64,000 nucleotides of DNA from Lachnospiraceae bacterium (GTDB taxonomy: Bacteria > Bacillota > Clostridia > Lachnospirales > Lachnospiraceae). The notes below the pieces were generated by a model, which worked only from the letters and a program-made list of their open reading frames with translations, ran no database searches and was not told the origin of the DNA. Of this stretch, positions 1 through 64,000 are shown piece after piece. The DNA lies in contig JAFSTX010000059.1 of the NCBI GenBank assembly GCA_017445585.1, forward strand, positions 1 through 64,000, written 5' to 3'. Position 1 is the first letter of the stretch; every line of letters starts with the position of its first letter. The translations under genes and the position numbers were made by a program.

Positions 1-2
1 TA

Positions 3-134
3 TCCTTGATCTGCTTGACTACAGAATATCTGTCATGGAATGTCTGTCAACCCCGCAGCCGCTTCGCGGTGCGCGTAGCGCAGGGTTGACTGGCATTCCA
101 TGGCAGATAAAGTAGTCACCAAGCAGACCAAGGA
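3..134. repeat. Long imperfect inverted repeat with two internal hairpins
   Basis: The first ~50 bases (from TCCTTGATCTGCTTG) are matched by the reverse complement of the bases ending at 134 (CAAGCAGACCAAGGA). Several mismatches are G-T compatible or sit in bulges. The centre contains two small GC hairpins, CCGC-TTC-GCGG and GCGC-GTA-GCGC. The result is a long stem closing a two-hairpin head. It could be a structured RNA leader or a palindromic repeat element, and it may continue left of the window. Function is unknown. Confidence 0.6.
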
Positions 135-187
135 TTAAATGACAGCTGAAGCTGTCATAGTCCTTACAACCAACTTATTCGATTATT

Positions 188-225
188 AAAATGGTGACTA
201 CCTCTAATGAAGTGATCACCATTTT
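188..225 (+). terminator. Intrinsic terminator-like hairpin
   Basis: AAAATGGTGA pairs with TCACCATTTT across an 18-base loop, and the right arm runs into a T tract. Its left arm GGTGACTAC (193-201) is also perfectly complementary to GTAGTCACC at 112-120 in the upstream inverted repeat, so two exclusive folds are possible. No gene is visible upstream inside the window for it to terminate. Confidence 0.55.
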
Positions 226-367
226 TATTGACTTATTTTGCTTATTTCGTCTGTCTACTTGACAGGCCCCTGTTCATTTGCGGTTCCGGGCTTTTTGTCA
301 CTTTAAACAAAAAAATAAATAATTACCCAAAAACACTTAATCAAAATAATAAAATAATAAATTTAAC

Positions 368-417
368 TTTACAAAAGTAAAAATACGTGGTAGCATATGC
401 CATATTGCTAAAGGAGG
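368..417 (+). promoter_or_regulatory. gdhA promoter and ribosome binding site
   Basis: TTTACA (368-373) and TAGCAT (391-396) are separated by 17 bases in an AT-rich region. The ribosome binding site AAGGAGG follows at 411-417, ten bases before the gdhA ATG. The -10 is imperfect, so this is a prediction from spacing and context. Confidence 0.5.
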
Positions 418-426
418 TATAATAAA

Positions 427-1776
427 ATGTCATATGTCGACGACGTATTGGAGGTTGTAAGGAAAAAGGACGCAGACGAGCAGGAGTTCGTACAGACCGT
501 GACCGAGATACTGGACTCGATCCGTCCTCTTGTAGACAAGAACGAAGACAGATACCGTTCACTAGCTTTACTGGAGAGGCTGGTAGAGCCGGAAAAGATA
601 ATTACATTCCGTATCCCGTGGGAAGATGACGAAGGAAAAATCCATGTGAACCGCGGCTGGAAAATCCAGTACAGCAGCGCCATCGGCCCCTACAAGGGCG
701 GTATTCGTTTCTCTCCCGATGTCACGCTGGGTACACTGAAGTTCCTGGCGTTTGAACAGACCTTCAAAAATTCCCTTACCGGACTTCCCATAGGCGGCGG
801 CAAGGGCGGATCGGATTTCGATCCCCAGGGCAAGTCTGACCGTGAGCTGATGAGGTTCTGCCAGTCGTTCATGACGGGCCTGTATCATTACATCGGCGCG
901 AATATGGACTGCCCCGCCGGAGATCTTGGCTGCGGCGGCACCGAGATCGGATATATGTTCGGCCAGTACAAGCGCCTGATCAATACCTATGAATCCGGCG
1001 TCCTTTCGGGCAAGCCCGTGGCCTCGGGCGGAATCGTCGGCAGAGATACCGCTACCGGCTACGGCGCCGTCTATCTGATGCAGGAGCTCTTTGAAGAAAA
1101 AGGCTGCAGCATCGATGGCATGAAGTTTGCGCTCTCGGGCTTCGGCAATGTCGCCTGGGGCGTAGCGAAAAAGCTTACTGAACTTGGCGGCAAGGTCGTA
1201 GCACTTTCAGGTCCGGACGGATACGTACACATTCCTGAGGGCATGAGCGCAGATCAGGTGGATTATATGCTCGAGATGCGCGCATCCCGCCGCAACAAGG
1301 TGAAGGATTTCGCGGATAAATACGGAGTATATTTCTCGCCGTACGAGAAGCCGTGGGGCCGCGTCAAGGCGGATGTCTACGTGCCATGCGCCACTCAGAA
1401 CGATATCTCGATCAAGGAAGCTCTCCGCATCACTTCGGAGGGCACCTGCAAATTCCTCGTAGAGGTCGCGAATATGCCTACTACGCCTGACGCGATCGGA
1501 GTGCTCGTGAACGCCGGAATCGTCGTAGCTCCTTACAAGGCAGTGAACGCCGGCGGCGTGGCTGTCTCTGCGATGGAAATGTCCCAGAACTCCGAGAAGA
1601 GTGTGTGGACGCTCGACAAGGTAGACAAAAAGCTTCGTGAGATAATGAAAAATATCTACAGAGAGATCGAGGCAGCCGCCGAGAAATACGGCATGCCCGG
1701 AAACCTCATCGCAGGAGCGAATCTGGCAGCAGCCGAGAAGGTGCTCAAGGCCATGGAAGAGCAGGGAGTCTGCTGA
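427..1776 (+). CDS. gdhA: NADP-type glutamate dehydrogenase
   Basis: The 449-residue protein catalyses reductive amination of 2-oxoglutarate with ammonium to glutamate in the cytoplasm. It has the dehydrogenase signatures GPYKGGIRF near residue 90 and PIGGGKGG near residue 121, which includes the catalytic lysine region. A Rossmann nucleotide-binding segment (LSGFGNVAWG) lies near residue 237, and the C-terminal NAGGVAVSAMEMSQN is typical of hexameric enzymes. The length is normal for the 450-residue NADP class. The start follows AAGGAGG directly. The gene is monocistronic, with its own promoter and a strong terminator. It supplies the glutamate used by hisC and, through glutamine, by hisH in the neighbouring operon. 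Cofactor choice is inferred from subfamily resemblance. Confidence 0.96.
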   Translation: MSYVDDVLEVVRKKDADEQEFVQTVTEILDSIRPLVDKNEDRYRSLALLERLVEPEKIITFRIPWEDDEGKIHVNRGWKIQYSSAIGPYKGGIRFSPDVTLGTLKFLAFEQTFKNSLTGLPIGGGKGGSDFDPQGKSDRELMRFCQSFMTGLYHYIGANMDCPAGDLGCGGTEIGYMFGQYKRLINTYESGVLSGKPVASGGIVGRDTATGYGAVYLMQELFEEKGCSIDGMKFALSGFGNVAWGVAKKLTELGGKVVALSGPDGYVHIPEGMSADQVDYMLEMRASRRNKVKDFADKYGVYFSPYEKPWGRVKADVYVPCATQNDISIKEALRITSEGTCKFLVEVANMPTTPDAIGVLVNAGIVVAPYKAVNAGGVAVSAMEMSQNSEKSVWTLDKVDKKLREIMKNIYREIEAAAEKYGMPGNLIAGANLAAAEKVLKAMEEQGVC

Positions 1777-1835
1777 TCAGGGAAAGCACTGACGGCCGAG
1801 CGGGAGGAGAGCCCGTAAAGCATATAAAAGAATTG

Positions 1836-1856
1836 CCGCCCGCAAGGGCGGTTTTT
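1836..1856 (+). terminator. gdhA terminator
   Basis: CCGCCC-GCAA-GGGCGG followed by TTTTT, about 60 bases after the gdhA stop codon; a compact Rho-independent terminator with a GCAA loop. Confidence 0.92.
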
Positions 1857-1928
1857 CTGTGCGTCTACGGAGGAAATACTATCTGCGGATGCTGTCCTTC
1901 GGATTATAAAAAAAGCGCGAAAAAACGT

Positions 1929-1957
1929 TTGACTTTAGCGTGCTAAAGTGCTAAAAT
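1929..1957 (+). promoter_or_regulatory. his operon promoter with embedded palindromic operator
   Basis: TTGACT (1929-1934) and TAAAAT (1952-1957) are exactly 17 bases apart. The 16-base perfect palindrome CTTTAGCGTGCTAAAG (1933-1948) fills the spacer, followed by the repeated half-site TGCTAAAA (1949-1956). A repressor bound here would block RNA polymerase. The next gene encodes a TrpR-family protein, so autoregulation and operon-wide control by histidine status are the natural inference. Direct binding is not shown. Confidence 0.75.
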
Positions 1958-2028
1958 CTACCACATATCTGACTCAGAAAAAAGCTGATCAGACGGAGCA
2001 CATACACTATCACATGGAGGAAAAGATC

Positions 2029-2325
2029 TTGGCGACACGTCGGAACGAATCCAAAGACAGACTTTTTAAGGTAATACTGCAGCTTCAGTCGATAGACGAC
2101 TGCTATGATTTCTTTGAGGATCTGTGCACCATCAAGGAAATTGACGATATGGCGCAGCGCCTTGACGCGGCGGTACTGCTCGACCGCGGCGAGAATTACC
2201 GCACAATCGCGAGCCAGGTCGGCATCAGCACGGCGACGATCAGCCGTGTGAGCAGATGCCTCGGATACGGCAGCGGCGGTTATCGCAAGGCCATCGACCT
2301 GCTTCAGGAGGAAAAAGAAAAATGA
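2029..2325 (+). CDS. yerC: YerC/TrpR-like repressor, probable his operon regulator
   Basis: This 98-residue cytoplasmic DNA-binding protein belongs to the YerC/YecD branch of the TrpR family. A helix-turn-helix spans about residues 55-80 (YRTIASQVGISTATISRV), preceded by helices resembling the TrpR dimer core. I chose the TTG start at 2029 because GGAGG lies eight bases upstream (2016-2020) and the length then matches the family. The in-frame GTG at 1948 falls inside the promoter, upstream of any likely transcript start. The stop overlaps the hisZ ATG. Position at the head of a complete his operon and the palindrome in the promoter suggest it is the histidine-responsive repressor. The co-repressor is inferred, not visible. 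Confidence 0.85.
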   Translation: MATRRNESKDRLFKVILQLQSIDDCYDFFEDLCTIKEIDDMAQRLDAAVLLDRGENYRTIASQVGISTATISRVSRCLGYGSGGYRKAIDLLQEEKEK

Positions 2326-3269
2326 TCGTAGATGACAGCATCCTGAAACCGGAGGAAAGGGCAGCTTTTATGCTGCGCTCTCTCTATGCCGCCGCGGGTT
2401 ACCGTCAATACAAGATGAGCAAGTTTGAGGAGTACGATCTCTATGCGGGAAACAAGGATTTTCTGATCTCCGACAGCATCATCACCTTTACGGACACCAA
2501 TGGTAAGCTGATGGCGCTCAAGCCGGATGTTACGCTGTCTATCATCCGCAACACAAAGGATGAGCCGGGACGCACGCAGAAAGTCTACTATGACGAGAAC
2601 GTCTACCGCATATCGCGCGGGACGAGGCGCTTTCAGGAGATAAAGCAGTCGGGGCTCGAGTGCATCGGAGATATCGGGACGGATGAGCTGCGGGAGGTTA
2701 TCGTGCTGGCTGCGCAGAGCCTGAAAAAGCTTTCGCCCAGCTGCATACTTGATATATCGCACCTCGGCATCCTTCAGGCTCTTCTGGATGAGCTCGGCGT
2801 AAAGCCGGAGATCGAAAAGGCTGTACTTCGCGGCGCTGCCCGGAAAAACATCAGCGAGATCGAGGCGATTTGCCGGGAGGCGGACGCTGATAAGCAGGCA
2901 GCGGAAGCTCTGATGAAGGTGGCTGCCCTCTACGGCAGGCCGGAGGATGTGCTTTTCGAGCTGGAACAGATTCTGGCCGGAAGCAAGGCGGGGTGCGCGC
3001 TGGATGAATTCAGATCCATACTTGAATCCCTGTCTGAGACGCCAGCCGCGGATATACTCAGAATAGACTTCTCGGTAGTCAGCGATATGCGCTATTACAA
3101 CGGAGTAGTCTTCAAGGGTTTTATAGACGGAATCCCGGGGAGCATCCTCTCGGGCGGGCAGTATGACGGAATGATGCGCCGAATGGACCGCGACGCAGGC
3201 GCGATAGGCTTTGCCGTATATCTGGACATGCTTGAACTGCTCGGCGAAAGGAGGGGCCCGGATGTCTGA
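2322..3269 (+). CDS. hisZ: ATP phosphoribosyltransferase regulatory subunit HisZ
   Basis: HisZ is a class II aminoacyl-tRNA-synthetase-like protein without charging activity that forms a hetero-octamer with short HisG and mediates histidine feedback. The 315-residue protein shows the HisRS-like core: KPDVTLSIIRNTK near residue 67 (motif 2 region), YYDENVYR near residue 88, and the late FSVVSDMRYYNGVVFKGFI (histidine-binding motif region) near residue 250. It lacks the C-terminal anticodon-binding domain of true HisRS, as expected. AGGAGG at 2307-2312 precedes the ATG, which overlaps the yerC stop by four bases. The short downstream HisG confirms the HisZ assignment. Confidence 0.94.
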   Translation: MIVDDSILKPEERAAFMLRSLYAAAGYRQYKMSKFEEYDLYAGNKDFLISDSIITFTDTNGKLMALKPDVTLSIIRNTKDEPGRTQKVYYDENVYRISRGTRRFQEIKQSGLECIGDIGTDELREVIVLAAQSLKKLSPSCILDISHLGILQALLDELGVKPEIEKAVLRGAARKNISEIEAICREADADKQAAEALMKVAALYGRPEDVLFELEQILAGSKAGCALDEFRSILESLSETPAADILRIDFSVVSDMRYYNGVVFKGFIDGIPGSILSGGQYDGMMRRMDRDAGAIGFAVYLDMLELLGERRGPDV

Positions 3270-3894
3270 AATGTTGAGCATCGCCCTGCCCAAGGGCAGA
3301 CTTGGCGAGAAGGTATATGCGATGTTTGAAAAAGCCGGGTACGAGTGCCCGGCAGTCATGGAAGGCGGACGCAGGCTCATATTTGAAAATCCGGAAAAGG
3401 GCGTGCGGTATTTCTGGGTAAAGCCCTCGGATGTCGCCATCTACGTGGAACGCGGCGCTGCCGATATAGGCGTCGCGGGGAAAGATATCCTTCTGGAATA
3501 CGAGCCGGACATATATGAACTGCTCGATCTGGGCGTCGGAAAGTGCCGTATGGCGATCGCCGCGAAAAAAGGCTTTGTGGACGATCCGTCGAGGACCCTG
3601 CGGGTGGCGACGAAGTTTGCGAATATTACAGCCGGGTATTATGCAAAAAAGGGCCGCGATATCGATATAATCCATCTCAACGGCTCCATCGAGCTGGCGC
3701 CCATCCTGGGGCTTTCGTCGGTTATCTGCGATATAGTGGAGACGGGCAACACGCTCAGGGAGAATGATCTGGAGGTCATAGAGGAGGTCGTTCCGATCTC
3801 CGCGAGGCTCATAGCTAACAGAGCGGCGTATAAATTCCGATATGAGAAGATAATGGAGCTTACGTCGGCCGTCGGGGCACAGAAGGAGAACTGA
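3262..3894 (+). CDS. hisG: ATP phosphoribosyltransferase, short catalytic subunit HisG
   Basis: HisG performs the first step of histidine synthesis, joining ATP and PRPP to give phosphoribosyl-ATP. The 210-residue length marks the short HisG(S) form, which lacks the C-terminal regulatory domain and needs HisZ. Visible signatures are ALPKGRLGEK at the N-terminus, ADIGVAGKDILLE near residue 68 and DIVETGNTLRENDL near residue 158 (PRPP-binding region). The start ATG at 3262 has AAAGGAGG a few bases upstream and overlaps the hisZ stop, so it is translationally coupled. An upstream in-frame ATG at 3211 lies well inside hisZ and lacks this site. Confidence 0.96.
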   Translation: MSEMLSIALPKGRLGEKVYAMFEKAGYECPAVMEGGRRLIFENPEKGVRYFWVKPSDVAIYVERGAADIGVAGKDILLEYEPDIYELLDLGVGKCRMAIAAKKGFVDDPSRTLRVATKFANITAGYYAKKGRDIDIIHLNGSIELAPILGLSSVICDIVETGNTLRENDLEVIEEVVPISARLIANRAAYKFRYEKIMELTSAVGAQKEN

Positions 3895-3933
3895 CGGGTT
3901 GTAACAAACAAACAAGAAACAGCGAGGCATATC

Positions 3934-5214
3934 ATGATCAGGATAATGAAATACGGCGAGGTGAAAAACAGCGAGATCTTTGCCAGGGTCAGCCCGAAAA
4001 CCGACGTGGCAGGTATCGTCAGCGGCATCATCGCCCGGGTCAGGGAGTGCGGTGATGAGGCGCTTCTCGAATATACGGAAAAATTCGATCACGTCAGGCC
4101 GGAGTGTCTGGCCGTGAGCCAGCAGGAGATCGACAGCGCGGTGGCGTCGGTAGATCTTGAGTTTATCAGGATCCTGACCAAAGCCGCAGAGAACATCCGC
4201 AGGTATCACGAAAAACAGCTTCAGAGCGGCTATGTATTAGAAGAAGACGACGGGGTCGTCCTCGGACAGAAGGTCATCCCGATGGAGAGGGTCGGGCTCT
4301 ATGTGCCGGGCGGCACTGCGGCGTATCCCTCGACGGTGCTGATGGATTCCATCCCCGCAAAGATCGCGGGAGTCAAGGAGCTGGTCATGGTGACTCCTCC
4401 GGGGCCGGACGGAAACGTGTCACCTGTCATCCTTGCTGCGGCGCACGTCGCGGGCGTAGACCGGATATTCAAGGTCGGCGGGGCGCAGGCTGTGGCCGCG
4501 CTTGCCTACGGCACTGAGAGCATACCGCGTGTGGACAAGATCGTAGGCCCGGGCAATGCTTTTGTCGCGGAGGCAAAAAAGCAGGTTTTCGGTCAGGTAG
4601 CCATCGACATGATCGCGGGGCCGAGCGAGATACTTATAGTAGCGGACGGAAAGTCGGACCCGCGCCATGCGGCGGCGGATCTTCTCTCCCAGGCCGAGCA
4701 TGACAAGCTGGCCAGCGCCGTGCTGGTCACTGACGATATGACTTTTGCCGAGGCAGTCAGGGACGAGCTGGAGAGGCAGCTTCCGCTCCTTGCGCGCGAG
4801 GAGATCGCGAGAGCCTCCGTCGACAATAACGGCAAGATCATAGTAGCCGACGAGCTGACCTCGGCCATAGAGATCGCCAACGAGATCGCGCCCGAGCACC
4901 TGGAACTGATGGTGGACGAGCCCTTTAAGTATCTGGATATGATACGCCATGCGGGCAGTGTATTTATGGGGCGGAATTGCCCTGAAGCGCTCGGCGATTA
5001 TATGGCCGGTCCGAACCACACTCTGCCGACGCTCGGCACGGCGCGTTTCTCGAATCCGCTTTCGGTGGATGATTTTGTGAAGAAAACACAGTATACTTAT
5101 TATACAAAGCAGGCGCTGGAAAAGGTGGCGCGGGACGTAGAGTATTTTGCAGAAAAGGAAGGATTGACCGCGCACGCAAGAAGCGCCGTGATAAGGCTGG
5201 AGGAAGAAAAATGA
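3934..5214 (+). CDS. hisD: Histidinol dehydrogenase
   Basis: HisD is the zinc enzyme that oxidises L-histidinol to L-histidine in two NAD-dependent steps, the last step of the pathway. The 426-residue protein shows YVPGGTAAYPSTVLM near residue 125, GPGNAFVAEAKK near residue 205, the zinc-ligand segment LSQAEHDKLASA near residue 250 and GPNHTLPT near residue 355. It starts 39 bases after hisG behind a modest GAGG site. Its stop overlaps the hisC start by four bases. Confidence 0.97.
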   Translation: MIRIMKYGEVKNSEIFARVSPKTDVAGIVSGIIARVRECGDEALLEYTEKFDHVRPECLAVSQQEIDSAVASVDLEFIRILTKAAENIRRYHEKQLQSGYVLEEDDGVVLGQKVIPMERVGLYVPGGTAAYPSTVLMDSIPAKIAGVKELVMVTPPGPDGNVSPVILAAAHVAGVDRIFKVGGAQAVAALAYGTESIPRVDKIVGPGNAFVAEAKKQVFGQVAIDMIAGPSEILIVADGKSDPRHAAADLLSQAEHDKLASAVLVTDDMTFAEAVRDELERQLPLLAREEIARASVDNNGKIIVADELTSAIEIANEIAPEHLELMVDEPFKYLDMIRHAGSVFMGRNCPEALGDYMAGPNHTLPTLGTARFSNPLSVDDFVKKTQYTYYTKQALEKVARDVEYFAEKEGLTAHARSAVIRLEEEK

Positions 5215-6275
5215 GCAGGTTTTTCAGTGAAAAATACAGTGAACTGACCCCGTATACTCCTGGCGAGCAGCCGAGAGATATGAAATATGTGAAGCTCAAC
5301 ACAAACGAGTCGCCGTTTGCGCCTTGCCAGGCCGTGATCGACGCCGCTGCCTCGGCAGCCGCATCCTATCAGCTCTACCCCGATCCCGACTGCAAGGCGC
5401 TGACCGACGCTCTGGCAGCGCGTTACGGGGTCGCGCCAGACGAGATCCTGCTGACAAACGGCTCCGATGAGATACTTAACTTCGCGTTCATGGCTTTTTG
5501 TGATGAAAAGCATCCGATCGCCTTTGCCGATATCACCTACGGCTTCTACCCGGTCGCCGCTCAGCTGAACCGTATTCCGTATAAAACGATCCCGCTGAAG
5601 GAAGATTTCACTCTCGACCCCGAAGATTATATCGGGATCGGCATGAATATAGCCATAGCAAATCCTAACGCGCCCACAGGCATCGCACCGCTGGTCAGCG
5701 ATATCGAGCGTATCGCCGTATCAAACCCCGACAGCGTGATCATCGTGGATGAGGCGTACGTGGATTTCGGGACCGAGAGCGCGATCCCGCTTACAAAAAA
5801 GTACGACAACATCCTCGTGGCGCAGACCTTTTCCAAGTCGCGTTCGATGGCGGGCGCCAGGATCGGCTTCGGCATCGGCAACAAAGCGCTGATCGCAGAT
5901 CTGAATACCATCAAATATTCCACGAATCCTTATAATATAAGCCGTGCCAGCGCGGCGGCGGGTGTCGCGGCGCTCGAAAACGACGATTACTTTATGAATA
6001 ACTGCCGCACCATCATGGAAAACCGCGCCTGGACGGTTGACAGGCTTAAGGAGCTCGGCTTTGACGTGCTGCCTTCGAGCTCAAACTTTGTATTCGCTCA
6101 GGCGGACTGGATCGAGGGCGGTGAGCTGTATCTGGCGCTCAAAAGCCGCGGAGTGCTAGTCAGGCATTTTACTCTGCCGCGCATCAGCAATTTCGTGCGT
6201 ATCACCATCGGTTCGATCGAGCAGATGCAGCGCCTTATAGAAGAGATCACGGCGCTCAGAAAGGAGAGGGTATGA
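5211..6275 (+). CDS. hisC: Histidinol-phosphate aminotransferase
   Basis: HisC is a PLP-dependent fold-type I aminotransferase that converts imidazole-acetol phosphate plus glutamate to L-histidinol phosphate. The 354-residue protein has NTNESPFAP near the N-terminus, NPNAPTG near residue 151, the aspartate in VDEAYVDFG near residue 182 and the PLP lysine in [14 protein letters not shown] near residue 207. [10 protein letters not shown] near the C-terminus carries the substrate-binding arginine. Its start overlaps hisD and its stop overlaps hisB, both in the ATGA pattern. The operon context makes HisC more likely than another aminotransferase of this family. Confidence 0.95.
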
Positions 6276-6859
6276 GAAAGGCAGAGATCAGCAGAAAGAC
6301 CGCGGAGACCGATATCAGACTGGCGCTCGCGCTGGAGGGCTCAGGCAAGTGCGATATCGACACCGGAGTGGGTTTCCTGGATCATATGCTCACGCTTTTT
6401 GCCGGGCATGGCTGCTTTGACCTGACGGTAAAGTGCGCCGGAGACACCTGCGTGGATGATCACCACAGCACGGAGGATATCGGAATAGCGCTGGGGCAGG
6501 CTTTTGCAGCTGCGCTCGGGGATAAAAAGGGAATCACGCGCTACGGTACGGTAACGCTGCCCATGGACGAGGCGCTGGTGCTCACGGCGGTGGATCTCTC
6601 GGGCAGGGCTTGCCTGCGTTTTAACGCCGCGTTTCCTACGGAAAAGATCGGCAGCTTTGATACGGAGCTCGTTCAGGAGTTCTTTGCAGCTTTTGTGCGC
6701 GGCGCGGCATGCACTCTGCATATCTGGATGATGGACGGCGAGAATTCGCATCACATCGCCGAGGCGATATTCAAATCATTTGCCCGCAGCATGAAGACGG
6801 CTGTCGGTATGGATGCTTCCGCTGCCGGAAAGGTGCCTTCCACTAAAGGGATACTGTAA
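6272..6859 (+). CDS. hisB: Imidazoleglycerol-phosphate dehydratase
   Basis: This 195-residue enzyme is the monofunctional bacterial dehydratase that turns imidazoleglycerol phosphate into imidazole-acetol phosphate, using bound manganese. Metal-ligand motifs are clear: GFLDHML near residue 34, [13 protein letters not shown] near residue 66 and [14 protein letters not shown] near residue 157. There is no N-terminal HAD phosphatase domain as in enterobacterial HisB, which fits the separate PHP phosphatase at the end of this operon. It overlaps hisC by four bases and touches hisH by one. Confidence 0.97.
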
Positions 6860-7467
6860 TGGTTGCGATAGTTGATTACGGCGTAGGCAATCTTTTTTCG
6901 CTGCGCAGCAGCTTTGCGTCGATAGGTGCAGCGGCTGAGGTCACCTCGGATCCGGCGGTACTTGACGCGGCTGACCGCATCGTGCTGCCCGGCGTGGGAG
7001 CTTTTGCGGATGCGGCGGAAAGACTGCGCAGGAGCGGTCTGTGGGACGAGGTCATCCGTCAGGCGCAGAGCGGAAAGCCGCTGCTGGGGATATGCCTCGG
7101 GATGCAGCTGCTTTTTACGCAGAGTTTTGAGTTCGGCAAATATGCCGGTCTGGACCTGATACCGGGCGATGTGCGGCCGATAAGCGAAAGGATTCGGCCC
7201 GGTCTGAAGATACCGCATATGGGCTGGAACGGACTGGAGCTCAGGGGCGGCTCGCCGATTTTTAAAGACACTTTGGACGGCGAATGCGTGTATTTCGTCC
7301 ACTCGTATTTTGCGGATACGCCGGAGGAATATATCACGGCGGTGACGGATTACGGCGGCGAGCTTACCGCCGCGGTGCGTAAGGAAAACGTATACGGCTG
7401 CCAGTTCCATCCGGAAAAGAGTGGAAGCGTCGGACTTGCGATATTAAAAGCTTTCTGTGAGATATAA
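6859..7467 (+). CDS. hisH: Imidazole glycerol phosphate synthase, glutaminase subunit HisH
   Basis: HisH is the class I glutamine amidotransferase half of IGP synthase; it hydrolyses glutamine and channels ammonia to HisF. The 202-residue protein has the nucleophile cysteine in GICLGMQLLF near residue 80 and the catalytic histidine and glutamate in CQFHPEKSG near residue 180. PGVGAFADA near residue 47 forms the oxyanion-side loop. Start and hisB stop share a base (TAATG), implying coupled translation. HisF is encoded two genes downstream. Confidence 0.97.
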   Translation: MVAIVDYGVGNLFSLRSSFASIGAAAEVTSDPAVLDAADRIVLPGVGAFADAAERLRRSGLWDEVIRQAQSGKPLLGICLGMQLLFTQSFEFGKYAGLDLIPGDVRPISERIRPGLKIPHMGWNGLELRGGSPIFKDTLDGECVYFVHSYFADTPEEYITAVTDYGGELTAAVRKENVYGCQFHPEKSGSVGLAILKAFCEI

Positions 7468-7478
7468 GAGGACAGTTT

Positions 7479-8195
7479 ATGATAATCTTTCCCGCGGTAG
7501 ATCTGTATGAGGGCAAGGCGGTGCGTCTGGTCAAGGGAGATTACGGCCGCATGACCGTATACAGCGACAGACCCTGGCAGATCGGTGCAGACTTTGCCGC
7601 CTGCGGCGCACAGGCGATCCACATCGTGGATCTGGAGGGCGCGAGAGACGGCGGAACTCCAAATTTCGATACGGTAAAGCGCATACGCGAGGAGAGCGGG
7701 CTTTTCTGCGAGATAGGCGGAGGCATCCGCAGCATGGAGGTCATAGACCGATATCTTTCGGCCGGAATAGACCGGGTGATACTGGGTACGGCAGCCATCG
7801 TCGACAGGAAGCTGCTGACGGAAGCCGCTGCGTCTTACGGCGGAAGGATCGCCGTGGGTGCGGACCTTCGGGACGGGTTTGTTGCCGTGAAGGGCTGGCT
7901 TGAGACCTCGGGCGTCAGCGCGGACGATTTCTTTGCACAGATGCAGGAGCTGGGGATCGGCACCGTCATATGTACGGATATCAGCCGCGACGGAGCGATG
8001 AGGGGCGCGAATCTGGCGCTGTACCGCTCCCTGTCAGACAAATACAGTATGAATATCACTGCATCGGGCGGCGTATCCACCATGGATGATATCAGGCAGC
8101 TTGCGGCGATGGGACTCTACGGAGCCATCATCGGCAAGGCATATTATGAGGGCGCGATACCACTTGCCGAGGCGATAAAGGTGGCAGGATGCTGA
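7479..8195 (+). CDS. hisA: Phosphoribosylformimino-AICAR-phosphate isomerase HisA
   Basis: HisA is a TIM-barrel isomerase that opens the ribose ring of ProFAR. The 238-residue protein has the first catalytic aspartate in FPAVDLYEGKAVRL (residue 8 region) and the second in CTDISRDGAMRG near residue 168, with phosphate-binding loops GGGIRS near residue 80 and ASGGVS near residue 193. It follows hisH by 11 bases with an AGAGGA site and overlaps hisF by seven bases. Confidence 0.97.
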   Translation: MIIFPAVDLYEGKAVRLVKGDYGRMTVYSDRPWQIGADFAACGAQAIHIVDLEGARDGGTPNFDTVKRIREESGLFCEIGGGIRSMEVIDRYLSAGIDRVILGTAAIVDRKLLTEAAASYGGRIAVGADLRDGFVAVKGWLETSGVSADDFFAQMQELGIGTVICTDISRDGAMRGANLALYRSLSDKYSMNITASGGVSTMDDIRQLAAMGLYGAIIGKAYYEGAIPLAEAIKVAGC

Positions 8196-8983
8196 CAAAG
8201 AGGATAATCCCGTGTCTGGATGTCAGGGACGGCAGAGTTGTAAAGGGCGTGAATTTTCAGGGGCTGGGAGACGTGGCCTCTCCTGTGGAGCTGGCGCGGT
8301 TTTACTCGGGCTGCGGCGCGGACGAGCTGGTCTTTTATGATATCACAGCTTCATACGAAAACAGGAGTCTTTTCACAGATATTCTCAGAGAGACCGCTTC
8401 GCAGGTCTTCATCCCTCTGACGGTAGGAGGCGGGATCAACACGGTCGCCGATTTTGACCGGGTGCTTAAAAGCGGCGCGGACAAGGTGAGCGTGAATTCC
8501 GGCGCCATCAGAAATCCCTCTCTCGTAGACGAGGCGGCCAGGCGCTACGGCAGCCAGTGCGTGGTGCTTTCCGCTGACATAAAGAGGGTAGACGGCAGTT
8601 TCCACGTCTTTGCAAAAGGCGGACGCGAAGACACTGGCATGGAGGCGATCGGCTGGATCAGAGAGTGCGTATCGCGCGGCGCCGGTGAGGTGGTGGTCAA
8701 TTCCATCGATACGGACGGCGTGAAGCAGGGCTTCGATCTGGAGATGCTGGAGGCGGTGTGCGATGCTGTGCAGGTACCGGTGATAGCCTCCGGAGGCGCG
8801 GGCTGTATAGAGGATTTCCTTACGCTCTTTGAGAGCGTGCCGGGAGTGGACGCCGGGCTGGCAGCTTCGGTCTTTCATTTCGGCCAGGTCAGCATAGCGG
8901 ATCTGAAGACAGCTATGACGGAACGCGGCATACCCGCGCGGATAGTTCAGAAAAGCTTTTCTGCCGAAACACAAGGCAGGTAA
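8189..8983 (+). CDS. hisF: Imidazole glycerol phosphate synthase, cyclase subunit HisF
   Basis: HisF uses ammonia from HisH to form IGP and AICAR from PRFAR. The 264-residue TIM barrel carries the catalytic aspartates in IPCLDVRDGRVVKGVNF (residue 10 region) and NSIDTDGVKQGFD near residue 175, with phosphate loops GGGIN near residue 82 and ASGGAG near residue 200. The C-terminal tail after residue 250 (IVQKSFSAETQGR) is a little longer than usual and not conserved. It overlaps hisA, consistent with one polycistronic transcript. Confidence 0.97.
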   Translation: MLTKRIIPCLDVRDGRVVKGVNFQGLGDVASPVELARFYSGCGADELVFYDITASYENRSLFTDILRETASQVFIPLTVGGGINTVADFDRVLKSGADKVSVNSGAIRNPSLVDEAARRYGSQCVVLSADIKRVDGSFHVFAKGGREDTGMEAIGWIRECVSRGAGEVVVNSIDTDGVKQGFDLEMLEAVCDAVQVPVIASGGAGCIEDFLTLFESVPGVDAGLAASVFHFGQVSIADLKTAMTERGIPARIVQKSFSAETQGR

Positions 8984-9008
8984 ATAATAAATACGGAGGG
9001 CAGTACCC

Positions 9009-9656
9009 ATGATAGATATAAATGAACTGAAATTTGACGCCGACGGGCTCATACCCGCTATCGTGCAGGATGCCGGGACAAAGGAGCTGCTTACTCTCGC
9101 GTATATGAACTGCGAAAGCCTGCAGATATCCATGGAAAAGGGTCTGACGTGCTTCTGGAGCCGCTCCAGGCAGTGCCTCTGGCTCAAAGGCGAGACCAGC
9201 GGCAACTACCAGCATATCGTTTCCATCACGGCGGACTGCGATAGAGATGCGCTCAGGATCCTTGTACGGCCCGACGGCCCGGCTTGCCATCTGGGTACGC
9301 GCAGCTGCTTTACGGGCGAGCTGTGGGAGAGCGATACGGAGCAGGCTTTTTCCTATGAAATGCTGATGGAGCTTATCGCCGGCAGAAAAAACGAAAAGAA
9401 GGAAGGCTCATATACGACGTATCTCTTTGAAAAGGGCCTGGATAAGATCCTGAAAAAAGTCGGCGAGGAGAGCACGGAGGTCATCATCGCGGCAAAGGCC
9501 GAGGACCGCAAAGAGACCATATACGAGATCGCCGATCTGGCGTACCACGTGATGGTGCTTATGGTCGAGGCCGGTATCTCGCTGGATGATATCCGCGCGG
9601 AGCTTGCCTCGCGCCACGTGATCGACAAAAAGGTCAAACAGGAGAAGATGACCTGA
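9009..9656 (+). CDS. hisIE: Bifunctional phosphoribosyl-AMP cyclohydrolase / phosphoribosyl-ATP pyrophosphatase
   Basis: This 215-residue fusion performs steps two and three of histidine synthesis. The N-terminal HisI cyclohydrolase domain (about residues 1-115) has the signature [18 protein letters not shown] near residue 50 and zinc-ligand cysteines in TADCDRDA and TRSCFTG. The C-terminal HisE pyrophosphohydrolase domain (about 125-215) is an alpha-helical NTP-PPase with [12 protein letters not shown] near residue 155 and YEIADLAYH near residue 173. GGAGG at 8996-9000 precedes the ATG. The stop overlaps the hisK start. Confidence 0.97.
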
Positions 9657-10450
9657 TGATAAATATTGATCTCCATACACATACGACTTTCTGCGACGGC
9701 GAAAATACTCCCGAGGAAATGGTGCTCGCGGCGATCGAAAAAGGGATGCCCGTCATAGGCTTCTCGGGGCACAGCTATACCTTTTACGATGAAAGCTACT
9801 GTATGACCCGGGAAAAGACCGCGCAGTACCGCGGTGAGATCGCCCGGCTGAAGGACGCATACGCGGGGCGGATCCGCATCTTCTGCGGTATCGAACAGGA
9901 TTATTACTCGGACATGCCGACGGAGGGCTACGACTACGTGATCGGCTCCGTACATTATCTGAAATTCGGCGATGCCTATATCCCGATGGATGAGGGCAAC
10001 GACGTCCTTGAGGACGGCGCGGAGCGTTTCTGCGGCGGAGATATGCTTGGGCTGCTGGAGGAATACTACAGGACAGTCGCGAGCGTAGTGGAAAAGACTC
10101 GCTGCGATATCATAGGCCATTTTGACCTGCCGGTAAAATATTTCGGACCTGAGCAGGCGGCATGGACGCGGAGCAGCCGCTGCCGCGCGGCCTGGAAAAA
10201 GGCTGCGGACTGCCTTCTGAGGTCGGGTGTGCCCTTTGAGATCAACACCGGAGCGATGCTGCGCAGCGGACGGATGGAACAGTACCCGTCGGACGAGATC
10301 CTGGAATACCTGGGAGAGCGCGGCGCGAAGGTCGTCCTCTCGGGAGATGCCCACAGCTGTGAGGGGCTCTGCCATGCGTTTCCCGAGATGGAGGAAATAT
10401 GCCGCAGATACGGGCTGACGCCGGTGATCCCGGAGTTTGTGCGGTTTTGA
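9656..10450 (+). CDS. hisK: PHP-family histidinol-phosphatase
   Basis: The 264-residue protein belongs to the polymerase and histidinol phosphatase (PHP) superfamily and should hydrolyse histidinol phosphate to histidinol, the one step otherwise missing from the operon. Metal-binding motifs are DLHTHTTFCDG at residues 4-14, FSGHSYT near residue 38, GIEQDYYSD near residue 81, GSVHYLKF near residue 96, GHFDLPVKYF near residue 153 and SGDAHSCEG near residue 229. It overlaps hisIE by one base and ends the operon. No clear terminator follows. Confidence 0.94.
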   Translation: MINIDLHTHTTFCDGENTPEEMVLAAIEKGMPVIGFSGHSYTFYDESYCMTREKTAQYRGEIARLKDAYAGRIRIFCGIEQDYYSDMPTEGYDYVIGSVHYLKFGDAYIPMDEGNDVLEDGAERFCGGDMLGLLEEYYRTVASVVEKTRCDIIGHFDLPVKYFGPEQAAWTRSSRCRAAWKKAADCLLRSGVPFEINTGAMLRSGRMEQYPSDEILEYLGERGAKVVLSGDAHSCEGLCHAFPEMEEICRRYGLTPVIPEFVRF

Positions 10451-10604
10451 CCGGCCCCGGCGCGCGCTTTCTGCTATTTGCGGTGCGACACGCCTTTTCC
10501 GATTCTTTTGGACTTCCTAAAAGCAGGCTTTTCTGATATATTATATCTGATAATACTCTGTTTTTTCGATAACAGAATTCCTGTCACACAAAGGAGGACC
10601 CATT

Positions 10605-10979
10605 ATGGACATGAAGTTTTATCGCTGCGAGACCTGCGGACAGATCGTTGCCATCGTTGACAAAAAGGCCTGCCCCATCATGTGCTGCGGCAAGCCCATG
10701 ACTGAGATCGTGCCCGGCAGCACCGATGCCGCCGTAGAAAAGCACGTGCCTGTAGTTACGGTAGACGGATGCTGCGTCAAGGTCGTCGTCGGCTCCGCAG
10801 CCCATCCCATGGCTGAGGAGCACTATATCCAGTGGATCGCGATCCAGACCAAACAGGGCAATCAGCGCAAGGCGCTTAAGCCCGGAGACGCGCCCGAGGC
10901 CTGCTTTGCTCTCTGCGAGGGTGATGAGGTAGAGGCCGCCTACGCCTACTGCAATCTTCACAGCCTGTGGAAGTGCTGA
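10605..10979 (+). CDS. dfx: Desulfoferrodoxin (superoxide reductase)
   Basis: This 124-residue protein reduces superoxide to hydrogen peroxide, protecting anaerobes from oxygen. It is the two-domain 2Fe form. The N-terminal desulforedoxin domain has paired cysteines in YRCETCGQ and CPIMCCGKP (Fe-Cys4 site). The C-terminal neelaredoxin domain carries SAAHPMAEEHYIQWIA near residues 66-80 and the terminal CNLHSLWKC that completes the His4-Cys active site. AAAGGAGG lies upstream. It sits alone between the his operon and its own terminator. The 154-base upstream gap contains the dyad AAAAGCAGGCTTTT (10519-10532), a possible operator or weak terminator. Confidence 0.96.
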   Translation: MDMKFYRCETCGQIVAIVDKKACPIMCCGKPMTEIVPGSTDAAVEKHVPVVTVDGCCVKVVVGSAAHPMAEEHYIQWIAIQTKQGNQRKALKPGDAPEACFALCEGDEVEAAYAYCNLHSLWKC

Positions 10980-11011
10980 GGCAGAGTGCGCGTGGCTTAA
11001 ATGGCTGAAAA

Positions 11012-11039
11012 GCCGCGTCAGCAATGGCGCGGCTTTTTT
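11012..11039 (+). terminator. Desulfoferrodoxin terminator
   Basis: GCCGCG and CGCGGC pair across a 10-base loop and are followed by six T residues, 32 bases after the stop codon. Confidence 0.9.
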
Positions 11040-11066
11040 ACGGATCTTTGTTATAAGGAGGATGCT

Positions 11067-12194
11067 ATGCTTATCAAAAACGGACTGATACATGATGCGG
11101 TGAGCCGCGAGCCTTATGCCGCGGATATTCTGACGGAAGGCGGGAAGATCGCCGCGATCGGGAAGGATCTTGCCGCGCCGGAGGGGTACGAGGTCATAGA
11201 TGCCGGCGGAAGGAACGTTTATCCCGGCTTTGTCGATGCGCACTGTCACATCGGCCTGGACAACTACGGCCTGGGACCGGTCGGGCATGACTATAATGAG
11301 CGCAATGACTCCGTAGCCCCGCAGCTGCGCGGCATCGACAGCTTCAATCCTTTTGACCTGTCCCTGCCCAAGGCGCTGGAGGCCGGCGTAACGACGGTCT
11401 GCACGGGACCCGGCAGCGCGAATGTGCTCGGAGGGACCTTTATCGCGGTAAAGACGCGCGGTACCTGCGTGGACGATATGATCGTGAAGGAGCCTGTCGC
11501 CATGAAGTGCGCTTTTGGCGAGAATCCAAAGAGAGTGTACGCGGAAAAGAACGTCAGCGCGCGAATGACTATCGCTGCGAAGCTCCGCGAGGCGCTTTTT
11601 AAGGCGCGCGAATATATGGAGAAAAAGGACCGCGGCGAGGCGCCGGCCTTTGACATGAAGTGTGAGGCGCTGCTGCCCGTGCTCCGGGGCGAGATACCGC
11701 TCAAGGCGCATGCGCACAGGGCTGACGATATCTGCACGGCCATCCGCATCGCAAAGGAATTCGGCGTAAAGCTCACTCTCGAGCACTGCACCGAGGGCCA
11801 TCTGATCGTGGATACGCTTGCGCGCGCCGGATATCCTGTGGCTATCGGGCCGACGATGTCCTCCGCCAGCAAGATCGAGCTGATGAACAAGAGCTTTGAG
11901 ACTGCGGGGATCCTTGCGAGGGCGGGACTTTGCGTGAGTATCATCACCGATTCACCGGTCATCTGTCAGGAAAATCTGCCGCTGTGCGCAGGGCTTGCGG
12001 TAAAGGCGGGCATGGATCCTTTTGATGCGCTGAGGGCTATCACGATCAATCCTGCGCGGCATATCGGTATCGAGGACCGGGTCGGCTCGCTCGAGGCGGG
12101 CAAGGACGCGGACATCGTGATCACGGACGGAGACGCACTGGAGAGCAGCACGGATACGTGGGCCGTCATTCTAAACGGGGAGAGAGTAAAGTGA
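11067..12194 (+). CDS. Amidohydrolase of the imidazolonepropionase-like group
   Basis: The 375-residue cytoplasmic metal-dependent hydrolase has the N-terminal beta-sandwich typical of amidohydrolases and a TIM barrel. The first metal site is DAHCHIG (His59 and His61). Later histidines sit in KAHAHRADD near residue 211 and EHCTEGH near residue 238, and the barrel-end aspartate is in IITDSPV near residue 293. It belongs to the COG1228 group with HutI. The substrate is unknown; no hut genes are nearby, so a role in histidine breakdown is not supported. The start at 11067 has AAGGAGG upstream. The stop overlaps the next gene by four bases. Confidence 0.85.
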   Translation: MLIKNGLIHDAVSREPYAADILTEGGKIAAIGKDLAAPEGYEVIDAGGRNVYPGFVDAHCHIGLDNYGLGPVGHDYNERNDSVAPQLRGIDSFNPFDLSLPKALEAGVTTVCTGPGSANVLGGTFIAVKTRGTCVDDMIVKEPVAMKCAFGENPKRVYAEKNVSARMTIAAKLREALFKAREYMEKKDRGEAPAFDMKCEALLPVLRGEIPLKAHAHRADDICTAIRIAKEFGVKLTLEHCTEGHLIVDTLARAGYPVAIGPTMSSASKIELMNKSFETAGILARAGLCVSIITDSPVICQENLPLCAGLAVKAGMDPFDALRAITINPARHIGIEDRVGSLEAGKDADIVITDGDALESSTDTWAVILNGERVK

Positions 12195-12499
12195 CGGACT
12201 TTCAGCTGAAAGTGTATGAGACAGTGCAGCGCATCCCCGCCGGGTGTGTGGCCAGCTACAGCCGGGTCGCCGAGGCGGCGGGATATCCGCGCGCGGCGCG
12301 GGCCGTAGGTAATGCGCTGCACGTCAACCCCTTTCCCGATACGGTACCGTGCTTCCGCGTGGTCCATGGCGACGGGAGCCTTTGCAGTTCCTTTGCTTTC
12401 GGCGGAATTAACGAGCAGCGTCGTCTGCTTGAAGACGATGGAGTCGAGGTTGTGAACTATAAGGTGGATATGAGGGAGTACGGAGTGGAAGAGCTTTAA
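12191..12499 (+). CDS. Small MGMT-family (alkyltransferase-like) protein
   Basis: The 102-residue protein corresponds to the DNA-binding half of O6-alkylguanine-DNA methyltransferases: IPAGCVASYSRVAEAAGYP with a winged helix and RAARAVGNAL near residue 36 (the arginine-finger helix). The acceptor cysteine is kept (Cys54), but the usual PCHRV reads PCFRV. No N-terminal Ada-like domain is present. It could be a minimal repair methyltransferase or an alkyltransferase-like damage sensor. It starts at GTG overlapping the amidohydrolase stop, so the two are probably cotranslated, with no obvious functional link. Confidence 0.85.
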   Translation: MTDFQLKVYETVQRIPAGCVASYSRVAEAAGYPRAARAVGNALHVNPFPDTVPCFRVVHGDGSLCSSFAFGGINEQRRLLEDDGVEVVNYKVDMREYGVEEL

Positions 12500-12587
12500 C
12501 CGGAGGCGGCAGCGTAAGACCCCTCATCTGTATTTTCTGTCGTAGAGCAGCGCGGCCTGAGCCGGCGCAGATACAAGAGGAGCAAAA

Positions 12588-13070
12588 ATGGCAAAGAAGG
12601 AAGTAAAGACGAATGCGATGCGAATACTCGAGAGGATGAAGATCCCCTATGAGCATTTTGAGTATGAATGCGATGGATTCACCGACGGCGCGGCTACGGC
12701 GGATATGCTCGGACTGCCGCACGAGGCGGTGTACAAGACGCTCGTAACGCTCGGCGCGGATAAAAAGAACTACGTATTCGTCATACCGGTGGATGAGGAG
12801 CTTGACCTCAAGAAATGTGCTCGCTCGGTGGGCGTCAAGTCGGTTCAGATGATCCACGTGAAGGAGCTTTTTGCGCTGACCGGATACGTGAGGGGCGGCT
12901 GCACCTCGATAGGAATGAAAAAACAGTTTGAAACACGGATCGATGAGAGCGCGGCTGGTCTCGATCAGATCTACGTGAGTGCGGGACGCATCGGCTGTCA
13001 GATCAGGCTTGCTCCCGGAGATCTGTGCAAGGCTGCCGGGGCGCAGTACGCAGATCTGCTCATGCGGTGA
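12588..13070 (+). CDS. ybaK: Cys-tRNA(Pro) deacylase, YbaK/EbsC family
   Basis: The 160-residue protein is a trans-editing deacylase that removes mischarged amino acids such as Cys from tRNA(Pro). Family features are the N-terminal TNAMRILERMKIPYEHFEY, the conserved lysine in EAVYKTLV near residue 47, and the C-terminal pocket-lining VSAGRIGCQI near residue 132. AGAGGAG lies eight bases before ATG. The 88-base gap after the MGMT-like gene shows no clear terminator, so cotranscription is possible. It ends at a bidirectional terminator shared with yitT. Confidence 0.93.
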   Translation: MAKKEVKTNAMRILERMKIPYEHFEYECDGFTDGAATADMLGLPHEAVYKTLVTLGADKKNYVFVIPVDEELDLKKCARSVGVKSVQMIHVKELFALTGYVRGGCTSIGMKKQFETRIDESAAGLDQIYVSAGRIGCQIRLAPGDLCKAAGAQYADLLMR

Positions 13071-13093
13071 AAAGCCGCTGAGCGAGGAAAATC

Positions 13094-13121
13094 AAAACCC
13101 GCGCTTTGGTGCGCGGGTTTT
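13094..13121. terminator. Bidirectional terminator between convergent genes
   Basis: AAAACCCGCGC pairs with GCGCGGGTTTT over a six-base loop. T tracts are present on both strands, serving ybaK on the plus strand and the YitT gene on the minus strand. Confidence 0.9.
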
Positions 13122-13163
13122 CACGTTTTGGATCGTGTCACCGCCGGCGACACTTTTTGTTTT

Positions 13164-14036
13164 CTATCGCTTTATCGTCTTAAAATTACCCAGCGTATCG
13201 CTGACAGAGCTTACGAAGGCAAAGGAATCGGGGTATTTTTTCAGGATCTCCTGCAGTTTTACGATCTGGTGCTTGTGGATGATGCAGATCAGCAGACCCT
13301 CTTCGCGCCCGGAATACATGCCGCAGGCTGGGATAAGAGTCGCGGAATGCCGCAGCTTCTCAATGATCTCCTTTGAAATGGCTTCGTAGTCGTTTGTCAC
13401 GATCTCGACTTCTACCTGTTCGCGCATGCCGCGGAGCATTATATCCGCTATCTTGCTGGAGATCAGCGAATAGATGATGCAGAGGATGACAGGCTCGATA
13501 TTGAAATCATACACGAAATAGGAGATGCCCGCGATCACGACTTTCATGATAAAGCTGAGCCAGGAGAGGGTGAGCTCGGGGCGGCTCTTTCGCACAAAGG
13601 CGGCGATGATGTCGACGCCGCCGGTAGAGGCGTTCATCTTTAGGACTGCGCCGAACACAAATCCGGTGACCGTGCCTGCGGCGATGGGCGCGAGTATCGT
13701 ACTGGTGCCGTTGTCAGTCTTATAGACAAAGGCGGATACGTCGATCACCCCGTATTTAAGGAGGAGCAGCATCCCGGAGAAGACCAGCAGATAAGCGGTG
13801 CTTTTGACAGCAAATTCTTTGTTTATCAGGAAGAATGCGGCCACGCAGAGAGGGCCGTTGAATATCAGCGAAAGAATACCGACGCTGATGCCGGTCTTGT
13901 ACTGGATCATGGTTGCCAGTCCGTCTATTCCGGCCGGCGCAAACTGGTTTTCAAAGACAAAGATCTGAAATGAAAACGCGCTCAGGATCCCCAGTACGGC
14001 AATCAGCAGATAATCTTTTACGACTCTTTTATTCAT
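13164..14036 (-). CDS. YitT family membrane protein (DUF161/DUF2179)
   Basis: This 290-residue integral membrane protein has about five hydrophobic segments in residues 1-175 (for example LLIAVLGILSAFSFQIFVF near the N-terminus) followed by a cytoplasmic DUF2179 domain (about 205-285, with ATLIPACGMYSGREEG). The repeated glycine-rich motif GIDGLATMIQYKTG and GGVDIIAAFVRK marks the family. Function is not established; some relatives have been proposed as transporters. The start MNKRVVKDY follows GGGGAGAG; an earlier in-frame methionine 20 codons upstream has no ribosome binding site. Confidence 0.9.
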   Translation of the reverse strand: MNKRVVKDYLLIAVLGILSAFSFQIFVFENQFAPAGIDGLATMIQYKTGISVGILSLIFNGPLCVAAFFLINKEFAVKSTAYLLVFSGMLLLLKYGVIDVSAFVYKTDNGTSTILAPIAAGTVTGFVFGAVLKMNASTGGVDIIAAFVRKSRPELTLSWLSFIMKVVIAGISYFVYDFNIEPVILCIIYSLISSKIADIMLRGMREQVEVEIVTNDYEAISKEIIEKLRHSATLIPACGMYSGREEGLLICIIHKHQIVKLQEILKKYPDSFAFVSSVSDTLGNFKTIKR

Positions 14037-14111
14037 GTCACTCTCCCCGGATCGGTGATGCAAGGTATTTATAATATATGCGGGATATAAAATCAAGCCG
14101 GGAAAGGCCTT

Positions 14112-14277
14112 CTACAGCCACTTTTTCCTCTTGAAAAGGATCAGGCAGAAGACTATTACGGCGATGCTCAGGATAAAAACAGCCAGGTAGCCGTAGCGCC
14201 ACCCCAGCTCGGGCATATACCGGAAACTCATGCCGTACCAGCCCGCTATGAGAGTCAGCGGCATAAAGATAGTAGCT
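14112..14277 (-). pseudogene. C-terminal remnant of a CorA-type magnesium transporter
   Basis: The minus strand encodes IFMPLTLIAGWYGMSFRY followed by a second membrane segment and a basic KRKKWL end. This is the two-helix pore end of CorA. The hallmark YGMN is YGMS here. A TGA lies two codons upstream of the preserved segment, and no start or N-terminal cytoplasmic domain exists, so the gene is cut off at its 5' end at about 14277. The break marks the left edge of the variable region. Confidence 0.85.
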
Positions 14278-14409
14278 CATAGATGCCTTCCCTTTCCTGA
14301 GTGATCCGGGAATAGAGTACCACAAGCCAAACGGTTTTTCTACTGTTGGGGAGGATAAAAAGCTGATGTCAGCTAAGGGATAAGGTTGTTTTTGCTGCGG
14401 CAGAACCAT

Positions 14410-14450
14410 TGCTTTTTAAGTGACCGAATAGGGATTCGGTTTAAAAAGCA
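14410..14450. repeat. Inverted repeat, terminator-like
   Basis: TGCTTTTTAA (14410-14419) pairs with TTAAAAAGCA (14441-14450), and ACCGAAT pairs with ATTCGGT inside it, with a three-base bulge on the left and an AGGG loop. It could be a weak bidirectional terminator or a remnant transposon end. The surrounding 14278-14550 interval shows no gene I can support. Confidence 0.5.
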
Positions 14451-14550
14451 GATATATGCGTATAATCAAAAAATAGATGTGAATCATGTTGCGCATAATC
14501 AAAGAATATGCAGTTCGAGAATGCGCGTACAGTCATAATGGCATGATTGA

Positions 14551-14733
14551 AAACAGGGTTATGGCTATCAATTATCTTTTCGTAATCTTGTTGACGTATC
14601 GGAAAACATCGGACTGGTCTTTCGTCCTCTTTTTCCAACTTTAGAGACGAAGCTTTATCTGATCTGGAATCGGTATCAGGCGTTTACGCCCATCGCAGAA
14701 AGGTTTCTGGCACAGGTTAGAAGCAGTTTTTGA
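14551..14733 (+). pseudogene. C-terminal remnant of a LysR-family regulator
   Basis: About 60 codons read GYQLSFRNLVDVSENIGLVF and end TPIAERFLAQVRSSF before TGA. This matches the last part of the LysR effector-binding domain, with the typical YLIWNRYQAFTPIAERFL tail. An in-frame TGA at 14548-14550 closes the frame upstream and no HTH domain is present. It is therefore a truncated relic. Confidence 0.75.
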
Positions 14734-14828
14734 GTATGCGGCCGTTGTATACGGAGGAATGAAGCAATACTGAAAACCCTCTAAATATAGCTGATTCACA
14801 GTTGACTTCAGGAAGACTATCTACCATG

Positions 14829-14873
14829 GCAAAGATCCCCGAGGCACCAAAGCATCGAGGATCTTTGCTTTTT
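14829..14873 (+). terminator. Intrinsic terminator
   Basis: GCAAAGATCC and GGATCTTTGC form a perfect 10-base-pair stem, followed by TTTTT. It probably terminated the vanished LysR gene. Confidence 0.8.
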
Positions 14874-14893
14874 AATGGAAATATGAACGGCCA

Positions 14894-14940
14894 GTTAAGG
14901 GGGTAACTTTTTGCGTTTTTACAAAAGTTACCCCCTTAAC
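14894..14940. repeat. Perfect 18-bp inverted repeat
   Basis: GTTAAGGGGGTAACTTTT and AAAAGTTACCCCCTTAAC are exact reverse complements separated by 11 bases. Neither side carries a usual T tract beyond the arm. It resembles a transposon or MITE end, or a cruciform; I cannot assign it. Confidence 0.6.
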
Positions 14941-15096
14941 TCACAATTATATGAAGAAGTGATATTGGCGCTTCTAGATAAAGGGTGTACAACAATTTAT
15001 AATAACAGGACAATTGCAGTCAGAAAATATGATCTGCCGGCGCCGCATTGTAATACAGAGGTATAGTCGATCCTTTATCTTGATAAAAACGATGTA

Positions 15097-15182
15097 CCAT
15101 GAAACCGGGAAAACGGTCTGCCGGTAAATGGCGTAAAAAGCTGAAAAATTAAGGAATAACAAAGGTTTTGGTTATGGTAAGT
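15097..15182 (+). repeat. Leader repeat, copy 1
   Basis: From CCATGAAA to TTGGTTATGGTAA this segment aligns with 22113-22198 at roughly three quarters identity by eye, including the shared AGGTTTTGGTTATGGTAA end. In the second copy the ATG opens a low-molecular-weight phosphatase remnant. Here it opens a short reading frame that stops after 32 codons, and the -10-like TATAAT of copy 2 reads TAAAAA. Confidence 0.65.
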
Positions 15183-15422
15183 AAAGAAAAAACGGTCGAC
15201 AAAATATGCGGGGATCATAAACGTTACTTTCAATGCCGGATCACAAATCTGCAGCGCGATTGCAGCCTATAAAGTAACTCATGACCACTTGACACCGGGT
15301 GAGGAATTGGCCTATTATACGCTTGGCTTTTTATGTTTAGTCGTTTTTTTACAAGAAATAAATTACCGGAAGCCGCCATTACAGGTAATGATCCGGAACA
15401 GGAAATGATTAAGGAGTAGCAA
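15183..15422 (+). other. Gene-poor stretch before the glycosyltransferase
   Basis: No complete gene is visible. One frame is open from about 15188 to 15408 without a good start (it contains THDHLTPGEELAYYTLGF); I do not recognise it. The AAGGAG site at 15410-15415 belongs to the glycosyltransferase. The interval probably also contains its promoter, but no consensus stands out. Confidence 0.4.
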
Positions 15423-16403
15423 ATGGATAAGGTTGCAGTGCTTATACCGTGTTTCAACGAGGGCAAAACCATCGAGAAAGTAGTAAGAGATTTTCACACT
15501 GTTCTTCCGGAAGCTTCCATTTATGTCTATGACAATAACTCGACAGATGATACCTGCTTTGCCGCACGCAGAGGGTGGGAAGGGGTTATCATCCGAAAAG
15601 AATACAAGCAAGGCAAAGGAAATGTAATCAGGCGTATGTTCAGAGAAGTGGATGCGCAGTGTTACATCATGGCTGACGGAGACGATACCTATCCTGCGGA
15701 ATATGCGCCTCAGATGGCAGAAGCAGTGATAGAGCGCGGTGCCGATATGGTGGTCGGAGACAGATTATCGTCCACCTACTATACAGAGAATAAAAGGCCG
15801 TTTCACAATACAGGAAACACGCTCGTGCGAAAACTGGTGAATTGGATCTTTAAATGCGAATTCAAAGATATAATGACCGGATATCGCGCCTTTTCTTTCT
15901 CGTTTGTAAAGGGTTTCCCGGTTCTCTCCGGAGGCTTCGAGATCGAGACAGAGATGAGCATACATGCGGCAGACCATAATCTCAGGGTGGAGAATGTGGT
16001 CGTTGAATACCGTGACAGGCCGGCAGGAAGTGAATCCAAACTGAACACCTTTTCCGACGGCTTTAAGGTACTGAAAACCATCGGCAAGATGTTCAGGACA
16101 TACAGACCGCTGATCTACTTTGGTATCATAGCACTGACCCTGATGGCACTTTCTCTCGGCTTTTTCATCCCGGTTTTTATTACTTTTCTGAAAGAAGGTA
16201 TCGTCGAGAAGATCCCGACAATGATCGTATGCGGCTTTGCCATGATGGCTGCCCTGCTGTCTCTGTTTACCGGGCTGGAGCTTGAGACAATACGCAGTAA
16301 AAATAAACAGGATTTTGAGTTTCAGTTAAAAGTGATGGATCTGCATTACAAACAATTGCTGCAGGACGAATCACGCAAACTGCCCGAAGCAGGAGAGGAC
16401 TGA
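15423..16403 (+). CDS. Family 2 glycosyltransferase with C-terminal membrane anchor
   Basis: The 326-residue protein has a GT-A nucleotide-sugar binding domain at residues 1-225. It shows LIPCFNEGKTIEKVV at the start, VYDNNSTDDT near residue 35, the metal-binding MADGDDTYP near residue 80 and the acceptor-side MTGYRAFS near residue 150. Two hydrophobic segments follow (about 230-255 and 262-285), then a polar tail. This layout resembles dolichol- or undecaprenyl-phosphate sugar synthases. With DUF6020 and GtrA proteins next to it, it probably loads a sugar on a lipid carrier for cell-surface decoration. Base composition is AT-richer than the his region. Confidence 0.88.
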   Translation: MDKVAVLIPCFNEGKTIEKVVRDFHTVLPEASIYVYDNNSTDDTCFAARRGWEGVIIRKEYKQGKGNVIRRMFREVDAQCYIMADGDDTYPAEYAPQMAEAVIERGADMVVGDRLSSTYYTENKRPFHNTGNTLVRKLVNWIFKCEFKDIMTGYRAFSFSFVKGFPVLSGGFEIETEMSIHAADHNLRVENVVVEYRDRPAGSESKLNTFSDGFKVLKTIGKMFRTYRPLIYFGIIALTLMALSLGFFIPVFITFLKEGIVEKIPTMIVCGFAMMAALLSLFTGLELETIRSKNKQDFEFQLKVMDLHYKQLLQDESRKLPEAGED

Positions 16404-16408
16404 CGCCT

Positions 16409-18316
16409 ATGAACAAGATCAAAGGAGTTTTGGGAAAACTCAGAACAGGCTATCTCAGATATATAACGTTGGCAGTACTTTTATGCCTCTCTGTTTTGGC
16501 AATAACTATCGCACCCGGGCAGATGAACCTTGATGAGGCGAAAGGTGCGGGAATTGTTGGATTGACGTCTCTTCTCAGCATGGAGCAGCAAGATGTCGGA
16601 ATTGCACATTTGGCTGCTGTTATACTTTTGTGGCTCCTTTTTAACAGGTATTTGCTCAGAGACCGGCTGCCGTTTGAAGCAACGGCCGCATGGGTAAGCT
16701 GTATACTCAGCATATTCCTGATCTGCGGCATGAGCCTTTCTGCTTTTCATGACCTTAGCTTTTTGTTTGGGAGAAAGGTTCAGTTTATTATTGCGGCAGC
16801 GGTATTTGCAGGCATCTGGGTAATTATATATACTGTGATCAAAGCCTTCTACAATACTCTCGACCGTAGAAAGACAGTCCGGAACAGTCAGCTGCTGTCA
16901 AAAATCGAAGGCTTTTTTGCAGACAGGTTTCTGCTCAAAGTTTTCTTCGCCCTGGTAATTGCCTGGCTTATTCAGGCAATTCCGTTTTTTCCGGGAAGTG
17001 TGCCGCATGATGGCAGGTACCAGCTGAATCAGTTCTTCGGCTACCAAAGACTGAATATTCACCACCCATATTACTCGACCATGCTTATGGGCTTTATTTA
17101 CAAAGTGGGAAGCAAACTGTTTGGTCACAACGGAGGCTGCGTGTTCTTTGTGCTGTTTCAGTGTTTCTGGGGTGCGGCAGTTTTTGCAAGGATATGTGAC
17201 TATATTCGCAGAAAGACTGGCAGCACTTTATTTTGGTTCGGCTGTGTTTTATTCTATATGTTTGCACCGATGTGGTGGACATATTTTCAGACGATCCACA
17301 AAGATACTATTTCATTTATCGTTTTAAGTTGGTTTACGTTCGAATATATATACATACTGCTCGAGGAAAAGCTGACGAAGTACAATTACATTATGCTTGT
17401 GGCAGCGGGGGTGCTGAGCTGCCTGTTCCGGCACGATTCAAAATATATCATCTTTCCGGCAATGCTGGTTTTGCTGATGATCGGGAGTCAAAAATTCCGG
17501 ATTTTGTTTTCCGGTGTGAGTCTGGCGCTTCTGTTTGTGCTGCTTAACAGCTATCCTGAGCATTATCTTGGACTGACAAGCGATAACAATCTGGAAGCGC
17601 TCTCCATACCGATGCAGCAGATGGGGAGATATGTGACGCTGTATGGCGACGAACTGACAGATGAAGAGAAGGAGATCATAGACACAGTTTTTGATCTCGA
17701 AAAAATACCGGAAGTCTACGATCCGGAACTTGCAGACAAAATAAAGAGTCTAAGAAGGGGCGCGCCCGAAGAGGATGTAAAGGCCTTTCTTTCTCTTTGG
17801 CTGGAAAAACTCAGGGAGAGACCGGGTGTATTCATAACAGCTACTTTAAATAACGTTTTTGGCTATACCGATCCGTTCTATTTTTATAAAGGGATGGGCC
17901 GATTTCAATTATATACAAAGGGAGCGCTCGGAGAAGATGATGAAGATGTAGTATATTCGGAGTATTTGCTTCCCGAAGGATGCAGGACGGCAGCGATGAA
18001 TATTCTGGATGCCTGGGACAATACGCCGTATCTGTGTTTGATCATCAATTCAGGCACGTATACATGGATAGGGTTTGTTTTGCTGGGCGCCGTGCTGAGA
18101 CGCAGAAGATGGGACTACGCGTTGAGCTTCTGTATTCCCGTCCTGCTTACCCTTATTTGCTTTGCATCCCCCGTCAATGGACTTCTTCGATATTCATTGG
18201 CTGTTATGGCAATAACTCCTTTGTATATAATGCTTGCGTATCTGCCCTATTACAAATCGACTTCGGAAGTTAATACGGAAGAGAGGATCGGAACACATCA
18301 TGCTGAACCTTGCTGA
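16409..18316 (+). CDS. Large polytopic membrane protein, DUF6020-like (GT-C-type)
   Basis: The 635-residue protein has about 12 hydrophobic helices with a long extracytoplasmic or re-entrant segment containing VPHDGRYQLNQFFGYQ near residue 198, followed by HHPYYSTMLMGF near residue 215. This arrangement is typical of lipid-linked sugar transferases of the GT-C fold. A further loop, MWWTYFQTIHKDTISF near residue 290, is strongly conserved in relatives I recall as DUF6020. It starts six bases after the GT2 stop and its end overlaps the next gene. The likely role is transfer of a sugar from a lipid carrier to a surface polymer. Substrate is unknown. Confidence 0.75.
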   Translation: MNKIKGVLGKLRTGYLRYITLAVLLCLSVLAITIAPGQMNLDEAKGAGIVGLTSLLSMEQQDVGIAHLAAVILLWLLFNRYLLRDRLPFEATAAWVSCILSIFLICGMSLSAFHDLSFLFGRKVQFIIAAAVFAGIWVIIYTVIKAFYNTLDRRKTVRNSQLLSKIEGFFADRFLLKVFFALVIAWLIQAIPFFPGSVPHDGRYQLNQFFGYQRLNIHHPYYSTMLMGFIYKVGSKLFGHNGGCVFFVLFQCFWGAAVFARICDYIRRKTGSTLFWFGCVLFYMFAPMWWTYFQTIHKDTISFIVLSWFTFEYIYILLEEKLTKYNYIMLVAAGVLSCLFRHDSKYIIFPAMLVLLMIGSQKFRILFSGVSLALLFVLLNSYPEHYLGLTSDNNLEALSIPMQQMGRYVTLYGDELTDEEKEIIDTVFDLEKIPEVYDPELADKIKSLRRGAPEEDVKAFLSLWLEKLRERPGVFITATLNNVFGYTDPFYFYKGMGRFQLYTKGALGEDDEDVVYSEYLLPEGCRTAAMNILDAWDNTPYLCLIINSGTYTWIGFVLLGAVLRRRRWDYALSFCIPVLLTLICFASPVNGLLRYSLAVMAITPLYIMLAYLPYYKSTSEVNTEERIGTHHAEPC

Positions 18317-19037
18317 AGCTGAATCCGAAATCGAAAAGACACAACAGATCCGGTCTGAGCATGAAAATAATCTGAAGAGAGACCCGGCGATCGAACTTGC
18401 CAGACTGTTTGGGTGTCTGATCGTCATCGGATGTCATACGTATTTACAGCCGGGAACAGATGGTGTATATGATTTCAGCAGGCTGTTGATCGCTATGTTT
18501 TTTGCGGATGGGGGTGGCTGTGTTCTAGCTCATCGGCGGTGCGTTTCTGTTTGATAACAGCGATTATAAGAGGCTGGTAATCTCACCTGCGGTTTTTATT
18601 ATCACAAATATCGTCAGAGCAATAATACAGGTGCATAGAGGGGCGACCGGATCCGGCTCGGATAAATCGATAATGTATTGGTATAGCGTGACGGGGTTAT
18701 CGCTGCCGCATGCATCCTGATATTTTGTCTGGCGCTTATTCAAACAAGAAAAGCTACCCGGCTTAATCGCACGATATGCTTTTTCGCGTCCTACACCTTT
18801 CCCATATATTTTATCCACTACTTTGTAAGAAACATATATGATCATTTCGGGCTCCGTGATGCCTTGAAAAGATCTCTGCTTGGGTGGAACGATGGGATTC
18901 CCGGCGAATTAATTTACACATTGCTGATCATCGCGATAGTCTTCTTCTCATCATTTGTTATCGTGTTTACCTTTCAAACGGTGAAAAATAAAACAGGAAT
19001 ATCACAGATCATAAAAAAATTTTTGTCTGATCGTTAG
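18300..19037 (+). pseudogene. Acyltransferase family 3 gene, disrupted
   Basis: The N-terminal part reads AIELARLFGCLIVIGCHTYL, the first membrane helix and catalytic histidine region of O-acyltransferases. At about 18510 a G run (GGGGG) shifts the frame, and the restored frame hits TAG at 18525, where a tryptophan codon is expected. A later segment in another frame (SYTFPIYFIHYFVRNIY, ending at TAG 19035-19037) is the C-terminal helix. The middle half of the usual 330-380 residues is missing. It once added acyl groups to the surface glycan built by the neighbours. Confidence 0.85.
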
Positions 19038-19051
19038 GAAAGATAAAAGTC

Positions 19052-19501
19052 ATGAAGGAAAAAATTATTGAAAGTAGAATAGGCCGTATGATCAACAGCC
19101 ACAAAGAGGTGATCTTCTATCTGTTTTGGGGAGTTGTTACTACCATCATTAATTGGATAACGTACTCCGTCTGCGTATCATTTTTCCGCACCTCGATCAG
19201 TACGGCTAATATAATAGCGTGGGTTCTGGCCATTCTGGTGGCATATGTCTCCAACAAAATATGGGTTTTTAAGAACAGGTCCTGGGCTCCGGCAACTGTT
19301 GTCAGAGAATTCGGCGTTTTCCTTTCGGCCAGGGTGTTTACCGGAATCATTGAGGTCGTCGGCGTCCCCGCCCTGGTTCATTTTGGACTGGATCAGGAGA
19401 TCATGGGGATAAAAGGCGCTGTGTCGAAGGTGATAGTCAGCGTTGTGGTTGTGATCCTGAACTACGTTTTCAGCAAGCTGTTTGTTTTTAAAAAACAATG
19501 A
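19052..19501 (+). CDS. GtrA-like flippase family membrane protein
   Basis: The 149-residue protein has four membrane helices (beginning IFYLFWGVVTTIINWITYSV) with the family motif YVSNKIWVFKNRSW near residue 66 and a lysine-rich C-terminus VFSKLFVFKKQ. GtrA proteins are associated with translocation of lipid-linked sugars for polymer modification. It lies 15 bases after the broken acyltransferase with an AGGAAAG site and completes a GT2/GT-C/GtrA set. A T10-G9 homopolymer run begins four bases after its stop. Confidence 0.85.
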   Translation: MKEKIIESRIGRMINSHKEVIFYLFWGVVTTIINWITYSVCVSFFRTSISTANIIAWVLAILVAYVSNKIWVFKNRSWAPATVVREFGVFLSARVFTGIIEVVGVPALVHFGLDQEIMGIKGAVSKVIVSVVVVILNYVFSKLFVFKKQ

Positions 19502-19504
19502 GTA

Positions 19505-19523
19505 TTTTTTTTTTGGGGGGGGG
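19505..19523 (+). repeat. T10-G9 homopolymer junction
   Basis: Ten T residues are followed directly by nine G residues just after gtrA. No other run of this length is seen in the window. It may be a decayed terminator, a slippage-prone tract or an assembly artefact. Confidence 0.7.
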
Positions 19524-19645
19524 ACCGGTGTGAGTAATCTTTTCAGCCTGTGTAAAGTCGCCGTCCTTTGCCGTATGGATGTTGTTGAGAAGCCCTGAAA
19601 ACTGCCGGTCCCAGGGGTGTTGGCAATGCATTCCACCTATCCCAT

Positions 19646-19930
19646 ATGGAGAATAGAACTATCAACATTGACCATCAGCTTCAGAAGACCGGGACATTGG
19701 TTTACATTGATACGACAAAGACCTATGCCGGTACCAGAGTGATTCCGATGCAGGACGATGTGTATGAAGCATTTGAGCGCATTCTTGCCAGAAGGCCGAA
19801 GCTGAAGGTGGAGCCGGAGATTTCCGGGTACTCCGGATTCCTTTGGTTCGATAAGGATGGAAAGCCGATGGTGGCGATGCACTGGGAGAAGTGCTTCCAG
19901 CATGCGGTGGAGAAGACTGCTTATGCTTAA
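19646..19930 (+). pseudogene. Internal fragment of a tyrosine recombinase (integrase)
   Basis: The frame encodes NRTINIDHQLQKTGTLVYID, then TYAGTRVIPMQDDVYEAF and GKPMVAMHWEKCFQHAVEK. This matches the region between the first catalytic arginine and the HxxR box of Tn916-type integrases. The catalytic R, HxxR and Y boxes are all missing and both ends are cut. It is a relic of an integrative element in this island. Confidence 0.8.
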
Positions 19931-20081
19931 GTGGCCTTAACTACCAACAGACAAACCCGCCGCGGAATGTCAAGAAGATACGTGTTACGATGTATGACTT
20001 GACTTTTTCGAGTGGGTTTGCTATTTGCAACATTTTTCGGTATAAAATGTCGGCTTATATGTCGGGTAAAAATATTATTGA

Positions 20082-20110
20082 TTGATTTTCGGCGGTTTAA
20101 CGCTTATAAT
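20082..20110 (+). promoter_or_regulatory. Promoter for the HTH/PDDEXK pair
   Basis: TTGATT (20082-20087) and a perfect TATAAT (20105-20110) are separated by 17 bases, 40 bases before the HTH start codon. Confidence 0.8.
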
Positions 20111-20150
20111 TATAAATGGCGTTGTTGTGCGTTCTGATAGGAGAAAATAC

Positions 20151-20339
20151 ATGGATTATATGACAGTAAAAGAAGCTGCAAAGAAATGGAATCTTTCTGA
20201 GAGAAGATTGCAGACAATGTGCAATGAGAACATGATTGAAGGCGTAGTTAAATTTGGACACGCATGGGCCATTCCCGCAAATGCGGTGAAACCGGGAGAT
20301 AAACGAATTAAATCGGGTAAATATATTAAGTCCAAATAA
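20151..20339 (+). CDS. Small helix-turn-helix DNA-binding protein
   Basis: The 62-residue protein begins MDYMTVKEAAKKWNLSERRL, a MerR/excisionase-type helix-turn-helix, and continues with a wing-like VVKFGHAWAIPANAVKPG. Such proteins act as excisionases or small regulators. AGGAG lies seven bases before ATG, and the promoter at 20082-20110 fits this start. It precedes the PDDEXK nuclease by about 100 bases and may regulate it, though the link is only positional. Confidence 0.8.
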   Translation: MDYMTVKEAAKKWNLSERRLQTMCNENMIEGVVKFGHAWAIPANAVKPGDKRIKSGKYIKSK

Positions 20340-20456
20340 TAGGACAGCGCTTTTGAGATAATTGGTAAGGATAGTTTTGGGACTTTATGAGTTTCTTGTG
20401 ACAATTCTGGAAACAATAAGGTCAGGACATAACAACGAGAAATGGGGAATAAGTAC

Positions 20457-21530
20457 ATGACAGACATTATCAAATCGAATGATGCATATAAAAAATGGAT
20501 TACACAGATTAAGGAGCAGTATCGTAAAAGCCAAATCAAAGCAGCTTCTTCTGTTAATCGTGAGATGTTGATGTTTTACTGGGAATTAGGTCGCAACCTC
20601 GAAATTGTCAAAGCACAATATGATTGGGGAAGCAAATTTTATAAGGTTATTAGCGATGATATCAAGAGGGAATTGCCAGATGTGAAATCTTTTTCTCCTA
20701 GGAATCTACTTTATATGCATCAGTTTTACAGGCTTTACTCTCTTGAAACAATTACGCCACAAGCTGTGGCGCAATTAGGGAGTGTTGAGATCACGCCACA
20801 AGCTGTGGCGCAAATGAATATTTTTATGATCCCGTGGGGGCATCATCGATTTATTATCGACAAGTGCAAGAATGATAGAGATAAGGCAGTTTTTTATGTT
20901 GAAAAGGCATTAGAAAACAATTGGTCTCGAGCGGTACTTCTTAATTTCCTTGATACAAACCTTTATGAGAGACAGGGAAAGGCAATATCTAATTTTGAAA
21001 AGACTCTACCGGCCCCGCAAAGTGACCTTGCGCAGGAAATGACAAAAGATCCATATAACTTTGATTTTCTTACTATGACTGAAGGCTATTATGAGAAGGA
21101 ATTGAAAGATGCTCTTATGAATAATATCTCGGACTTCCTGCTGGAACTAGGCAAGGGATTTGCTTTTGTTGGTCGGGAGTATCGCTTGGAAGTGGGCGAA
21201 ACGGAGCAATTTATTGATATGCTGTTTTATAATATTAACCTTCATTGCTATGTTGTGATTGAGGTTAAAATCAGAGACTTCGAGCCGGGAGACATGGGGC
21301 AGATTGGAACATATGTAGCTGCTGTGGATGGTATTCTTCGTAAGGAGGGGGATGCACCTACGGTTGGTTTGCTTGTATGCAAAAATAAGGACAATGTACT
21401 AGCGCAGTACGCAGTGAATAGTTCCAACGCACCGGTCGGGATATCGGAATATGAACTTTCAGAATTAATGCCAGAGGATTTCAAAGGGACATTGCCCTCA
21501 ATTGAGGAGATAGAACGGAAATTAAAATAA
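20457..21530 (+). CDS. PDDEXK nuclease of the YhcG/DUF1016 family
   Basis: The 357-residue protein has an N-terminal DUF1016 DNA-binding part (residues 1-170, with YWELGRNLEIVKAQYDWGSK and FSPRNLLYMHQFY). The C-terminal PD-(D/E)XK nuclease core shows FVGREYRLEVGETEQFIDM, with VIEVKIRDFEPGDMGQ carrying the ExK pair near residue 275. Family members accompany restriction and defence systems. The ATG at 20457 has GGGGA upstream; an in-frame ATG at 20442 is possible but lacks a good site. A 39-base duplication at 20754-20813 repeats TPQAVAQ twice in the linker. AT-rich composition supports acquisition by transfer. Confidence 0.88.
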   Translation: MTDIIKSNDAYKKWITQIKEQYRKSQIKAASSVNREMLMFYWELGRNLEIVKAQYDWGSKFYKVISDDIKRELPDVKSFSPRNLLYMHQFYRLYSLETITPQAVAQLGSVEITPQAVAQMNIFMIPWGHHRFIIDKCKNDRDKAVFYVEKALENNWSRAVLLNFLDTNLYERQGKAISNFEKTLPAPQSDLAQEMTKDPYNFDFLTMTEGYYEKELKDALMNNISDFLLELGKGFAFVGREYRLEVGETEQFIDMLFYNINLHCYVVIEVKIRDFEPGDMGQIGTYVAAVDGILRKEGDAPTVGLLVCKNKDNVLAQYAVNSSNAPVGISEYELSELMPEDFKGTLPSIEEIERKLK

Positions 21531-21683
21531 AGGAATTGAAAGACATTAACGTTTAGTTACACATGAATTAGATTTTAAAATTCAAAAAAAAGAGTATTGG
21601 TGGTGAGATAACTTGGCATTAGATATTTATATAGAGGACAAAAAAGTCTTGCTAGCGTATTATCCTGAGCAAATAGGCCCTGA

Positions 21684-21983
21684 TATCCAGACTTCATCGT
21701 AGTAAGAAGAGATGACCGTGTCGGATATGTGATCGATATCCTTGAGCCTCATAGTCCAGACTTTAAGGATAACCTTGGGAAAGCTAAGGGCTTTGCCGAA
21801 TATGCACGCCAGAATCCGGGTGTTGGAAGGATTCAGCTCATTCGCATGAGCAAGGACGCAATTGGAAAAAATCAGTTTAAGAGGCTGGATATGTACCGGA
21901 CTGCGATCCGAGATAAAGTTTCTCATGCAATCAACACTGATGAGTTGGATCATATTTTTGATATTGATGGGGTTATCGAGTAG
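21684..21983 (+). pseudogene. C-terminal fragment of a type III restriction/helicase subunit
   Basis: The frame encodes YPDFIVVRRDDRVGYVIDIL, then KAKGFAEYARQNPGVGRIQL and ends DELDHIFDIDGVIE. This matches the end of DEAD/DEAH-box type III restriction proteins, in the nuclease-side domain as I recall the family. A TGA precedes it and about 90 percent of the usual gene is gone. The preceding bases 21614-21703 hold a separate 29-codon frame of unknown meaning. With the integrase and nuclease it shows the island carried defence cargo. Confidence 0.7.
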
Positions 21984-22112
21984 TGAACAATTCTATATAG
22001 GGAAGAGATGACAAGGCTCTGCGCCAATGAATAGGCGAGTTGTACGGAAAAGAGATTTACCACTTTTTTACAACTTTTGCTGACAAAAATATGCCAATTT
22101 ATGAAAAATATG

Positions 22113-22198
22113 CCATGAAAGCGGAAAAATGAATATGCCGTTAGATGGCGTATAATACTGAAAAATCAAGGAACAACAGAGGTTTTTGGTTATGGTAA
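22113..22198 (+). repeat. Leader repeat, copy 2
   Basis: This is the second copy of the 15097-15182 leader. Here it retains a TATAAT at 22151-22156 and an AGAGG site before the ATG at 22192, so it looks like the original promoter and leader of a phosphatase gene. Three ATATGCC words lie at 22090, 22110 and 22134. Confidence 0.65.
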
Positions 22199-22230
22199 AG
22201 ATACTATTCCTCTGCCACGGCAGCATCTGA
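22192..22230 (+). pseudogene. 5' stub of a low-molecular-weight tyrosine phosphatase gene
   Basis: The stub reads MVKILFLCHGSI and then TGA. Its bases 22201-22229 match bases 24425-24453 of the intact phosphatase with a single difference. The stub keeps a promoter and leader while the intact copy has an unrelated upstream region. It marks the left junction of the AbiE-bearing segment. Confidence 0.85.
22201..22229 (+). repeat. Left copy of 29-bp att-like direct repeat
   Basis: It starts ATACTATTCCTCTGCC and ends CATCTG. The right copy is 24425-24453; only position 23 of the repeat differs (G here, A there). The repeats bracket about 2.2 kb holding the AbiE module, as expected for target or att duplication inside the phosphatase start. 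Confidence 0.8.
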
Positions 22231-22361
22231 CTAAATGGTCAAAAACCCAGTATTTATGCGGGGTTGCGGCCACCGGGGCAAGACTTTTATCAACGTTTTA
22301 TCAACATTAGGAAAAGAGCTTTTCGATGCGACAAACAACAGAATATATTTTTGCGAAGCTT

Positions 22362-22409
22362 GGCGCTTACCGATGAATTCATTGCGAATGAGAGGTAAGC
22401 GCCTTTTTT
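22362..22409 (+). terminator. Intrinsic terminator upstream of AbiE
   Basis: GGCGCTTACC pairs with GGTAAGCGCC (10 bp) followed by TTTTTT; the loop contains a smaller ATTCATT/AATGA hairpin. It insulates the AbiE promoter from upstream transcription. Confidence 0.88.
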
Positions 22410-22455
22410 GCTTTAAAACAGACATCCCCGTGCATCAGGTGTCCCTTACCTGCCG

Positions 22456-22571
22456 TGCAGTCTTGTCAAAAAATATAAGAAGTGACAAAACTGCACTTGA
22501 TACCGGCAACGTCATGCTGTATAGTATAGATGCAGTTACGTCATTTTTTTTAGAAAAGTGACAAAACTGCA
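22456..22571 (+). promoter_or_regulatory. abiE promoter flanked by two inverted-repeat operators
   Basis: Operator 1 is TGCAGTCTTGTCA (22456-22468) facing TGACAAAACTGCA (22483-22495). Operator 2 is TGCAGTTACGTCA (22531-22543) facing TGACAAAACTGCA (22559-22571). Between them lie TTGATA (22497-22502) and TATAGT (22520-22525) with a 17-base spacer. AbiEi antitoxins are known to repress their own promoter through two inverted repeats, so this arrangement fits negative autoregulation. Confidence 0.85.
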
Positions 22572-22594
22572 ATATACTGAAGGAGGTGGCAGGG

Positions 22595-23335
22595 ATGAAC
22601 GAACAAAATCAAATCACAATCTTCTTGAAAGAAAACCCGTCGTTTACCACAAAGGATTTTGTTGGGATGGTAAAAGAATCCCAGGCAGCTTATTCGGATC
22701 GGAAGGCATACCGCATGCTGCAGGTTCTTCAGGACGACGGGCAGATCATGAAGGTTGGACGCGGACATTATTCAAACACTTCCGTGAAATCGCCTTATCA
22801 TTTCAAGGCATCTTCCCTGATGAATGAGTTGGTCAGTTTGATTGATAAAGAGTATCCGCTGATCACATATCAGACATGGGAGCTTTATCAGTGGAATGAG
22901 TTCGTGAACCACCAGCTGGCACATAACTCTTACTTTATCGAAGTGGAAAGTGGGCTGGAGACAACAGTCTTTGATATGCTGCTGGAAAAGTATCCCCGGG
23001 TGCTGCTGGATCCTGATATGGAGGAGTATTACCGGTATCGCGCGGACGATATGATTATTGTCCAGAAATTGATATCCGGAGCTCCGGCACCACAACCTGG
23101 AAGCAAACAGGCTTCACTTGAAAAGTTGCTGGTGGACATATTCAGCCGGAAGCTGACAGGCCAGCTGATCGAGCGGGCTGAGTATCGACAGATATACGAA
23201 GATGCATTTGGCAAATATGCGATCAATGAATTGGCATTTTTTCGCTATGCTGGAAGGCGTCATCTTAAATCTGACATCCGAAAATTTATTGAGGATGAGA
23301 CAAATATAGAGCTGAGATCGGAGGAATGGACATGA
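22595..23335 (+). CDS. abiEi: AbiEi antitoxin and autorepressor
   Basis: The 246-residue protein is the antitoxin of a type IV AbiE toxin-antitoxin/abortive-infection system. An N-terminal winged-helix region (residues 1-65, FTTKDFVGMVKESQAAYSDR, then QDDGQIMKVGRGHY) should bind DNA. The rest is the antitoxin domain, with ITYQTWELYQWNEFVNHQ near residue 88. ATG at 22595 lies eight bases after AGGAGG; a GTG three codons upstream overlaps that site and is less likely. The stop overlaps the toxin start (ATGA), typical of toxin-antitoxin pairs. Two operators and a promoter immediately upstream support self-regulation. Confidence 0.9.
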   Translation: MNEQNQITIFLKENPSFTTKDFVGMVKESQAAYSDRKAYRMLQVLQDDGQIMKVGRGHYSNTSVKSPYHFKASSLMNELVSLIDKEYPLITYQTWELYQWNEFVNHQLAHNSYFIEVESGLETTVFDMLLEKYPRVLLDPDMEEYYRYRADDMIIVQKLISGAPAPQPGSKQASLEKLLVDIFSRKLTGQLIERAEYRQIYEDAFGKYAINELAFFRYAGRRHLKSDIRKFIEDETNIELRSEEWT

Positions 23336-24375
23336 TTGATAAGAAAATCTATGATCTTGACTATATTCGTGAATTGCAGGCGAGGTACAAGACAGATCCG
23401 GGCCTGTTGGAGAGGGTACTTTATGCATTTGGACTTCTTGAGGCGCTCGTTAAGGTAGGGATGAAGTTTACCTTTAAGGGCGGCACAAGCCTGATGCTCC
23501 TGTTGGATCATCCAATCAGGCTATCTACGGATATTGACATCATTGTGGATCCGGGGACTGATGTGGAGAGCTACATTGAGCAGGCGGGAACCATCTTTCC
23601 CTTCCTGCGAAAGGAAGAGGATATCCGTAAGGGACGGAACAATATAGAAAAACGCCACTTCAAATTTATCTACTATTCCCCCGTCCGACAGAGAGAGTTT
23701 TACATATTGCTGGATATTGTTTTTATGGAATCTCCGTATGACCAGGTTGTGACAAAGCCCATTCGTAATGATCTGCTTGTCACAGCTCCGGAAGATCTTG
23801 CGGTAACCATGCCAACGATGGAATGCATTCTGGGAGATAAGCTGACTGCTTTCGCCCCACATACCACAGGCATCCTGCTGGGGGCGGGAAAAGAACTGGA
23901 GATTGCCAAGCAAATGTTTGATGTAGCCACCTTGGCAGAGCGGATGCAGGATCAGAAGCAGTTTCGTGCGACCTACGACAGAGCCGTTATAGAAGAACTG
24001 GCTTTCCGGGGATTGAAATTGAAAAAAGAGATAGTTCTGAGAGACACCATCCGGGCCTGCATCAGCATTATAAGCCGTGGCGAATATGAAAAAGAGGACT
24101 ATGTGGAATATCTGAAGGGTATCCGCTCCCTGACGGATCATATTCTTGGGAAAAAATTCACACCGGAAATCGCTGCTGAGAAAGCATGTTCAGTGATGTG
24201 TCTTGCCGCCAGTGCTTTGACACAGACGGATTATCCGAAGATTGCGGATGCAGCAGGATATGCGAAAGAACGTCTCACTGGCGACCAATATAAGCGCCTC
24301 GCTTATGTCCAGAAGAGAAATATTGAAGCTTATGGCTATCTTGTGGAAGCTACAAGGATGCTCGAAGGTATTTAA
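23332..24375 (+). CDS. abiEii: AbiEii nucleotidyltransferase toxin
   Basis: The 347-residue protein is a DNA polymerase beta-type nucleotidyltransferase toxin that arrests growth on phage infection. Motif I is FKGGTSLMLL near residue 47 with STDIDIIVDP about 15 residues later (the two metal aspartates). A conserved lysine segment, CILGDKLTAFAPHTTGI, lies near residue 165. The known targets of family toxins include GTP binding or tRNA 3' ends; the substrate here is not visible. ATG at 23332 overlaps the antitoxin stop and has GGAGG seven bases upstream. The 29-bp right repeat begins 49 bases after the stop. Confidence 0.9.
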   Translation: MIDKKIYDLDYIRELQARYKTDPGLLERVLYAFGLLEALVKVGMKFTFKGGTSLMLLLDHPIRLSTDIDIIVDPGTDVESYIEQAGTIFPFLRKEEDIRKGRNNIEKRHFKFIYYSPVRQREFYILLDIVFMESPYDQVVTKPIRNDLLVTAPEDLAVTMPTMECILGDKLTAFAPHTTGILLGAGKELEIAKQMFDVATLAERMQDQKQFRATYDRAVIEELAFRGLKLKKEIVLRDTIRACISIISRGEYEKEDYVEYLKGIRSLTDHILGKKFTPEIAAEKACSVMCLAASALTQTDYPKIADAAGYAKERLTGDQYKRLAYVQKRNIEAYGYLVEATRMLEGI

Positions 24376-24406
24376 TGTTTATTACATTACATATCCCGAT
24401 TAAGTT

Positions 24407-24865
24407 ATGCAAAGAATGATAAAAATACTATTCCTCTGCCACGGCAACATCTGCCGAAGCCCCATGGCGGAGTTTATTTTAAAAAAGATGGTGCGTGATG
24501 CCGGCTGTGAGGACCGGTTTGAGATCGCGTCCGCGGCGGTAAGCCGCGAAGAGATCGGCAACGACATCTATCCGCCGGCCAGACAGAAGCTGCGCGAGGA
24601 GAACGTGCCCTTTGACAGACGCAGAGCGCATCTGGTCACGGAGAGAGAAATGCGGGAGAGCGATCTTGTCGTTATCATGGATTCAAGCAATGAACGCTGG
24701 CTGCATAGACTCTTTGGAGACAGATATGATTCAAAGATCCGCTATCTGATGGATTTCGCCGGAGAACGCCGGGACGTCAGCGACCCCTGGTATTCGGGTG
24801 ATTTTGAGCGTACCTATCAGGACGTTAAAACAGGCTGCAGAGCGCTGCTTGACCGGCTGGGCTGA
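24407..24865 (+). CDS. Low-molecular-weight protein-tyrosine phosphatase
   Basis: The 152-residue cytoplasmic phosphatase has the P-loop LCHGNICRSPMAEF (catalytic Cys11, Arg17) and the general acid aspartate in VSDPWYSGDF near residue 125. Bacterial members often control polysaccharide export kinases. Start is uncertain: ATG at 24407 or the in-frame ATG at 24416, and neither has a clear ribosome binding site. The likely reason is that the AbiE segment displaced the original leader, which survives at 22113-22198 in front of a 12-codon stub. Expression may therefore be altered. Confidence 0.92.
   Translation: MQRMIKILFLCHGNICRSPMAEFILKKMVRDAGCEDRFEIASAAVSREEIGNDIYPPARQKLREENVPFDRRRAHLVTEREMRESDLVVIMDSSNERWLHRLFGDRYDSKIRYLMDFAGERRDVSDPWYSGDFERTYQDVKTGCRALLDRLG
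24425..24453 (+). repeat. Right copy of 29-bp att-like direct repeat
   Basis: Matches 22201-22229 with one difference and lies inside the phosphatase P-loop codons. Confidence 0.8.
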
Positions 24866-24962
24866 AGAAACGCCAAAACCCTCTTCCATTTATCCCCGCT
24901 TCACGCTAAAATGTGTCTGTAAAGATCGGGGAGTATTCCCGATATATTAGAGAGGAAAAGAC

Positions 24963-25673
24963 ATGAGATTTCTTAAAAAGCTTACCGGATTTCTGATGTA
25001 TGTAGTCGTGCTTGGCACCATCGGCTATGCGGTCTACTATCTGATAGACCTGCATAACAACCCTGCAAAATACGGTTGGACTGAAGCTGACCCCATGCAG
25101 GGTTACAAAAAACTGCTGATAGTCGGCATCATCGCTGTAGTCGTGATCATTGCTCTGGGTATCTGCAGAGCCCTCATTACAAAGAAGATGAAGGAGCTCG
25201 GCATAAGTAACCTCAGCAAAAAAGATATAAAGGCCGGCATCGTCTGGAAGGCCCGCCGCAGGAACGCAATAGGCCTGCCCTGGACCCTTACGGTATATCT
25301 GTTGGATCAGGACAGGCTCTATGTGCGTAACGGTTTGCTTAATTCGCGTGAGGACGAGGTCCGTCTCTACAGGATCGTGGACATGATACTGAGGAGGACC
25401 CTGTGGCAGAAGATCGTCAGGATGGGCACCATCCACTGCGAGAGTTCGGATACGACCCTCAAGAGCTTTGACCTCAAGAACATCAGGCATTCGAGAGAGG
25501 TAAAGGCAATGCTTGCAAAGCTGATTGACGAATCCCGTATCAGAAACAAGGTCTACAGCGCGGAGCCTGTCACGGGCGGATCGCACGGTCCCGGACAGCC
25601 TTTCCCGGATCTCGACCGCACGGATGCAGACGGCAACGGCATCCCAGATGTGTTTGAGAACGAGGCTCCGTAA
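24963..25673 (+). CDS. PH-domain (bPH2-like) membrane protein
   Basis: The 236-residue protein starts with two hydrophobic segments (about residues 9-27 and 46-68: FLMYVVVLGTIGYAVYYLID and LLIVGIIAVVVIIALGICRA). A bacterial pleckstrin-homology-like domain follows at about 95-190 (LTVYLLDQDRLYVRNGLLNS, then EVRLYRIVDMILRRTLWQ). The C-terminus carries DRTDADGNGIPDVFE, an acidic loop like calcium-binding DxDxNG repeats. Function is unknown. AGAGGAAAAG precedes ATG. The stop is six bases from the end of the convergent metallophosphatase, with no room for a separate terminator. Confidence 0.72.
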   Translation: MRFLKKLTGFLMYVVVLGTIGYAVYYLIDLHNNPAKYGWTEADPMQGYKKLLIVGIIAVVVIIALGICRALITKKMKELGISNLSKKDIKAGIVWKARRRNAIGLPWTLTVYLLDQDRLYVRNGLLNSREDEVRLYRIVDMILRRTLWQKIVRMGTIHCESSDTTLKSFDLKNIRHSREVKAMLAKLIDESRIRNKVYSAEPVTGGSHGPGQPFPDLDRTDADGNGIPDVFENEAP

Positions 25674-25679
25674 CAGAGA

Positions 25680-28600
25680 TCACTTGCCCATGATCGCGTC
25701 TGCGACGCGCTCGGGCATGGCCTTTTCGCCGGTGCCGCCGAAGATCAGGAACCTTTTGGTATGCGCCTCGCGGGCGTATGCCGCTGCCTTCTCATAGTTC
25801 GACGCGGAGGCGTTGGAGAGGACCATCGGCGCATCCATCTCGAATGCGAGGGAGCCGCCGGTCAGGCCATCGGGGAAGTTGTCGCCGGTGGCGAGGGTGA
25901 TGCAATCTGCCGTGGGGAAAAATTCCTTTGCTATAGCCAGGGAGGTGTCATAACGTCCTTTGCCGGAGAGCCTTACGGTATCCAGACCCGTCAGTGATTC
26001 TATCGCATCGGCAAACTCAGCGGGCACCGCACCGGTGCCGCCGAGGATATATACTTTCGAAAAACTTTGCTCACCGATCCAGTTTATCTGGCTTTCGGTG
26101 AGTTTTTTTGCAGCCTTATCGACCAGAAGGAGAGGAAGTCCGAGCGCGGATGCCGAGAGAGCGTCTGCGTAGTTAGAACCGTCGGCGATAAGAAGAGTTG
26201 TCCCGGGATCCGCGCCGGCCTCTTCGAGGATGGCCAGATTCGTATCATAGCGTCCCCTGCCGGAGAGGCGTTTGGCAGTGATGCCGGCAGCGGTGAGAGC
26301 GTCCTGCGTGCTCTGCGGCACGGCTCCGGTGCCTCCCAGAATATAAACGCTGCCTCCTGCAGACAGGTTGGTCCGGACAAAGGACAGTGCATCCTCTTCA
26401 CCCTGCCCTGCGCTTCCCACCATCAGGATCGGCGCTCCGAGTTTCGCTGCCAGATATGAGCCTGCCAGCGCATCGGGGAAATTCGTGCCGCATGCGATGA
26501 TGATATCGTCAAAGCTGTCTTTTGCGAGAGATTTTCTTAGCAGTTCGGCAGTGGCGAGAGCGGTCAGATATCTGTCCTTACCGCTGGAGCGGACCTTCTG
26601 TCCGGTCTCAAACACCCTGTCCGCGGCGGTGGTCCAACCCGGATAGACCGGGTCTTCTGTTCCCTCCGCAGTCTTTTTCAGTGCAAACGAAGTGTAGTAG
26701 CTGCATTCGCCGCTTCCCTGATTGTCTACGGTGTATATATCGGTAACGAGTGTATCGCCTTTTACCGTGATCACACTGAAGGTGGCGAGATTCCTGCCGT
26801 CCGTGCCTCTCGGGCTCTCGACGCGGTCAAATTTCTCCATCTCGGCTTTTATCTCGCTCTGACTGAGAACGATTCCTATGGGCTTTGCCGCGTCGGTGGC
26901 CACCTCTACGTATGACTGAGTGGCTTCGTCCCATCCGAGAGACAGGCCGTATCTGGTGCCGCCCGTACCGCTGATGAGGTAGACGGGAGACTCAGGAGAG
27001 ATGGCCGTGATCTCTCCGTCAAAGCCGGGCGAGTATACAGTATCAGTGTCATAGCCGGTCTCGACCGAACCGTCGGCCTTGATCGGATGCGTCAGCGCCA
27101 GACAGTGCTCGTGAGCCTCCAGTACGAGATCGACCCCGTACTGCGCCATTACAGATACGAGCTGATCGCGCACGCCGATGGTATTGCGGAAGTTGTAATA
27201 TGCCTGACCGGGAGAGTAGCAGCCGCGGTGCATGGACACGATCCGGAAATCGGCACGCTTTGCGGCGTCAGATGACAGATCGGCCATGAGCCACGCCAGC
27301 TGCGCGTCGTCCAGCCCGCCGTAAGGCGTACTGTTAGTATTTATCACCGAGAAATGTACTTTGCCGTAATCGAACGAGTAGTAGATACCGGAAGCCGGGT
27401 CCGAACTCTCAGCACGGTCATGATAGAAATGATATTCGGAATAGTGATCGACTGTATCGTCGCTGGTCCAGTCATGATTGCCGGTGGTCAGCACCTGTGT
27501 GCGGCCGGCAAAGGAATCGAAGCCGTCGTCCAGGAGCTTGAGTATCTCGCTCGGGGTGCCGGGATGGTTTACGAGATCGCCTCCGTGCAGCCAGAAATCG
27601 GCGCCGGGCACGGTGGCGGCGATCCGGTCGAGTGTCAGGAGCGAGCGGTCAAAGCCCTTCGTTCCGGTCTGCAGATCATCTACCACGGCGAAGGTAAATT
27701 CGTCGTCGCCGTCGTCCGTACGAAAACTCCCAGCTGCGCTCCAGACGCCCATCTGTGCGTCGCCGACACGGAAGAAGTATTCGGTTCCGGCTTCCAGACC
27801 GGAGGCCTTGACCTGATGGACGTTATATCCGAATAGTTTGCCGGAGGCAGATCCGCTGATATGGATCACATCCGGCGAGCTGAAATCAGGAGCTCCGGCA
27901 CCCGCCTTAACAAGTTCGACGTTCGATGCGGTCTCGCCCTTTGTATGCCAGGTAAAGTTCTGCTCGTGAAGAGGGTCGGCAGCCATGGTGACGGTCACCT
28001 TGCGAGGGAGGGCCCTCAAGGAGTCGCTTTCTGCGGTGAGTCCGTGTTCTGCGTCAGGCCTGATGCAGATATTATCTATGATGAGCGAGTCGGAAGAACG
28101 CTGATTCTCGACTTTGATCAGGAGCCGGTCCACGCAGGTCACGTCAAATTCGATCCCGTCAAAAAGCGCGGCAAGGTCCGGCAGGTCTATACCCACCCAG
28201 CCGCTGTAGGGACGCGGCAGATCGGAGAGCCAGCCCCAGCTGCTCAGATGTATGGTTTGCAGGTCGCCGTTTTTCGAGTAATAATACGCACGAACAGACG
28301 AGTAATTATGCTCGCTGCCCTTGCCGGGCTCCCACAGATAGCCGCCGGCATCGCCTATGCCTATGCCCAGCTTGCCGGAGCCGTTTTCCCATTTGGAAGC
28401 ATCCAGCCAGAACCAGAGCTCGCCTGCTCCCGAGATGTCCGTCTCGGTGAGCTTCACTTTTGTGATGTCTACCCATGAAGTATTCAGACACGTCCATTTC
28501 AAAGCGCGACCATCATTGTACGGAATGGCGCGCAGGGAAGCGACTGACGTGTAGGAGCTGTTGATCAGCTCCTGATCGGCGGGCAGGGAGTCCAGATCCC

Positions 28601-29336
28601 AGATCCTCGTGAGTCCCGCAGGAATCTCGTCAGCGGACTGATTGATCTCGACAGGTTCAGTGACCTTGCCGGAGACTCTGATCTCGTCGAACCATGCGGT
28701 GACAGGATAGCTGCCCTCGTCCATGCCTATGCCGGTGGAGAGCCTGACCGCGGTGACCGAGCTCAAAGCAGCTGCCGGCATGTCTTCGCCGTTTGTGCCG
28801 CTGCCGTTGGATTTTACGAAAGCGTCCTTCACCGCGACTCTGATCCATCCCGTGTATTCACCGGGAGAGAAGAAGTACCAGCTCTTGCCGGTGGTGATGC
28901 TCTGCCAGCTGCTTTCGCTGATTTTTGCTATGCTCTGGGTATTGTTTTTGAGCTTATATTCGGTGCCGCCGGAGATGAGACTGATATTCGTATTATACTT
29001 GAGGCCGGACATGTAGACGTACATGTACTCGGCTTCGCTCCAGTCTGTGGCGGCGGGAGTGATGTCGACGTAGTTCGCCCAGTTATTCGTATAGCCGGCG
29101 TCGTAGCGCAGGGCCTTGCTGCCGCCGGCGCCCTTTCCGTCGGCGACGGAGAGAGTGAGCGTCGAGGCTTCGGACGGATACGGCTTCGTATATGCCCCGT
29201 CCTCATCGATATCCCACACGAGAGTGGCTGCCTCCGCCTGTGCTGCAGCGCCGTCAGCTCTCGCCTCGGCTGCTCCCGAGGCAAAACACGTAAGCAGCAT
29301 GGCCAGAGAAATGATCACGCAAAGTAGTTTCTTCAT
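25680..29336 (-). CDS. Secreted calcineurin-like metallophosphatase with cell-wall-binding repeats
   Basis: The 1218-residue exported protein has a signal peptide (KKLLCVIISLAMLLTCFASG). Two beta-sandwich-like regions of carbohydrate-binding character follow at about residues 40-430 (repeated WDIDEDG and WDLDSLP starts). A purple-acid-phosphatase-type fibronectin domain lies near 440-535 and the metallophosphatase near 540-800. Metal motifs are FAVVDDLQ, GGDLVNHPG near 583, TGNHDW near 618, SMHRGCYS and EAHEHCLA near 739. Three CWB2 repeats (915-1218, each with LSGxGRYDT) anchor it to wall polymers. The start follows GAGGTAA. A phosphodiesterase or phosphatase on extracellular substrates is likely. 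Confidence 0.9.
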   Translation of the reverse strand: MKKLLCVIISLAMLLTCFASGAAEARADGAAAQAEAATLVWDIDEDGAYTKPYPSEASTLTLSVADGKGAGGSKALRYDAGYTNNWANYVDITPAATDWSEAEYMYVYMSGLKYNTNISLISGGTEYKLKNNTQSIAKISESSWQSITTGKSWYFFSPGEYTGWIRVAVKDAFVKSNGSGTNGEDMPAAALSSVTAVRLSTGIGMDEGSYPVTAWFDEIRVSGKVTEPVEINQSADEIPAGLTRIWDLDSLPADQELINSSYTSVASLRAIPYNDGRALKWTCLNTSWVDITKVKLTETDISGAGELWFWLDASKWENGSGKLGIGIGDAGGYLWEPGKGSEHNYSSVRAYYYSKNGDLQTIHLSSWGWLSDLPRPYSGWVGIDLPDLAALFDGIEFDVTCVDRLLIKVENQRSSDSLIIDNICIRPDAEHGLTAESDSLRALPRKVTVTMAADPLHEQNFTWHTKGETASNVELVKAGAGAPDFSSPDVIHISGSASGKLFGYNVHQVKASGLEAGTEYFFRVGDAQMGVWSAAGSFRTDDGDDEFTFAVVDDLQTGTKGFDRSLLTLDRIAATVPGADFWLHGGDLVNHPGTPSEILKLLDDGFDSFAGRTQVLTTGNHDWTSDDTVDHYSEYHFYHDRAESSDPASGIYYSFDYGKVHFSVINTNSTPYGGLDDAQLAWLMADLSSDAAKRADFRIVSMHRGCYSPGQAYYNFRNTIGVRDQLVSVMAQYGVDLVLEAHEHCLALTHPIKADGSVETGYDTDTVYSPGFDGEITAISPESPVYLISGTGGTRYGLSLGWDEATQSYVEVATDAAKPIGIVLSQSEIKAEMEKFDRVESPRGTDGRNLATFSVITVKGDTLVTDIYTVDNQGSGECSYYTSFALKKTAEGTEDPVYPGWTTAADRVFETGQKVRSSGKDRYLTALATAELLRKSLAKDSFDDIIIACGTNFPDALAGSYLAAKLGAPILMVGSAGQGEEDALSFVRTNLSAGGSVYILGGTGAVPQSTQDALTAAGITAKRLSGRGRYDTNLAILEEAGADPGTTLLIADGSNYADALSASALGLPLLLVDKAAKKLTESQINWIGEQSFSKVYILGGTGAVPAEFADAIESLTGLDTVRLSGKGRYDTSLAIAKEFFPTADCITLATGDNFPDGLTGGSLAFEMDAPMVLSNASASNYEKAAAYAREAHTKRFLIFGGTGEKAMPERVADAIMGK

Positions 29337-29361
29337 GGCGTTACCTCGCAAAAGAAAAAGC

Positions 29362-29388
29362 ACACAGAAAGAATCTGTGTACATTATA
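29362..29388 (-). promoter_or_regulatory. Promoter -10 and start-site hairpin of the metallophosphatase gene
   Basis: On the minus strand TATAAT occupies 29388-29383. The perfect dyad ACACAGA-N5-TCTGTGT (29362-29380) lies just downstream, where transcription would begin. The -35 is not clear. The dyad could be an operator or a 5' UTR hairpin. Confidence 0.5.
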
Positions 29389-29495
29389 TCAGCAAAAACG
29401 ACAGTTTGTATTTCACAATATTTGGAAGCTGGCCTGCAGCCGGTATTATGCACTCATTCACTGCATATCCGGCGCAGGCGTGTCACGGGCGGTTC

Positions 29496-30434
29496 TCAGC
29501 ACAGTACCTGATATATCAGCACCAGCAGCGGCATGGTAAATACGCAGAGGATCGTGCAGAGCACGTTGATGCTGCCGGCGTCCGCGGCTTCTTTCTGGCC
29601 GCGGTACTCGGTGGCAAACTGAGTCACGAGCGTGGCGACAGAGGCGCACGAGCCGATCAGCACCACGAGCAGCACGTCGCGGGCATAGGAAAGCATATTG
29701 ATGATGCCTGAAAACTTGATGATCAGGATAAAGATCATAGGATAGATCAGCAGCCTTGCCGCGGCCACGAGATAGATGCGTTTTTCGCGCAGCAGCTCGC
29801 CGAGCTTTACGCCGCCCATGATCATACCGATCATAAACATGCTGACGGGCGAGAGGAGACCTCCTACGGTAGAGACTGCCGTGCCCACAAAACCGGGCAG
29901 ACGGGTCTGCGTCAGAAAGAGCACCAGCCCGATGGTGATGGATACGGTATTTTTGTTCAGAAAAAGTTTTTTCCAGCTGACCTTCGCGTCGCGGCTCATC
30001 AGCAGCGGGAGCACGAAAAAGATCGAGATGTTCTGCAGCCCCATATGCGCGGCTGAGAAAAAGATCTCATCGCTCCCCAGAACCGCCGCCACGAGCGGCG
30101 CACCGAGCCCCGCGGAATTTGAAAAGATCATCGAGCCCTGCTCGGCGGGGTTGAGCTTAAGCGGCTTGTGTATGAGCCTTGTGATAGCTATGTAGAGCAG
30201 AATACTGAATACCGAGGCGCCGCAGGCAAAGAGAAAGGCCTGCATCTTTTCCGGCTCGTAGTCACGCTGGAATGCGGCGATCAGCGAGCACGGGATGATC
30301 CAGTCAAAGGTCAGACGAGAGAGCACTGTAGAGTCAGTGCTCTTTAATTTCCCCCTTTTTACGGATATAAAGCCCATCGCGACCATGATGAGCATGACGC
30401 CGATCTTCTCGAGCAGCAAGAGACTAAGTTCCAT
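29496..30434 (-). CDS. AEC (auxin efflux carrier) family transporter
   Basis: The 312-residue polytopic membrane protein has ten predicted helices in two five-helix halves. Signs are MVAMGFISVKRGKL in the first half, FSNSAGLGAPLVAAVLG near residue 103 (the unwound crossover region) and VSMFMIGMIMGGVKLGELL near residue 195. The family exports organic anions such as malate or amino-acid derivatives. The start MELSLLLLEK has GGAGG six bases upstream; an earlier in-frame methionine lacks this. It probably forms a separate unit from the downstream phosphatase, which has its own promoter. Confidence 0.9.
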   Translation of the reverse strand: MELSLLLLEKIGVMLIMVAMGFISVKRGKLKSTDSTVLSRLTFDWIIPCSLIAAFQRDYEPEKMQAFLFACGASVFSILLYIAITRLIHKPLKLNPAEQGSMIFSNSAGLGAPLVAAVLGSDEIFFSAAHMGLQNISIFFVLPLLMSRDAKVSWKKLFLNKNTVSITIGLVLFLTQTRLPGFVGTAVSTVGGLLSPVSMFMIGMIMGGVKLGELLREKRIYLVAAARLLIYPMIFILIIKFSGIINMLSYARDVLLVVLIGSCASVATLVTQFATEYRGQKEAADAGSINVLCTILCVFTMPLLVLIYQVLC

Positions 30435-30529
30435 AGGGACCTCCGATCTGGACAAACTTCCTTTACGATAGTGAAATACTGCCGGGTGCAGCTTACCCTG
30501 CCGTTACGCCTGCCGCTGCGGCAGGATGA

Positions 30530-30673
30530 TCATACCACGCGCCTGGACAGACCGCGCATCTGATATTGCTTGGGGGTGATGCCCATGTATGAACGGAAGG
30601 CCCGGATAAAATACGAGTAGTCGTTAAAACCGCACTGCGCGGCGGCGGCAGCAACGCTCACATTGTCCGAATC
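30530..30673 (-). pseudogene. C-terminal remnant of an AraC-family regulator
   Basis: The minus strand reads SDNVSVAAAAAQCGFNDYSY, then FIRAFRSYMGITPKQYQ and stops shortly after. This is the second helix-turn-helix and signature of AraC regulators. Upstream of DSDN the frame loses similarity and no start exists. The intact gene may have controlled the transporter now beside it. The rest of 30674-30803 shows no gene. Confidence 0.85.
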
Positions 30674-30803
30674 AGGGGGCTTTTGATTCAATTAAGTGAA
30701 AATAGTCCTATTTTTAATGAGTATATAACGAGAATTCGTCCGATGTCAATGCTATAATCACGGAGCTACCCCGCTTCCCGGAAAAAGATCACAGGAAAAA
30801 CAA

Positions 30804-30832
30804 CAAAAAAAGGGACCGCACGAGGCGGTCCC
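30804..30832 (-). terminator. Terminator of the 816-residue NPCBM protein gene
   Basis: On the minus strand GGGACCGC pairs with GCGGTCCC over a five-base loop and runs into seven T residues, 23 bases past the stop. Confidence 0.9.
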
Positions 30833-30854
30833 GAAAGAAGAATGAAAGTGAAGC

Positions 30855-33305
30855 TTATGAGTTGAATTTCTCAGCCGATACGCCGTAATTGTACATGGCC
30901 TTCACGAGGGCGGAGAGCGTCGCCGACTCGGCGGCGTGCTTTGCTGCCACATAGGAATTCACACTATAGTTTACGCTGTGGAAAGACGTCTCGCCGTTCT
31001 TCAGAGTAAAGGTGAATACGGTATCGAAATCCGTAGCAGTCAGGCCTTCGGTCACGAGAACGTACTGGTCGCCGGTCTTTTCGAGCTCGCTGAGCATGTA
31101 TGTGGTCTCGGCGCCGTCTCTGCTGACGGTGATCCGATCGGCATCCGCGGCGGCCGCCTTGATGATAATCTTGACGTCGTTGGTCAGCTTGAGGGTTGCG
31201 CTGCAGAACCTGTCAGTGCCGGAGGTAATGAGTCCAAGCACAAAGTCAGTCTCGGGAGCGGTGAAGGTCTGAGTTTTCGCGGCAGTTACCCACGCTGCGG
31301 CATTGGCGAGAGAATCTGTCTTGTATCCGCAGTATCCCTGAGCTGCTGCGCCGTACTCAAGGATATCGGCAAGCAGGGTCGTCATTTCCGCAAATTTATC
31401 AGCGGTAAGTCCCATAGAAGTGAGGCCTTCACTCGTCTGGCCGAGCGCATACAGATCGTCAAAGTACTGAACGATACTGTAAGTGTCGGAATCGATCACC
31501 TGATCGGCGTCATCCAGAAGCTCCATGGTGATGGTATCGGTCATGAGCTGGGAGTAGATTCCCGGGAAGGTGAACTGCCAGGAATCCCCTGATTTTGTAC
31601 CGCTTACTGTAGTGTCTTCGCCGATTCCCGTGAAGCGCATCTTAGGCGCGGTCACGGTGTCGGATACGGTCGCTCCTACGGTCAGAGTCAGGTCGGATCC
31701 CGCGGTCACGGCAGCGGTAGAGATCTCGTTGACTGCAGGTGCCTCTTCGGGAGTCACACGGTATACGCAGGCATCGCCCCAGGCGAAACTTTTACCGCCA
31801 TTGCTGGTAGAACTGCATTCAACCTCAAGCTTGAGGTATCTGTAACCGCTTATATCCAAATCAAACTCAGCTGTCAGATATGCGTGAACATTTTTGGTAT
31901 AAGCCAGGAGTTCAAAATCATTCTTGTTTGTTCCTGATTTGCTGCCATAAACACTAAAACAGAGTTCGCGGCCATTATTAGTATTATCGTTCGTGTTGCC
32001 TGTTCCGGTGATACCGCCAACGGCATAGAAACGTTCGGCATTGAGCCCCTGAAGATCATATACGATCGAAGCGGGTTTGCAATGACCGGGGGAAGCCAGC
32101 CCTCCGAGTCCCTTTTCGTATTTAGTTCCGCGATAACCGAGTGCAATATCGGTTCTGAGATAAGTCACATCAGATGTGGATGAGTCCGGGTTTGTGATGG
32201 TGCAGACTCTCGGACTGTTTGAAGAGTTTATACCAAGACGTGAAGATACGCTGGCACCGGTAAAGATATACAGTGTTGAATCAAAATTCTTGTCAACAGC
32301 ATATTGTCTGGGGGAAGCGACCTTGCTGCTGGCGCCGATAACAAAGCTGCTTGAAAGAGCGTCGGTGCTGTACAGATCAGAGAGATAGTGTACGGAATCT
32401 GCTATTGCTTCCGCATTTTTACCTGTAAGATTCTCTGGTCTGGTGATAGCTGCATTTGCGCTGAGAGGCTCATACAGACAAGCATCGCCCCAGGCATAGG
32501 AACCGCCCCCTGCGTTGCCATCGGTCACAGCCTCAAGCTTCAGGAAATTATACCCGGAGATGTCAAGATCGAATTCCGCGGTATTATAAACTTTGCTGTT
32601 TGCAGTTGTATCGGCATATCCGCCTATACCGTCGACGGAAGATATCAGAGTGAACTCCATATTGTCAGCGTATTCCGTGGCAGAGCTTCCGTAAACGGCA
32701 AAGGTCACACCATAATCATTCGTACCTTCAACAAGCGTGGTGGGCTTATTTGCCGCATCGCCGGTAAGACCTGCTACTGCATAAAATTTGGATGCTTCAA
32801 TGCCGCTGATATCAAAGACGATAGCACTGGGATTCCCGTCGTAGCCTTCGCCCGTACTGTCAATAAGGTGGCCGCCGAGACCTTTCTCAAAGAGTACACC
32901 CTGATAGCCAAGCACTATGTCGTTACCCATAAAGGTGTGAGTTCCCTCTGCCAACGTCACTAACTCTCTGCCGTCAGGATGAAGTTCGGGATTGACCACG
33001 TTTACAGTATGGTCGGCATTCCACAGATAAATAGGATATGCTTTGCTGCCGTCGCCCTGGAAGGATTTGTCCTTAGTAAAAGGAGCGGCATCAATATTAC
33101 TGTGAGCGTATTTCACCTGCTCGGTTCCATAGAGATCCGAGAGATACGCCGTGACATTTCCTTTGCGTCCGGTATATACTCCCTGGTGCACCAGTTTTCC
33201 GCCTGTGCCCTGGATATCGGCTTCGGCTTTTGACGCCTGGACTGTCAGAAGTCCAAGAGCCATGGCCAAAGCAAGAAAAATGCTTAAAAACCTTTTAAAC
33301 TTCAT
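30855..33305 (-). CDS. Secreted protein with two NPCBM-like modules and a C-terminal repeat domain
   Basis: The 816-residue protein has a signal peptide (MKFKRFLSIFLALAMALGLL). Two NPCBM-like sugar-binding modules lie at about residues 45-295 and 300-515. Each has YLSDLYxT, VLGYQGVLFEKGLGGH or ALGYRGTKYEKGLGGL, a YAVxGxTG strand and AWGDAC at the end. A spacer domain (515-640) and a C-terminal domain (640-816) follow, ending KAMYNYGVSAEKFNS, nearly the same ending as the exported MBL protein at 43045. No sortase motif, wall-binding repeat or membrane anchor is visible. AAGGAGG precedes ATG. It may tether to surface glycans; no catalytic residues are recognised. Confidence 0.78.
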   Translation of the reverse strand: MKFKRFLSIFLALAMALGLLTVQASKAEADIQGTGGKLVHQGVYTGRKGNVTAYLSDLYGTEQVKYAHSNIDAAPFTKDKSFQGDGSKAYPIYLWNADHTVNVVNPELHPDGRELVTLAEGTHTFMGNDIVLGYQGVLFEKGLGGHLIDSTGEGYDGNPSAIVFDISGIEASKFYAVAGLTGDAANKPTTLVEGTNDYGVTFAVYGSSATEYADNMEFTLISSVDGIGGYADTTANSKVYNTAEFDLDISGYNFLKLEAVTDGNAGGGSYAWGDACLYEPLSANAAITRPENLTGKNAEAIADSVHYLSDLYSTDALSSSFVIGASSKVASPRQYAVDKNFDSTLYIFTGASVSSRLGINSSNSPRVCTITNPDSSTSDVTYLRTDIALGYRGTKYEKGLGGLASPGHCKPASIVYDLQGLNAERFYAVGGITGTGNTNDNTNNGRELCFSVYGSKSGTNKNDFELLAYTKNVHAYLTAEFDLDISGYRYLKLEVECSSTSNGGKSFAWGDACVYRVTPEEAPAVNEISTAAVTAGSDLTLTVGATVSDTVTAPKMRFTGIGEDTTVSGTKSGDSWQFTFPGIYSQLMTDTITMELLDDADQVIDSDTYSIVQYFDDLYALGQTSEGLTSMGLTADKFAEMTTLLADILEYGAAAQGYCGYKTDSLANAAAWVTAAKTQTFTAPETDFVLGLITSGTDRFCSATLKLTNDVKIIIKAAAADADRITVSRDGAETTYMLSELEKTGDQYVLVTEGLTATDFDTVFTFTLKNGETSFHSVNYSVNSYVAAKHAAESATLSALVKAMYNYGVSAEKFNS

Positions 33306-33540
33306 AAAAGCTGACCTCCTTGACACTTTTATATCCAAATCGATCGGATATTATCTATCCAAAAAGACAATGTTAACATAACATACTAAATATCCATGTA
33401 CAACGGATCCGGTAAAGCACGTTGGATTATGAGCGGTTTAGATTTGATTTTGATCGGTTTGTACAATATATAAAAAAAGTACGCCCGGCAGGCCCTGCGT
33501 CGTCCGCAGCCGTGACGGGTATCGTGTTGTGCCGCCGCAA

Positions 33541-33575
33541 AAAACAGGCGTGACCGCAAGGGCCACGCCTGTTTT
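33541..33575 (-). terminator. Terminator of the giant NPCBM/CnaB protein gene
   Basis: AAAACAGGCGTG (33541-33552) pairs with CACGCCTGTTTT (33564-33575). On the minus strand the stem ends in T residues 18 bases after the stop codon. Between here and 33305 I see only AT-rich upstream sequence for the 816-residue protein gene. Confidence 0.88.
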
Positions 33576-33592
33576 ATATCCTCGGAAGGAGA

Positions 33593-36500
33593 TCATTCTT
33601 CTTCCTTTTTCTTTTTACCGCCGACGATAAAGATCGTCACTGCAGCTCCGACCGCAGCTACGGCGCCGGCTATGATGCCGATCAGCGCTCCTGTGGACAG
33701 ACCGTCGGAAGGCTCCGCAGGTTCTTCCGCTGCCTCGGTCGGCGCCTCCGTGACAGGTTCGGCGGGCTTGTCGTCATGAGGCTTTGTTTCCCTGGACGGG
33801 AGCGTCAGAGGGCCTGTAGTGGAATAGAAGCTTGCGTTTGCCCAGGCACAGCCGCTGGAATCATGAGCACTGCCGCCGCAGATGACAGCGAGCTTCACGA
33901 GCTTGGCTCCGGTGATGTCCACGTCTATGAACTCACCGGACATCTTCTTTGTGATGTTCTCGGACTCTGCGACCTTGACCCAGGTCCCGTCACCGTAATC
34001 GACGTATACGCGGTAGATGACGCCCTGCGATTTGCCGGCCTTGCCGTTGCTGTTCGTGATGCCTATCGCGGAGTAGAAGCGGTTCGCACCGAGTTCTGCG
34101 ACGTCGTAGATGGTCCAGGACTCGATAGAATAGTCTATGGGCAGCACGGGATTCTTGGGATGCATTCCCAGTCCGTCAAAGAACAGCGCTTCCTGCTCGC
34201 CGATACAGATGATATCCTCGGGCTTGCCGTACGGATGGTCTACGGTCGTGGGCTGGCCCATCGGATACGTGGCGTTGCTCGTGTTAGAAGAGTCCACATA
34301 GCTCAGTGCAGAGAGGAGCACGCTCCACTTGTCATACTCCATAGGCAGTCCCATATAGGTGCCGTCCTTGGACGGATAATAATTGTCCGTGGGATGGGCC
34401 TTGGGAGGCGTCGCGGGGCCTTCGTGGTTCTTATGGATACTGACTGAGCCGTTTTCGTCGTATTTGTAGACACAGGCGTTTGCCCAGAAGACTGCACTGG
34501 AATCGTGAGTCTTGGTCGCACTTACCACGGCTACCTTAAGCTGCTTGGCTCCGGTGATGTCGAGATCGAATTCTCCCGACATGAAACCGGTGATGATATC
34601 GGACTGGCCGATGAGCTGCCAGCTGCCGTTGCCCTTCTTGTCGATATACACGCGGAAGATCGTGCCCTTTGAGTTGCCATTCTTGCCTTTTGTATTAGTA
34701 AGACCGATGGCAGAGTAGAAGCGGTTGACATCCATACCTCTCAGGTCGTAGATCGTGTAGGATTCGATGGAACCGTTCACGGGCTTGTTCGGATTCATCG
34801 GATGCATTCCCAGTCCGGTATAGAAGAACTGGTTGTTTTTGCCGATCTTGGCGATAGCGGCGGTGGAACCGTAAGGGTGGTTGTAGTTCGTGGGCTGGCC
34901 CTTCGGATATTTGTCATTCGTCGTATTTGCCGATTTGACAAAATCGGTCTTGGACAGGAAGATCACAGAACCCTCTGCGGCCTTCAGGTCTTCGGTATAG
35001 TTGCCCTTGCTTGCCTTGTAGTTAAGCTCATAATTCAGGGTGGAGTTATTGGTGTGGATCTTTTCGGAGCCCTTTGAGCTGTACTTGTATACGCAGGCGT
35101 TGCCCCAGACGGAACCGCAGGAGGTATGGGCACCGGATGCAAAGACCATGAGCTTCAGGTATTTCGCACCGGTGATATCCACGTCGAACTCGCCGGTCTG
35201 CTTGCCGGAGATATAGTCTGACTCGGCGAGCAGAGTGTATTTGCCCTGTCCCTCATAATCCGCGTATACACGGAAGTAGACAGGCTCACACTGTCCGTTC
35301 TTGCCCTTTTCGTTCGTGATGCCGACTACTGCGTAGAAACGGTCCACATCGAGAGAGGTCAGGTCATAGGTGGTAAACGAAGGCTTGGAGGTGCTCGCTG
35401 CCTTCGGATGGACGCCGAGGCCCTTCTTTATCTTCTGGGCTTTGGTGCCTATCACTATGTCGCCTGCTTCTCCGTAAGGATGGTCGAGGTTGGTGGGCTT
35501 GCCGTTCGGGTATTCCTTGCTGGTCGTATTCGAGGCCTCGGTATAAGTCAGATCCGACAGGAACCTGACCGAGCCGGAGACTGCCTTGACCGTGGTGGTG
35601 TAATTCCCGCTCTTGCTGGCGGTGTATTTGCCGGGCAGGACCACCTTGCTGCCTGAGAAGGATTCTCCGCCTTTTTCATATTTGAATACACAGGCGTTCG
35701 CCCAGGCTGAAGCGCTGGAGTAGTGATCGGTGCCGGCGGCTACGATGCCGAGCTTCAGGCTCTTAACTCCTGAAATATCTACCAGGAATTCTCCGCTGTC
35801 TTTGCCGGTGATGATACGTGATTCGCCCAGAAGCCTGTAAACGCCGTCGCCGTACTCTCCGTATACTCTCATGATGACGCCCTTTGAGACGCCCTTCTTG
35901 CCGTTGGGATTGGTGATGCCGACGGCGGAATAAAAACGGTCCACATCCATGCCGGAGAGGTCATAGGTAGTCCAGGACTCAGGTGTCTGTGCCGTGGGGC
36001 TCTCGGGATGCACGCCGAGACCAAGTGAGAAAGAGGTATCCTTCTTGCCGATGATCAGTGCGCCTGCCGTGCTGCCGTAAGGGCAGTCACGTGAAGTGGA
36101 GGCGCCGTTCGTATTAGAGGATTCCGTATAGTCTATATAGGACAGATATGTCAGCGATCCGCTCTTAATGTCGGAGGCTCCCTTGTAATCACCGTTCTCG
36201 CTGGGAGTATATGCAGCCAGGATAGTCGACGGATCAAAAGTATTTGTGATCGCATCGCCGCTGATACTCTCCTTGTAGAGCTCAGGCACGGGGTCCTGAC
36301 GCAGCGTATAGGTGACGGGAGTTGTGGTCCCGGCAGCGTAGAGGGGCAGAGAGACTGTGGCTTTCCAGCCGTCTGCTGCATTCAGACGGAATACATAGTC
36401 GCTGGGCGTATCGCCTTCGTATGCCCTGACCCTGACGGACTCGGGACGGTGCTTGTACTGGTCGTCGTTGTCGTTCCAGATTACGGAGACTTCACGCTCG

Positions 36501-39040
36501 GCCTTTGGCAGATAAGTAAGGGTAGTGACGCCGTCTGCAACGCTCACATCATATTCTTCGGGGAGACCCTCAAAGTCTACGGAGTAATTGGCCATGGGTC
36601 CGCAGATGCTCGTCGAAGTATATACGCAGGCGTCGGCCCAGATGCTGCCGCATGACCAGTTGTTCGTGCCGGCGGGGTATATCGCCAGCTTCAGCTTTTT
36701 CACGCCGCTGATGCCCACGGAGAATTCTCCGGTCTTCTTTCCGGTGATCGTATCCGAAGAGGAGAGAAGTACATACTCGCCGTCGCCGTAATCGCCGAAT
36801 ACACGGAAGATGACGCCCTGGGAACTTCCGTTTTTGCCGTTTGCATTTGTGATGCCTGCGGCCGCATAGAAACGGTCAGCGTTAAGAGCACTGATATCGT
36901 AGATCGTCCAGCCTTCTCCGCCTTTATTGGAGGGAACTTCGGGATGGACGCCGAGACCCTTTTCAAAGACCGTGTTTTCCTCGCCGATTATGATCTTGTC
37001 GGTAGTCTTGCCGCCGTAGGGGTAGTTTACGGCAGCGGGCGCTCCGCTGCTGTTAGAAGACTCCAGATAGGCAAGGTCGGTGAGATATGTGACCTGGGTG
37101 CCTTCTTTTATCTCCTCCGCGCCGCGGAAATCGCCGTCTCCGGCATCGCGCCAGGAACCGGTGGAGGAGGCATAGAGCCCGGACCATGTATGCGACCACT
37201 CGTTGGAATCATCGATAGTTACGGGTTCGCCGATGGCGTCGCCGTTAGAGGTGAGCTGCGCGTTAAGGCTCACGGGACGCAGCCCCGGAGCGTTGTCGGA
37301 ATCGTTCCAGACTACCTTAAGGACATAATCTATAAGGGAACGGAATGTGCAGATGATGATGCGTTTGCCGGAGTAAACTACGGCGTAGTTGGCAGGAAGC
37401 TCCTCTACCTTCGCGCTGTAGACTACGGTCTCGGGATCGGTGCCGTTTCTGTGCTTTGCCAGACCTTCCCATGTGTATTTCCAGCCGTTTTCACTGTTCA
37501 GAATGACGGGGTCGCCGCTGGCCGCACCGTCGGCAAAGAGCTGAAGTCTGATCTCGGAAGGGCGGGCGCTCTCGTCCTCATCTACCCAGAGTATGTCAGA
37601 GGCATATGAGACGGTCTGTACCGCAGGATCATATGTGGAGGTCATGGAGACGAGGTCGCCGTCCACGGCTGAGGTGTAATATTCGGGATCGGCTGTGACT
37701 TTGACACTGTAGGAGACGGGATCAGAGGCTCCCTCTTTTCTTGCGGGAAGGCGTTCCCATTTGTACGTCCACTCAGCAGCGGCGTCTACAGACACCGGAT
37801 CGCCGTACGGCGCATCGTCTGCGTAGAGCTGCAGCGCAAGCTGCGCCGGGCGCACTCCATAGGCGTCGTCAGAATCGTTCCAGTCTACCGTGACGGAGAA
37901 TTCCGTTTCAAGCACAAATGTGCACGTCAGGATGCCATTCTCATATGAGACGCGGTAATTCGGAATGGAAGCAGTCACGCTGTAGACTGCCTCGGCGCCG
38001 GAAGCGTTGTATTTGGGAACAGAAGGCCATGAATAGCCATAGCCGCTCTCAGAACTGACGGTGACAGGTGCTCCGGAGGGAACTCCGTCGGCAAGCAGCT
38101 GCAGCTGGATGGAGTCGGGACGGTAGCTTTCGTTGCCGGTATCATTCCATGAGGTCTGAACAGCGAATGAAGTGCGCTCGGTCTGATACACACAGGCGTC
38201 CGCCCAGGAAAAAGCGCCGTCGAACTGATAGTTGTTTCTGGTATTGACTGCGGTCCCTGTAGCGACAGCTTCGAGCTTCAGATATCTGTATCCGCTGATG
38301 CAGACATCGAATTCGGCAGTCAGCCACTGTTTGATGCCCGTCGAGGTAGCAAGCAGGGTAAAATCCGCGTCATCCGTGCCGGTAGTGCTGCCGTAGACGT
38401 TGCAGGTCATAGTCCAGGCGTTCTTGTTCCAGTTTGAAGCATCGTTGCCGCGGCTCGTCAGACCAACCACACTGTAGAAGTAGTCCGCGTCAAGCCCCTG
38501 CAGATCGTAGATGATGGAGCAGGGCTTTTTGCCGCTCGGAGAGAGCAGACCGGAAATACCGTTGTTGTATTTCGACGCATTATACCCAAGCAGAATGTCT
38601 CTGGCAGAGAGCGTACGGTCGCCGACAGTGCGGTAGGTGATGCCGCCCTCGGTATAGCAGCCGCTCGCCGTGGAACCGGTGTAGATCTCCAGTCTGGAGC
38701 TGGAGCCGTTGTACAGGCTGACCAGGTCCAGATCGCTGCCGTGCATGGATTTGATTCGCAGCGGAAAATTGCGGTTCACAAAGAAGGTCTGCGGAGCGTC
38801 TTCGTCGTTCTGGTAGCCGATGACGTATTCGGAGATTTTTTTGTCAGTATTATATAAATCGGAAAGAAGTCGCACAGATGATGCGATCGCGTGGGAGTTC
38901 TTTCCGGCGGTGCTGCCGGTGGAACTGATCGTAGGCACCGTGACAGCTTCCGCGTAGGCGGGAACCGCAGCCGGAACCGCCGCAGCGAGCACCATAACCG
39001 AGCTTAACAGAACACACATTAACCGTTTAAACAGTTTCAT
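33593..39040 (-). CDS. Giant membrane-anchored surface protein with NPCBM-like and CnaB-like modules
   Basis: The 1815-residue protein starts with a signal peptide (LMCVLLSSVMVLAAAVPAAV). The order is: long-type NPCBM-like module (55-285); CnaB-like modules beginning near 290, 385, 480 and 573, each with a WNDSD- or WVDED-type start; CnaB-like 5 near 848; short-type NPCBM-like modules near 945-1120, 1135-1320, 1335-1525 and 1545-1737. A further short NPCBM-like module (about 630-810) sits inside the fourth CnaB-like module. The end is a low-complexity EPVTEAPTEAAEEPAEP linker, one helix (ALIGIIAGAVAAVGAAVTIF) and a KKKKEEE tail, so anchoring is by membrane, not LPXTG. AGGAGG precedes ATG. Likely a glycan-binding adhesin or scaffold. 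Confidence 0.8.
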   Translation of the reverse strand: MKLFKRLMCVLLSSVMVLAAAVPAAVPAYAEAVTVPTISSTGSTAGKNSHAIASSVRLLSDLYNTDKKISEYVIGYQNDEDAPQTFFVNRNFPLRIKSMHGSDLDLVSLYNGSSSRLEIYTGSTASGCYTEGGITYRTVGDRTLSARDILLGYNASKYNNGISGLLSPSGKKPCSIIYDLQGLDADYFYSVVGLTSRGNDASNWNKNAWTMTCNVYGSTTGTDDADFTLLATSTGIKQWLTAEFDVCISGYRYLKLEAVATGTAVNTRNNYQFDGAFSWADACVYQTERTSFAVQTSWNDTGNESYRPDSIQLQLLADGVPSGAPVTVSSESGYGYSWPSVPKYNASGAEAVYSVTASIPNYRVSYENGILTCTFVLETEFSVTVDWNDSDDAYGVRPAQLALQLYADDAPYGDPVSVDAAAEWTYKWERLPARKEGASDPVSYSVKVTADPEYYTSAVDGDLVSMTSTYDPAVQTVSYASDILWVDEDESARPSEIRLQLFADGAASGDPVILNSENGWKYTWEGLAKHRNGTDPETVVYSAKVEELPANYAVVYSGKRIIICTFRSLIDYVLKVVWNDSDNAPGLRPVSLNAQLTSNGDAIGEPVTIDDSNEWSHTWSGLYASSTGSWRDAGDGDFRGAEEIKEGTQVTYLTDLAYLESSNSSGAPAAVNYPYGGKTTDKIIIGEENTVFEKGLGVHPEVPSNKGGEGWTIYDISALNADRFYAAAGITNANGKNGSSQGVIFRVFGDYGDGEYVLLSSSDTITGKKTGEFSVGISGVKKLKLAIYPAGTNNWSCGSIWADACVYTSTSICGPMANYSVDFEGLPEEYDVSVADGVTTLTYLPKAEREVSVIWNDNDDQYKHRPESVRVRAYEGDTPSDYVFRLNAADGWKATVSLPLYAAGTTTPVTYTLRQDPVPELYKESISGDAITNTFDPSTILAAYTPSENGDYKGASDIKSGSLTYLSYIDYTESSNTNGASTSRDCPYGSTAGALIIGKKDTSFSLGLGVHPESPTAQTPESWTTYDLSGMDVDRFYSAVGITNPNGKKGVSKGVIMRVYGEYGDGVYRLLGESRIITGKDSGEFLVDISGVKSLKLGIVAAGTDHYSSASAWANACVFKYEKGGESFSGSKVVLPGKYTASKSGNYTTTVKAVSGSVRFLSDLTYTEASNTTSKEYPNGKPTNLDHPYGEAGDIVIGTKAQKIKKGLGVHPKAASTSKPSFTTYDLTSLDVDRFYAVVGITNEKGKNGQCEPVYFRVYADYEGQGKYTLLAESDYISGKQTGEFDVDITGAKYLKLMVFASGAHTSCGSVWGNACVYKYSSKGSEKIHTNNSTLNYELNYKASKGNYTEDLKAAEGSVIFLSKTDFVKSANTTNDKYPKGQPTNYNHPYGSTAAIAKIGKNNQFFYTGLGMHPMNPNKPVNGSIESYTIYDLRGMDVNRFYSAIGLTNTKGKNGNSKGTIFRVYIDKKGNGSWQLIGQSDIITGFMSGEFDLDITGAKQLKVAVVSATKTHDSSAVFWANACVYKYDENGSVSIHKNHEGPATPPKAHPTDNYYPSKDGTYMGLPMEYDKWSVLLSALSYVDSSNTSNATYPMGQPTTVDHPYGKPEDIICIGEQEALFFDGLGMHPKNPVLPIDYSIESWTIYDVAELGANRFYSAIGITNSNGKAGKSQGVIYRVYVDYGDGTWVKVAESENITKKMSGEFIDVDITGAKLVKLAVICGGSAHDSSGCAWANASFYSTTGPLTLPSRETKPHDDKPAEPVTEAPTEAAEEPAEPSDGLSTGALIGIIAGAVAAVGAAVTIFIVGGKKKKEEE

Positions 39041-39161
39041 GAGTACCTCCTGGTAATAGAAAAAGATCAAAGGTGGGATCATTCCTTAATTAACTATAGA
39101 AACATTCCCGAATTTAATCTATCACAACGCCGCTTCGACTTGCAAACCTTTTCGATCGCGC

Positions 39162-39236
39162 CGGTCAAAGCTCTTTGATTCTGAACGGTCAAAGTGGAAT
39201 TTGCTCCTATCAATAGAAAAACCTATTGTTTATAAT
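39162..39236 (+). promoter_or_regulatory. Regulatory region of the ABC-transporter operon
   Basis: TATAAT at 39231-39236 precedes the permease start by 33 bases. Where a -35 would lie is the dyad CAATAG-N6-CTATTG (39211-39228). Upstream are two direct copies of CGGTCAAAG (39162-39170, 39186-39194), the first forming the palindrome TCAAAG-CT-CTTTGA (39165-39178). A missing -35 with nearby sites suggests an activator-dependent promoter, possibly using one of the two AraC proteins of this locus. The same interval must hold the divergent promoter of the giant surface protein. Confidence 0.6.
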
Positions 39237-39268
39237 CCTTACAAAGAGTTATGTAGGGGAGGATTCTC

Positions 39269-40225
39269 ATGCGAAAAGAGAACAGTAAAGAAAAAGTCGC
39301 GAGACCAATAAAACCAGGTTCCGGCAGATATATAAAGAAGCGTCTGCGTGAGAGCTGGCAGTGGTATCTGCTGCTTTTGCCTGCTTTCCTTTATATACTG
39401 ATATTCCAGTACGGGCCGATGTACGGCATACTGATGGCTTTCCAGAATTACCGCCCCAGCAAGGGCGTGATGGGCAGCCCCTGGGTCGGCTTCGACAATT
39501 TCATCCGCTTCTTCAATTATCCCTATTTCTGGAAGATGATCCGCAATACCTTGTCGATCACTCTTCTTTCGCTGGCCACTTTTCCCTGCGCCATCATATT
39601 TGCGCTGTTCCTGAACGAGCTGACGAATATGAAGTTCAAAAAGGTAGCGCAGATGGTCAGCTACATGCCCCACTTCCTTTCGGAGGTCGTCGTGGTATCG
39701 CTCGTCATGCTGATGCTGGACCTTTCGAACGGCCCGATAAACAACCTGATCGACGCTATGGGCGGCGAGAGGATGTATTTTATGGGAGAGCCGGGAGCCT
39801 TCGCCCCGATATACGTTCTGTCGGGACTCTGGCAGAATCTGGGCTGGGGCACGATCCTGTATATATCGGCGCTCTCTGCGGTGCCGAGCGAGCAGATCGA
39901 GGCAGCGAGGATCGACGGCGCGAGCCGCTTCCAGGTCATGTGGCACGTAAACCTGCCCACGATCATGCCCACGATCATGATCACGCTGCTGATGCGAATG
40001 GGCCGTATAATGAGCCTTGGCTATACAAAGATCCTGCTGATGGAAAACGATCTTGTCGCCGATGTATCAAACGTAATTTCTACGTATACGTATAAGGTCG
40101 GTATTCTGGGAGGACAGTACAGCTATTCCACTGCCATAGGGCTTTTTAACAACGTGATAAATATCATACTCCTGCTGGCCTTTAACCGGCTGTCCAAAAA
40201 ACTGACCGAGATCAGTCTGTTCTGA
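39269..40225 (+). CDS. Sugar ABC transporter permease, LplB-like
   Basis: The 318-residue inner-membrane permease has six predicted helices and the cytoplasmic ATPase-docking EAA loop EAARIDGASRFQVMWHVNLP near residue 210. It begins with a basic cytoplasmic tail followed by YLLLLPAFLYILIFQYGPMY. It belongs to the LplB/YteP carbohydrate-uptake type 1 permeases that work with a lipoprotein binder and a shared MsmX-type ATPase. GGGGAGG precedes ATG. It heads an apparent operon running at least to the binding protein. Confidence 0.94.
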   Translation: MRKENSKEKVARPIKPGSGRYIKKRLRESWQWYLLLLPAFLYILIFQYGPMYGILMAFQNYRPSKGVMGSPWVGFDNFIRFFNYPYFWKMIRNTLSITLLSLATFPCAIIFALFLNELTNMKFKKVAQMVSYMPHFLSEVVVVSLVMLMLDLSNGPINNLIDAMGGERMYFMGEPGAFAPIYVLSGLWQNLGWGTILYISALSAVPSEQIEAARIDGASRFQVMWHVNLPTIMPTIMITLLMRMGRIMSLGYTKILLMENDLVADVSNVISTYTYKVGILGGQYSYSTAIGLFNNVINIILLLAFNRLSKKLTEISLF

Positions 40226-40243
40226 TGCGGGAGGTGAGATGAC

Positions 40244-41173
40244 ATGAGCAATGGCAAGAAGAAACTGAATCACATAAAAAATTCCAAGGGCGACCGGCTG
40301 TTCCTGTTCATCGTATATGCGGCGGTCACTCTGGTGGTACTGATGTGCGCTTATCCGCTCTATCTGACCATCATAGCGTCCATCTCTGATCCCTACGACG
40401 TCTACAGCGGCAAGGTCAATTTCCTTCCGAGCGGTTTTTCGGTCGAGTCATACAAGCTGGTCTTTACCAACAGCGCGATCTGGCGCGGCTACCGCAACTC
40501 GATCTTTTATACGGTGGTCGGCACCGCATTTAATCTGCTGCTGACCATCCCCAGCGCGTATGCTCTCAGCAAAAAGCGCATGTACGGCAGGAATCTCTTT
40601 ATGACGCTGTTCCTGATCACGATGTATTTCGGCGGCGGAATGATCCCTCATTACCTGCTTTTCAAAAACATGGGCCTTATAGATACGCCCTGGATCCTGA
40701 TCATCAACGGCGGCGTGAGCGTATATCACGTGATCGTTACGAGAACGTATTTCCAGAACAATATCCCTGAGTCCCTCTACGAGGCGGCGAGGATCGACGG
40801 AGCCAGTGAGCTGCGGTGCTTCTTTAAGCTCGTGCTGCCGCTCAGCGCTCCGATCATCGCGGTCATCACGCTGTACTGCGCGGTCGGTCACTGGAGCAGC
40901 TATTTCAGTGCGCTGATCTATACTCACAATCAGGAGCTTCAGCCGCTGCAGCTGGTCCTGCGCAATATTCTGATCCTGAATGAGTCCGCTTATACTGACG
41001 CGCTCCAGACGGGCGACGCCGAGCTTATCGCCGACGCGTCGCGCCAGGCCTACCAGGCGCTCACCATGAAGTATGCTCTGGTATTTATCTCGAGCGCGCC
41101 CATGCTGGCCATCTACCCCTTCGTACAGAAGCATTTCGTAAAGGGAGTCATGGTCGGATCGCTCAAGGGCTGA
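40244..41173 (+). CDS. Carbohydrate ABC transporter permease, YtcP/LplC-like
   Basis: The 309-residue six-helix permease is the partner of the upstream LplB-like protein. The EAA loop is EAARIDGASELRCFFKLVLP near residue 180. SAYALSKKRMYGRN near residue 105 and the C-terminal FVQKHFVKGVMVGSLKG are characteristic of the YtcP branch. GGGAGGTGAG lies upstream. No ATP-binding subunit is encoded nearby, so energy probably comes from an ATPase encoded elsewhere. Confidence 0.94.
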   Translation: MSNGKKKLNHIKNSKGDRLFLFIVYAAVTLVVLMCAYPLYLTIIASISDPYDVYSGKVNFLPSGFSVESYKLVFTNSAIWRGYRNSIFYTVVGTAFNLLLTIPSAYALSKKRMYGRNLFMTLFLITMYFGGGMIPHYLLFKNMGLIDTPWILIINGGVSVYHVIVTRTYFQNNIPESLYEAARIDGASELRCFFKLVLPLSAPIIAVITLYCAVGHWSSYFSALIYTHNQELQPLQLVLRNILILNESAYTDALQTGDAELIADASRQAYQALTMKYALVFISSAPMLAIYPFVQKHFVKGVMVGSLKG

Positions 41174-41251
41174 TCATTTCTATACTGCCCGACTGACAGA
41201 TGAGGTAAAAAACTCGCTTTTTTTGAATAAGTTAATTAAGGAGGAACATTT

Positions 41252-43042
41252 ATGAAAAAAACATTAGTCAGAATGCTTTCCCTTCTGCTTGCATCGGTCA
41301 TGGTGCTTACCTGCCTGACTGCTTGCGGCGGCGGAAGTGATGAGAAGACGTCCGCAGCGGCCGGAAGCGGCGCGGCGGGTCAGGAAGACGCCACCGGCGA
41401 GGCCGGAAAAAGCACAGTGCCTCAGATCACGAATAAACCCGTGATCAACGAGCCCGTCACTCTCAAGATAGTGACTCAGCGCCACGCTGGATCCACGACA
41501 GATGCGAAGGACCTCTGGTTCTTTAAATATATGGAATACTGGCTTGCGCAGCAGGGCTATGACGTGAAGATCGACGTTCAGCAGTCCAATGAGGCCTCTC
41601 AGGAGAAGGCCCTCCTGCTCGGCACCGATACGCTGCCTGATATCGTCTGGGGTATCAGCCTTGGCAAGACAAACGCTGCCCGCTACGGCATGGAAGAAGG
41701 AATGCTCCTCGACTGGACGCCTTATCTGAACGACTCCCTGATGCCGAATCTGTGCAGCTGGCTCGAGAAGTATCCTGACATCCTGCCCAATATCACCACC
41801 CCTAACGGCGGCGTCTATGCGCTTCCTTATATAGCTCCTTCGCAGTACGCCTCGGGCTGCTACGGCACTTCCGAGCGTCTGTACTACCGCCAGAGCTGGC
41901 TGGACGCCTGCGGCAGGACCAACCCTACTACTCAGCAGGAATTCATCGATACGCTCCGCGCGTTTAAGAACATGAAGCTCGACGGCGGTAAGACTCCGAT
42001 CCCCGTAGTCAGCGCAGGCTCCTTCCTGGAGAAATACCTTTGGACCTGTCTTGGCTTCTACGGAACGGAGCCTAACAAGTACGGCTCGAACCTGATGCTC
42101 AAAGACGGCCAGCTTGTCGTTCCCGCGTATACGCCCGCGTACAAGGATTTCATATCCATCATGAATACTCTCTATACGGAGGGCATGCTGGCGAGAGATT
42201 ACTTCAGCGTGAGTGATACTACTGCCGGCGGTCTCATGAGAGACGGCGTCTGCGGCGCTCTGGCATGGTGGACTCTGGAATATGTGGGCGAGGATCCCGC
42301 GGCTTTCGGAGATATCGTCTGTGCGAACCCTATCCTGATGGGAGACAACAAAGAGATCCATGTCAGCAGACTCAGCTACTATACGGCTGATACGCTGTGG
42401 GTATCTTCAAAGACCAAATATCCCGAGCTCATAGCTATCATGCTTGACTTCATCTACAGTGAAGAAGGCGCCATGATCTACCGCTACGGCCCGAAGCAGG
42501 GCGAGGATCCGCTGGGACTCGTGGACGGCTGGTACTACGACGAGAATGGCGACATCACCACAAAGATGGTCAAAGACGGCGTCTACGCGTCCATGGCCGC
42601 ATATGGCCGCGACCGCATCTTCCCGTTTGATAACGCAGGTCTGCGTCCGGCAGTCGTGACGTCCGGTACCGGAAAAATGATCGAGTTCACCGATTCCGTG
42701 ACGGGCGAGAAATACGAGTGTATCGACAACCTTAAGCTTGACGATAATACGAATGACGGTCACTGGAGACTTATCACCATAGATAAATGGAGCGATTACG
42801 CTACGTCGATCAGACTGGACGGAGTGTATCTCGATTCCGAGAAGGCAGCCGAGACTTCGGATATCATCACTACGATCCAGAATTACATCACGAAGGAATC
42901 CGCAAAATTCATCACCGGACAGAGGGATATCAGCACCGTGGAACTCTTCTGGGAGGAACTGGAGAATCTCGGCATCCAGGATTATCTGGACACGATGAAC
43001 GAAGCATACGCAGACGTTCTGGCTAATTACTTCGGAGGTTGA
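41252..43042 (+). CDS. Extracellular solute-binding lipoprotein of the sugar ABC transporter
   Basis: The 596-residue protein has a lipoprotein signal (MVLTCLTACGGG, acylated cysteine near residue 25), then a low-complexity Ser/Ala/Gly linker and a two-lobed family 1-type binding domain. Its large size and context with LplB/YtcP place it with LplA-like binders for oligosaccharides. TDTLPDIVWGISLG near residue 125 is the usual hinge-side strand. TAAGGAGGA precedes ATG. The MBL gene starts two bases after its stop. The sugar is unknown; pectin- or hemicellulose-derived oligomers fit the neighbouring hydrolases. Confidence 0.92.
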   Translation: MKKTLVRMLSLLLASVMVLTCLTACGGGSDEKTSAAAGSGAAGQEDATGEAGKSTVPQITNKPVINEPVTLKIVTQRHAGSTTDAKDLWFFKYMEYWLAQQGYDVKIDVQQSNEASQEKALLLGTDTLPDIVWGISLGKTNAARYGMEEGMLLDWTPYLNDSLMPNLCSWLEKYPDILPNITTPNGGVYALPYIAPSQYASGCYGTSERLYYRQSWLDACGRTNPTTQQEFIDTLRAFKNMKLDGGKTPIPVVSAGSFLEKYLWTCLGFYGTEPNKYGSNLMLKDGQLVVPAYTPAYKDFISIMNTLYTEGMLARDYFSVSDTTAGGLMRDGVCGALAWWTLEYVGEDPAAFGDIVCANPILMGDNKEIHVSRLSYYTADTLWVSSKTKYPELIAIMLDFIYSEEGAMIYRYGPKQGEDPLGLVDGWYYDENGDITTKMVKDGVYASMAAYGRDRIFPFDNAGLRPAVVTSGTGKMIEFTDSVTGEKYECIDNLKLDDNTNDGHWRLITIDKWSDYATSIRLDGVYLDSEKAAETSDIITTIQNYITKESAKFITGQRDISTVELFWEELENLGIQDYLDTMNEAYADVLANYFGG

Positions 43043-43044
43043 TC

Positions 43045-46000
43045 ATGAAAAAAGCAATAGCCATAGTACTTGCTTTGCTTATGGCACTGACACCGCTGGG
43101 CGCATTCGCGCCCGGCGAAGTCATTGCTGAGGCGGAGACGACAGGTCTTGTCTACGGGACGGATATTCCGGAGTTTACGACCTTGGGCTCAAGATTGAAT
43201 ACAGAGCCTTATGACTGCGGCAACAGTCATTTTGAGATACTCTATGATATGACGGGATCCGAAGATCCGGACAGTGAGCTTGACGCCTACATGGTCTCGC
43301 TCGAAAATGCCGGATTTACCCTGCGTCAGGCAAATACCGCCGGAAGCAGCAGATCCTTTACTTATTTCAGCGGAAGCGAGGGCGAGTACGATGTCGTGCA
43401 CTGCTGCTACGTCGGCTCCTCGTCATACAGGGAATTTCATATAGTGTACGGACCGGAGAGCTACCTTGGGGCAGCTTCTGCCGGGGAGGTTCCGGCGTAT
43501 GATACGGTCGCCGAGCCGTCGATCTCGATCATCGGCATGAGCGATTCGGTAGCCTGCCTTGTGGTGCAGCTTGCCGACGGCAGCTTCGTCATCATCGACG
43601 GAGGCTACGGCTACAGCGCTGAGGGAAGAAGCTACAGCGGCAGCTATTATACGCGCACGATGACCTATAATAGGGATCATCTCGCGGATATGGAGGCTCT
43701 GTATGATTTCCTCGCCGCAAAAGCTCCCTCAGGCTCAAAGCCTCAGATAACGTGGATGATCACTCATGCGGATCCGGATCACATCACGCTCCCGTACGTA
43801 TTTATGGATAAGTATTCCTCGGGCGTCGACGTGAATACCGTAGTCTGCAACTTCCCCGCTGACAGCCTGCTGGAGCAGTGGAATGTGAATACGGTCAGCA
43901 GCGGAAATTCCAAGGTCTACGCCGCCAGCTTTATGAGCCACTTTGCCTCCGCGGATCACTTCCTCTATCATACCGGTCAGAAGCTTTACCTGCCCGGCTG
44001 CGAGATCGAATTTCTTATGACACACGAGGATCTGTATCCTGCGGTTCCGACCTCATGCAACCACACGAGCGGAGCCTGGAGGATGACGGTGGGCGGAAAG
44101 ACCATCCTGATCCTCGGCGATTGCGAGACTGAGCTGAACAACCGCATGGCGGAGATCTACGGCTCATACCTTGCCAGCGATATCGTACAGCCCGCGCACC
44201 ATGGCTCAAATGGCGGGACTGAAGCTCTCTACGACCTGCTGAAGGACGACGTCAAGGTCTGTCTGTGGTGCTGCGGAGATTTTCCGTTCTATTATGACCA
44301 GAGACATACGGGAGAATATTCCGGATTTTCTTTCAACGCTATCCTGAGGAATGCCGCGGGAGTCAGCCACTACACAAACTCCGCGACGCATACGATAAAG
44401 CTTTCCACGCTGACCGAGGAGCTTGGCGGCGGACGTCTGGTCACCACGGGCGCGTATGACGGATACAGGGGCACGGATGTGACCTATCTGTCGGATAAGT
44501 ACGGCGATACCTCCGTTATGGTCCATGCGTCGGGGTACGACAGCGCAAAGCCGTTCTGGGTGGATCAGTCCTTTAAGGCAAATTCGCTCTTTCTCTGGAA
44601 CAGTAGCAAGGCTGTGAGCAATGTTACGAGCTCGAAGTATCCGACTGGCAGGACTGACGTCACGACGTATGCCGAGGCGAACAGGACTATTTTCGCAAAG
44701 GACATCGTCCTCGGATATACAGGCAAATATTTCTCAAAGGGTCTTGGCGGCCACGCCACCAGCGACAGGGTGGATACCAGCCAGGTAGTCTTTGATATCA
44801 GGAATATCAGCGGCAGCATGCTTCACGCTGTGGCAGGCATTACCGGAGAGGCTATCAACAAGACTGACGCTTCCAAAAAGTATGACCTGACTTTCCGCAT
44901 ATACGGCAGCATGGCCGACGCCTACAGCGCAGCCTCCAGCTTTACCCTGCTCTCGGAGGTAAGCGGGATCGAGGGCTATAACAAGAGCGCGAATACCGCA
45001 TACAACACTGCCGAGTTTAACGTGAATATCAGCGGCTGGAACTATATAAAGCTTGAGTGTGTCAGCGATGGTGAAGCGCCCGGCGGCGCCTACGCCTGGG
45101 GCGATGTCTGCCTGTATACGCCTATGGCCGCAAATGGAACCATCACATCGACAGATACCTTCTCCGGCAAAAGCAGTGACGCGATCGAATCCACCGTCAC
45201 CTATCTGTCTTCACTTACAGAAAAGTCCAGCTTCGTCATCGGATATCAGAACAAGGTCGACAGTCCTCTGACCTTCTACAAGGACCGCAGCTACCCGCTG
45301 CGAATAAAGGACGCAGGACACGCCTCCGATCTGGATCTCCTCAGCTTCTATGCAGGCAGCACCACCAGACTCGAGATCTATACCGGTCAGACAGGCGCAG
45401 CCATCCAGACTGATTCAGAAGGCGTATACAGAGTATCCAACAACGGCGTAACCTACAGGCCGACGACTATAGCTCTCTCCTTTCAGGGAACTGTCTTTGA
45501 ACACGGTCTCTCCGCCATCGTCGGTCCCGCGAACAAGAAAGCCACAAGTATCGTATACGATATCAGTGGGCTTAATGCGCAGCGCTTTTATTCCGCAGTA
45601 GGCATCACGAGCCGCGGCAATCAGGACGCCACAGGCACATATCCCTACGAACTCACCTTCAGCCTGTACGGAAGCAAGACCGGCACCGATGACAGTGATT
45701 TCGAGCTTATCGCTTATGTTCCCGCCATCAGGGCATGGCTTGCCGGCGAGATCGACGAGGATATCACCGGATACAAGTATCTGAAGCTCGAGACTTCCAG
45801 CGATGCGGCGGAAGACAGCAAGATCAACTGGAATAACAATTATCAGTTCAACAGCGGCTTCGCATGGGGAGACGCCTGCATATATAATGTATCTTCCAAA
45901 GCTGAGAATCTGGGAAAGGCAGCCGTCCCGGCGGGAATTCCGAAGGCTGCGGAGACGAGTTATCTCTCGGATATGTACGGCACCGCAGCCAGAATCGCCA

Positions 46001-47490
46001 GCTATATAGTTCCTAGCAGCGGCAGTACGCCCCGCGATTACAAACTCGACACAAACTGGGATCATGACGCGGCTGTGCCGAAGACCTTTGCCTTTAACGG
46101 TAAGGGAAGTCGGTATGAGATCTCCGCATCTAAGTATGATACCGGAAAAGATTACCGCACGTTAACCGTGACGGATGTAAACGGCACGACATCAAGTATA
46201 CAGTACAATACAGAGGAGATAATACTAGGTTATTACGGGAGCAAGTTCGAAAAAGGACTGGCAGGACTTGTTTCCAAAAACAGCGGTACGCCTGCCTCAG
46301 TGACCTTTGATCTGAGAGGTACGGATGCAGATAGGTTCTACTCCGTTGCGGGAGCCACCGGTACGCTGACCGATCCGAACACCAATACATATACTCTGAG
46401 GTTCAATGTATACGGAAGCAGGGACGGAAATAGTTTTGAGCTTCTTTCCTACGCGGAGGGAATAAGGTCATACCTTATCGCGGAATTCGACGTCAGCGTC
46501 AAAGGGTATGATTATCTGAAGCTGGAGACTGTAAGCAGCGCGAATAATAACAGCGGCGGTTCGTTTGTCTGGGCGGACGCCTGCGTGTACAAGCTCAAAC
46601 AGCCCGGCATCAGTGATAACGTCGGTCTGGTGCTGCATGAGAATCTCGGCGTCAGCTGCTTTGCGGATTTCGCAGATGAGAGCGCTGACGGAGCGGTAAT
46701 GCGTTTTGAGTACGGTGAATACACGAAGGATATCCCGCTTCCGGAAACAGCTGAGGTCAACGGAACATATAAATTCACATACAACGGCATCACGCCGTGG
46801 ACTATGGGAGATGAAGTGACGGCCACGCTTATAAGCGGTGACGGACAGGAACTGGGAAGCAAGACCTTCTCCCTTAAGCAGCTCTGCCAGGCATATCTGG
46901 ACGCCGAATCGATCGACGGATATACTAACGATCAGCTTGCCGCGCTCAAGACCCTGATAAATGACCTTCTGGTCTATGGCGGGACGCTTCAGACCTATAC
47001 GGGGTATAAGACAGGATCTCTCGTGAGCGATGGAATCCCGGCAAGCGACAGGACGATCAATGACCCGGATATGATCGACATAAGCGGCAGGACCGGCAGC
47101 GGAGTTACGGTCAAGTCGGCCACCATCATGCATGGCAACGTGAACTATCTGAGAGTCAGATTCTCACTGAACGGGGAAACTTCAATAAACGACGTGGCCA
47201 TGAACATGACTCTGGGAGAGACCACGGTGCCGATGAACATAACTAACGGAGGTATCAACGAATACTATGCCACTTCTCCCGGACTTATGCCCACTCAGTA
47301 CGATGACGTGCTGACGGTAAGTGCGTCGGTGAATGAGAATGACGATGCATCGATTGTGTACAGCCTGAACAGCTACGCTTACCGTATGTTTAACAGAGAA
47401 AATGCTGATAATGGTGTGAAAGCACTGGTAAAGGCCATGTACAACTACGGTGTGAGTGCGGAAGAGTATCTTCGCGCCATTAATCAGTAG
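43045..47490 (+). CDS. Exported ComEC-type MBL-fold hydrolase fused to three NPCBM-like modules
   Basis: The 1481-residue protein has a signal peptide (KKAIAIVLALLMALTPLGAF). A conserved N-terminal alpha/beta part (30-150) precedes an MBL-fold domain (about 165-470). The metal motif is THADPDH near residue 241, with LGDCE near residue 357 and QPAHHGSNGG near residue 384, the layout of ComEC/Rec2-type hydrolases. Three long NPCBM-like modules span about 480-690, 710-945 and 970-1180, each ending WGDxC or WADAC. A C-terminal domain (1190-1481) ends KAMYNYGVSAEEYL, shared with the 816-residue protein. GGAGG precedes ATG 43045. The substrate is unknown; a secreted enzyme held on glycans is inferred. 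Confidence 0.85.
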   Translation: MKKAIAIVLALLMALTPLGAFAPGEVIAEAETTGLVYGTDIPEFTTLGSRLNTEPYDCGNSHFEILYDMTGSEDPDSELDAYMVSLENAGFTLRQANTAGSSRSFTYFSGSEGEYDVVHCCYVGSSSYREFHIVYGPESYLGAASAGEVPAYDTVAEPSISIIGMSDSVACLVVQLADGSFVIIDGGYGYSAEGRSYSGSYYTRTMTYNRDHLADMEALYDFLAAKAPSGSKPQITWMITHADPDHITLPYVFMDKYSSGVDVNTVVCNFPADSLLEQWNVNTVSSGNSKVYAASFMSHFASADHFLYHTGQKLYLPGCEIEFLMTHEDLYPAVPTSCNHTSGAWRMTVGGKTILILGDCETELNNRMAEIYGSYLASDIVQPAHHGSNGGTEALYDLLKDDVKVCLWCCGDFPFYYDQRHTGEYSGFSFNAILRNAAGVSHYTNSATHTIKLSTLTEELGGGRLVTTGAYDGYRGTDVTYLSDKYGDTSVMVHASGYDSAKPFWVDQSFKANSLFLWNSSKAVSNVTSSKYPTGRTDVTTYAEANRTIFAKDIVLGYTGKYFSKGLGGHATSDRVDTSQVVFDIRNISGSMLHAVAGITGEAINKTDASKKYDLTFRIYGSMADAYSAASSFTLLSEVSGIEGYNKSANTAYNTAEFNVNISGWNYIKLECVSDGEAPGGAYAWGDVCLYTPMAANGTITSTDTFSGKSSDAIESTVTYLSSLTEKSSFVIGYQNKVDSPLTFYKDRSYPLRIKDAGHASDLDLLSFYAGSTTRLEIYTGQTGAAIQTDSEGVYRVSNNGVTYRPTTIALSFQGTVFEHGLSAIVGPANKKATSIVYDISGLNAQRFYSAVGITSRGNQDATGTYPYELTFSLYGSKTGTDDSDFELIAYVPAIRAWLAGEIDEDITGYKYLKLETSSDAAEDSKINWNNNYQFNSGFAWGDACIYNVSSKAENLGKAAVPAGIPKAAETSYLSDMYGTAARIASYIVPSSGSTPRDYKLDTNWDHDAAVPKTFAFNGKGSRYEISASKYDTGKDYRTLTVTDVNGTTSSIQYNTEEIILGYYGSKFEKGLAGLVSKNSGTPASVTFDLRGTDADRFYSVAGATGTLTDPNTNTYTLRFNVYGSRDGNSFELLSYAEGIRSYLIAEFDVSVKGYDYLKLETVSSANNNSGGSFVWADACVYKLKQPGISDNVGLVLHENLGVSCFADFADESADGAVMRFEYGEYTKDIPLPETAEVNGTYKFTYNGITPWTMGDEVTATLISGDGQELGSKTFSLKQLCQAYLDAESIDGYTNDQLAALKTLINDLLVYGGTLQTYTGYKTGSLVSDGIPASDRTINDPDMIDISGRTGSGVTVKSATIMHGNVNYLRVRFSLNGETSINDVAMNMTLGETTVPMNITNGGINEYYATSPGLMPTQYDDVLTVSASVNENDDASIVYSLNSYAYRMFNRENADNGVKALVKAMYNYGVSAEEYLRAINQ

Positions 47491-47507
47491 ACTGGAGGAG
47501 AGCAGTT

Positions 47508-47639
47508 ATGAGCAAAAAGAAATATGAACATGCAGATCTCAGGATCTTATTATCCTGTCTTACGGATAATTCCTCCTGTGTCATCATGGCCAGCGGTCCT
47601 GAGGCTACCGCAGGACCGGAAGACGAATTTGAATCATGA
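47508..47639 (+). CDS. 43-residue small protein between the two exported MBL genes
   Basis: An ATG with GGAGGAG about eight bases upstream opens a 43-codon frame. The product begins MSKKKYEHADLRILLSC, a basic start with a mostly amphipathic stretch, then holds CLTDNSSC and an acidic end GPEDEFES. There is no signal peptide or membrane helix. It begins 18 bases after the first MBL gene and ends 19 bases before the second. It could be a small regulator, a peptide-like precursor or a coupling ORF for the weakly primed next gene. I do not recognise a family with certainty. Confidence 0.6.
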   Translation: MSKKKYEHADLRILLSCLTDNSSCVIMASGPEATAGPEDEFES

Positions 47640-47658
47640 AAAAAAGGGGCAAAAACAC

Positions 47659-49449
47659 ATGAAACGTTATTTGTCAGTTATTACCGCCATCCTCATCGCA
47701 GCCGTGCTTCTGGCCGGCTGCGGCGGAGGCGGAGGAGAAGCCGGAACGGATGGCAGCGGCACTGCGTCTGATGGCAGCGGTCAGGTCGCAGGAGGCGGCA
47801 TCGAGATCGCCCGTGACGGTCAGACAGACTACGTCATAGTAAACCATCTCAGCGACAGCGATGCAGCCAGAGAGTATATGACCGACCTGACGATCAAGAC
47901 AGGCGCGCAGTTCAAGCTGGCTGACGCCGCACCGGAGGGCGGAAAAGCCATCCACATCGGTACGGCCGCGCAGCTTGCGGGGCTCGGCGGTACGGATCCG
48001 GGCATAACTTATACGCAGTATGAGCTTGCTACGGACGACGGCGGTCTGTATATATCGCTCGGCGCAGAAGAGTTTGCAAAGGAGGTCAGCTCTGTTTTGA
48101 GGAACGAGATAACAAAGCAGGCGGACGGCTCTTTCGTCCTGCCGGCAGAGAGCCTGGGCGGCAGGAACGTGTGCGCCATCTCGGAGACGGTGCCGGAATT
48201 TGAGACGGCAAGCGGAGAGATCACGGACGTCCATGACTGCGGCTCCGATAATTACCAGATCATTTATTCAAATATGGATAAGGCAGGTGCGGATGCCGAG
48301 ATCGCTGCATATGAGCAGAAGCTGAAGGATGCGGGTTATACTCTCTTTCAGGAAAACGACATCATGAACAACCGCTTCACCACCTTTACCAAGGGTGATA
48401 CGCTGGTGCACTGCAATTATTTTTACGCCATGCACGAATTCAGACTGGTATACGGAAAGCTGAGGTATCTCGGACCGGAGGCTGCAGTGACCGATTTTGA
48501 GAAAAAGGCTGAGCCTTCCGTCTCGGAGATCGGTATGAGCGCAAGCGTCCAGTGCAACGTGATCCAGCTTGCCGACGGCAGCTTTGTGGTCATAGACGGA
48601 GGCTGGGGCACCAGCACCCCTCTGACTTACAGCTATACCAACGACGCGGGCGAGAAGGTGGAGCAGTCCTACTACAGGGACCACGAGGCCGATATGGCAG
48701 CTCTTTGGGATTTCCTTGTCAGAAAGACGCCCGAAGGTGAAAAACCTCAGGTCACCTGGATGATCACCCACGCGGATCCGGACCATATCTGTCTTTTCCC
48801 GCCTTTTGTGAAGCTTCACTCAGACGAATTTGACCTTAAGACTATAGTATATAACTTCCCGAACCTTTATAATATAAGATTGGGAAGCGGGAACTCGACG
48901 AATGACCCCACGACCTTTACGGGATATATAGACGCGTTCCTGAATACGGCCGATACGTATTTCCCGGATGTGCAGCACTACGTGTACCACACCGGCCAGG
49001 TCCTGCACCTGCCGGGCTGCGAGCTGGAATTCCTGTTTGCTCAGGAAGATTTCTGGCCGCACGAGATGGCCTGGATGAATGCCACGTCCGGCGCGTGGAG
49101 GTTTAATTTTACCGACAGCGGAAAGAATGCGCTTTTCCTCGGAGACTGCGAGCAGGGTCTGAACAATCAGATGGCTCAGGTCTTCGGCAGCTACATGAAG
49201 AGCGATATCTTCCAGCCTGCGCACCACGGGTCAAACGGCGGCACACTTGCACTCTACAAGCTGGTGGACCCGGAGGTCTGTTTCTGGACATGTGCGGATT
49301 TTCCGTTCTACAATGACAACAGACATACCGGCACGAAGGAGGGCTGGGATTTTAATGCTTTCCTGCGCAATTCCGATAAGATCAAATACCACTTCACCAA
49401 CAGCGCAGATCATACACTGATCGTTGCGACGATGGAGGAAGAGAAGTAA
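47659..49449 (+). CDS. Exported ComEC-type MBL-fold lipoprotein with GH67N-like N-terminal domain
   Basis: The 596-residue protein has a lipobox (LLAGCGGGGG, cysteine near residue 21) and a Gly/Ser linker. Residues 45-175 (YVIVNHLSDSDAAREYMTDL, with AIHIGTAAQL) resemble the N-terminal alpha/beta domain of GH67 and DUF4838 proteins. A segment paralogous to the 43045 protein follows (180-300), then the MBL domain with THADPDH near residue 370, LGDCEQ near residue 495 and QPAHHGSNGG near residue 520. It carries no NPCBM modules. ATG has only a weak AGGGG site. It is anchored to the outer membrane face. Substrate is unknown. Confidence 0.85.
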   Translation: MKRYLSVITAILIAAVLLAGCGGGGGEAGTDGSGTASDGSGQVAGGGIEIARDGQTDYVIVNHLSDSDAAREYMTDLTIKTGAQFKLADAAPEGGKAIHIGTAAQLAGLGGTDPGITYTQYELATDDGGLYISLGAEEFAKEVSSVLRNEITKQADGSFVLPAESLGGRNVCAISETVPEFETASGEITDVHDCGSDNYQIIYSNMDKAGADAEIAAYEQKLKDAGYTLFQENDIMNNRFTTFTKGDTLVHCNYFYAMHEFRLVYGKLRYLGPEAAVTDFEKKAEPSVSEIGMSASVQCNVIQLADGSFVVIDGGWGTSTPLTYSYTNDAGEKVEQSYYRDHEADMAALWDFLVRKTPEGEKPQVTWMITHADPDHICLFPPFVKLHSDEFDLKTIVYNFPNLYNIRLGSGNSTNDPTTFTGYIDAFLNTADTYFPDVQHYVYHTGQVLHLPGCELEFLFAQEDFWPHEMAWMNATSGAWRFNFTDSGKNALFLGDCEQGLNNQMAQVFGSYMKSDIFQPAHHGSNGGTLALYKLVDPEVCFWTCADFPFYNDNRHTGTKEGWDFNAFLRNSDKIKYHFTNSADHTLIVATMEEEK

Positions 49450-49467
49450 TCCGTTAGAGAGGCTCAC

Positions 49468-51714
49468 ATGGGATCTAAGATCAAATCCGTTTTGAATCTG
49501 GCCTGGCCGTACCTGGCTATAGCGCTGCTGCCTGTTCTGTCAGTGCTTATACTCAGCAGCCAGATCGCGAAGAATTATACGGATGAGATCGTTGCCGACC
49601 GCCAGAGATCTGTCATATCGGCTGTGGACCGTGTGAGCCGAAAGGTTACTTCGGTAGAAGAGCTGTCATATATGGTCGCTCAGAGCAATTCGCTTTCATC
49701 CTACGTGCTCGGTCACAGCACGGGAAGCGAGGACCTTCTCGAGAGCGCCAGAAATCTGCGCGATCTTCTGATGGGCGTTTCAAAAAACGAGAACGTTGCG
49801 GAGGCCTACTTCTACGACGGATTTATAGGCAGGATCATTGCTTCGAGCACGATACTCGATGACGCGTCGATCTTTTTCAGATACCAGTACATAATTGCCG
49901 ACCGCACGCCGGAGGAAGTGATCGGCGAGCTGGACGATATGGTCTGGAGCAGCGGTTTTTCGGGGACTTTGCACGTTGTGTGCGACAGCCGCCCGATGGA
50001 CGTGATCGAATACAGACTTACCGTTCCCATCAACCAGAGCATTAAGAATCCGTCTACGCTCGCCATCTCGCTGAACACTCAGGTGCTTTTCCAGGATCTT
50101 GCCGATCTTGCGGGTGATGGCACGGCGTATTATATCTTTGACGGAGACAGACTCATATACGCTTCATCCGACGAATACAGCGATCTGACGGAGGCCGGAC
50201 TTGGCGGCGAGCTGAGCGCGGTGGAGGGAACGGACGGTGTATACGGCATCGCGCGTTCGTGCAATGACGGACGGTGGATCATAAAGTACTTCTGTCCGGA
50301 TCCCATACGCGAGAGCAACATGGGAAGCATCGTCATCACGCTTCTTCCCACGGTTCTGCTGGTGATCGCGAGCCTTTCGCTTTGTGTGTTTTTCACGCAC
50401 AAGAACAACCGGGAAATCTCGGAGCTCCTCGGCCTGCTGCGCGGCGAGGAAGGCAGTGATGCCGGCGCGGGTACGGAGTACGCCGATCTTAAGACTCTCC
50501 ATACCTACGCGAACAGGGTGGCGTACCGCAACAGGTTTTACCATGAGAAACTGCAGGAAATGCAGAAGTCTCAGCGTGCAAGCGTGCTGCGCCAGCTCCT
50601 TCACGGCAGCTATGCGAATGAGGATAACAGACAGGCGGCTATTGCGACTCTCGAGCTTCAGGAGACCGGCAACAGGTTTGCGGTCCTCTGCGTTCAGCTT
50701 GGAGAGTCCGCGGGGGAGTATTTCGGGGACGGATATACCGGCTTTGGCGAAATGATCCTCGATCTGCTGGAAAACAACATCGGTCTGGATCTGGAGACGG
50801 TCAACACATCTTCGTACGAGATGGTATGCATACTGAATTCGTCTGATAATCTGGCGCTGGCAAACGAGATAATATCTCTGCTCAGCGTCAGGATCAAATA
50901 TCAGTACAACGTGGATCTGCAGATCGGCGTCGGCGCCCAGGTAGACTCGCTCGAGGATATCAATCTTTCGTATGAGCAGGCCATGGAGACCATACGCTTC
51001 AGTGAAAATACGGGCAAAAACCTGCATTTTTACTCACAGGCTGATATATCCGACAAGGTGGTCTACTATCCCGAGCAGACCGACGACAAGATCAGCAACT
51101 ATACGATCGCGGGTCTTGCGGACGAGGCAAATGCAGTCATAACGGATATCTACGTGAAAAACTTTGTAGAAAACAGCAGACTGCTGACCCCCGAGGCGAT
51201 CAGTCTCCTGAAGATGAGGATAAGCAGCGCGGTCCTTTCCGTAGCGGATCGCCAGGACATAAGCCTGTCCGAGGAAGCCCGCGCTTTTATGCATGAGAAG
51301 GACGTAAAGAAATTCTTTGAGTCATTGAAAAGGGCCATAATAGAAATGGTAGGAAATATAACCGAAAAAAAGAGCGGCGTACAGAATACGCTCGCGGTGA
51401 GCATAAACGATTATATCAAAGAGCATTATGCGGACAGCGGTCTGAATATCAAGCAGATCGCCTGGAATTTCCATTTCCACGAGAATTATATATCAAATCT
51501 CTACCGGAAGGAGTACGGGGTGAACCTGTCTTCGGCTATCGAAAAGCTGAGGATCGACCGTGCCTGCGAGCTGCTTGCCTCGTCCGATATCAGAGTCGGG
51601 GAGGTCGCCGAGGCGGTCGGGTATTCTCTGGATTCCAGCTTCCGGAGAGCATTCAAAAAAATAACCGGCGTTTCGCCTGCGGAATACCGCTCCCTGCATG
51701 AGGGCGGAAAGTAA
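49468..51714 (+). CDS. Membrane-bound AraC-family sensor regulator
   Basis: The 748-residue protein has helix 1 at about residues 11-31, an extracellular Cache-like sensor (35-285), helix 2 at about 288-310 (LLPTVLLVIASLSLCVFFTH), a cytoplasmic linker with a degenerate cyclase-like region (380-560), and a C-terminal double helix-turn-helix (640-748: INDYIKEHYADSGLNIKQIA and AVGYSLDSSFRRAFKKITGV). This single-chain type senses extracellular ligands and controls nearby sugar operons. GAGAGG precedes ATG; it starts 18 bases after the MBL lipoprotein. It is a good candidate regulator of the 39269 operon. Confidence 0.9.
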   Translation: MGSKIKSVLNLAWPYLAIALLPVLSVLILSSQIAKNYTDEIVADRQRSVISAVDRVSRKVTSVEELSYMVAQSNSLSSYVLGHSTGSEDLLESARNLRDLLMGVSKNENVAEAYFYDGFIGRIIASSTILDDASIFFRYQYIIADRTPEEVIGELDDMVWSSGFSGTLHVVCDSRPMDVIEYRLTVPINQSIKNPSTLAISLNTQVLFQDLADLAGDGTAYYIFDGDRLIYASSDEYSDLTEAGLGGELSAVEGTDGVYGIARSCNDGRWIIKYFCPDPIRESNMGSIVITLLPTVLLVIASLSLCVFFTHKNNREISELLGLLRGEEGSDAGAGTEYADLKTLHTYANRVAYRNRFYHEKLQEMQKSQRASVLRQLLHGSYANEDNRQAAIATLELQETGNRFAVLCVQLGESAGEYFGDGYTGFGEMILDLLENNIGLDLETVNTSSYEMVCILNSSDNLALANEIISLLSVRIKYQYNVDLQIGVGAQVDSLEDINLSYEQAMETIRFSENTGKNLHFYSQADISDKVVYYPEQTDDKISNYTIAGLADEANAVITDIYVKNFVENSRLLTPEAISLLKMRISSAVLSVADRQDISLSEEARAFMHEKDVKKFFESLKRAIIEMVGNITEKKSGVQNTLAVSINDYIKEHYADSGLNIKQIAWNFHFHENYISNLYRKEYGVNLSSAIEKLRIDRACELLASSDIRVGEVAEAVGYSLDSSFRRAFKKITGVSPAEYRSLHEGGK

Positions 51715-51745
51715 AATTTGCGTCAGGCGAGAAGGAGGTATGACC

Positions 51746-52597
51746 GTGAGTACGGTTTTTATGCGTTTTCCGGGCGGCAGGGTCAAGGCCCTGACGCTCA
51801 GCTATGACGACAACGTGACTGAGGATGTCCGTCTTGCGGGCATCATGAGAGCGCACGGCATCCGTGGAACATTTAATATAAACAGCGGCCAGTTCTCGCC
51901 GGAGGGCTCGGTCGGCGACGTCGGAAAGCACGGCCACAGGAGGCTGACGCTCAGTGAGAGTCAGGAGCTGCACGCTGCGGGCGATATGGAGGTCGCATGT
52001 CACGGAGTGACTCATCCTTTCCTCGAGCAGCTTCCGGCACCGCTGTGCCTGCGGGAGATAGAGGAAGACCGCGCGTCGCTCGAGCAGATCTACGGGCGCA
52101 TGGTGCGTGGTCTGGCATACCCGTTCGGGACGTATAACGACTCTGTGATAGCTGCCGCCGTAAGCTGCGGTATCGTCTACGCCAGAACAGTCGTGGATTC
52201 GAGAGCTTTCCTCCTGCCGGAGGATTGGATGAAGTGGGATCCCACGTGCCACCATACGGTTCCGGATCTGATGGAGCTTGCGCAGAGATTCCTGAATGAA
52301 AAACGCAGATGGCGCCCGATGCTTTTTTATCTGTGGGGACACAGCTATGAATTCGAGGATACGGACAGCTGGCAGATCATAGAGGATTTTTGCGGGCTGA
52401 TGGGCGGACGCGATGATATCTGGTATGCCACGAATATAGAGATCCATGACTACGTGGAGGCCTACAGGCAGCTGGTCTTTTCCGCTGACGGGACGAAGGT
52501 GATGAATCCGACGGCCACGGAGCTCTGGCTGGAGTACCGCGGCAGGACGTATCCGGTTGCGCCGGGATCCGCGGCGGAGATAACGACAGATAAGTAA
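51746..52597 (+). CDS. Polysaccharide deacetylase-like protein (NodB/CE4 fold)
   Basis: The 283-residue protein has LTLSYDDNVTEDVRL near residue 17 (catalytic and metal-binding aspartates), CHGVTHPFLEQLP near residue 88 (the HxxxH metal motif) and YPFGTYNDSV near residue 125, the usual NodB order. LFYLWGHSYEFED near residue 195 is like the late histidine motif. No signal peptide is visible, so it probably acts in the cytoplasm on imported acetylated sugars. I chose GTG 51746, seven bases after AAGGAGG; the ATG two codons earlier sits too close to that site. Confidence 0.82.
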   Translation: MSTVFMRFPGGRVKALTLSYDDNVTEDVRLAGIMRAHGIRGTFNINSGQFSPEGSVGDVGKHGHRRLTLSESQELHAAGDMEVACHGVTHPFLEQLPAPLCLREIEEDRASLEQIYGRMVRGLAYPFGTYNDSVIAAAVSCGIVYARTVVDSRAFLLPEDWMKWDPTCHHTVPDLMELAQRFLNEKRRWRPMLFYLWGHSYEFEDTDSWQIIEDFCGLMGGRDDIWYATNIEIHDYVEAYRQLVFSADGTKVMNPTATELWLEYRGRTYPVAPGSAAEITTDK

Positions 52598-52624
52598 CGC
52601 GCTTTTGCGCAAGAGGAGATAGAT

Positions 52625-53389
52625 ATGGATAAATACTACGGTTTTGCTGAAAAACTCAAAAACAGGGAGAAGACTGTGGGAACCACGCTTTCCCTGCTGA
52701 ACGCCCCGCTGCTCATCCCTCAGATGAACAGGGAGGATCTGGATTTTATCGTATTTGATCTGGAACACGGCGTTTTTGATGCGCAGAACGCGCAGCAGGC
52801 GCTGAACGTGTGCCGCCTTATGGGCGTACCTACGATCATGAGAGTACAGGACGCGCTGTATCATCTGATGGCAAAGGCGGTAGATATGGGCGGCGACGGC
52901 ATCATGGTGCCGCGCACGGAGTCGCTGGAGCAGATCAGGACGGCGCTTGACGCGCTTTTCTTTGCGCCGGTCGGGCGCAAGGGCTGCGGCGGACACGGAC
53001 AGTTCAGACCCGGCGAAAACCCCGCTGATTTCAACAAGACCCGTTTCCTGATGCCTCAGATAGAATCCCGCAAGGGTATCGACCTGCTGCCGGCGATCCT
53101 GGACGAGTACGGCGAGTATATAAATGCGGTCATGATCGGACCTTACGACATGTCCGTCATGCTGGGGACTCCCTTTAACGTAAGATCTGATGTGATGCGC
53201 GACGCGATCCAGGAGGTTTTTGATATCAGCGCGCGTTACGGCAAGTCCAGCGGTATCTTCTGCGACGATGAGGAGCTGGCTGCGAAATACCGCTCCATGG
53301 GCGCAAATGTGCTCTGGCTCGCTACGGATAAAGATTTCTTCCTGCGCGGCTACCGCCAGGAAATGGACGCGGTAAGGGAGCTGAAATGA
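52625..53389 (+). CDS. HpcH/HpaI family aldolase
   Basis: The 254-residue cytoplasmic TIM-barrel aldolase cleaves or forms 2-oxo-3-deoxy acids with pyruvate as donor. It shows FIVFDLEHGVFDAQNAQQAL near residue 40, GGDGIMVPRTES near residue 90, the metal-binding glutamate in MPQIESRKGID near residue 145 and the metal-binding aspartate in MIGPYDMSVMLG near residue 175. GAGGAG lies upstream. It overlaps the next dehydrogenase by four bases, a pairing seen in 2-keto-3-deoxy-glucarate-type pathways that yield pyruvate plus an aldehyde acid. The true substrate is not deducible. Confidence 0.92.
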   Translation: MDKYYGFAEKLKNREKTVGTTLSLLNAPLLIPQMNREDLDFIVFDLEHGVFDAQNAQQALNVCRLMGVPTIMRVQDALYHLMAKAVDMGGDGIMVPRTESLEQIRTALDALFFAPVGRKGCGGHGQFRPGENPADFNKTRFLMPQIESRKGIDLLPAILDEYGEYINAVMIGPYDMSVMLGTPFNVRSDVMRDAIQEVFDISARYGKSSGIFCDDEELAAKYRSMGANVLWLATDKDFFLRGYRQEMDAVRELK

Positions 53390-54342
53390 AGATAGTAATT
53401 CTGGACCATCCCCGCGAGAATCCCGGGGAGATAGACTGGAGCGGCTTTGAAAAGTACGGGGAGGTGACGCGCTATGAGCGCACCATGCCCGGACAGGCTG
53501 CCGCAAGGATCGGAGACGCGGATGTGGTCTTTCTGAACAAGACCGAAGTCACTGCCGAGGATCTGAGACAGTGCCCGAATCTGAAATTCATCAGCGTTAT
53601 AGCGACTGGCTATAATACCGTGGACGTTAAAGCAGCGAGGAGCCTCGGTATACCCGTGGCAAACGTGCCCTCCTACGGAACAGAGGCGATAGGACAGCAC
53701 GCGATAGCGCTGCTGCTCGAGATCACTGACCACGTCGGATATCACGACGGAGAGGTCAGAAAAGGCCGCAGGGGCGGAGAGGGCGACTGGTGCTTCTGGG
53801 ATTATCCGAGTATCGAGCTCGAGGGCAAGACCATGGGCATCATAGGTCTCGGCCGTATCGGTCAGATCACGTCGCGCGTGGCGCAGGCTTTCGGAATGAA
53901 GGTCCTGGCTTACGATCAGTATCAGAATCCGGCTCTTGTAAACGAGAACTGCCATTATACGGATCTGGACAGCCTGCTGGCAGGCTCGGATGTGATCGCG
54001 CTGCACTGCCCGCTTTTCCCGGAGACTGAAAACATCATAAATAAAGACACCATCGCAAAGATGAAGGACGGCGTGATCCTGATCAACAACAGCCGCGGAG
54101 CGCTCGTGGTCGAGGAGGACCTGGCCGATGCGCTCCGCTCCGGCAAGGTGTACGCCGCGGGGCTTGACGCGGTGAGAAATGAGCCCATAGCGGCGGATAA
54201 TCCCCTGCTTTCGGCCCCGAACGTTTACTTTACTCCGCACATCAGCTGGGCGGCGCTGGAGTGCCGCCAGCGGCTCGTAGACTACTCGCTCGACAACCTC
54301 AGAGCCTGGCTCGCCGGAGACGAGAAGAATATAGTGAATTGA
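53386..54342 (+). CDS. D-2-hydroxyacid dehydrogenase, glycerate dehydrogenase-like
   Basis: The 318-residue NAD(P)-dependent enzyme has the Rossmann motif GLGRIGQITSRVAQ near residue 150. The catalytic arginine is in NNSRGALV near residue 235, the glutamate in NEPIAADN near residue 265 and the histidine in YFTPHISWAA near residue 283. It should interconvert a 2-oxo acid and a D-2-hydroxy acid, for example hydroxypyruvate or tartronate semialdehyde and glycerate. The start overlaps the aldolase stop, so the two probably act in sequence on the aldehyde or oxo-acid product. Confidence 0.92.
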   Translation: MKIVILDHPRENPGEIDWSGFEKYGEVTRYERTMPGQAAARIGDADVVFLNKTEVTAEDLRQCPNLKFISVIATGYNTVDVKAARSLGIPVANVPSYGTEAIGQHAIALLLEITDHVGYHDGEVRKGRRGGEGDWCFWDYPSIELEGKTMGIIGLGRIGQITSRVAQAFGMKVLAYDQYQNPALVNENCHYTDLDSLLAGSDVIALHCPLFPETENIINKDTIAKMKDGVILINNSRGALVVEEDLADALRSGKVYAAGLDAVRNEPIAADNPLLSAPNVYFTPHISWAALECRQRLVDYSLDNLRAWLAGDEKNIVN

Positions 54343-54365
54343 TAGAATGAAAACAGGAGAAACGT

Positions 54366-55361
54366 ATGAAATATTCAGCTGTAAAGGAACTTGAAAAGAA
54401 AGTATCCAAGCTCGTCTTTGGCACAGCCACCCCGGCCCTTTTTGCCGCGGTCGCGCCTGGCGCGGGCGAAGCGGAGAAGGCGGCGGCTTTTAAGCTGCTG
54501 GATATGGCTTACGACGCAGGGATCAACACGTTTGACTGCGCCGCGCATTACGGCGAGGAGATCCTCGGGATGTGGATGGAGGAGCGCGGCGTCAGAGATA
54601 ACTGCGCGGTCATCACCAAGTGTGCCCATCCCAACAAATGGCGCACGAGGGTGAATGATTTTGACATGCTCTCGGACGCGCATGATTCGCTTGCAAAGCT
54701 GCGCACCGACTGTATAGATATATACATGCTGCACAGGGACGACCGCAGCGTGCCCGCGGGGATCATAGTGGAGACGATGAACCGCCTCTATGACGAGGGA
54801 AAAATAAAAGTTTTCGGCGGCTCAAACTGGACTCACCAGAGGATAGAGGAAGCAAACGAGTACGCTGACAAGCACGGCCTCGTGCCTTTTACCGTATCCA
54901 GTCCGAACTTTGGTCTGGCGGAGCAGGTGGAGGATCCGTGGAGATGCGACGCGCCTCTCGGTGACGGCTGCGTGACCATCTCCGGACCGGAAAATGCGGA
55001 TGCCCGCAGATGGTACGCTTCCCGCGACATAGCGGTCTTTGCTTATTCGAGCCTTGCGAGAGGGTTTTTCTCGGGCGCGTTTACAAGCGATCATCCCGAC
55101 GACGCCAAAAAGATCATGGACGGTCCCGGACTTACCGGGTATTTCTGTGAGAGCAATCTTGAGAGGCTCCGCAGATGCGAGCAGCTCGCCGGAGAAAAGA
55201 AAGTCAGCGTGCCGCAGATCGCGCTTGCGTGGATCTTTAGCCAGAAGTTTGACGTCTTTGCGCTTTCAAGTCCTGTTACCCGCGAGCAGATCGATCAGAA
55301 TGTGCGCGCTCTCGATATCGTTTTGACAGAAGATGAGAGAGCATGGCTGAATCTGGAGTGA
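54366..55361 (+). CDS. Aldo/keto reductase
   Basis: The 331-residue TIM-barrel NADPH-dependent oxidoreductase carries the full catalytic tetrad: aspartate and tyrosine in INTFDCAAHYGEE near residue 43, lysine in VITKCAHP near residue 80 and histidine in YMLHRDDRS near residue 122. The late GGSNWT and ALAWIFSQ segments are typical of the family. GGAGAAACGT precedes ATG. It likely reduces an aldose or oxo-sugar in the same catabolic branch. The next MBL gene starts six bases after its end. Confidence 0.93.
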   Translation: MKYSAVKELEKKVSKLVFGTATPALFAAVAPGAGEAEKAAAFKLLDMAYDAGINTFDCAAHYGEEILGMWMEERGVRDNCAVITKCAHPNKWRTRVNDFDMLSDAHDSLAKLRTDCIDIYMLHRDDRSVPAGIIVETMNRLYDEGKIKVFGGSNWTHQRIEEANEYADKHGLVPFTVSSPNFGLAEQVEDPWRCDAPLGDGCVTISGPENADARRWYASRDIAVFAYSSLARGFFSGAFTSDHPDDAKKIMDGPGLTGYFCESNLERLRRCEQLAGEKKVSVPQIALAWIFSQKFDVFALSSPVTREQIDQNVRALDIVLTEDERAWLNLE

Positions 55362-55366
55362 AGTAT

Positions 55367-56170
55367 ATGAAAAAACTGCCTTGGGAGGGGCCTTTTCCGC
55401 CCTTCCGGATCTTCGGAAATCTCTACTTTGTCGGGACCGTTCCCGCATCCACGCACATCGTGGACACGGGAGACGGGCTGATCCTTTTTGACAGCGGTTT
55501 CCAGCAGACGCTGTATCTCGTGATAGACGGGATGCACAGGCTGGGGCTGGACCCTAAGGATCTGAAATACATCTTTGATACGCACGGACACATCGATCAT
55601 CTCGGCGCGACGAGGGCGCTGGCAGAGATGACAGGCGCGAAGACGGTGCTCGGCAGGGCAGACCGCGACTATGCGAACGGTACGCTGGATCTGACGTATG
55701 CCAGGGAGCTCGGAATGGAGTACAAAGAGACCTTCGAACCTGATATACTGTGGGATGGGGGCGAAAGTCTGACCATAGGCAACACGACCGTGACGTGCAT
55801 GGCGACGCCGGGACATACGCCCGGGGCGCTTTCGTACTTTTTCCCGGTGACGGACGGGGTAAAGACATACCGCGCCTGCCTGCACGGCGGCATGGGGATC
55901 AATACCATGAGCCGGAAGTATCTGGAAAAATATGGGCTGCCCTTCTCGTGCCGTGAGGATTTCAAGGAGGGCATGATGAGGCTGAGCAGGGAACCGGTCG
56001 ATATCTTCCTCGGAAATCATATGCAGCACAATCACACTCCGGAGAGATATAAGGAAGTTATGGCCGGAAACGCCGAGGCTTTTGTCCATCCGGGCGAGTC
56101 GTCGGAATACGCGCTCTGGGCCATAAAGAATCTGGAGAATATGGAGCAAGAGGAACAAAACGGTGAGTGA
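55367..56170 (+). CDS. Cytoplasmic MBL-fold hydrolase
   Basis: The 267-residue protein is a metallo-beta-lactamase-fold hydrolase with the complete THGHIDHLGATRAL metal motif (HxHxDH) near residue 72, ATPGHTPGALSYF near residue 147 and the late NHMQHNHTPERY near residue 220. It resembles the class B3-like hydrolase group, without a signal peptide. I chose ATG 55367, eight bases after GGAG; an in-frame ATG at 55343 lies inside the upstream gene. It overlaps the YesL gene. A lactone or ester hydrolase in sugar-acid catabolism is plausible. Confidence 0.85.
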   Translation: MKKLPWEGPFPPFRIFGNLYFVGTVPASTHIVDTGDGLILFDSGFQQTLYLVIDGMHRLGLDPKDLKYIFDTHGHIDHLGATRALAEMTGAKTVLGRADRDYANGTLDLTYARELGMEYKETFEPDILWDGGESLTIGNTTVTCMATPGHTPGALSYFFPVTDGVKTYRACLHGGMGINTMSRKYLEKYGLPFSCREDFKEGMMRLSREPVDIFLGNHMQHNHTPERYKEVMAGNAEAFVHPGESSEYALWAIKNLENMEQEEQNGE

Positions 56171-56885
56171 AAACGAGGGCGGCGGCTTTCTCTTTGGAAG
56201 AGGAAGCCGATTTGCGGAGTTTGCCACAAAGCTGTCCGAACTCATGTGGCTGAATCTGCTGACTATCGTATGCAGCATCCCGGTGATCACACTGGGTGCT
56301 GCTTTTTGCGCCATGCACAGAGTTCTCGTACAGATATACCGGGATGAGGAAAAGGGGATCACAAAGGCGTATTTCAATTCGTTTAAGGAGAATTTTCCTC
56401 AGGCGACGAAGATCTGGCTGTTGTACATCCTTTACTTCGGGGTGCTGCTCGTGGACGATTTTGCTCTGCGCGCGCTTAAGGATCCGACCATACAGTATCT
56501 GCGGATACTCGTGCCGCTGCTCTCGATCCTCGGAATACTCAGCCTGCAGTGGTTTTTCGTGATGCAGTCCAGATATGATCTCGGGATGAAGGATACGATA
56601 GTCTACTCCTTTACGCGGATCATAGCTTTTCCCCTGCGGACGATAGTTATGGGCTTTTCGCTCATCGCTCCGCTGATCGTGGCGGCGCTTTTTCCGATCT
56701 CGCTGATCGTAATGCTCCTGATCGGTCTGAGCGGCGGCGGCCTGCTGGCGGTCTGCGCGTATAACGGCGCGCTGAAAGTGATGGAGGATGATTCCGGAGC
56801 AGAGACCGGCGCCGCGCCTGACGGCGAAGCCGGGGAGAATAAAGAGCAGCGAGAGCCGGAGAACGGAGATACGGATGGACGTTAA
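56163..56885 (+). CDS. YesL family (DUF624) membrane protein
   Basis: The 240-residue protein has about four or five helices (WLNLLTIVCSIPVITLGAAF first) and a charged C-terminal tail rich in Glu/Asp/Gly. DUF624 proteins are regularly encoded beside LplB/YtcP-type sugar transporters in Firmicutes but have no proven function. The GTG start overlaps the MBL gene. Its end overlaps the GH3 gene by 11 bases, so all three are probably cotranscribed. Confidence 0.87.
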   Translation: MSENEGGGFLFGRGSRFAEFATKLSELMWLNLLTIVCSIPVITLGAAFCAMHRVLVQIYRDEEKGITKAYFNSFKENFPQATKIWLLYILYFGVLLVDDFALRALKDPTIQYLRILVPLLSILGILSLQWFFVMQSRYDLGMKDTIVYSFTRIIAFPLRTIVMGFSLIAPLIVAALFPISLIVMLLIGLSGGGLLAVCAYNGALKVMEDDSGAETGAAPDGEAGENKEQREPENGDTDGR

Positions 56886-59016
56886 TGCTTTACTTAAGAA
56901 AATGACGCTGCGCCAGAAGATCGGCCAGCTCACACAGTATAACGCCGCGCTTTTTACTGACAGCGAAGCGGCGGTGACGGGACCCGCGAAGAAGCTGGGA
57001 CTGTCGCCCGAGGATCTGAAGACGGTGGGAAGCGTGCTGAATTTCTCCGGGCCGGCAGAGATGAAACGGATCCAGGACGAACATCTTGCGGCCGATCCCT
57101 GCGGGATCCCGATGGTCTTTATGATGGACGTGATACATGGCTACCGGACGGTATATCCGATTCCGCTTGCCATGGCGTGCTCTTTTGATCCGGAGCTTGT
57201 GCGGGAATGCGCGCGTATGGCCGCGAGAGAGGCGTCAGCGTCGGGCGTGCAGGTGGATTTTGCGCCGATGGTAGACTATGTAAAGGATGCCAGATGGGGC
57301 CGTATCATGGAGTCCTCGGGTGAGGAGCCTTTGCTGGCCGGGATCATGGGGGCAGCGCAGGTGAGCGGCTATCGCGGAGAGGGCATTGACAGACCAGATT
57401 CGATGGCGGCCTGCGTGAAGCATTTTGCCGCGTACGGGCTTGCCGAGGCGGGACGCGACTATAACCAGTCCGACTGCTCGGAGAGGGAACTGCGCGAGCA
57501 CTGCCTGCCCGCGTACAAGGCCTGTCTGGACGCCAGAGCAAAGCTCGTGATGCCTTCGTTCCAGTCAATGAACGGCGTGCCCTCCACCGTAAATCCGCTC
57601 CTGCACCGCGTGCTGCGCGAGGAGTGGGGCTATGACGGTGTGGTGATAAGCGATTATAACGCGATTGGGGAACTAAAAAAACACGGCGTGGCGGAGGATG
57701 AAAAACAGGCTGCACAGCTTGCTTTCGGTCATGAGTGCGACGTGGAGATGTGTTCTGCGGCGTATTTCCATTCGCTGGAGGAGCTGCTTGCCGAGGGAAA
57801 AGTCACAGAGGAGCAGATCGACCGCGCCGTGCTGCGTGTGCTGAGGCTTAAGGAAGAGCTGGGACTTTTTGAGGATCCGTACCACGGAGCCGACGAGGAG
57901 AGGGCGCAGAGCCTGTATCTGTGCGGAGAGCATCGCGCTCTCGCGCGCCGCGCGGCAGAGGAAGCTGCCGTGCTGCTCAAAAACGACGGCCTGCTTCCTT
58001 TTGATGAAGGTATAAAAAAGATCGCGGTCATAGGACCCTTTGCCGATGAACACGGTATCAACGGCTCGTGGAGCTGCAGGGGCAGGGACGAGGATACGGT
58101 CACTGTCAGGCAGGGGCTGAGCAGGCTGCTCGGAGAGGATCGCGTGATATATGCGCCGGGCTGCGAGGCTGCGGGCGGCTGCGAGGGCCTTGACAAGGCG
58201 GAAGCGGCAGCAAAAGCTGCTGAGGCAGCAGTACTGTGTCTCGGCGAGCCGCAGGGCTACAGCGGCGAGGGAAATTGCCGCACGGACATACGTCTGCCGG
58301 GGATGCAGAGCGAGCTGGCGCGGCGGGTGATCGCAGCCAATCCCAATACCGCTGTGCTGATCTTTTCCGGAAGGCCGCTGGCGATACCGGAGATAGATGA
58401 GATCGCTCCGGCGATCATGCAGCTTTGGTTCCCCGGGACCGAGGGTGGAAACGCCGCGGCAGACCTGCTCTTTGGCAGGGCAAACCCGTCGGGCAGGCTC
58501 GCGATGAGCTTCCCGCGCAGCGTCGGGCAGTGCCCGGTATATTATGACCATACGTCTACGGGCAGGCCCCATTTTACGGACAGGGCCGAGCACCGGGGCT
58601 ATGCGTCGGACTATATAGACTGCGCTGTGCTGCCGCTCTATTCGTTCGGACACGGGCTGTCGTATTCGGAGTTCATATATGAGGAGATGACTCTGTCGTC
58701 GCATGAGCTGAAAAGCGGCGGCGCCATAGAAGTAAACGTGCGCATCAGAAATAACGGCCGTGCAGGCAGTGAGGTCGTACAGCTTTACATGCGCGATATC
58801 GCCGCCTCCTGCACGAGGCCCGTGCAGAAGCTCATCGCTTTTGAAAAAGTGCATTTTGAAGCAGGCGGGGAGCGCACTGTCACCTTCCGCGTGACGGAGG
58901 AAATGCTCGGCTTCTGGAATTTTGATATGCAATTCGTCACGGAGAAAGGCGATTTTGAACTGATGATCGGATACGCGGATCACTTTGTCCTCAGGGACAG
59001 GTTCAGATATGTATAG
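56875..59016 (+). CDS. Glycoside hydrolase family 3 enzyme
   Basis: The 713-residue enzyme follows the GH3 plan: TIM barrel (1-320) with KHFAAYGLAEAGRD near residue 180 and the nucleophile aspartate in GVVISDYNAIGEL near residue 260. An alpha/beta sandwich (345-560) and a C-terminal fibronectin-like domain (620-713) follow. No signal peptide is present, so it acts on imported oligosaccharides, most likely as a beta-glucosidase or beta-xylosidase. GGAG lies upstream of ATG 56875. It is 14 bases from the GH28-like gene. Confidence 0.94.
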   Translation: MDVNALLKKMTLRQKIGQLTQYNAALFTDSEAAVTGPAKKLGLSPEDLKTVGSVLNFSGPAEMKRIQDEHLAADPCGIPMVFMMDVIHGYRTVYPIPLAMACSFDPELVRECARMAAREASASGVQVDFAPMVDYVKDARWGRIMESSGEEPLLAGIMGAAQVSGYRGEGIDRPDSMAACVKHFAAYGLAEAGRDYNQSDCSERELREHCLPAYKACLDARAKLVMPSFQSMNGVPSTVNPLLHRVLREEWGYDGVVISDYNAIGELKKHGVAEDEKQAAQLAFGHECDVEMCSAAYFHSLEELLAEGKVTEEQIDRAVLRVLRLKEELGLFEDPYHGADEERAQSLYLCGEHRALARRAAEEAAVLLKNDGLLPFDEGIKKIAVIGPFADEHGINGSWSCRGRDEDTVTVRQGLSRLLGEDRVIYAPGCEAAGGCEGLDKAEAAAKAAEAAVLCLGEPQGYSGEGNCRTDIRLPGMQSELARRVIAANPNTAVLIFSGRPLAIPEIDEIAPAIMQLWFPGTEGGNAAADLLFGRANPSGRLAMSFPRSVGQCPVYYDHTSTGRPHFTDRAEHRGYASDYIDCAVLPLYSFGHGLSYSEFIYEEMTLSSHELKSGGAIEVNVRIRNNGRAGSEVVQLYMRDIAASCTRPVQKLIAFEKVHFEAGGERTVTFRVTEEMLGFWNFDMQFVTEKGDFELMIGYADHFVLRDRFRYV

Positions 59017-59030
59017 GTGAACGTGGAGAT

Positions 59031-60398
59031 ATGGAAAAGCTTGTGATATCGGTTACGGAAACGGGCGCTGTGCCCGGAAGCGATAATGTGCAGACCGAAG
59101 CGCTGCAGAGAGCGCTGGATGAGGTCTGGCGCCGCGGCGGCGGAGTCGTCGAGGTGCCTGCTGGCAGGTATCTTACGGGCGGTCTGCGCCTGAGATCACG
59201 CACTACTTTGCATCTGCAGGCGGGAGCGGTCCTTCAGGGCGTGAGAGATCCGGAGAGCTATACCGGTATCGCCGGCGACGTGCTGGAACCTCTGCCGGAA
59301 AAGTGGCTGACAGAAAAGTGCTGGGAGCCGTTCGTAAAGGGAGTGGAGCGCTGCTACGATTTCATGAGAAAACCCGGCGGACGCTGGGGCGACGCGATCA
59401 TCCGCGCGGTATCGGCGGAGGATGTGGCGATCACAGGGGAGCCCGGAGCCGTGATAGACGGCTCGGACTGCTATGATCCGAAGGGCGAGGAGAGCTACCG
59501 CGGCCCTCACGGCATCAGCATGCATCACTGCAGGGGTGTGACGCTGCGCGGTTATACTATACAGAATACCGGAAACTGGGCTCACTGCATATTTGATACG
59601 GACGGGATCGAAATGGAAAAGGTGACGGTCCTGGCCGGGCACGACGGCATACACTGCACGAGCTGCAGCCATATCCATATCGCAGACAGCGAGTTTTATA
59701 CGGGCGATGACTGTATCGCCGGCTTTGCAAATACCGATACTCTGGTGGAGCGCTGCATCTGCAATACCGCCTGCTCCGGGATGAGATTCGGAGGCACGCG
59801 GGTGCTCGTCAGGGATTGCAGGTTTTTCGGACCGGCGAGATACTTTTTCCGCGGGAGCCTGAGCCTGGAAGAAAAGATAAACGGGGCCGAGGCTCACCGG
59901 CCGCACCGCACGAACATGCTCTCGGTCTTTACCTATTATGCTGATTATTCCGTGGATATCCCGGAGCGCCCGGGGGAGATCCTGATAAAGAGCTGCACGG
60001 TGGAAAACGTGGACCGTTTTCTGCATTTCAATTTCTCGGGGAATGAGCGCTGGCAGTCGCACAGACCGCTTGCGTCTATTGCCTTTGAGGATATCGACGC
60101 GGCGGGGATCGGCATGCCGCTTACCGCCTACGGCAGCGCGGATGATCCCCTTGAACTTGCTATGCGCCGTGTAAAGGTCAGCTTCCGCGAGGATGTCAGC
60201 GGGACGGCTTTTCTGCATACGGCAAATTACAGGAAGATCACGCTTGAGGATGTCACGGTCAGCGGACTTTCAGACGCGCCGCTGATCAAGTCCTGGTCGC
60301 GCGGGGGGCAGATCGTCCTGCACTGCGTAGACTGCGGCCTGCCAAAAGAACGGCTCGTGGAATATACCGACGAACCGTTCAAATGCAAAGCATTTTAA
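59031..60398 (+). CDS. GH28-like right-handed beta-helix protein
   Basis: The 455-residue protein resembles polygalacturonases: N-terminal QRALDEVWRRGGGVVEVPAG, then a parallel beta-helix with HDGIHCTSCSHIHIADSEFY near residue 205 and TGDDCIAGFA near residue 225 (the paired aspartates). The family GHG histidine motif is replaced by ACSGMRFGG. There is no signal peptide. It may be a divergent intracellular galacturonidase or another beta-helix glycosidase. GAGATATGG precedes the start. Confidence 0.82.
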   Translation: MEKLVISVTETGAVPGSDNVQTEALQRALDEVWRRGGGVVEVPAGRYLTGGLRLRSRTTLHLQAGAVLQGVRDPESYTGIAGDVLEPLPEKWLTEKCWEPFVKGVERCYDFMRKPGGRWGDAIIRAVSAEDVAITGEPGAVIDGSDCYDPKGEESYRGPHGISMHHCRGVTLRGYTIQNTGNWAHCIFDTDGIEMEKVTVLAGHDGIHCTSCSHIHIADSEFYTGDDCIAGFANTDTLVERCICNTACSGMRFGGTRVLVRDCRFFGPARYFFRGSLSLEEKINGAEAHRPHRTNMLSVFTYYADYSVDIPERPGEILIKSCTVENVDRFLHFNFSGNERWQSHRPLASIAFEDIDAAGIGMPLTAYGSADDPLELAMRRVKVSFREDVSGTAFLHTANYRKITLEDVTVSGLSDAPLIKSWSRGGQIVLHCVDCGLPKERLVEYTDEPFKCKAF

Positions 60399-60432
60399 TT
60401 GTCTGATGGAGCTGCGCGCTATACGTTGCTCG

Positions 60433-62409
60433 TTATTCTTTTTCCGCTTTTATTTCCTTCAGCCCTTCGTCAAAAAAGCTGTGGTCCGGGAACCGGCGCA
60501 GATCCTCGAGACGGAAGGCGCACGGCCAGGCGGGCAGCCACTGTGACGGCCCGAAAGGATTGACGCCGTAGCGTCCCCAGCGTGTATGGAAGATAGCCTC
60601 ATCCTGCGCTCCGGCGGGGCGCAGACGCCCGTTGATATACAGAGTTCCGTCCGAGATGCACTGGCATGCCGCACACCAGAAAGCCGCGGCCCTCTCGCGC
60701 CACTGGCCGTTTCCTGTCAGCTCGGCCAGCCTAATAAATGACAGCACGTCCCTCAGCGCGTACTGATCGCAGCCCTGATGAGGCGTGGAAACGGACGTAA
60801 ATCCGAAGGTGTCTATCCCCATGCTTCCGAGCAGCGAATCCGCGGGGTATTTGACTGTGAAATGCACGATCCAGGTGCACAGATACCAGGCTATGCGCTC
60901 GGCAGCGTTCACGTATTTTCTTTCGCCGGTCATATCGTAGAGAGCGAGAGCAGAGCGGAGCAGAGGGCTGGCGGATTCCTTGTCTATGCTGTAGGAATCG
61001 AGCGCGCCTGCAGTGGTGAAACCATCCCTCTCGAGCGCGCCGTAATAGCAGCTAAAGGCTTTCCTGGCGCTTTCGCCGTATTTATCATCGCCTGTCTTTT
61101 CGCGGGCCAGCGTCATCGGGAGGATCAGGAAACATCCGATCGTGCCCGGCTTTACGAGAGTGTTGCCGTCATCGTCCCACGATTTGGCGTAGCACCCGTC
61201 CTCCGACTGGCGCTCCAACGCAAAATCACAGATATCCAGCGCGGCCCGGAGGTATTCGGGCTTTTCGATATCCGCTTTTTTGAGCAGATCATACGCTTCA
61301 AAATACATCTCCGCGCCGGTGCCGAGATTGCACGCGTCGTGACTGAGCAGGATCTGGCCGTCAGCCGCTCTGCGGAACTTTTTGCCTGCGCGGTTTTTGA
61401 ACGATTCGTAAGAGACCTCGCCGACCTCCCAGCGGTCGGGCTCGAAATCCGCAGGAAAAGGCAGATAACGCCACTCGTCGTAATCCACCTGTGAGGCGAT
61501 GTGCCCGGCGGGAAGCTTTGCAAAGCGCAGCCACGCGTCCAGTACCTCGATAGCGGTATCCAGCTTTTCCCTGTCACCGGTCTGAAGGTAATCGTATATG
61601 TATGCGTTAGCCATGGAGCCGTTCTGCCCGACCCAGCCCATTTCGTAGCGGTGCTCGGTCTTTTTATATGAGGTGGTGCCCAGATGCCACTGCGCGCCCT
61701 TGGTAAATCCGGCGAAGCCGTTTTTCTCGCGTTCAAAGAGATACCTGCAAAAAGCGATGGAAAGCCGGTATATCTCGTCGGAGCGCATAGGGGCCTTGAG
61801 CGGATGACCGTAGTGTCTCCACGCAAAGTCCAGCAGTGCGTCATAACGGAAGCGCCGCTCATCCGCGGGCCAGATAGCCACGATCGCTTCAAAATCACTC
61901 GCGGGCTCCATCGTGCCGGTAAAAGGCTCGCCCCAGAAATGACGCTGCAGCGTGCGCGGGCGTTCCTCCTCGGGGAATATCACGGTGTGCAGCTCGCCGT
62001 CTTCCACCCTGCAGAGAGAGCAGGCGGAGTTGGAATTGGCCTCAGCCATCAGCGCGGCGCTGATACGGGCATTCTCGCTGTAAGTACAGGACGGGATGGT
62101 AGTGCGGTGCCACGCCCAGCTCCAGGGCGTTCCGTCCTCGTCGCGGTCCCCGACGTACTCCGGGAAATTTCCCCAGCCGTTGCCGTTGTAGCTGATGCCG
62201 GGCACCATGGTAAAATCCGCGCCTTCCATCACAAGCATTTCCATCCGCATGTGGTCCGTGGGCGCGGCGGTGTGCCTGCGCCACCGCCATACGTTATTTT
62301 CTATCTCTTCAACGCTGTCGGAGGCGCCGCCCGCGGATTTCAGCAGCATGAGCAGCTTTCCGTCCTCATAGGCGCAAAGTCCGGTATTTTCTTTTTTCCA
62401 TTCGATCAT
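60433..62409 (-). CDS. Putative six-hairpin-type glycoside hydrolase
   Basis: The 658-residue protein has an N-terminal beta-sandwich-like part (1-210) and a helical region (about 215-600) with repeated helix-turn patterns: YRLSIAFCRYLFEREK, NGSMANAYIYDYLQTGDREK, EYLRAALDICDFALERQ, ALYDMTGERKYVNAAERIA. This matches (alpha/alpha)6 glycosidases. I cannot name the family. No signal peptide is visible. ATG 62409 lies after AAAGGGAAA. It is opposite in orientation to the GH28-like gene and shares the direction of the PocR regulator upstream, which may control it. Confidence 0.6.
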   Translation of the reverse strand: MIEWKKENTGLCAYEDGKLLMLLKSAGGASDSVEEIENNVWRWRRHTAAPTDHMRMEMLVMEGADFTMVPGISYNGNGWGNFPEYVGDRDEDGTPWSWAWHRTTIPSCTYSENARISAALMAEANSNSACSLCRVEDGELHTVIFPEEERPRTLQRHFWGEPFTGTMEPASDFEAIVAIWPADERRFRYDALLDFAWRHYGHPLKAPMRSDEIYRLSIAFCRYLFEREKNGFAGFTKGAQWHLGTTSYKKTEHRYEMGWVGQNGSMANAYIYDYLQTGDREKLDTAIEVLDAWLRFAKLPAGHIASQVDYDEWRYLPFPADFEPDRWEVGEVSYESFKNRAGKKFRRAADGQILLSHDACNLGTGAEMYFEAYDLLKKADIEKPEYLRAALDICDFALERQSEDGCYAKSWDDDGNTLVKPGTIGCFLILPMTLAREKTGDDKYGESARKAFSCYYGALERDGFTTAGALDSYSIDKESASPLLRSALALYDMTGERKYVNAAERIAWYLCTWIVHFTVKYPADSLLGSMGIDTFGFTSVSTPHQGCDQYALRDVLSFIRLAELTGNGQWRERAAAFWCAACQCISDGTLYINGRLRPAGAQDEAIFHTRWGRYGVNPFGPSQWLPAWPCAFRLEDLRRFPDHSFFDEGLKEIKAEKE

Positions 62410-62551
62410 CGCTTTTTCCCTTTCGATTTCGGCTCGGAGTATGGTCATATCCTGCTGCTGATATCGGCCGATCTCTGATCATATTCTATCACGGATGCCG
62501 GAACTGCGGACCACGCAGAATCCGAACTCAATGGTGCAAAATCCGCTCGTC

Positions 62552-63391
62552 TTACCGCTGCCCCTTTCTGAATCTGCCCGGCGTGACGCCGGTCTCCCGG
62601 GTGAAAACGGTGATAAAATAATTATAATCGGAGAAACCGCAGGAAGCTGCGACCTGCGCGATGCTCAGGCCGGGGTTTTCCCTGAGGAGCCTTTTTGCCT
62701 GCTCGATACGCATCGCGCGTATCTGATCGGCGATACCTCTGCCGTAGAGAGCGGCAGAGATCTTGTAGAGCTGCGAGCGTCCTATCCCCAGCTCGCTGCA
62801 GATGGAGTCTGCCGTCAGATGATCGGAGAGATGTGCCTCTATATATCCGGACAGCCGTGCCGCCAGTGCTTCGCTCCGGATATCCACGAGCCTTTCCAGG
62901 ATCACGTAATATGAGACCGCCCGTAGTATATGCATCGCCGAATTCACATATGCACGCGTCATCAGCGGACGCTCCAGGCATGCTGCGCGCAGCGCCTCCT
63001 GCGATACGGGAAGGTCCTTGCAGGAGGAGAGCACTGCCTGTGCGCCTGCCTCTGCATCGGAGTATTCCATTACATGGCCAAATAGTATATACCCGATGAG
63101 CACGTCCCGGGAAAAAAGCGGCAGAACCGCCTCGGTCAGCCCTGCGTGGCAGCGGTAGATGCGCAGAGCCTTCTGTCTGGCGGCATATTCGCAGGCCTTC
63201 CTGTCACAGTCGGCGCACGCTGCGCGCCCTTCGCTGCACGAGCGGATCAGCGAGCAGATCGGCGGCCTCTCTCCGGGATGCGAGATCAGTTCTTTTCTCT
63301 CGCTGTCAAATACCGTGATCCTTATCTTCGTTATCTCGTAGAAGTCCTGCAGCAGGCCGGACAGCTTCTCCAGATCAAATACGGAAACCAT
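62552..63391 (-). CDS. PocR-domain AraC-family transcriptional regulator
   Basis: The 279-residue cytoplasmic regulator has a PocR sensory domain (about residues 1-160) with VFDSERKELISHPGERPPIC and a cysteine-rich stretch CSEGRAACADCDRKACEYA near residue 50. The AraC DNA-binding domain spans 175-279 (LTADSICSELGIGRSQLYKI and AASCGFSDYNYFITVFTRET). PocR domains bind small hydrophobic or sugar-derived ligands. GGAGGAGG precedes ATG 63391; longer in-frame starts lack this site. It is divergent from the epimerase-like gene and shares a 134-base promoter region with it. Confidence 0.92.
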   Translation of the reverse strand: MVSVFDLEKLSGLLQDFYEITKIRITVFDSERKELISHPGERPPICSLIRSCSEGRAACADCDRKACEYAARQKALRIYRCHAGLTEAVLPLFSRDVLIGYILFGHVMEYSDAEAGAQAVLSSCKDLPVSQEALRAACLERPLMTRAYVNSAMHILRAVSYYVILERLVDIRSEALAARLSGYIEAHLSDHLTADSICSELGIGRSQLYKISAALYGRGIADQIRAMRIEQAKRLLRENPGLSIAQVAASCGFSDYNYFITVFTRETGVTPGRFRKGQR

Positions 63392-63525
63392 ATCGCCTCC
63401 TCCGTTAATCATTGAAATTGTAGCACGTCCGCGGACAAAATCAAAGTAAATAATACGTTTTTCCATATAAAAGACGATGGTTTATTCATATAATTAAATA
63501 TATCTTCAGGAAAGGCGGTGGATAT

Positions 63526-64000
63526 ATGACTGAAGCTGAAAAAAGAGGATATATCGGCAATCCTGCACAGCTCTTCGGAGTGCGCAGAGTGCTGCTGGAC
63601 GAGGGCAGAGCAGGCGGCTCGCATGTCATCGAGGTCAGGACTGCCGGCGGGCTGTCTCTGGACGTGCTCCCGGATGCCGGTCTGGATATCGGCCAGGCGT
63701 CGTTTCGCGGGATCAATATGTCCTGGATGAGTAAAAACGGCTATGATTCGCCGGCTGCCATCTCGCCATACGAGACGGAATTTGTGAATACTTTCCCGGG
63801 AGGTCTGCTCTATACCTGTGGACTTCGCAGCGCCGGCCCGGCGAACCGCGACGGAGACGAGTGGCATCCTCTGCACGGCAGATATCATTCTCTGCAGGGT
63901 GAGGAGGTCTGCGCGGAAGTTGCAGGAGATCGTATCGAGATCCGCGGCAAGGTCCGCGAGAGCGCTCTTTTCGGACATGTGCTGGAGCTGCGCAGAAGGA
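63526..64000 (+). CDS. Aldose 1-epimerase-like protein (DUF4432), truncated by window end
   Basis: The first 158 residues are visible. GLSLDVLPDAGLDIGQASFR near residue 44 and PLHGRYHSLQGEE near residue 118 match the galactose-mutarotase-like DUF4432 family, which catalyses or mimics sugar C1 epimerisation and often serves uronate or hexose operons. Start ATG 63526 is preceded by an AAGGCGGT site. The gene runs past 64000, so its full length is unknown. Confidence 0.85.
   Translation, partial: MTEAEKRGYIGNPAQLFGVRRVLLDEGRAGGSHVIEVRTAGGLSLDVLPDAGLDIGQASFRGINMSWMSKNGYDSPAAISPYETEFVNTFPGGLLYTCGLRSAGPANRDGDEWHPLHGRYHSLQGEEVCAEVAGDRIEIRGKVRESALFGHVLELRRR

Follow-up and report, generated by a model that had tools for sequence, protein, structure and literature searches.

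A probable CIME-like remnant carrying AbiE genes at the 5' end of a low-molecular-weight protein tyrosine phosphatase gene in a Lachnospiraceae bacterium

CIMEs are deletion derivatives of elements that have kept their attachment sites and lost their recombination and transfer genes, and in streptococci include classical CIMEs of 1.2-13 kb with cargo and microCIMEs of 130-220 bp (PMC7563491, PMC5704250). Islands and prophages at dusA integrate in the 5' end of a conserved gene (PMC4482086), and a pair of the AbiEii type (DUF1814) can stabilise a mobile element, as shown for MosAT on SXT (PMC2654960) and proposed for AbiE on ICESa2603 (PMC3985639). Here, we describe a 2.2-kb block of AbiE genes from a Lachnospiraceae bacterium (assembly GCA_017445585.1; the window is the whole stretch analysed, 64,000 nucleotides of contig JAFSTX010000059.1), which is very probably a CIME-like remnant of an integrase element (element B) at the 5' end of a low-molecular-weight protein tyrosine phosphatase (LMW-PTP) gene, in tandem to a second element (element A).

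Like the streptococcal CIMEs and microCIMEs, the window block (2.2 kb) is a remnant without integrase or transfer genes that is flanked by attachment sites and lies next to a tandem element; unlike the CIMEs, it has the 5' end of a phosphatase gene as its target, a right attachment arm that is largely deleted, and a parent whose status as an ICE or IME is unproven. The block fits a CIME because the integrase and the element body are missing, and with most of the right arm lost, its cis-mobilization appears doubtful. With the dusA elements (PMC4482086) it shares a dedicated tyrosine recombinase family, a gene whose 5' end is replaced by element sequence, and very diverse cargo, whereas the dusA elements are proteobacterial and use another gene and another integrase family. 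SXT/R391 ICEs likewise insert near the 5' end of a coding gene, prfC for SXT (PMC2654960). Since AbiE-type pairs stabilise mobile elements (PMC2654960, PMC3985639), such a role could be the reason why AbiE stayed in the window; in contrast to MosAT on SXT and AbiE on ICESa2603, the window AbiE remains after the element body has gone, and its parent class is not proven conjugative.

Phosphatase stub, intact phosphatase and AbiE genes

The block and its junctions comprise the following features:
22192..22230 (+), phosphatase stub of 12 codons plus TGA, left attachment junction of element B, with the core TGCCACGGC at 22213-22221
22222..22430 (+), left end of element B, AGCATCTGACTAAATGG...AAAACCCAGTATTTATGCGG...TTTTATCAACGTTTTATCAAC, shared with nine GTDB and three viral contigs
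22455..22571 (+), AbiE control region, with a promoter-like site between two inverted repeats
22595..23335 (+), AbiEi antitoxin-type protein, 246 aa, DUF6577 (PADLOC AbiEi, 3.5e-86)
23332..24375 (+), AbiEii nucleotidyltransferase-type toxin, 347 aa, PF08843 (PADLOC AbiEii, 1.1e-120)
24376..24395 (+), element B remnant downstream of AbiE, ending after CCCGATTA (alignment with L132 and L135)
24396..24415 (+), right-end leader remnant of about 20 bp, AGTTATGCAAAGA, ribosome site lost (compare GAGGTTATGCAACG in G145, G010 and G032)
24416..24865 (+), intact LMW-PTP, attachment target and right attachment junction, with the core at 24437-24445

An earlier note on this DNA described a 12-codon stub with an intact LMW-PTP gene downstream, and both are present: the stub (22192-22230) reads MVKILFLCHGSI* and the intact protein begins MIKILFLCHGNICRSP, with a start that alignment to relatives places at 24416 instead of the 24407 given before. 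Stub and intact gene form a 43-nt direct repeat of 88% identity, the top repeat family in the 10 kb scanned, and are the only two copies of the repeat in the whole 2.44-Mb genome. Within it, 22201-22229 and 24425-24453 agree at 28 of 29 bases, the one mismatch being as previously described; this mismatch (AGC/AAC) represents element versus host attachment-site sequence, because AGCATCTGAC is the constant element end in every related left junction. Two ancestral phosphatase genes or a local duplication, with AbiE landing between the copies and one of them destroyed, would also account for a 43-bp repeat at 88%, and the probability of such a history is next to negligible, as the homology ends at the element end, unrelated contigs with different leaders have the same sequence behind the stub, and no further LMW-PTP codons lie between stub and intact gene.

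Codons 4-9 are identical in the stub and the intact gene, and the tandem copies in L135 are less alike; recombination between the two copies could also explain this identity. These shared codons and a block without an integrase would suit a locus built by homologous recombination or gene conversion, and assemblers can be misled by short repeats, so that the repeat might be an artefact. Both possibilities are highly unlikely, given that stub and AbiE occur together in independent assemblies (L132, L135 and L136), AbiE with its flank recurs in L132 and L135, and the order stub, element, phosphatase is repeated in many genomes.

Between the junctions lie only the AbiEi and AbiEii genes, with no integrase, relaxase or transfer genes; the missing integrase had been noticed before, and integrases of the LMW-PTP-adjoining family are also absent from the genome at E<=1e-60. 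The two genes adjoin, overlapping by ATGA, and AbiEii has a nucleotidyltransferase domain and the motif GGTSL...DID. The promoter-like site TTGATA-17-TATAGT (22497-22525) has inverted repeats on both sides (22455-22468/22483-22496 and 22531-22548/22554-22571), which in this predicted promoter region are candidates for AbiEi autorepression; inverted repeats in the promoter region are known from AbiE autoregulation (PMC3985639, PMC7319586). The bicistronic AbiEi-AbiEii arrangement, the promoter-region inverted repeats and the AbiEii nucleotidyltransferase domain are shared with AbiE type IV systems (PMC3985639), from which the window pair differs in that its AbiEi matches DUF6577 in Pfam and its activity is putative.

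Ends, relatives and probable deletion of element B

Directly behind the window stub follows AGCATCTGACTAAATGGTCAAAAACCCAGTATTTATGCGG...TTTTATCAACGTTTTATCAAC. Phosphatase stubs are followed by the same left end in nine GTDB contigs, whose titles read Lachnospiraceae, Eubacterium or Clostridiales and several of which are rumen-derived, and in viral contigs L086 and L124; the sequence before the stub differs among them. The earlier proposal that the AbiE block inserted into the LMW-PTP 5' end and rebuilt the gene agrees with this fusion of the left end to stubs in nine contigs; the block is flanked by attachment junctions, the left one as in these contigs and the right one marked by the core repeated at the phosphatase. 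Because the same left end also follows TGCCACGGC at the end of an unrelated phage gene that is not a phosphatase (L130:10070-10110), we place the crossover at about TGCCACGGC; the L130 junction itself probably reflects either attachment at a secondary site or chimerism of the contig.

The motif AAAACCCAGTATTTATGCGG alone is unspecific, so the longer left end was used for searches. The motif (window 22242-22261) has exact copies in 68 viral-contig stretches (L040-L130) and near-exact ones in many family genomes; most lie away from phosphatases, and often GTTTGCGGG and short repeats follow. Few of its loci have an integrase recognisable by tblastn, and the ends of elements or phages may have this motif in common.

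The closest relative of the block lies in a larger element: in L132 the same left end and AbiE (97.0% over 2162 bp) are followed by DUF5688 and a replication-initiator-type gene, and from such an element the window block would derive by deletion. In L124 and L131 the same left end is followed by AbiE deleted down to its last codons, and then by DUF5688, an HTH_36 protein, a DnaC-like loader, ParA and ParB. This loss of AbiE within the parent element, with the promoter region and the 3' end left, has the same layout in L124, L086/L137, L131, L133 and L139. The parent of element B has DUF5688, replication and ParA/ParB genes, and its contigs stop before any transfer genes. Among 397 family genomes, parent-element genes have one relative at 81%, on a contig that stops close by, and three weaker relatives; a pattern search of the viral contigs returned no AbiEii relatives. 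No complete element B with a right end and conjugation genes occurs in the contigs examined, and the ORFs tested in the G115 region include no transfer genes, so element B is not called a proven ICE.

The window-L132 alignment stops at 24395, after CCCGATTA. The next 20 bases (24396-24415) resemble the leader end GAGGTTATGCAACG-ATGATAAAA of G145, G010 and G032, cut just 3' of the ribosome site. The intact LMW-PTP gene has neither leader nor ribosome site, as was observed before, and the alignments put a deletion at 24395/24396. In complete elements elsewhere, the right end supplies its own leader, ribosome site and start codon; the earlier idea that the AbiE block cut the gene from its promoter holds for the loss of leader and ribosome site, and the cause of this loss would be the deletion and not the integration. 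The junction at 24395/24396 has no second copy in the viral contigs and is known from this assembly only.

A second unit with the order stub, AbiE, phosphatase is present in another species (L135, uncultured Lachnospiraceae RUG304), with a different breakpoint and an intact, duplicated leader of ~230 bp. The AbiE block of the window is closer to that of L132 (97.0%) than to that of L135 (93.4%), and since the breakpoints differ as well, the sequences point to separate deletions for the window and L135 blocks. A compact non-autonomous mobile unit, made of left end, AbiE and right end and using the integrases of other elements, would find an example in L135 with its full right-end leader, and action in trans is plausible where related integrases and tandem elements are common. 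We consider such a unit improbable, since the window block is nearer to the larger element of L132 and differs from L135 in its breakpoint, has lost the right-end leader in which integrase arm sites would be expected, and sits in a genome without an integrase of the LMW-PTP-adjoining family. The preferred reading remains a CIME-like remnant of element B.

Element A and the leader before the stub

Upstream of the stub, the following features are assigned to element A:
19646..19915 (+), PTP-type tyrosine integrase fragment of element A, matching aa 254-344 of the L086 integrase (57% identical)
20082..20339 (+), small helix-turn-helix protein, cargo inside the broken element A integrase (HTH_59/HTH_17, below the curated cut-off)
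20442..21530 (+), DUF1016/YhcG PDDEXK nuclease, cargo (PADLOC candidate PDC-S02)
22002..22034 (+), last element A integrase codons, EEMTRLCANE* (aligned with the L148 integrase end KEEMTRLCAGE*)
22035..22191 (+), leader, right end of element A, with AAAAATATGCCA twice and a ribosome-site-like AGAGG (82% identity to the leader of a genus relative)

The window has no intact integrase, only the fragments at 19646-19915 and 22002-22034. These two pieces are separated by the nuclease and helix-turn-helix genes together with a gene fragment at 21729-21983 (window 19916-22001). In L141 and L142, the cargo that separates stub from phosphatase includes DUF1016 homologues (29-41% identical). Because the integrase end lies directly upstream of the stub leader and a further integrase fragment lies at 19646-19915, we take this leader to be the right end of the earlier element A. 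We dropped the idea of a host promoter as the source of the leader, since integrase codons immediately precede it and L135 has the leader in duplicate. The stub had been credited with a promoter and a leader, of which the leader is upheld and the promoter is not, as 5 promoter-like matches were observed in the stretch against 4.9 expected by chance, even though 22151-22156 reads TATAAT.

The earlier note predicted an allele that has no AbiE and in which the leader runs straight into the phosphatase, and this was found in part. Window 22001-22229 is 82% identical over 229 bp to the integrase end, leader and first phosphatase codons of L148 (G005, a genus relative), where that leader is joined directly to an intact phosphatase with no AbiE. 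The L148 phosphatase is only 43% identical to the window LMW-PTP, so G005 provides an allele from within the genus, short of an empty site at the strain level.

The LMW-PTP 5' end as a recurrent attachment site

Integrases of this family have Tn916-type and tyrosine recombinase domains and adjoin LMW-PTP. The integrase of prophage L086, with a Tn916-type DNA-binding (PF02920) and a tyrosine recombinase (PF00589) domain, was used as query against 120 family genomes. All 18 fetched loci with integrases at least 50% identical have these at most 2.2 kb upstream of an LMW-PTP gene, which lies directly downstream on the same strand in 16 of the 18 and about 2 kb downstream in the other two (G129 and G052); integrases less than 50% identical adjoin LMW-PTP in 4/12 loci. 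On the integrase tree the phosphatase label is clustered, with 3 changes versus 8.0 in shuffles (0/500 as low). Complete elements with stub, integrase and phosphatase are present in five genomes, with sizes of 9.1 kb (G145, G032), 5.4 kb (G010), 11.3 kb (G058) and 10.2 kb (G013, in tandem with another element and with a MobA/MobL-like protein recognised by eye). The P-loop, held in the earlier note to be an unusual integration target, is a recurrent site in this bacterial family, judging from these complete elements and the 18/18 integrase loci.

G145 and G032 belong to different genera; their elements share 98.1% identity over 9.3 kb and past the core are joined to different phosphatases; on this comparison, the element is a recent transfer between genera. 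Look-alikes of an ABC transporter, a response regulator and a sensor kinase are seen in this element (L193-L195 in G145, L204-L205 in G032). In G007 (L199, G007:C29) integrase, stub and intact phosphatase stand in order, with a stub-gene distance of 156 bp, which is microCIME size, and more stub/phosphatase pairs are present in L141-L143. L124:4395-8700 contains, in tandem, a prophage integrase, a TIR-TPR gene, a phosphatase stub and the left end of a second element, and by this layout is a case of two elements accreted at one phosphatase. Defence-type cargo at the site includes AbiE, DUF1016 nucleases, TIR-TPR, a type IIG restriction enzyme, Fic and an LmuB-like ATPase, with ABC transporter and two-component genes (by eye from sequence) also among the cargo; this list is a sample of the examined elements and no census. 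The literature searched, with its limited coverage of subscription journals, yielded no report of LMW-PTP as an attachment site, and the LMW-PTP 5' end is a recurrent insertion site that is apparently undescribed, the event itself being of a known kind.

From the junctions, the relatives, the complete elements elsewhere and the AbiE-free allele with the same leader, all read from sequence, we infer the following history. The attachment site would be the LMW-PTP 5' end at the P-loop codons around TGCCACGGC, used by Tn916-type tyrosine recombinases that prophages and integrative elements of this bacterial family carry. Integration by a presumably active integrase would join the old leader and codons 1-10 to the element left end, giving a stub with an early stop, and would fuse the remainder of the phosphatase to the element right end, which provides a leader, start codon and codons 1-9 of its own. 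Element A would have integrated first and decayed to integrase fragments, nuclease cargo and leader; the larger element B, with AbiE at its left end, would then have integrated by accretion downstream of A at the same site. Loss of its body, integrase and right-end leader, probably by deletion, would have left the order left junction, AbiE, right junction, with AbiE kept perhaps by addiction or phage defence and the LMW-PTP transcript likely dependent on AbiE read-through. The non-autonomous or homologous mechanism once suggested gives way to a site-specific integrase element of which 2.2 kb are left, and so no new mechanism is needed.

A bolder reading, in which LMW-PTP is a dedicated, unnamed hotspot, the elements tune phosphatase expression, and non-autonomous defence or addiction cassettes in the form of short AbiE units move between such sites, is tentative and on the whole unlikely. 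There, the elements would supply leader, start codon and first codons, and integration, excision and decay would tune the phosphatase. With the CIME-like remnant as the preferred reading, what looked like an odd repeat becomes an instance of a rule: in this bacterial family, prophages, mobilizable-type elements and larger integrative elements land again and again at the start of the phosphatase gene. Much of the examined cargo matches defence models, and a known site lets elements be delimited and their cargo harvested. The new leader that each element brings to the phosphatase also raises the question of control of tyrosine dephosphorylation by mobile DNA.
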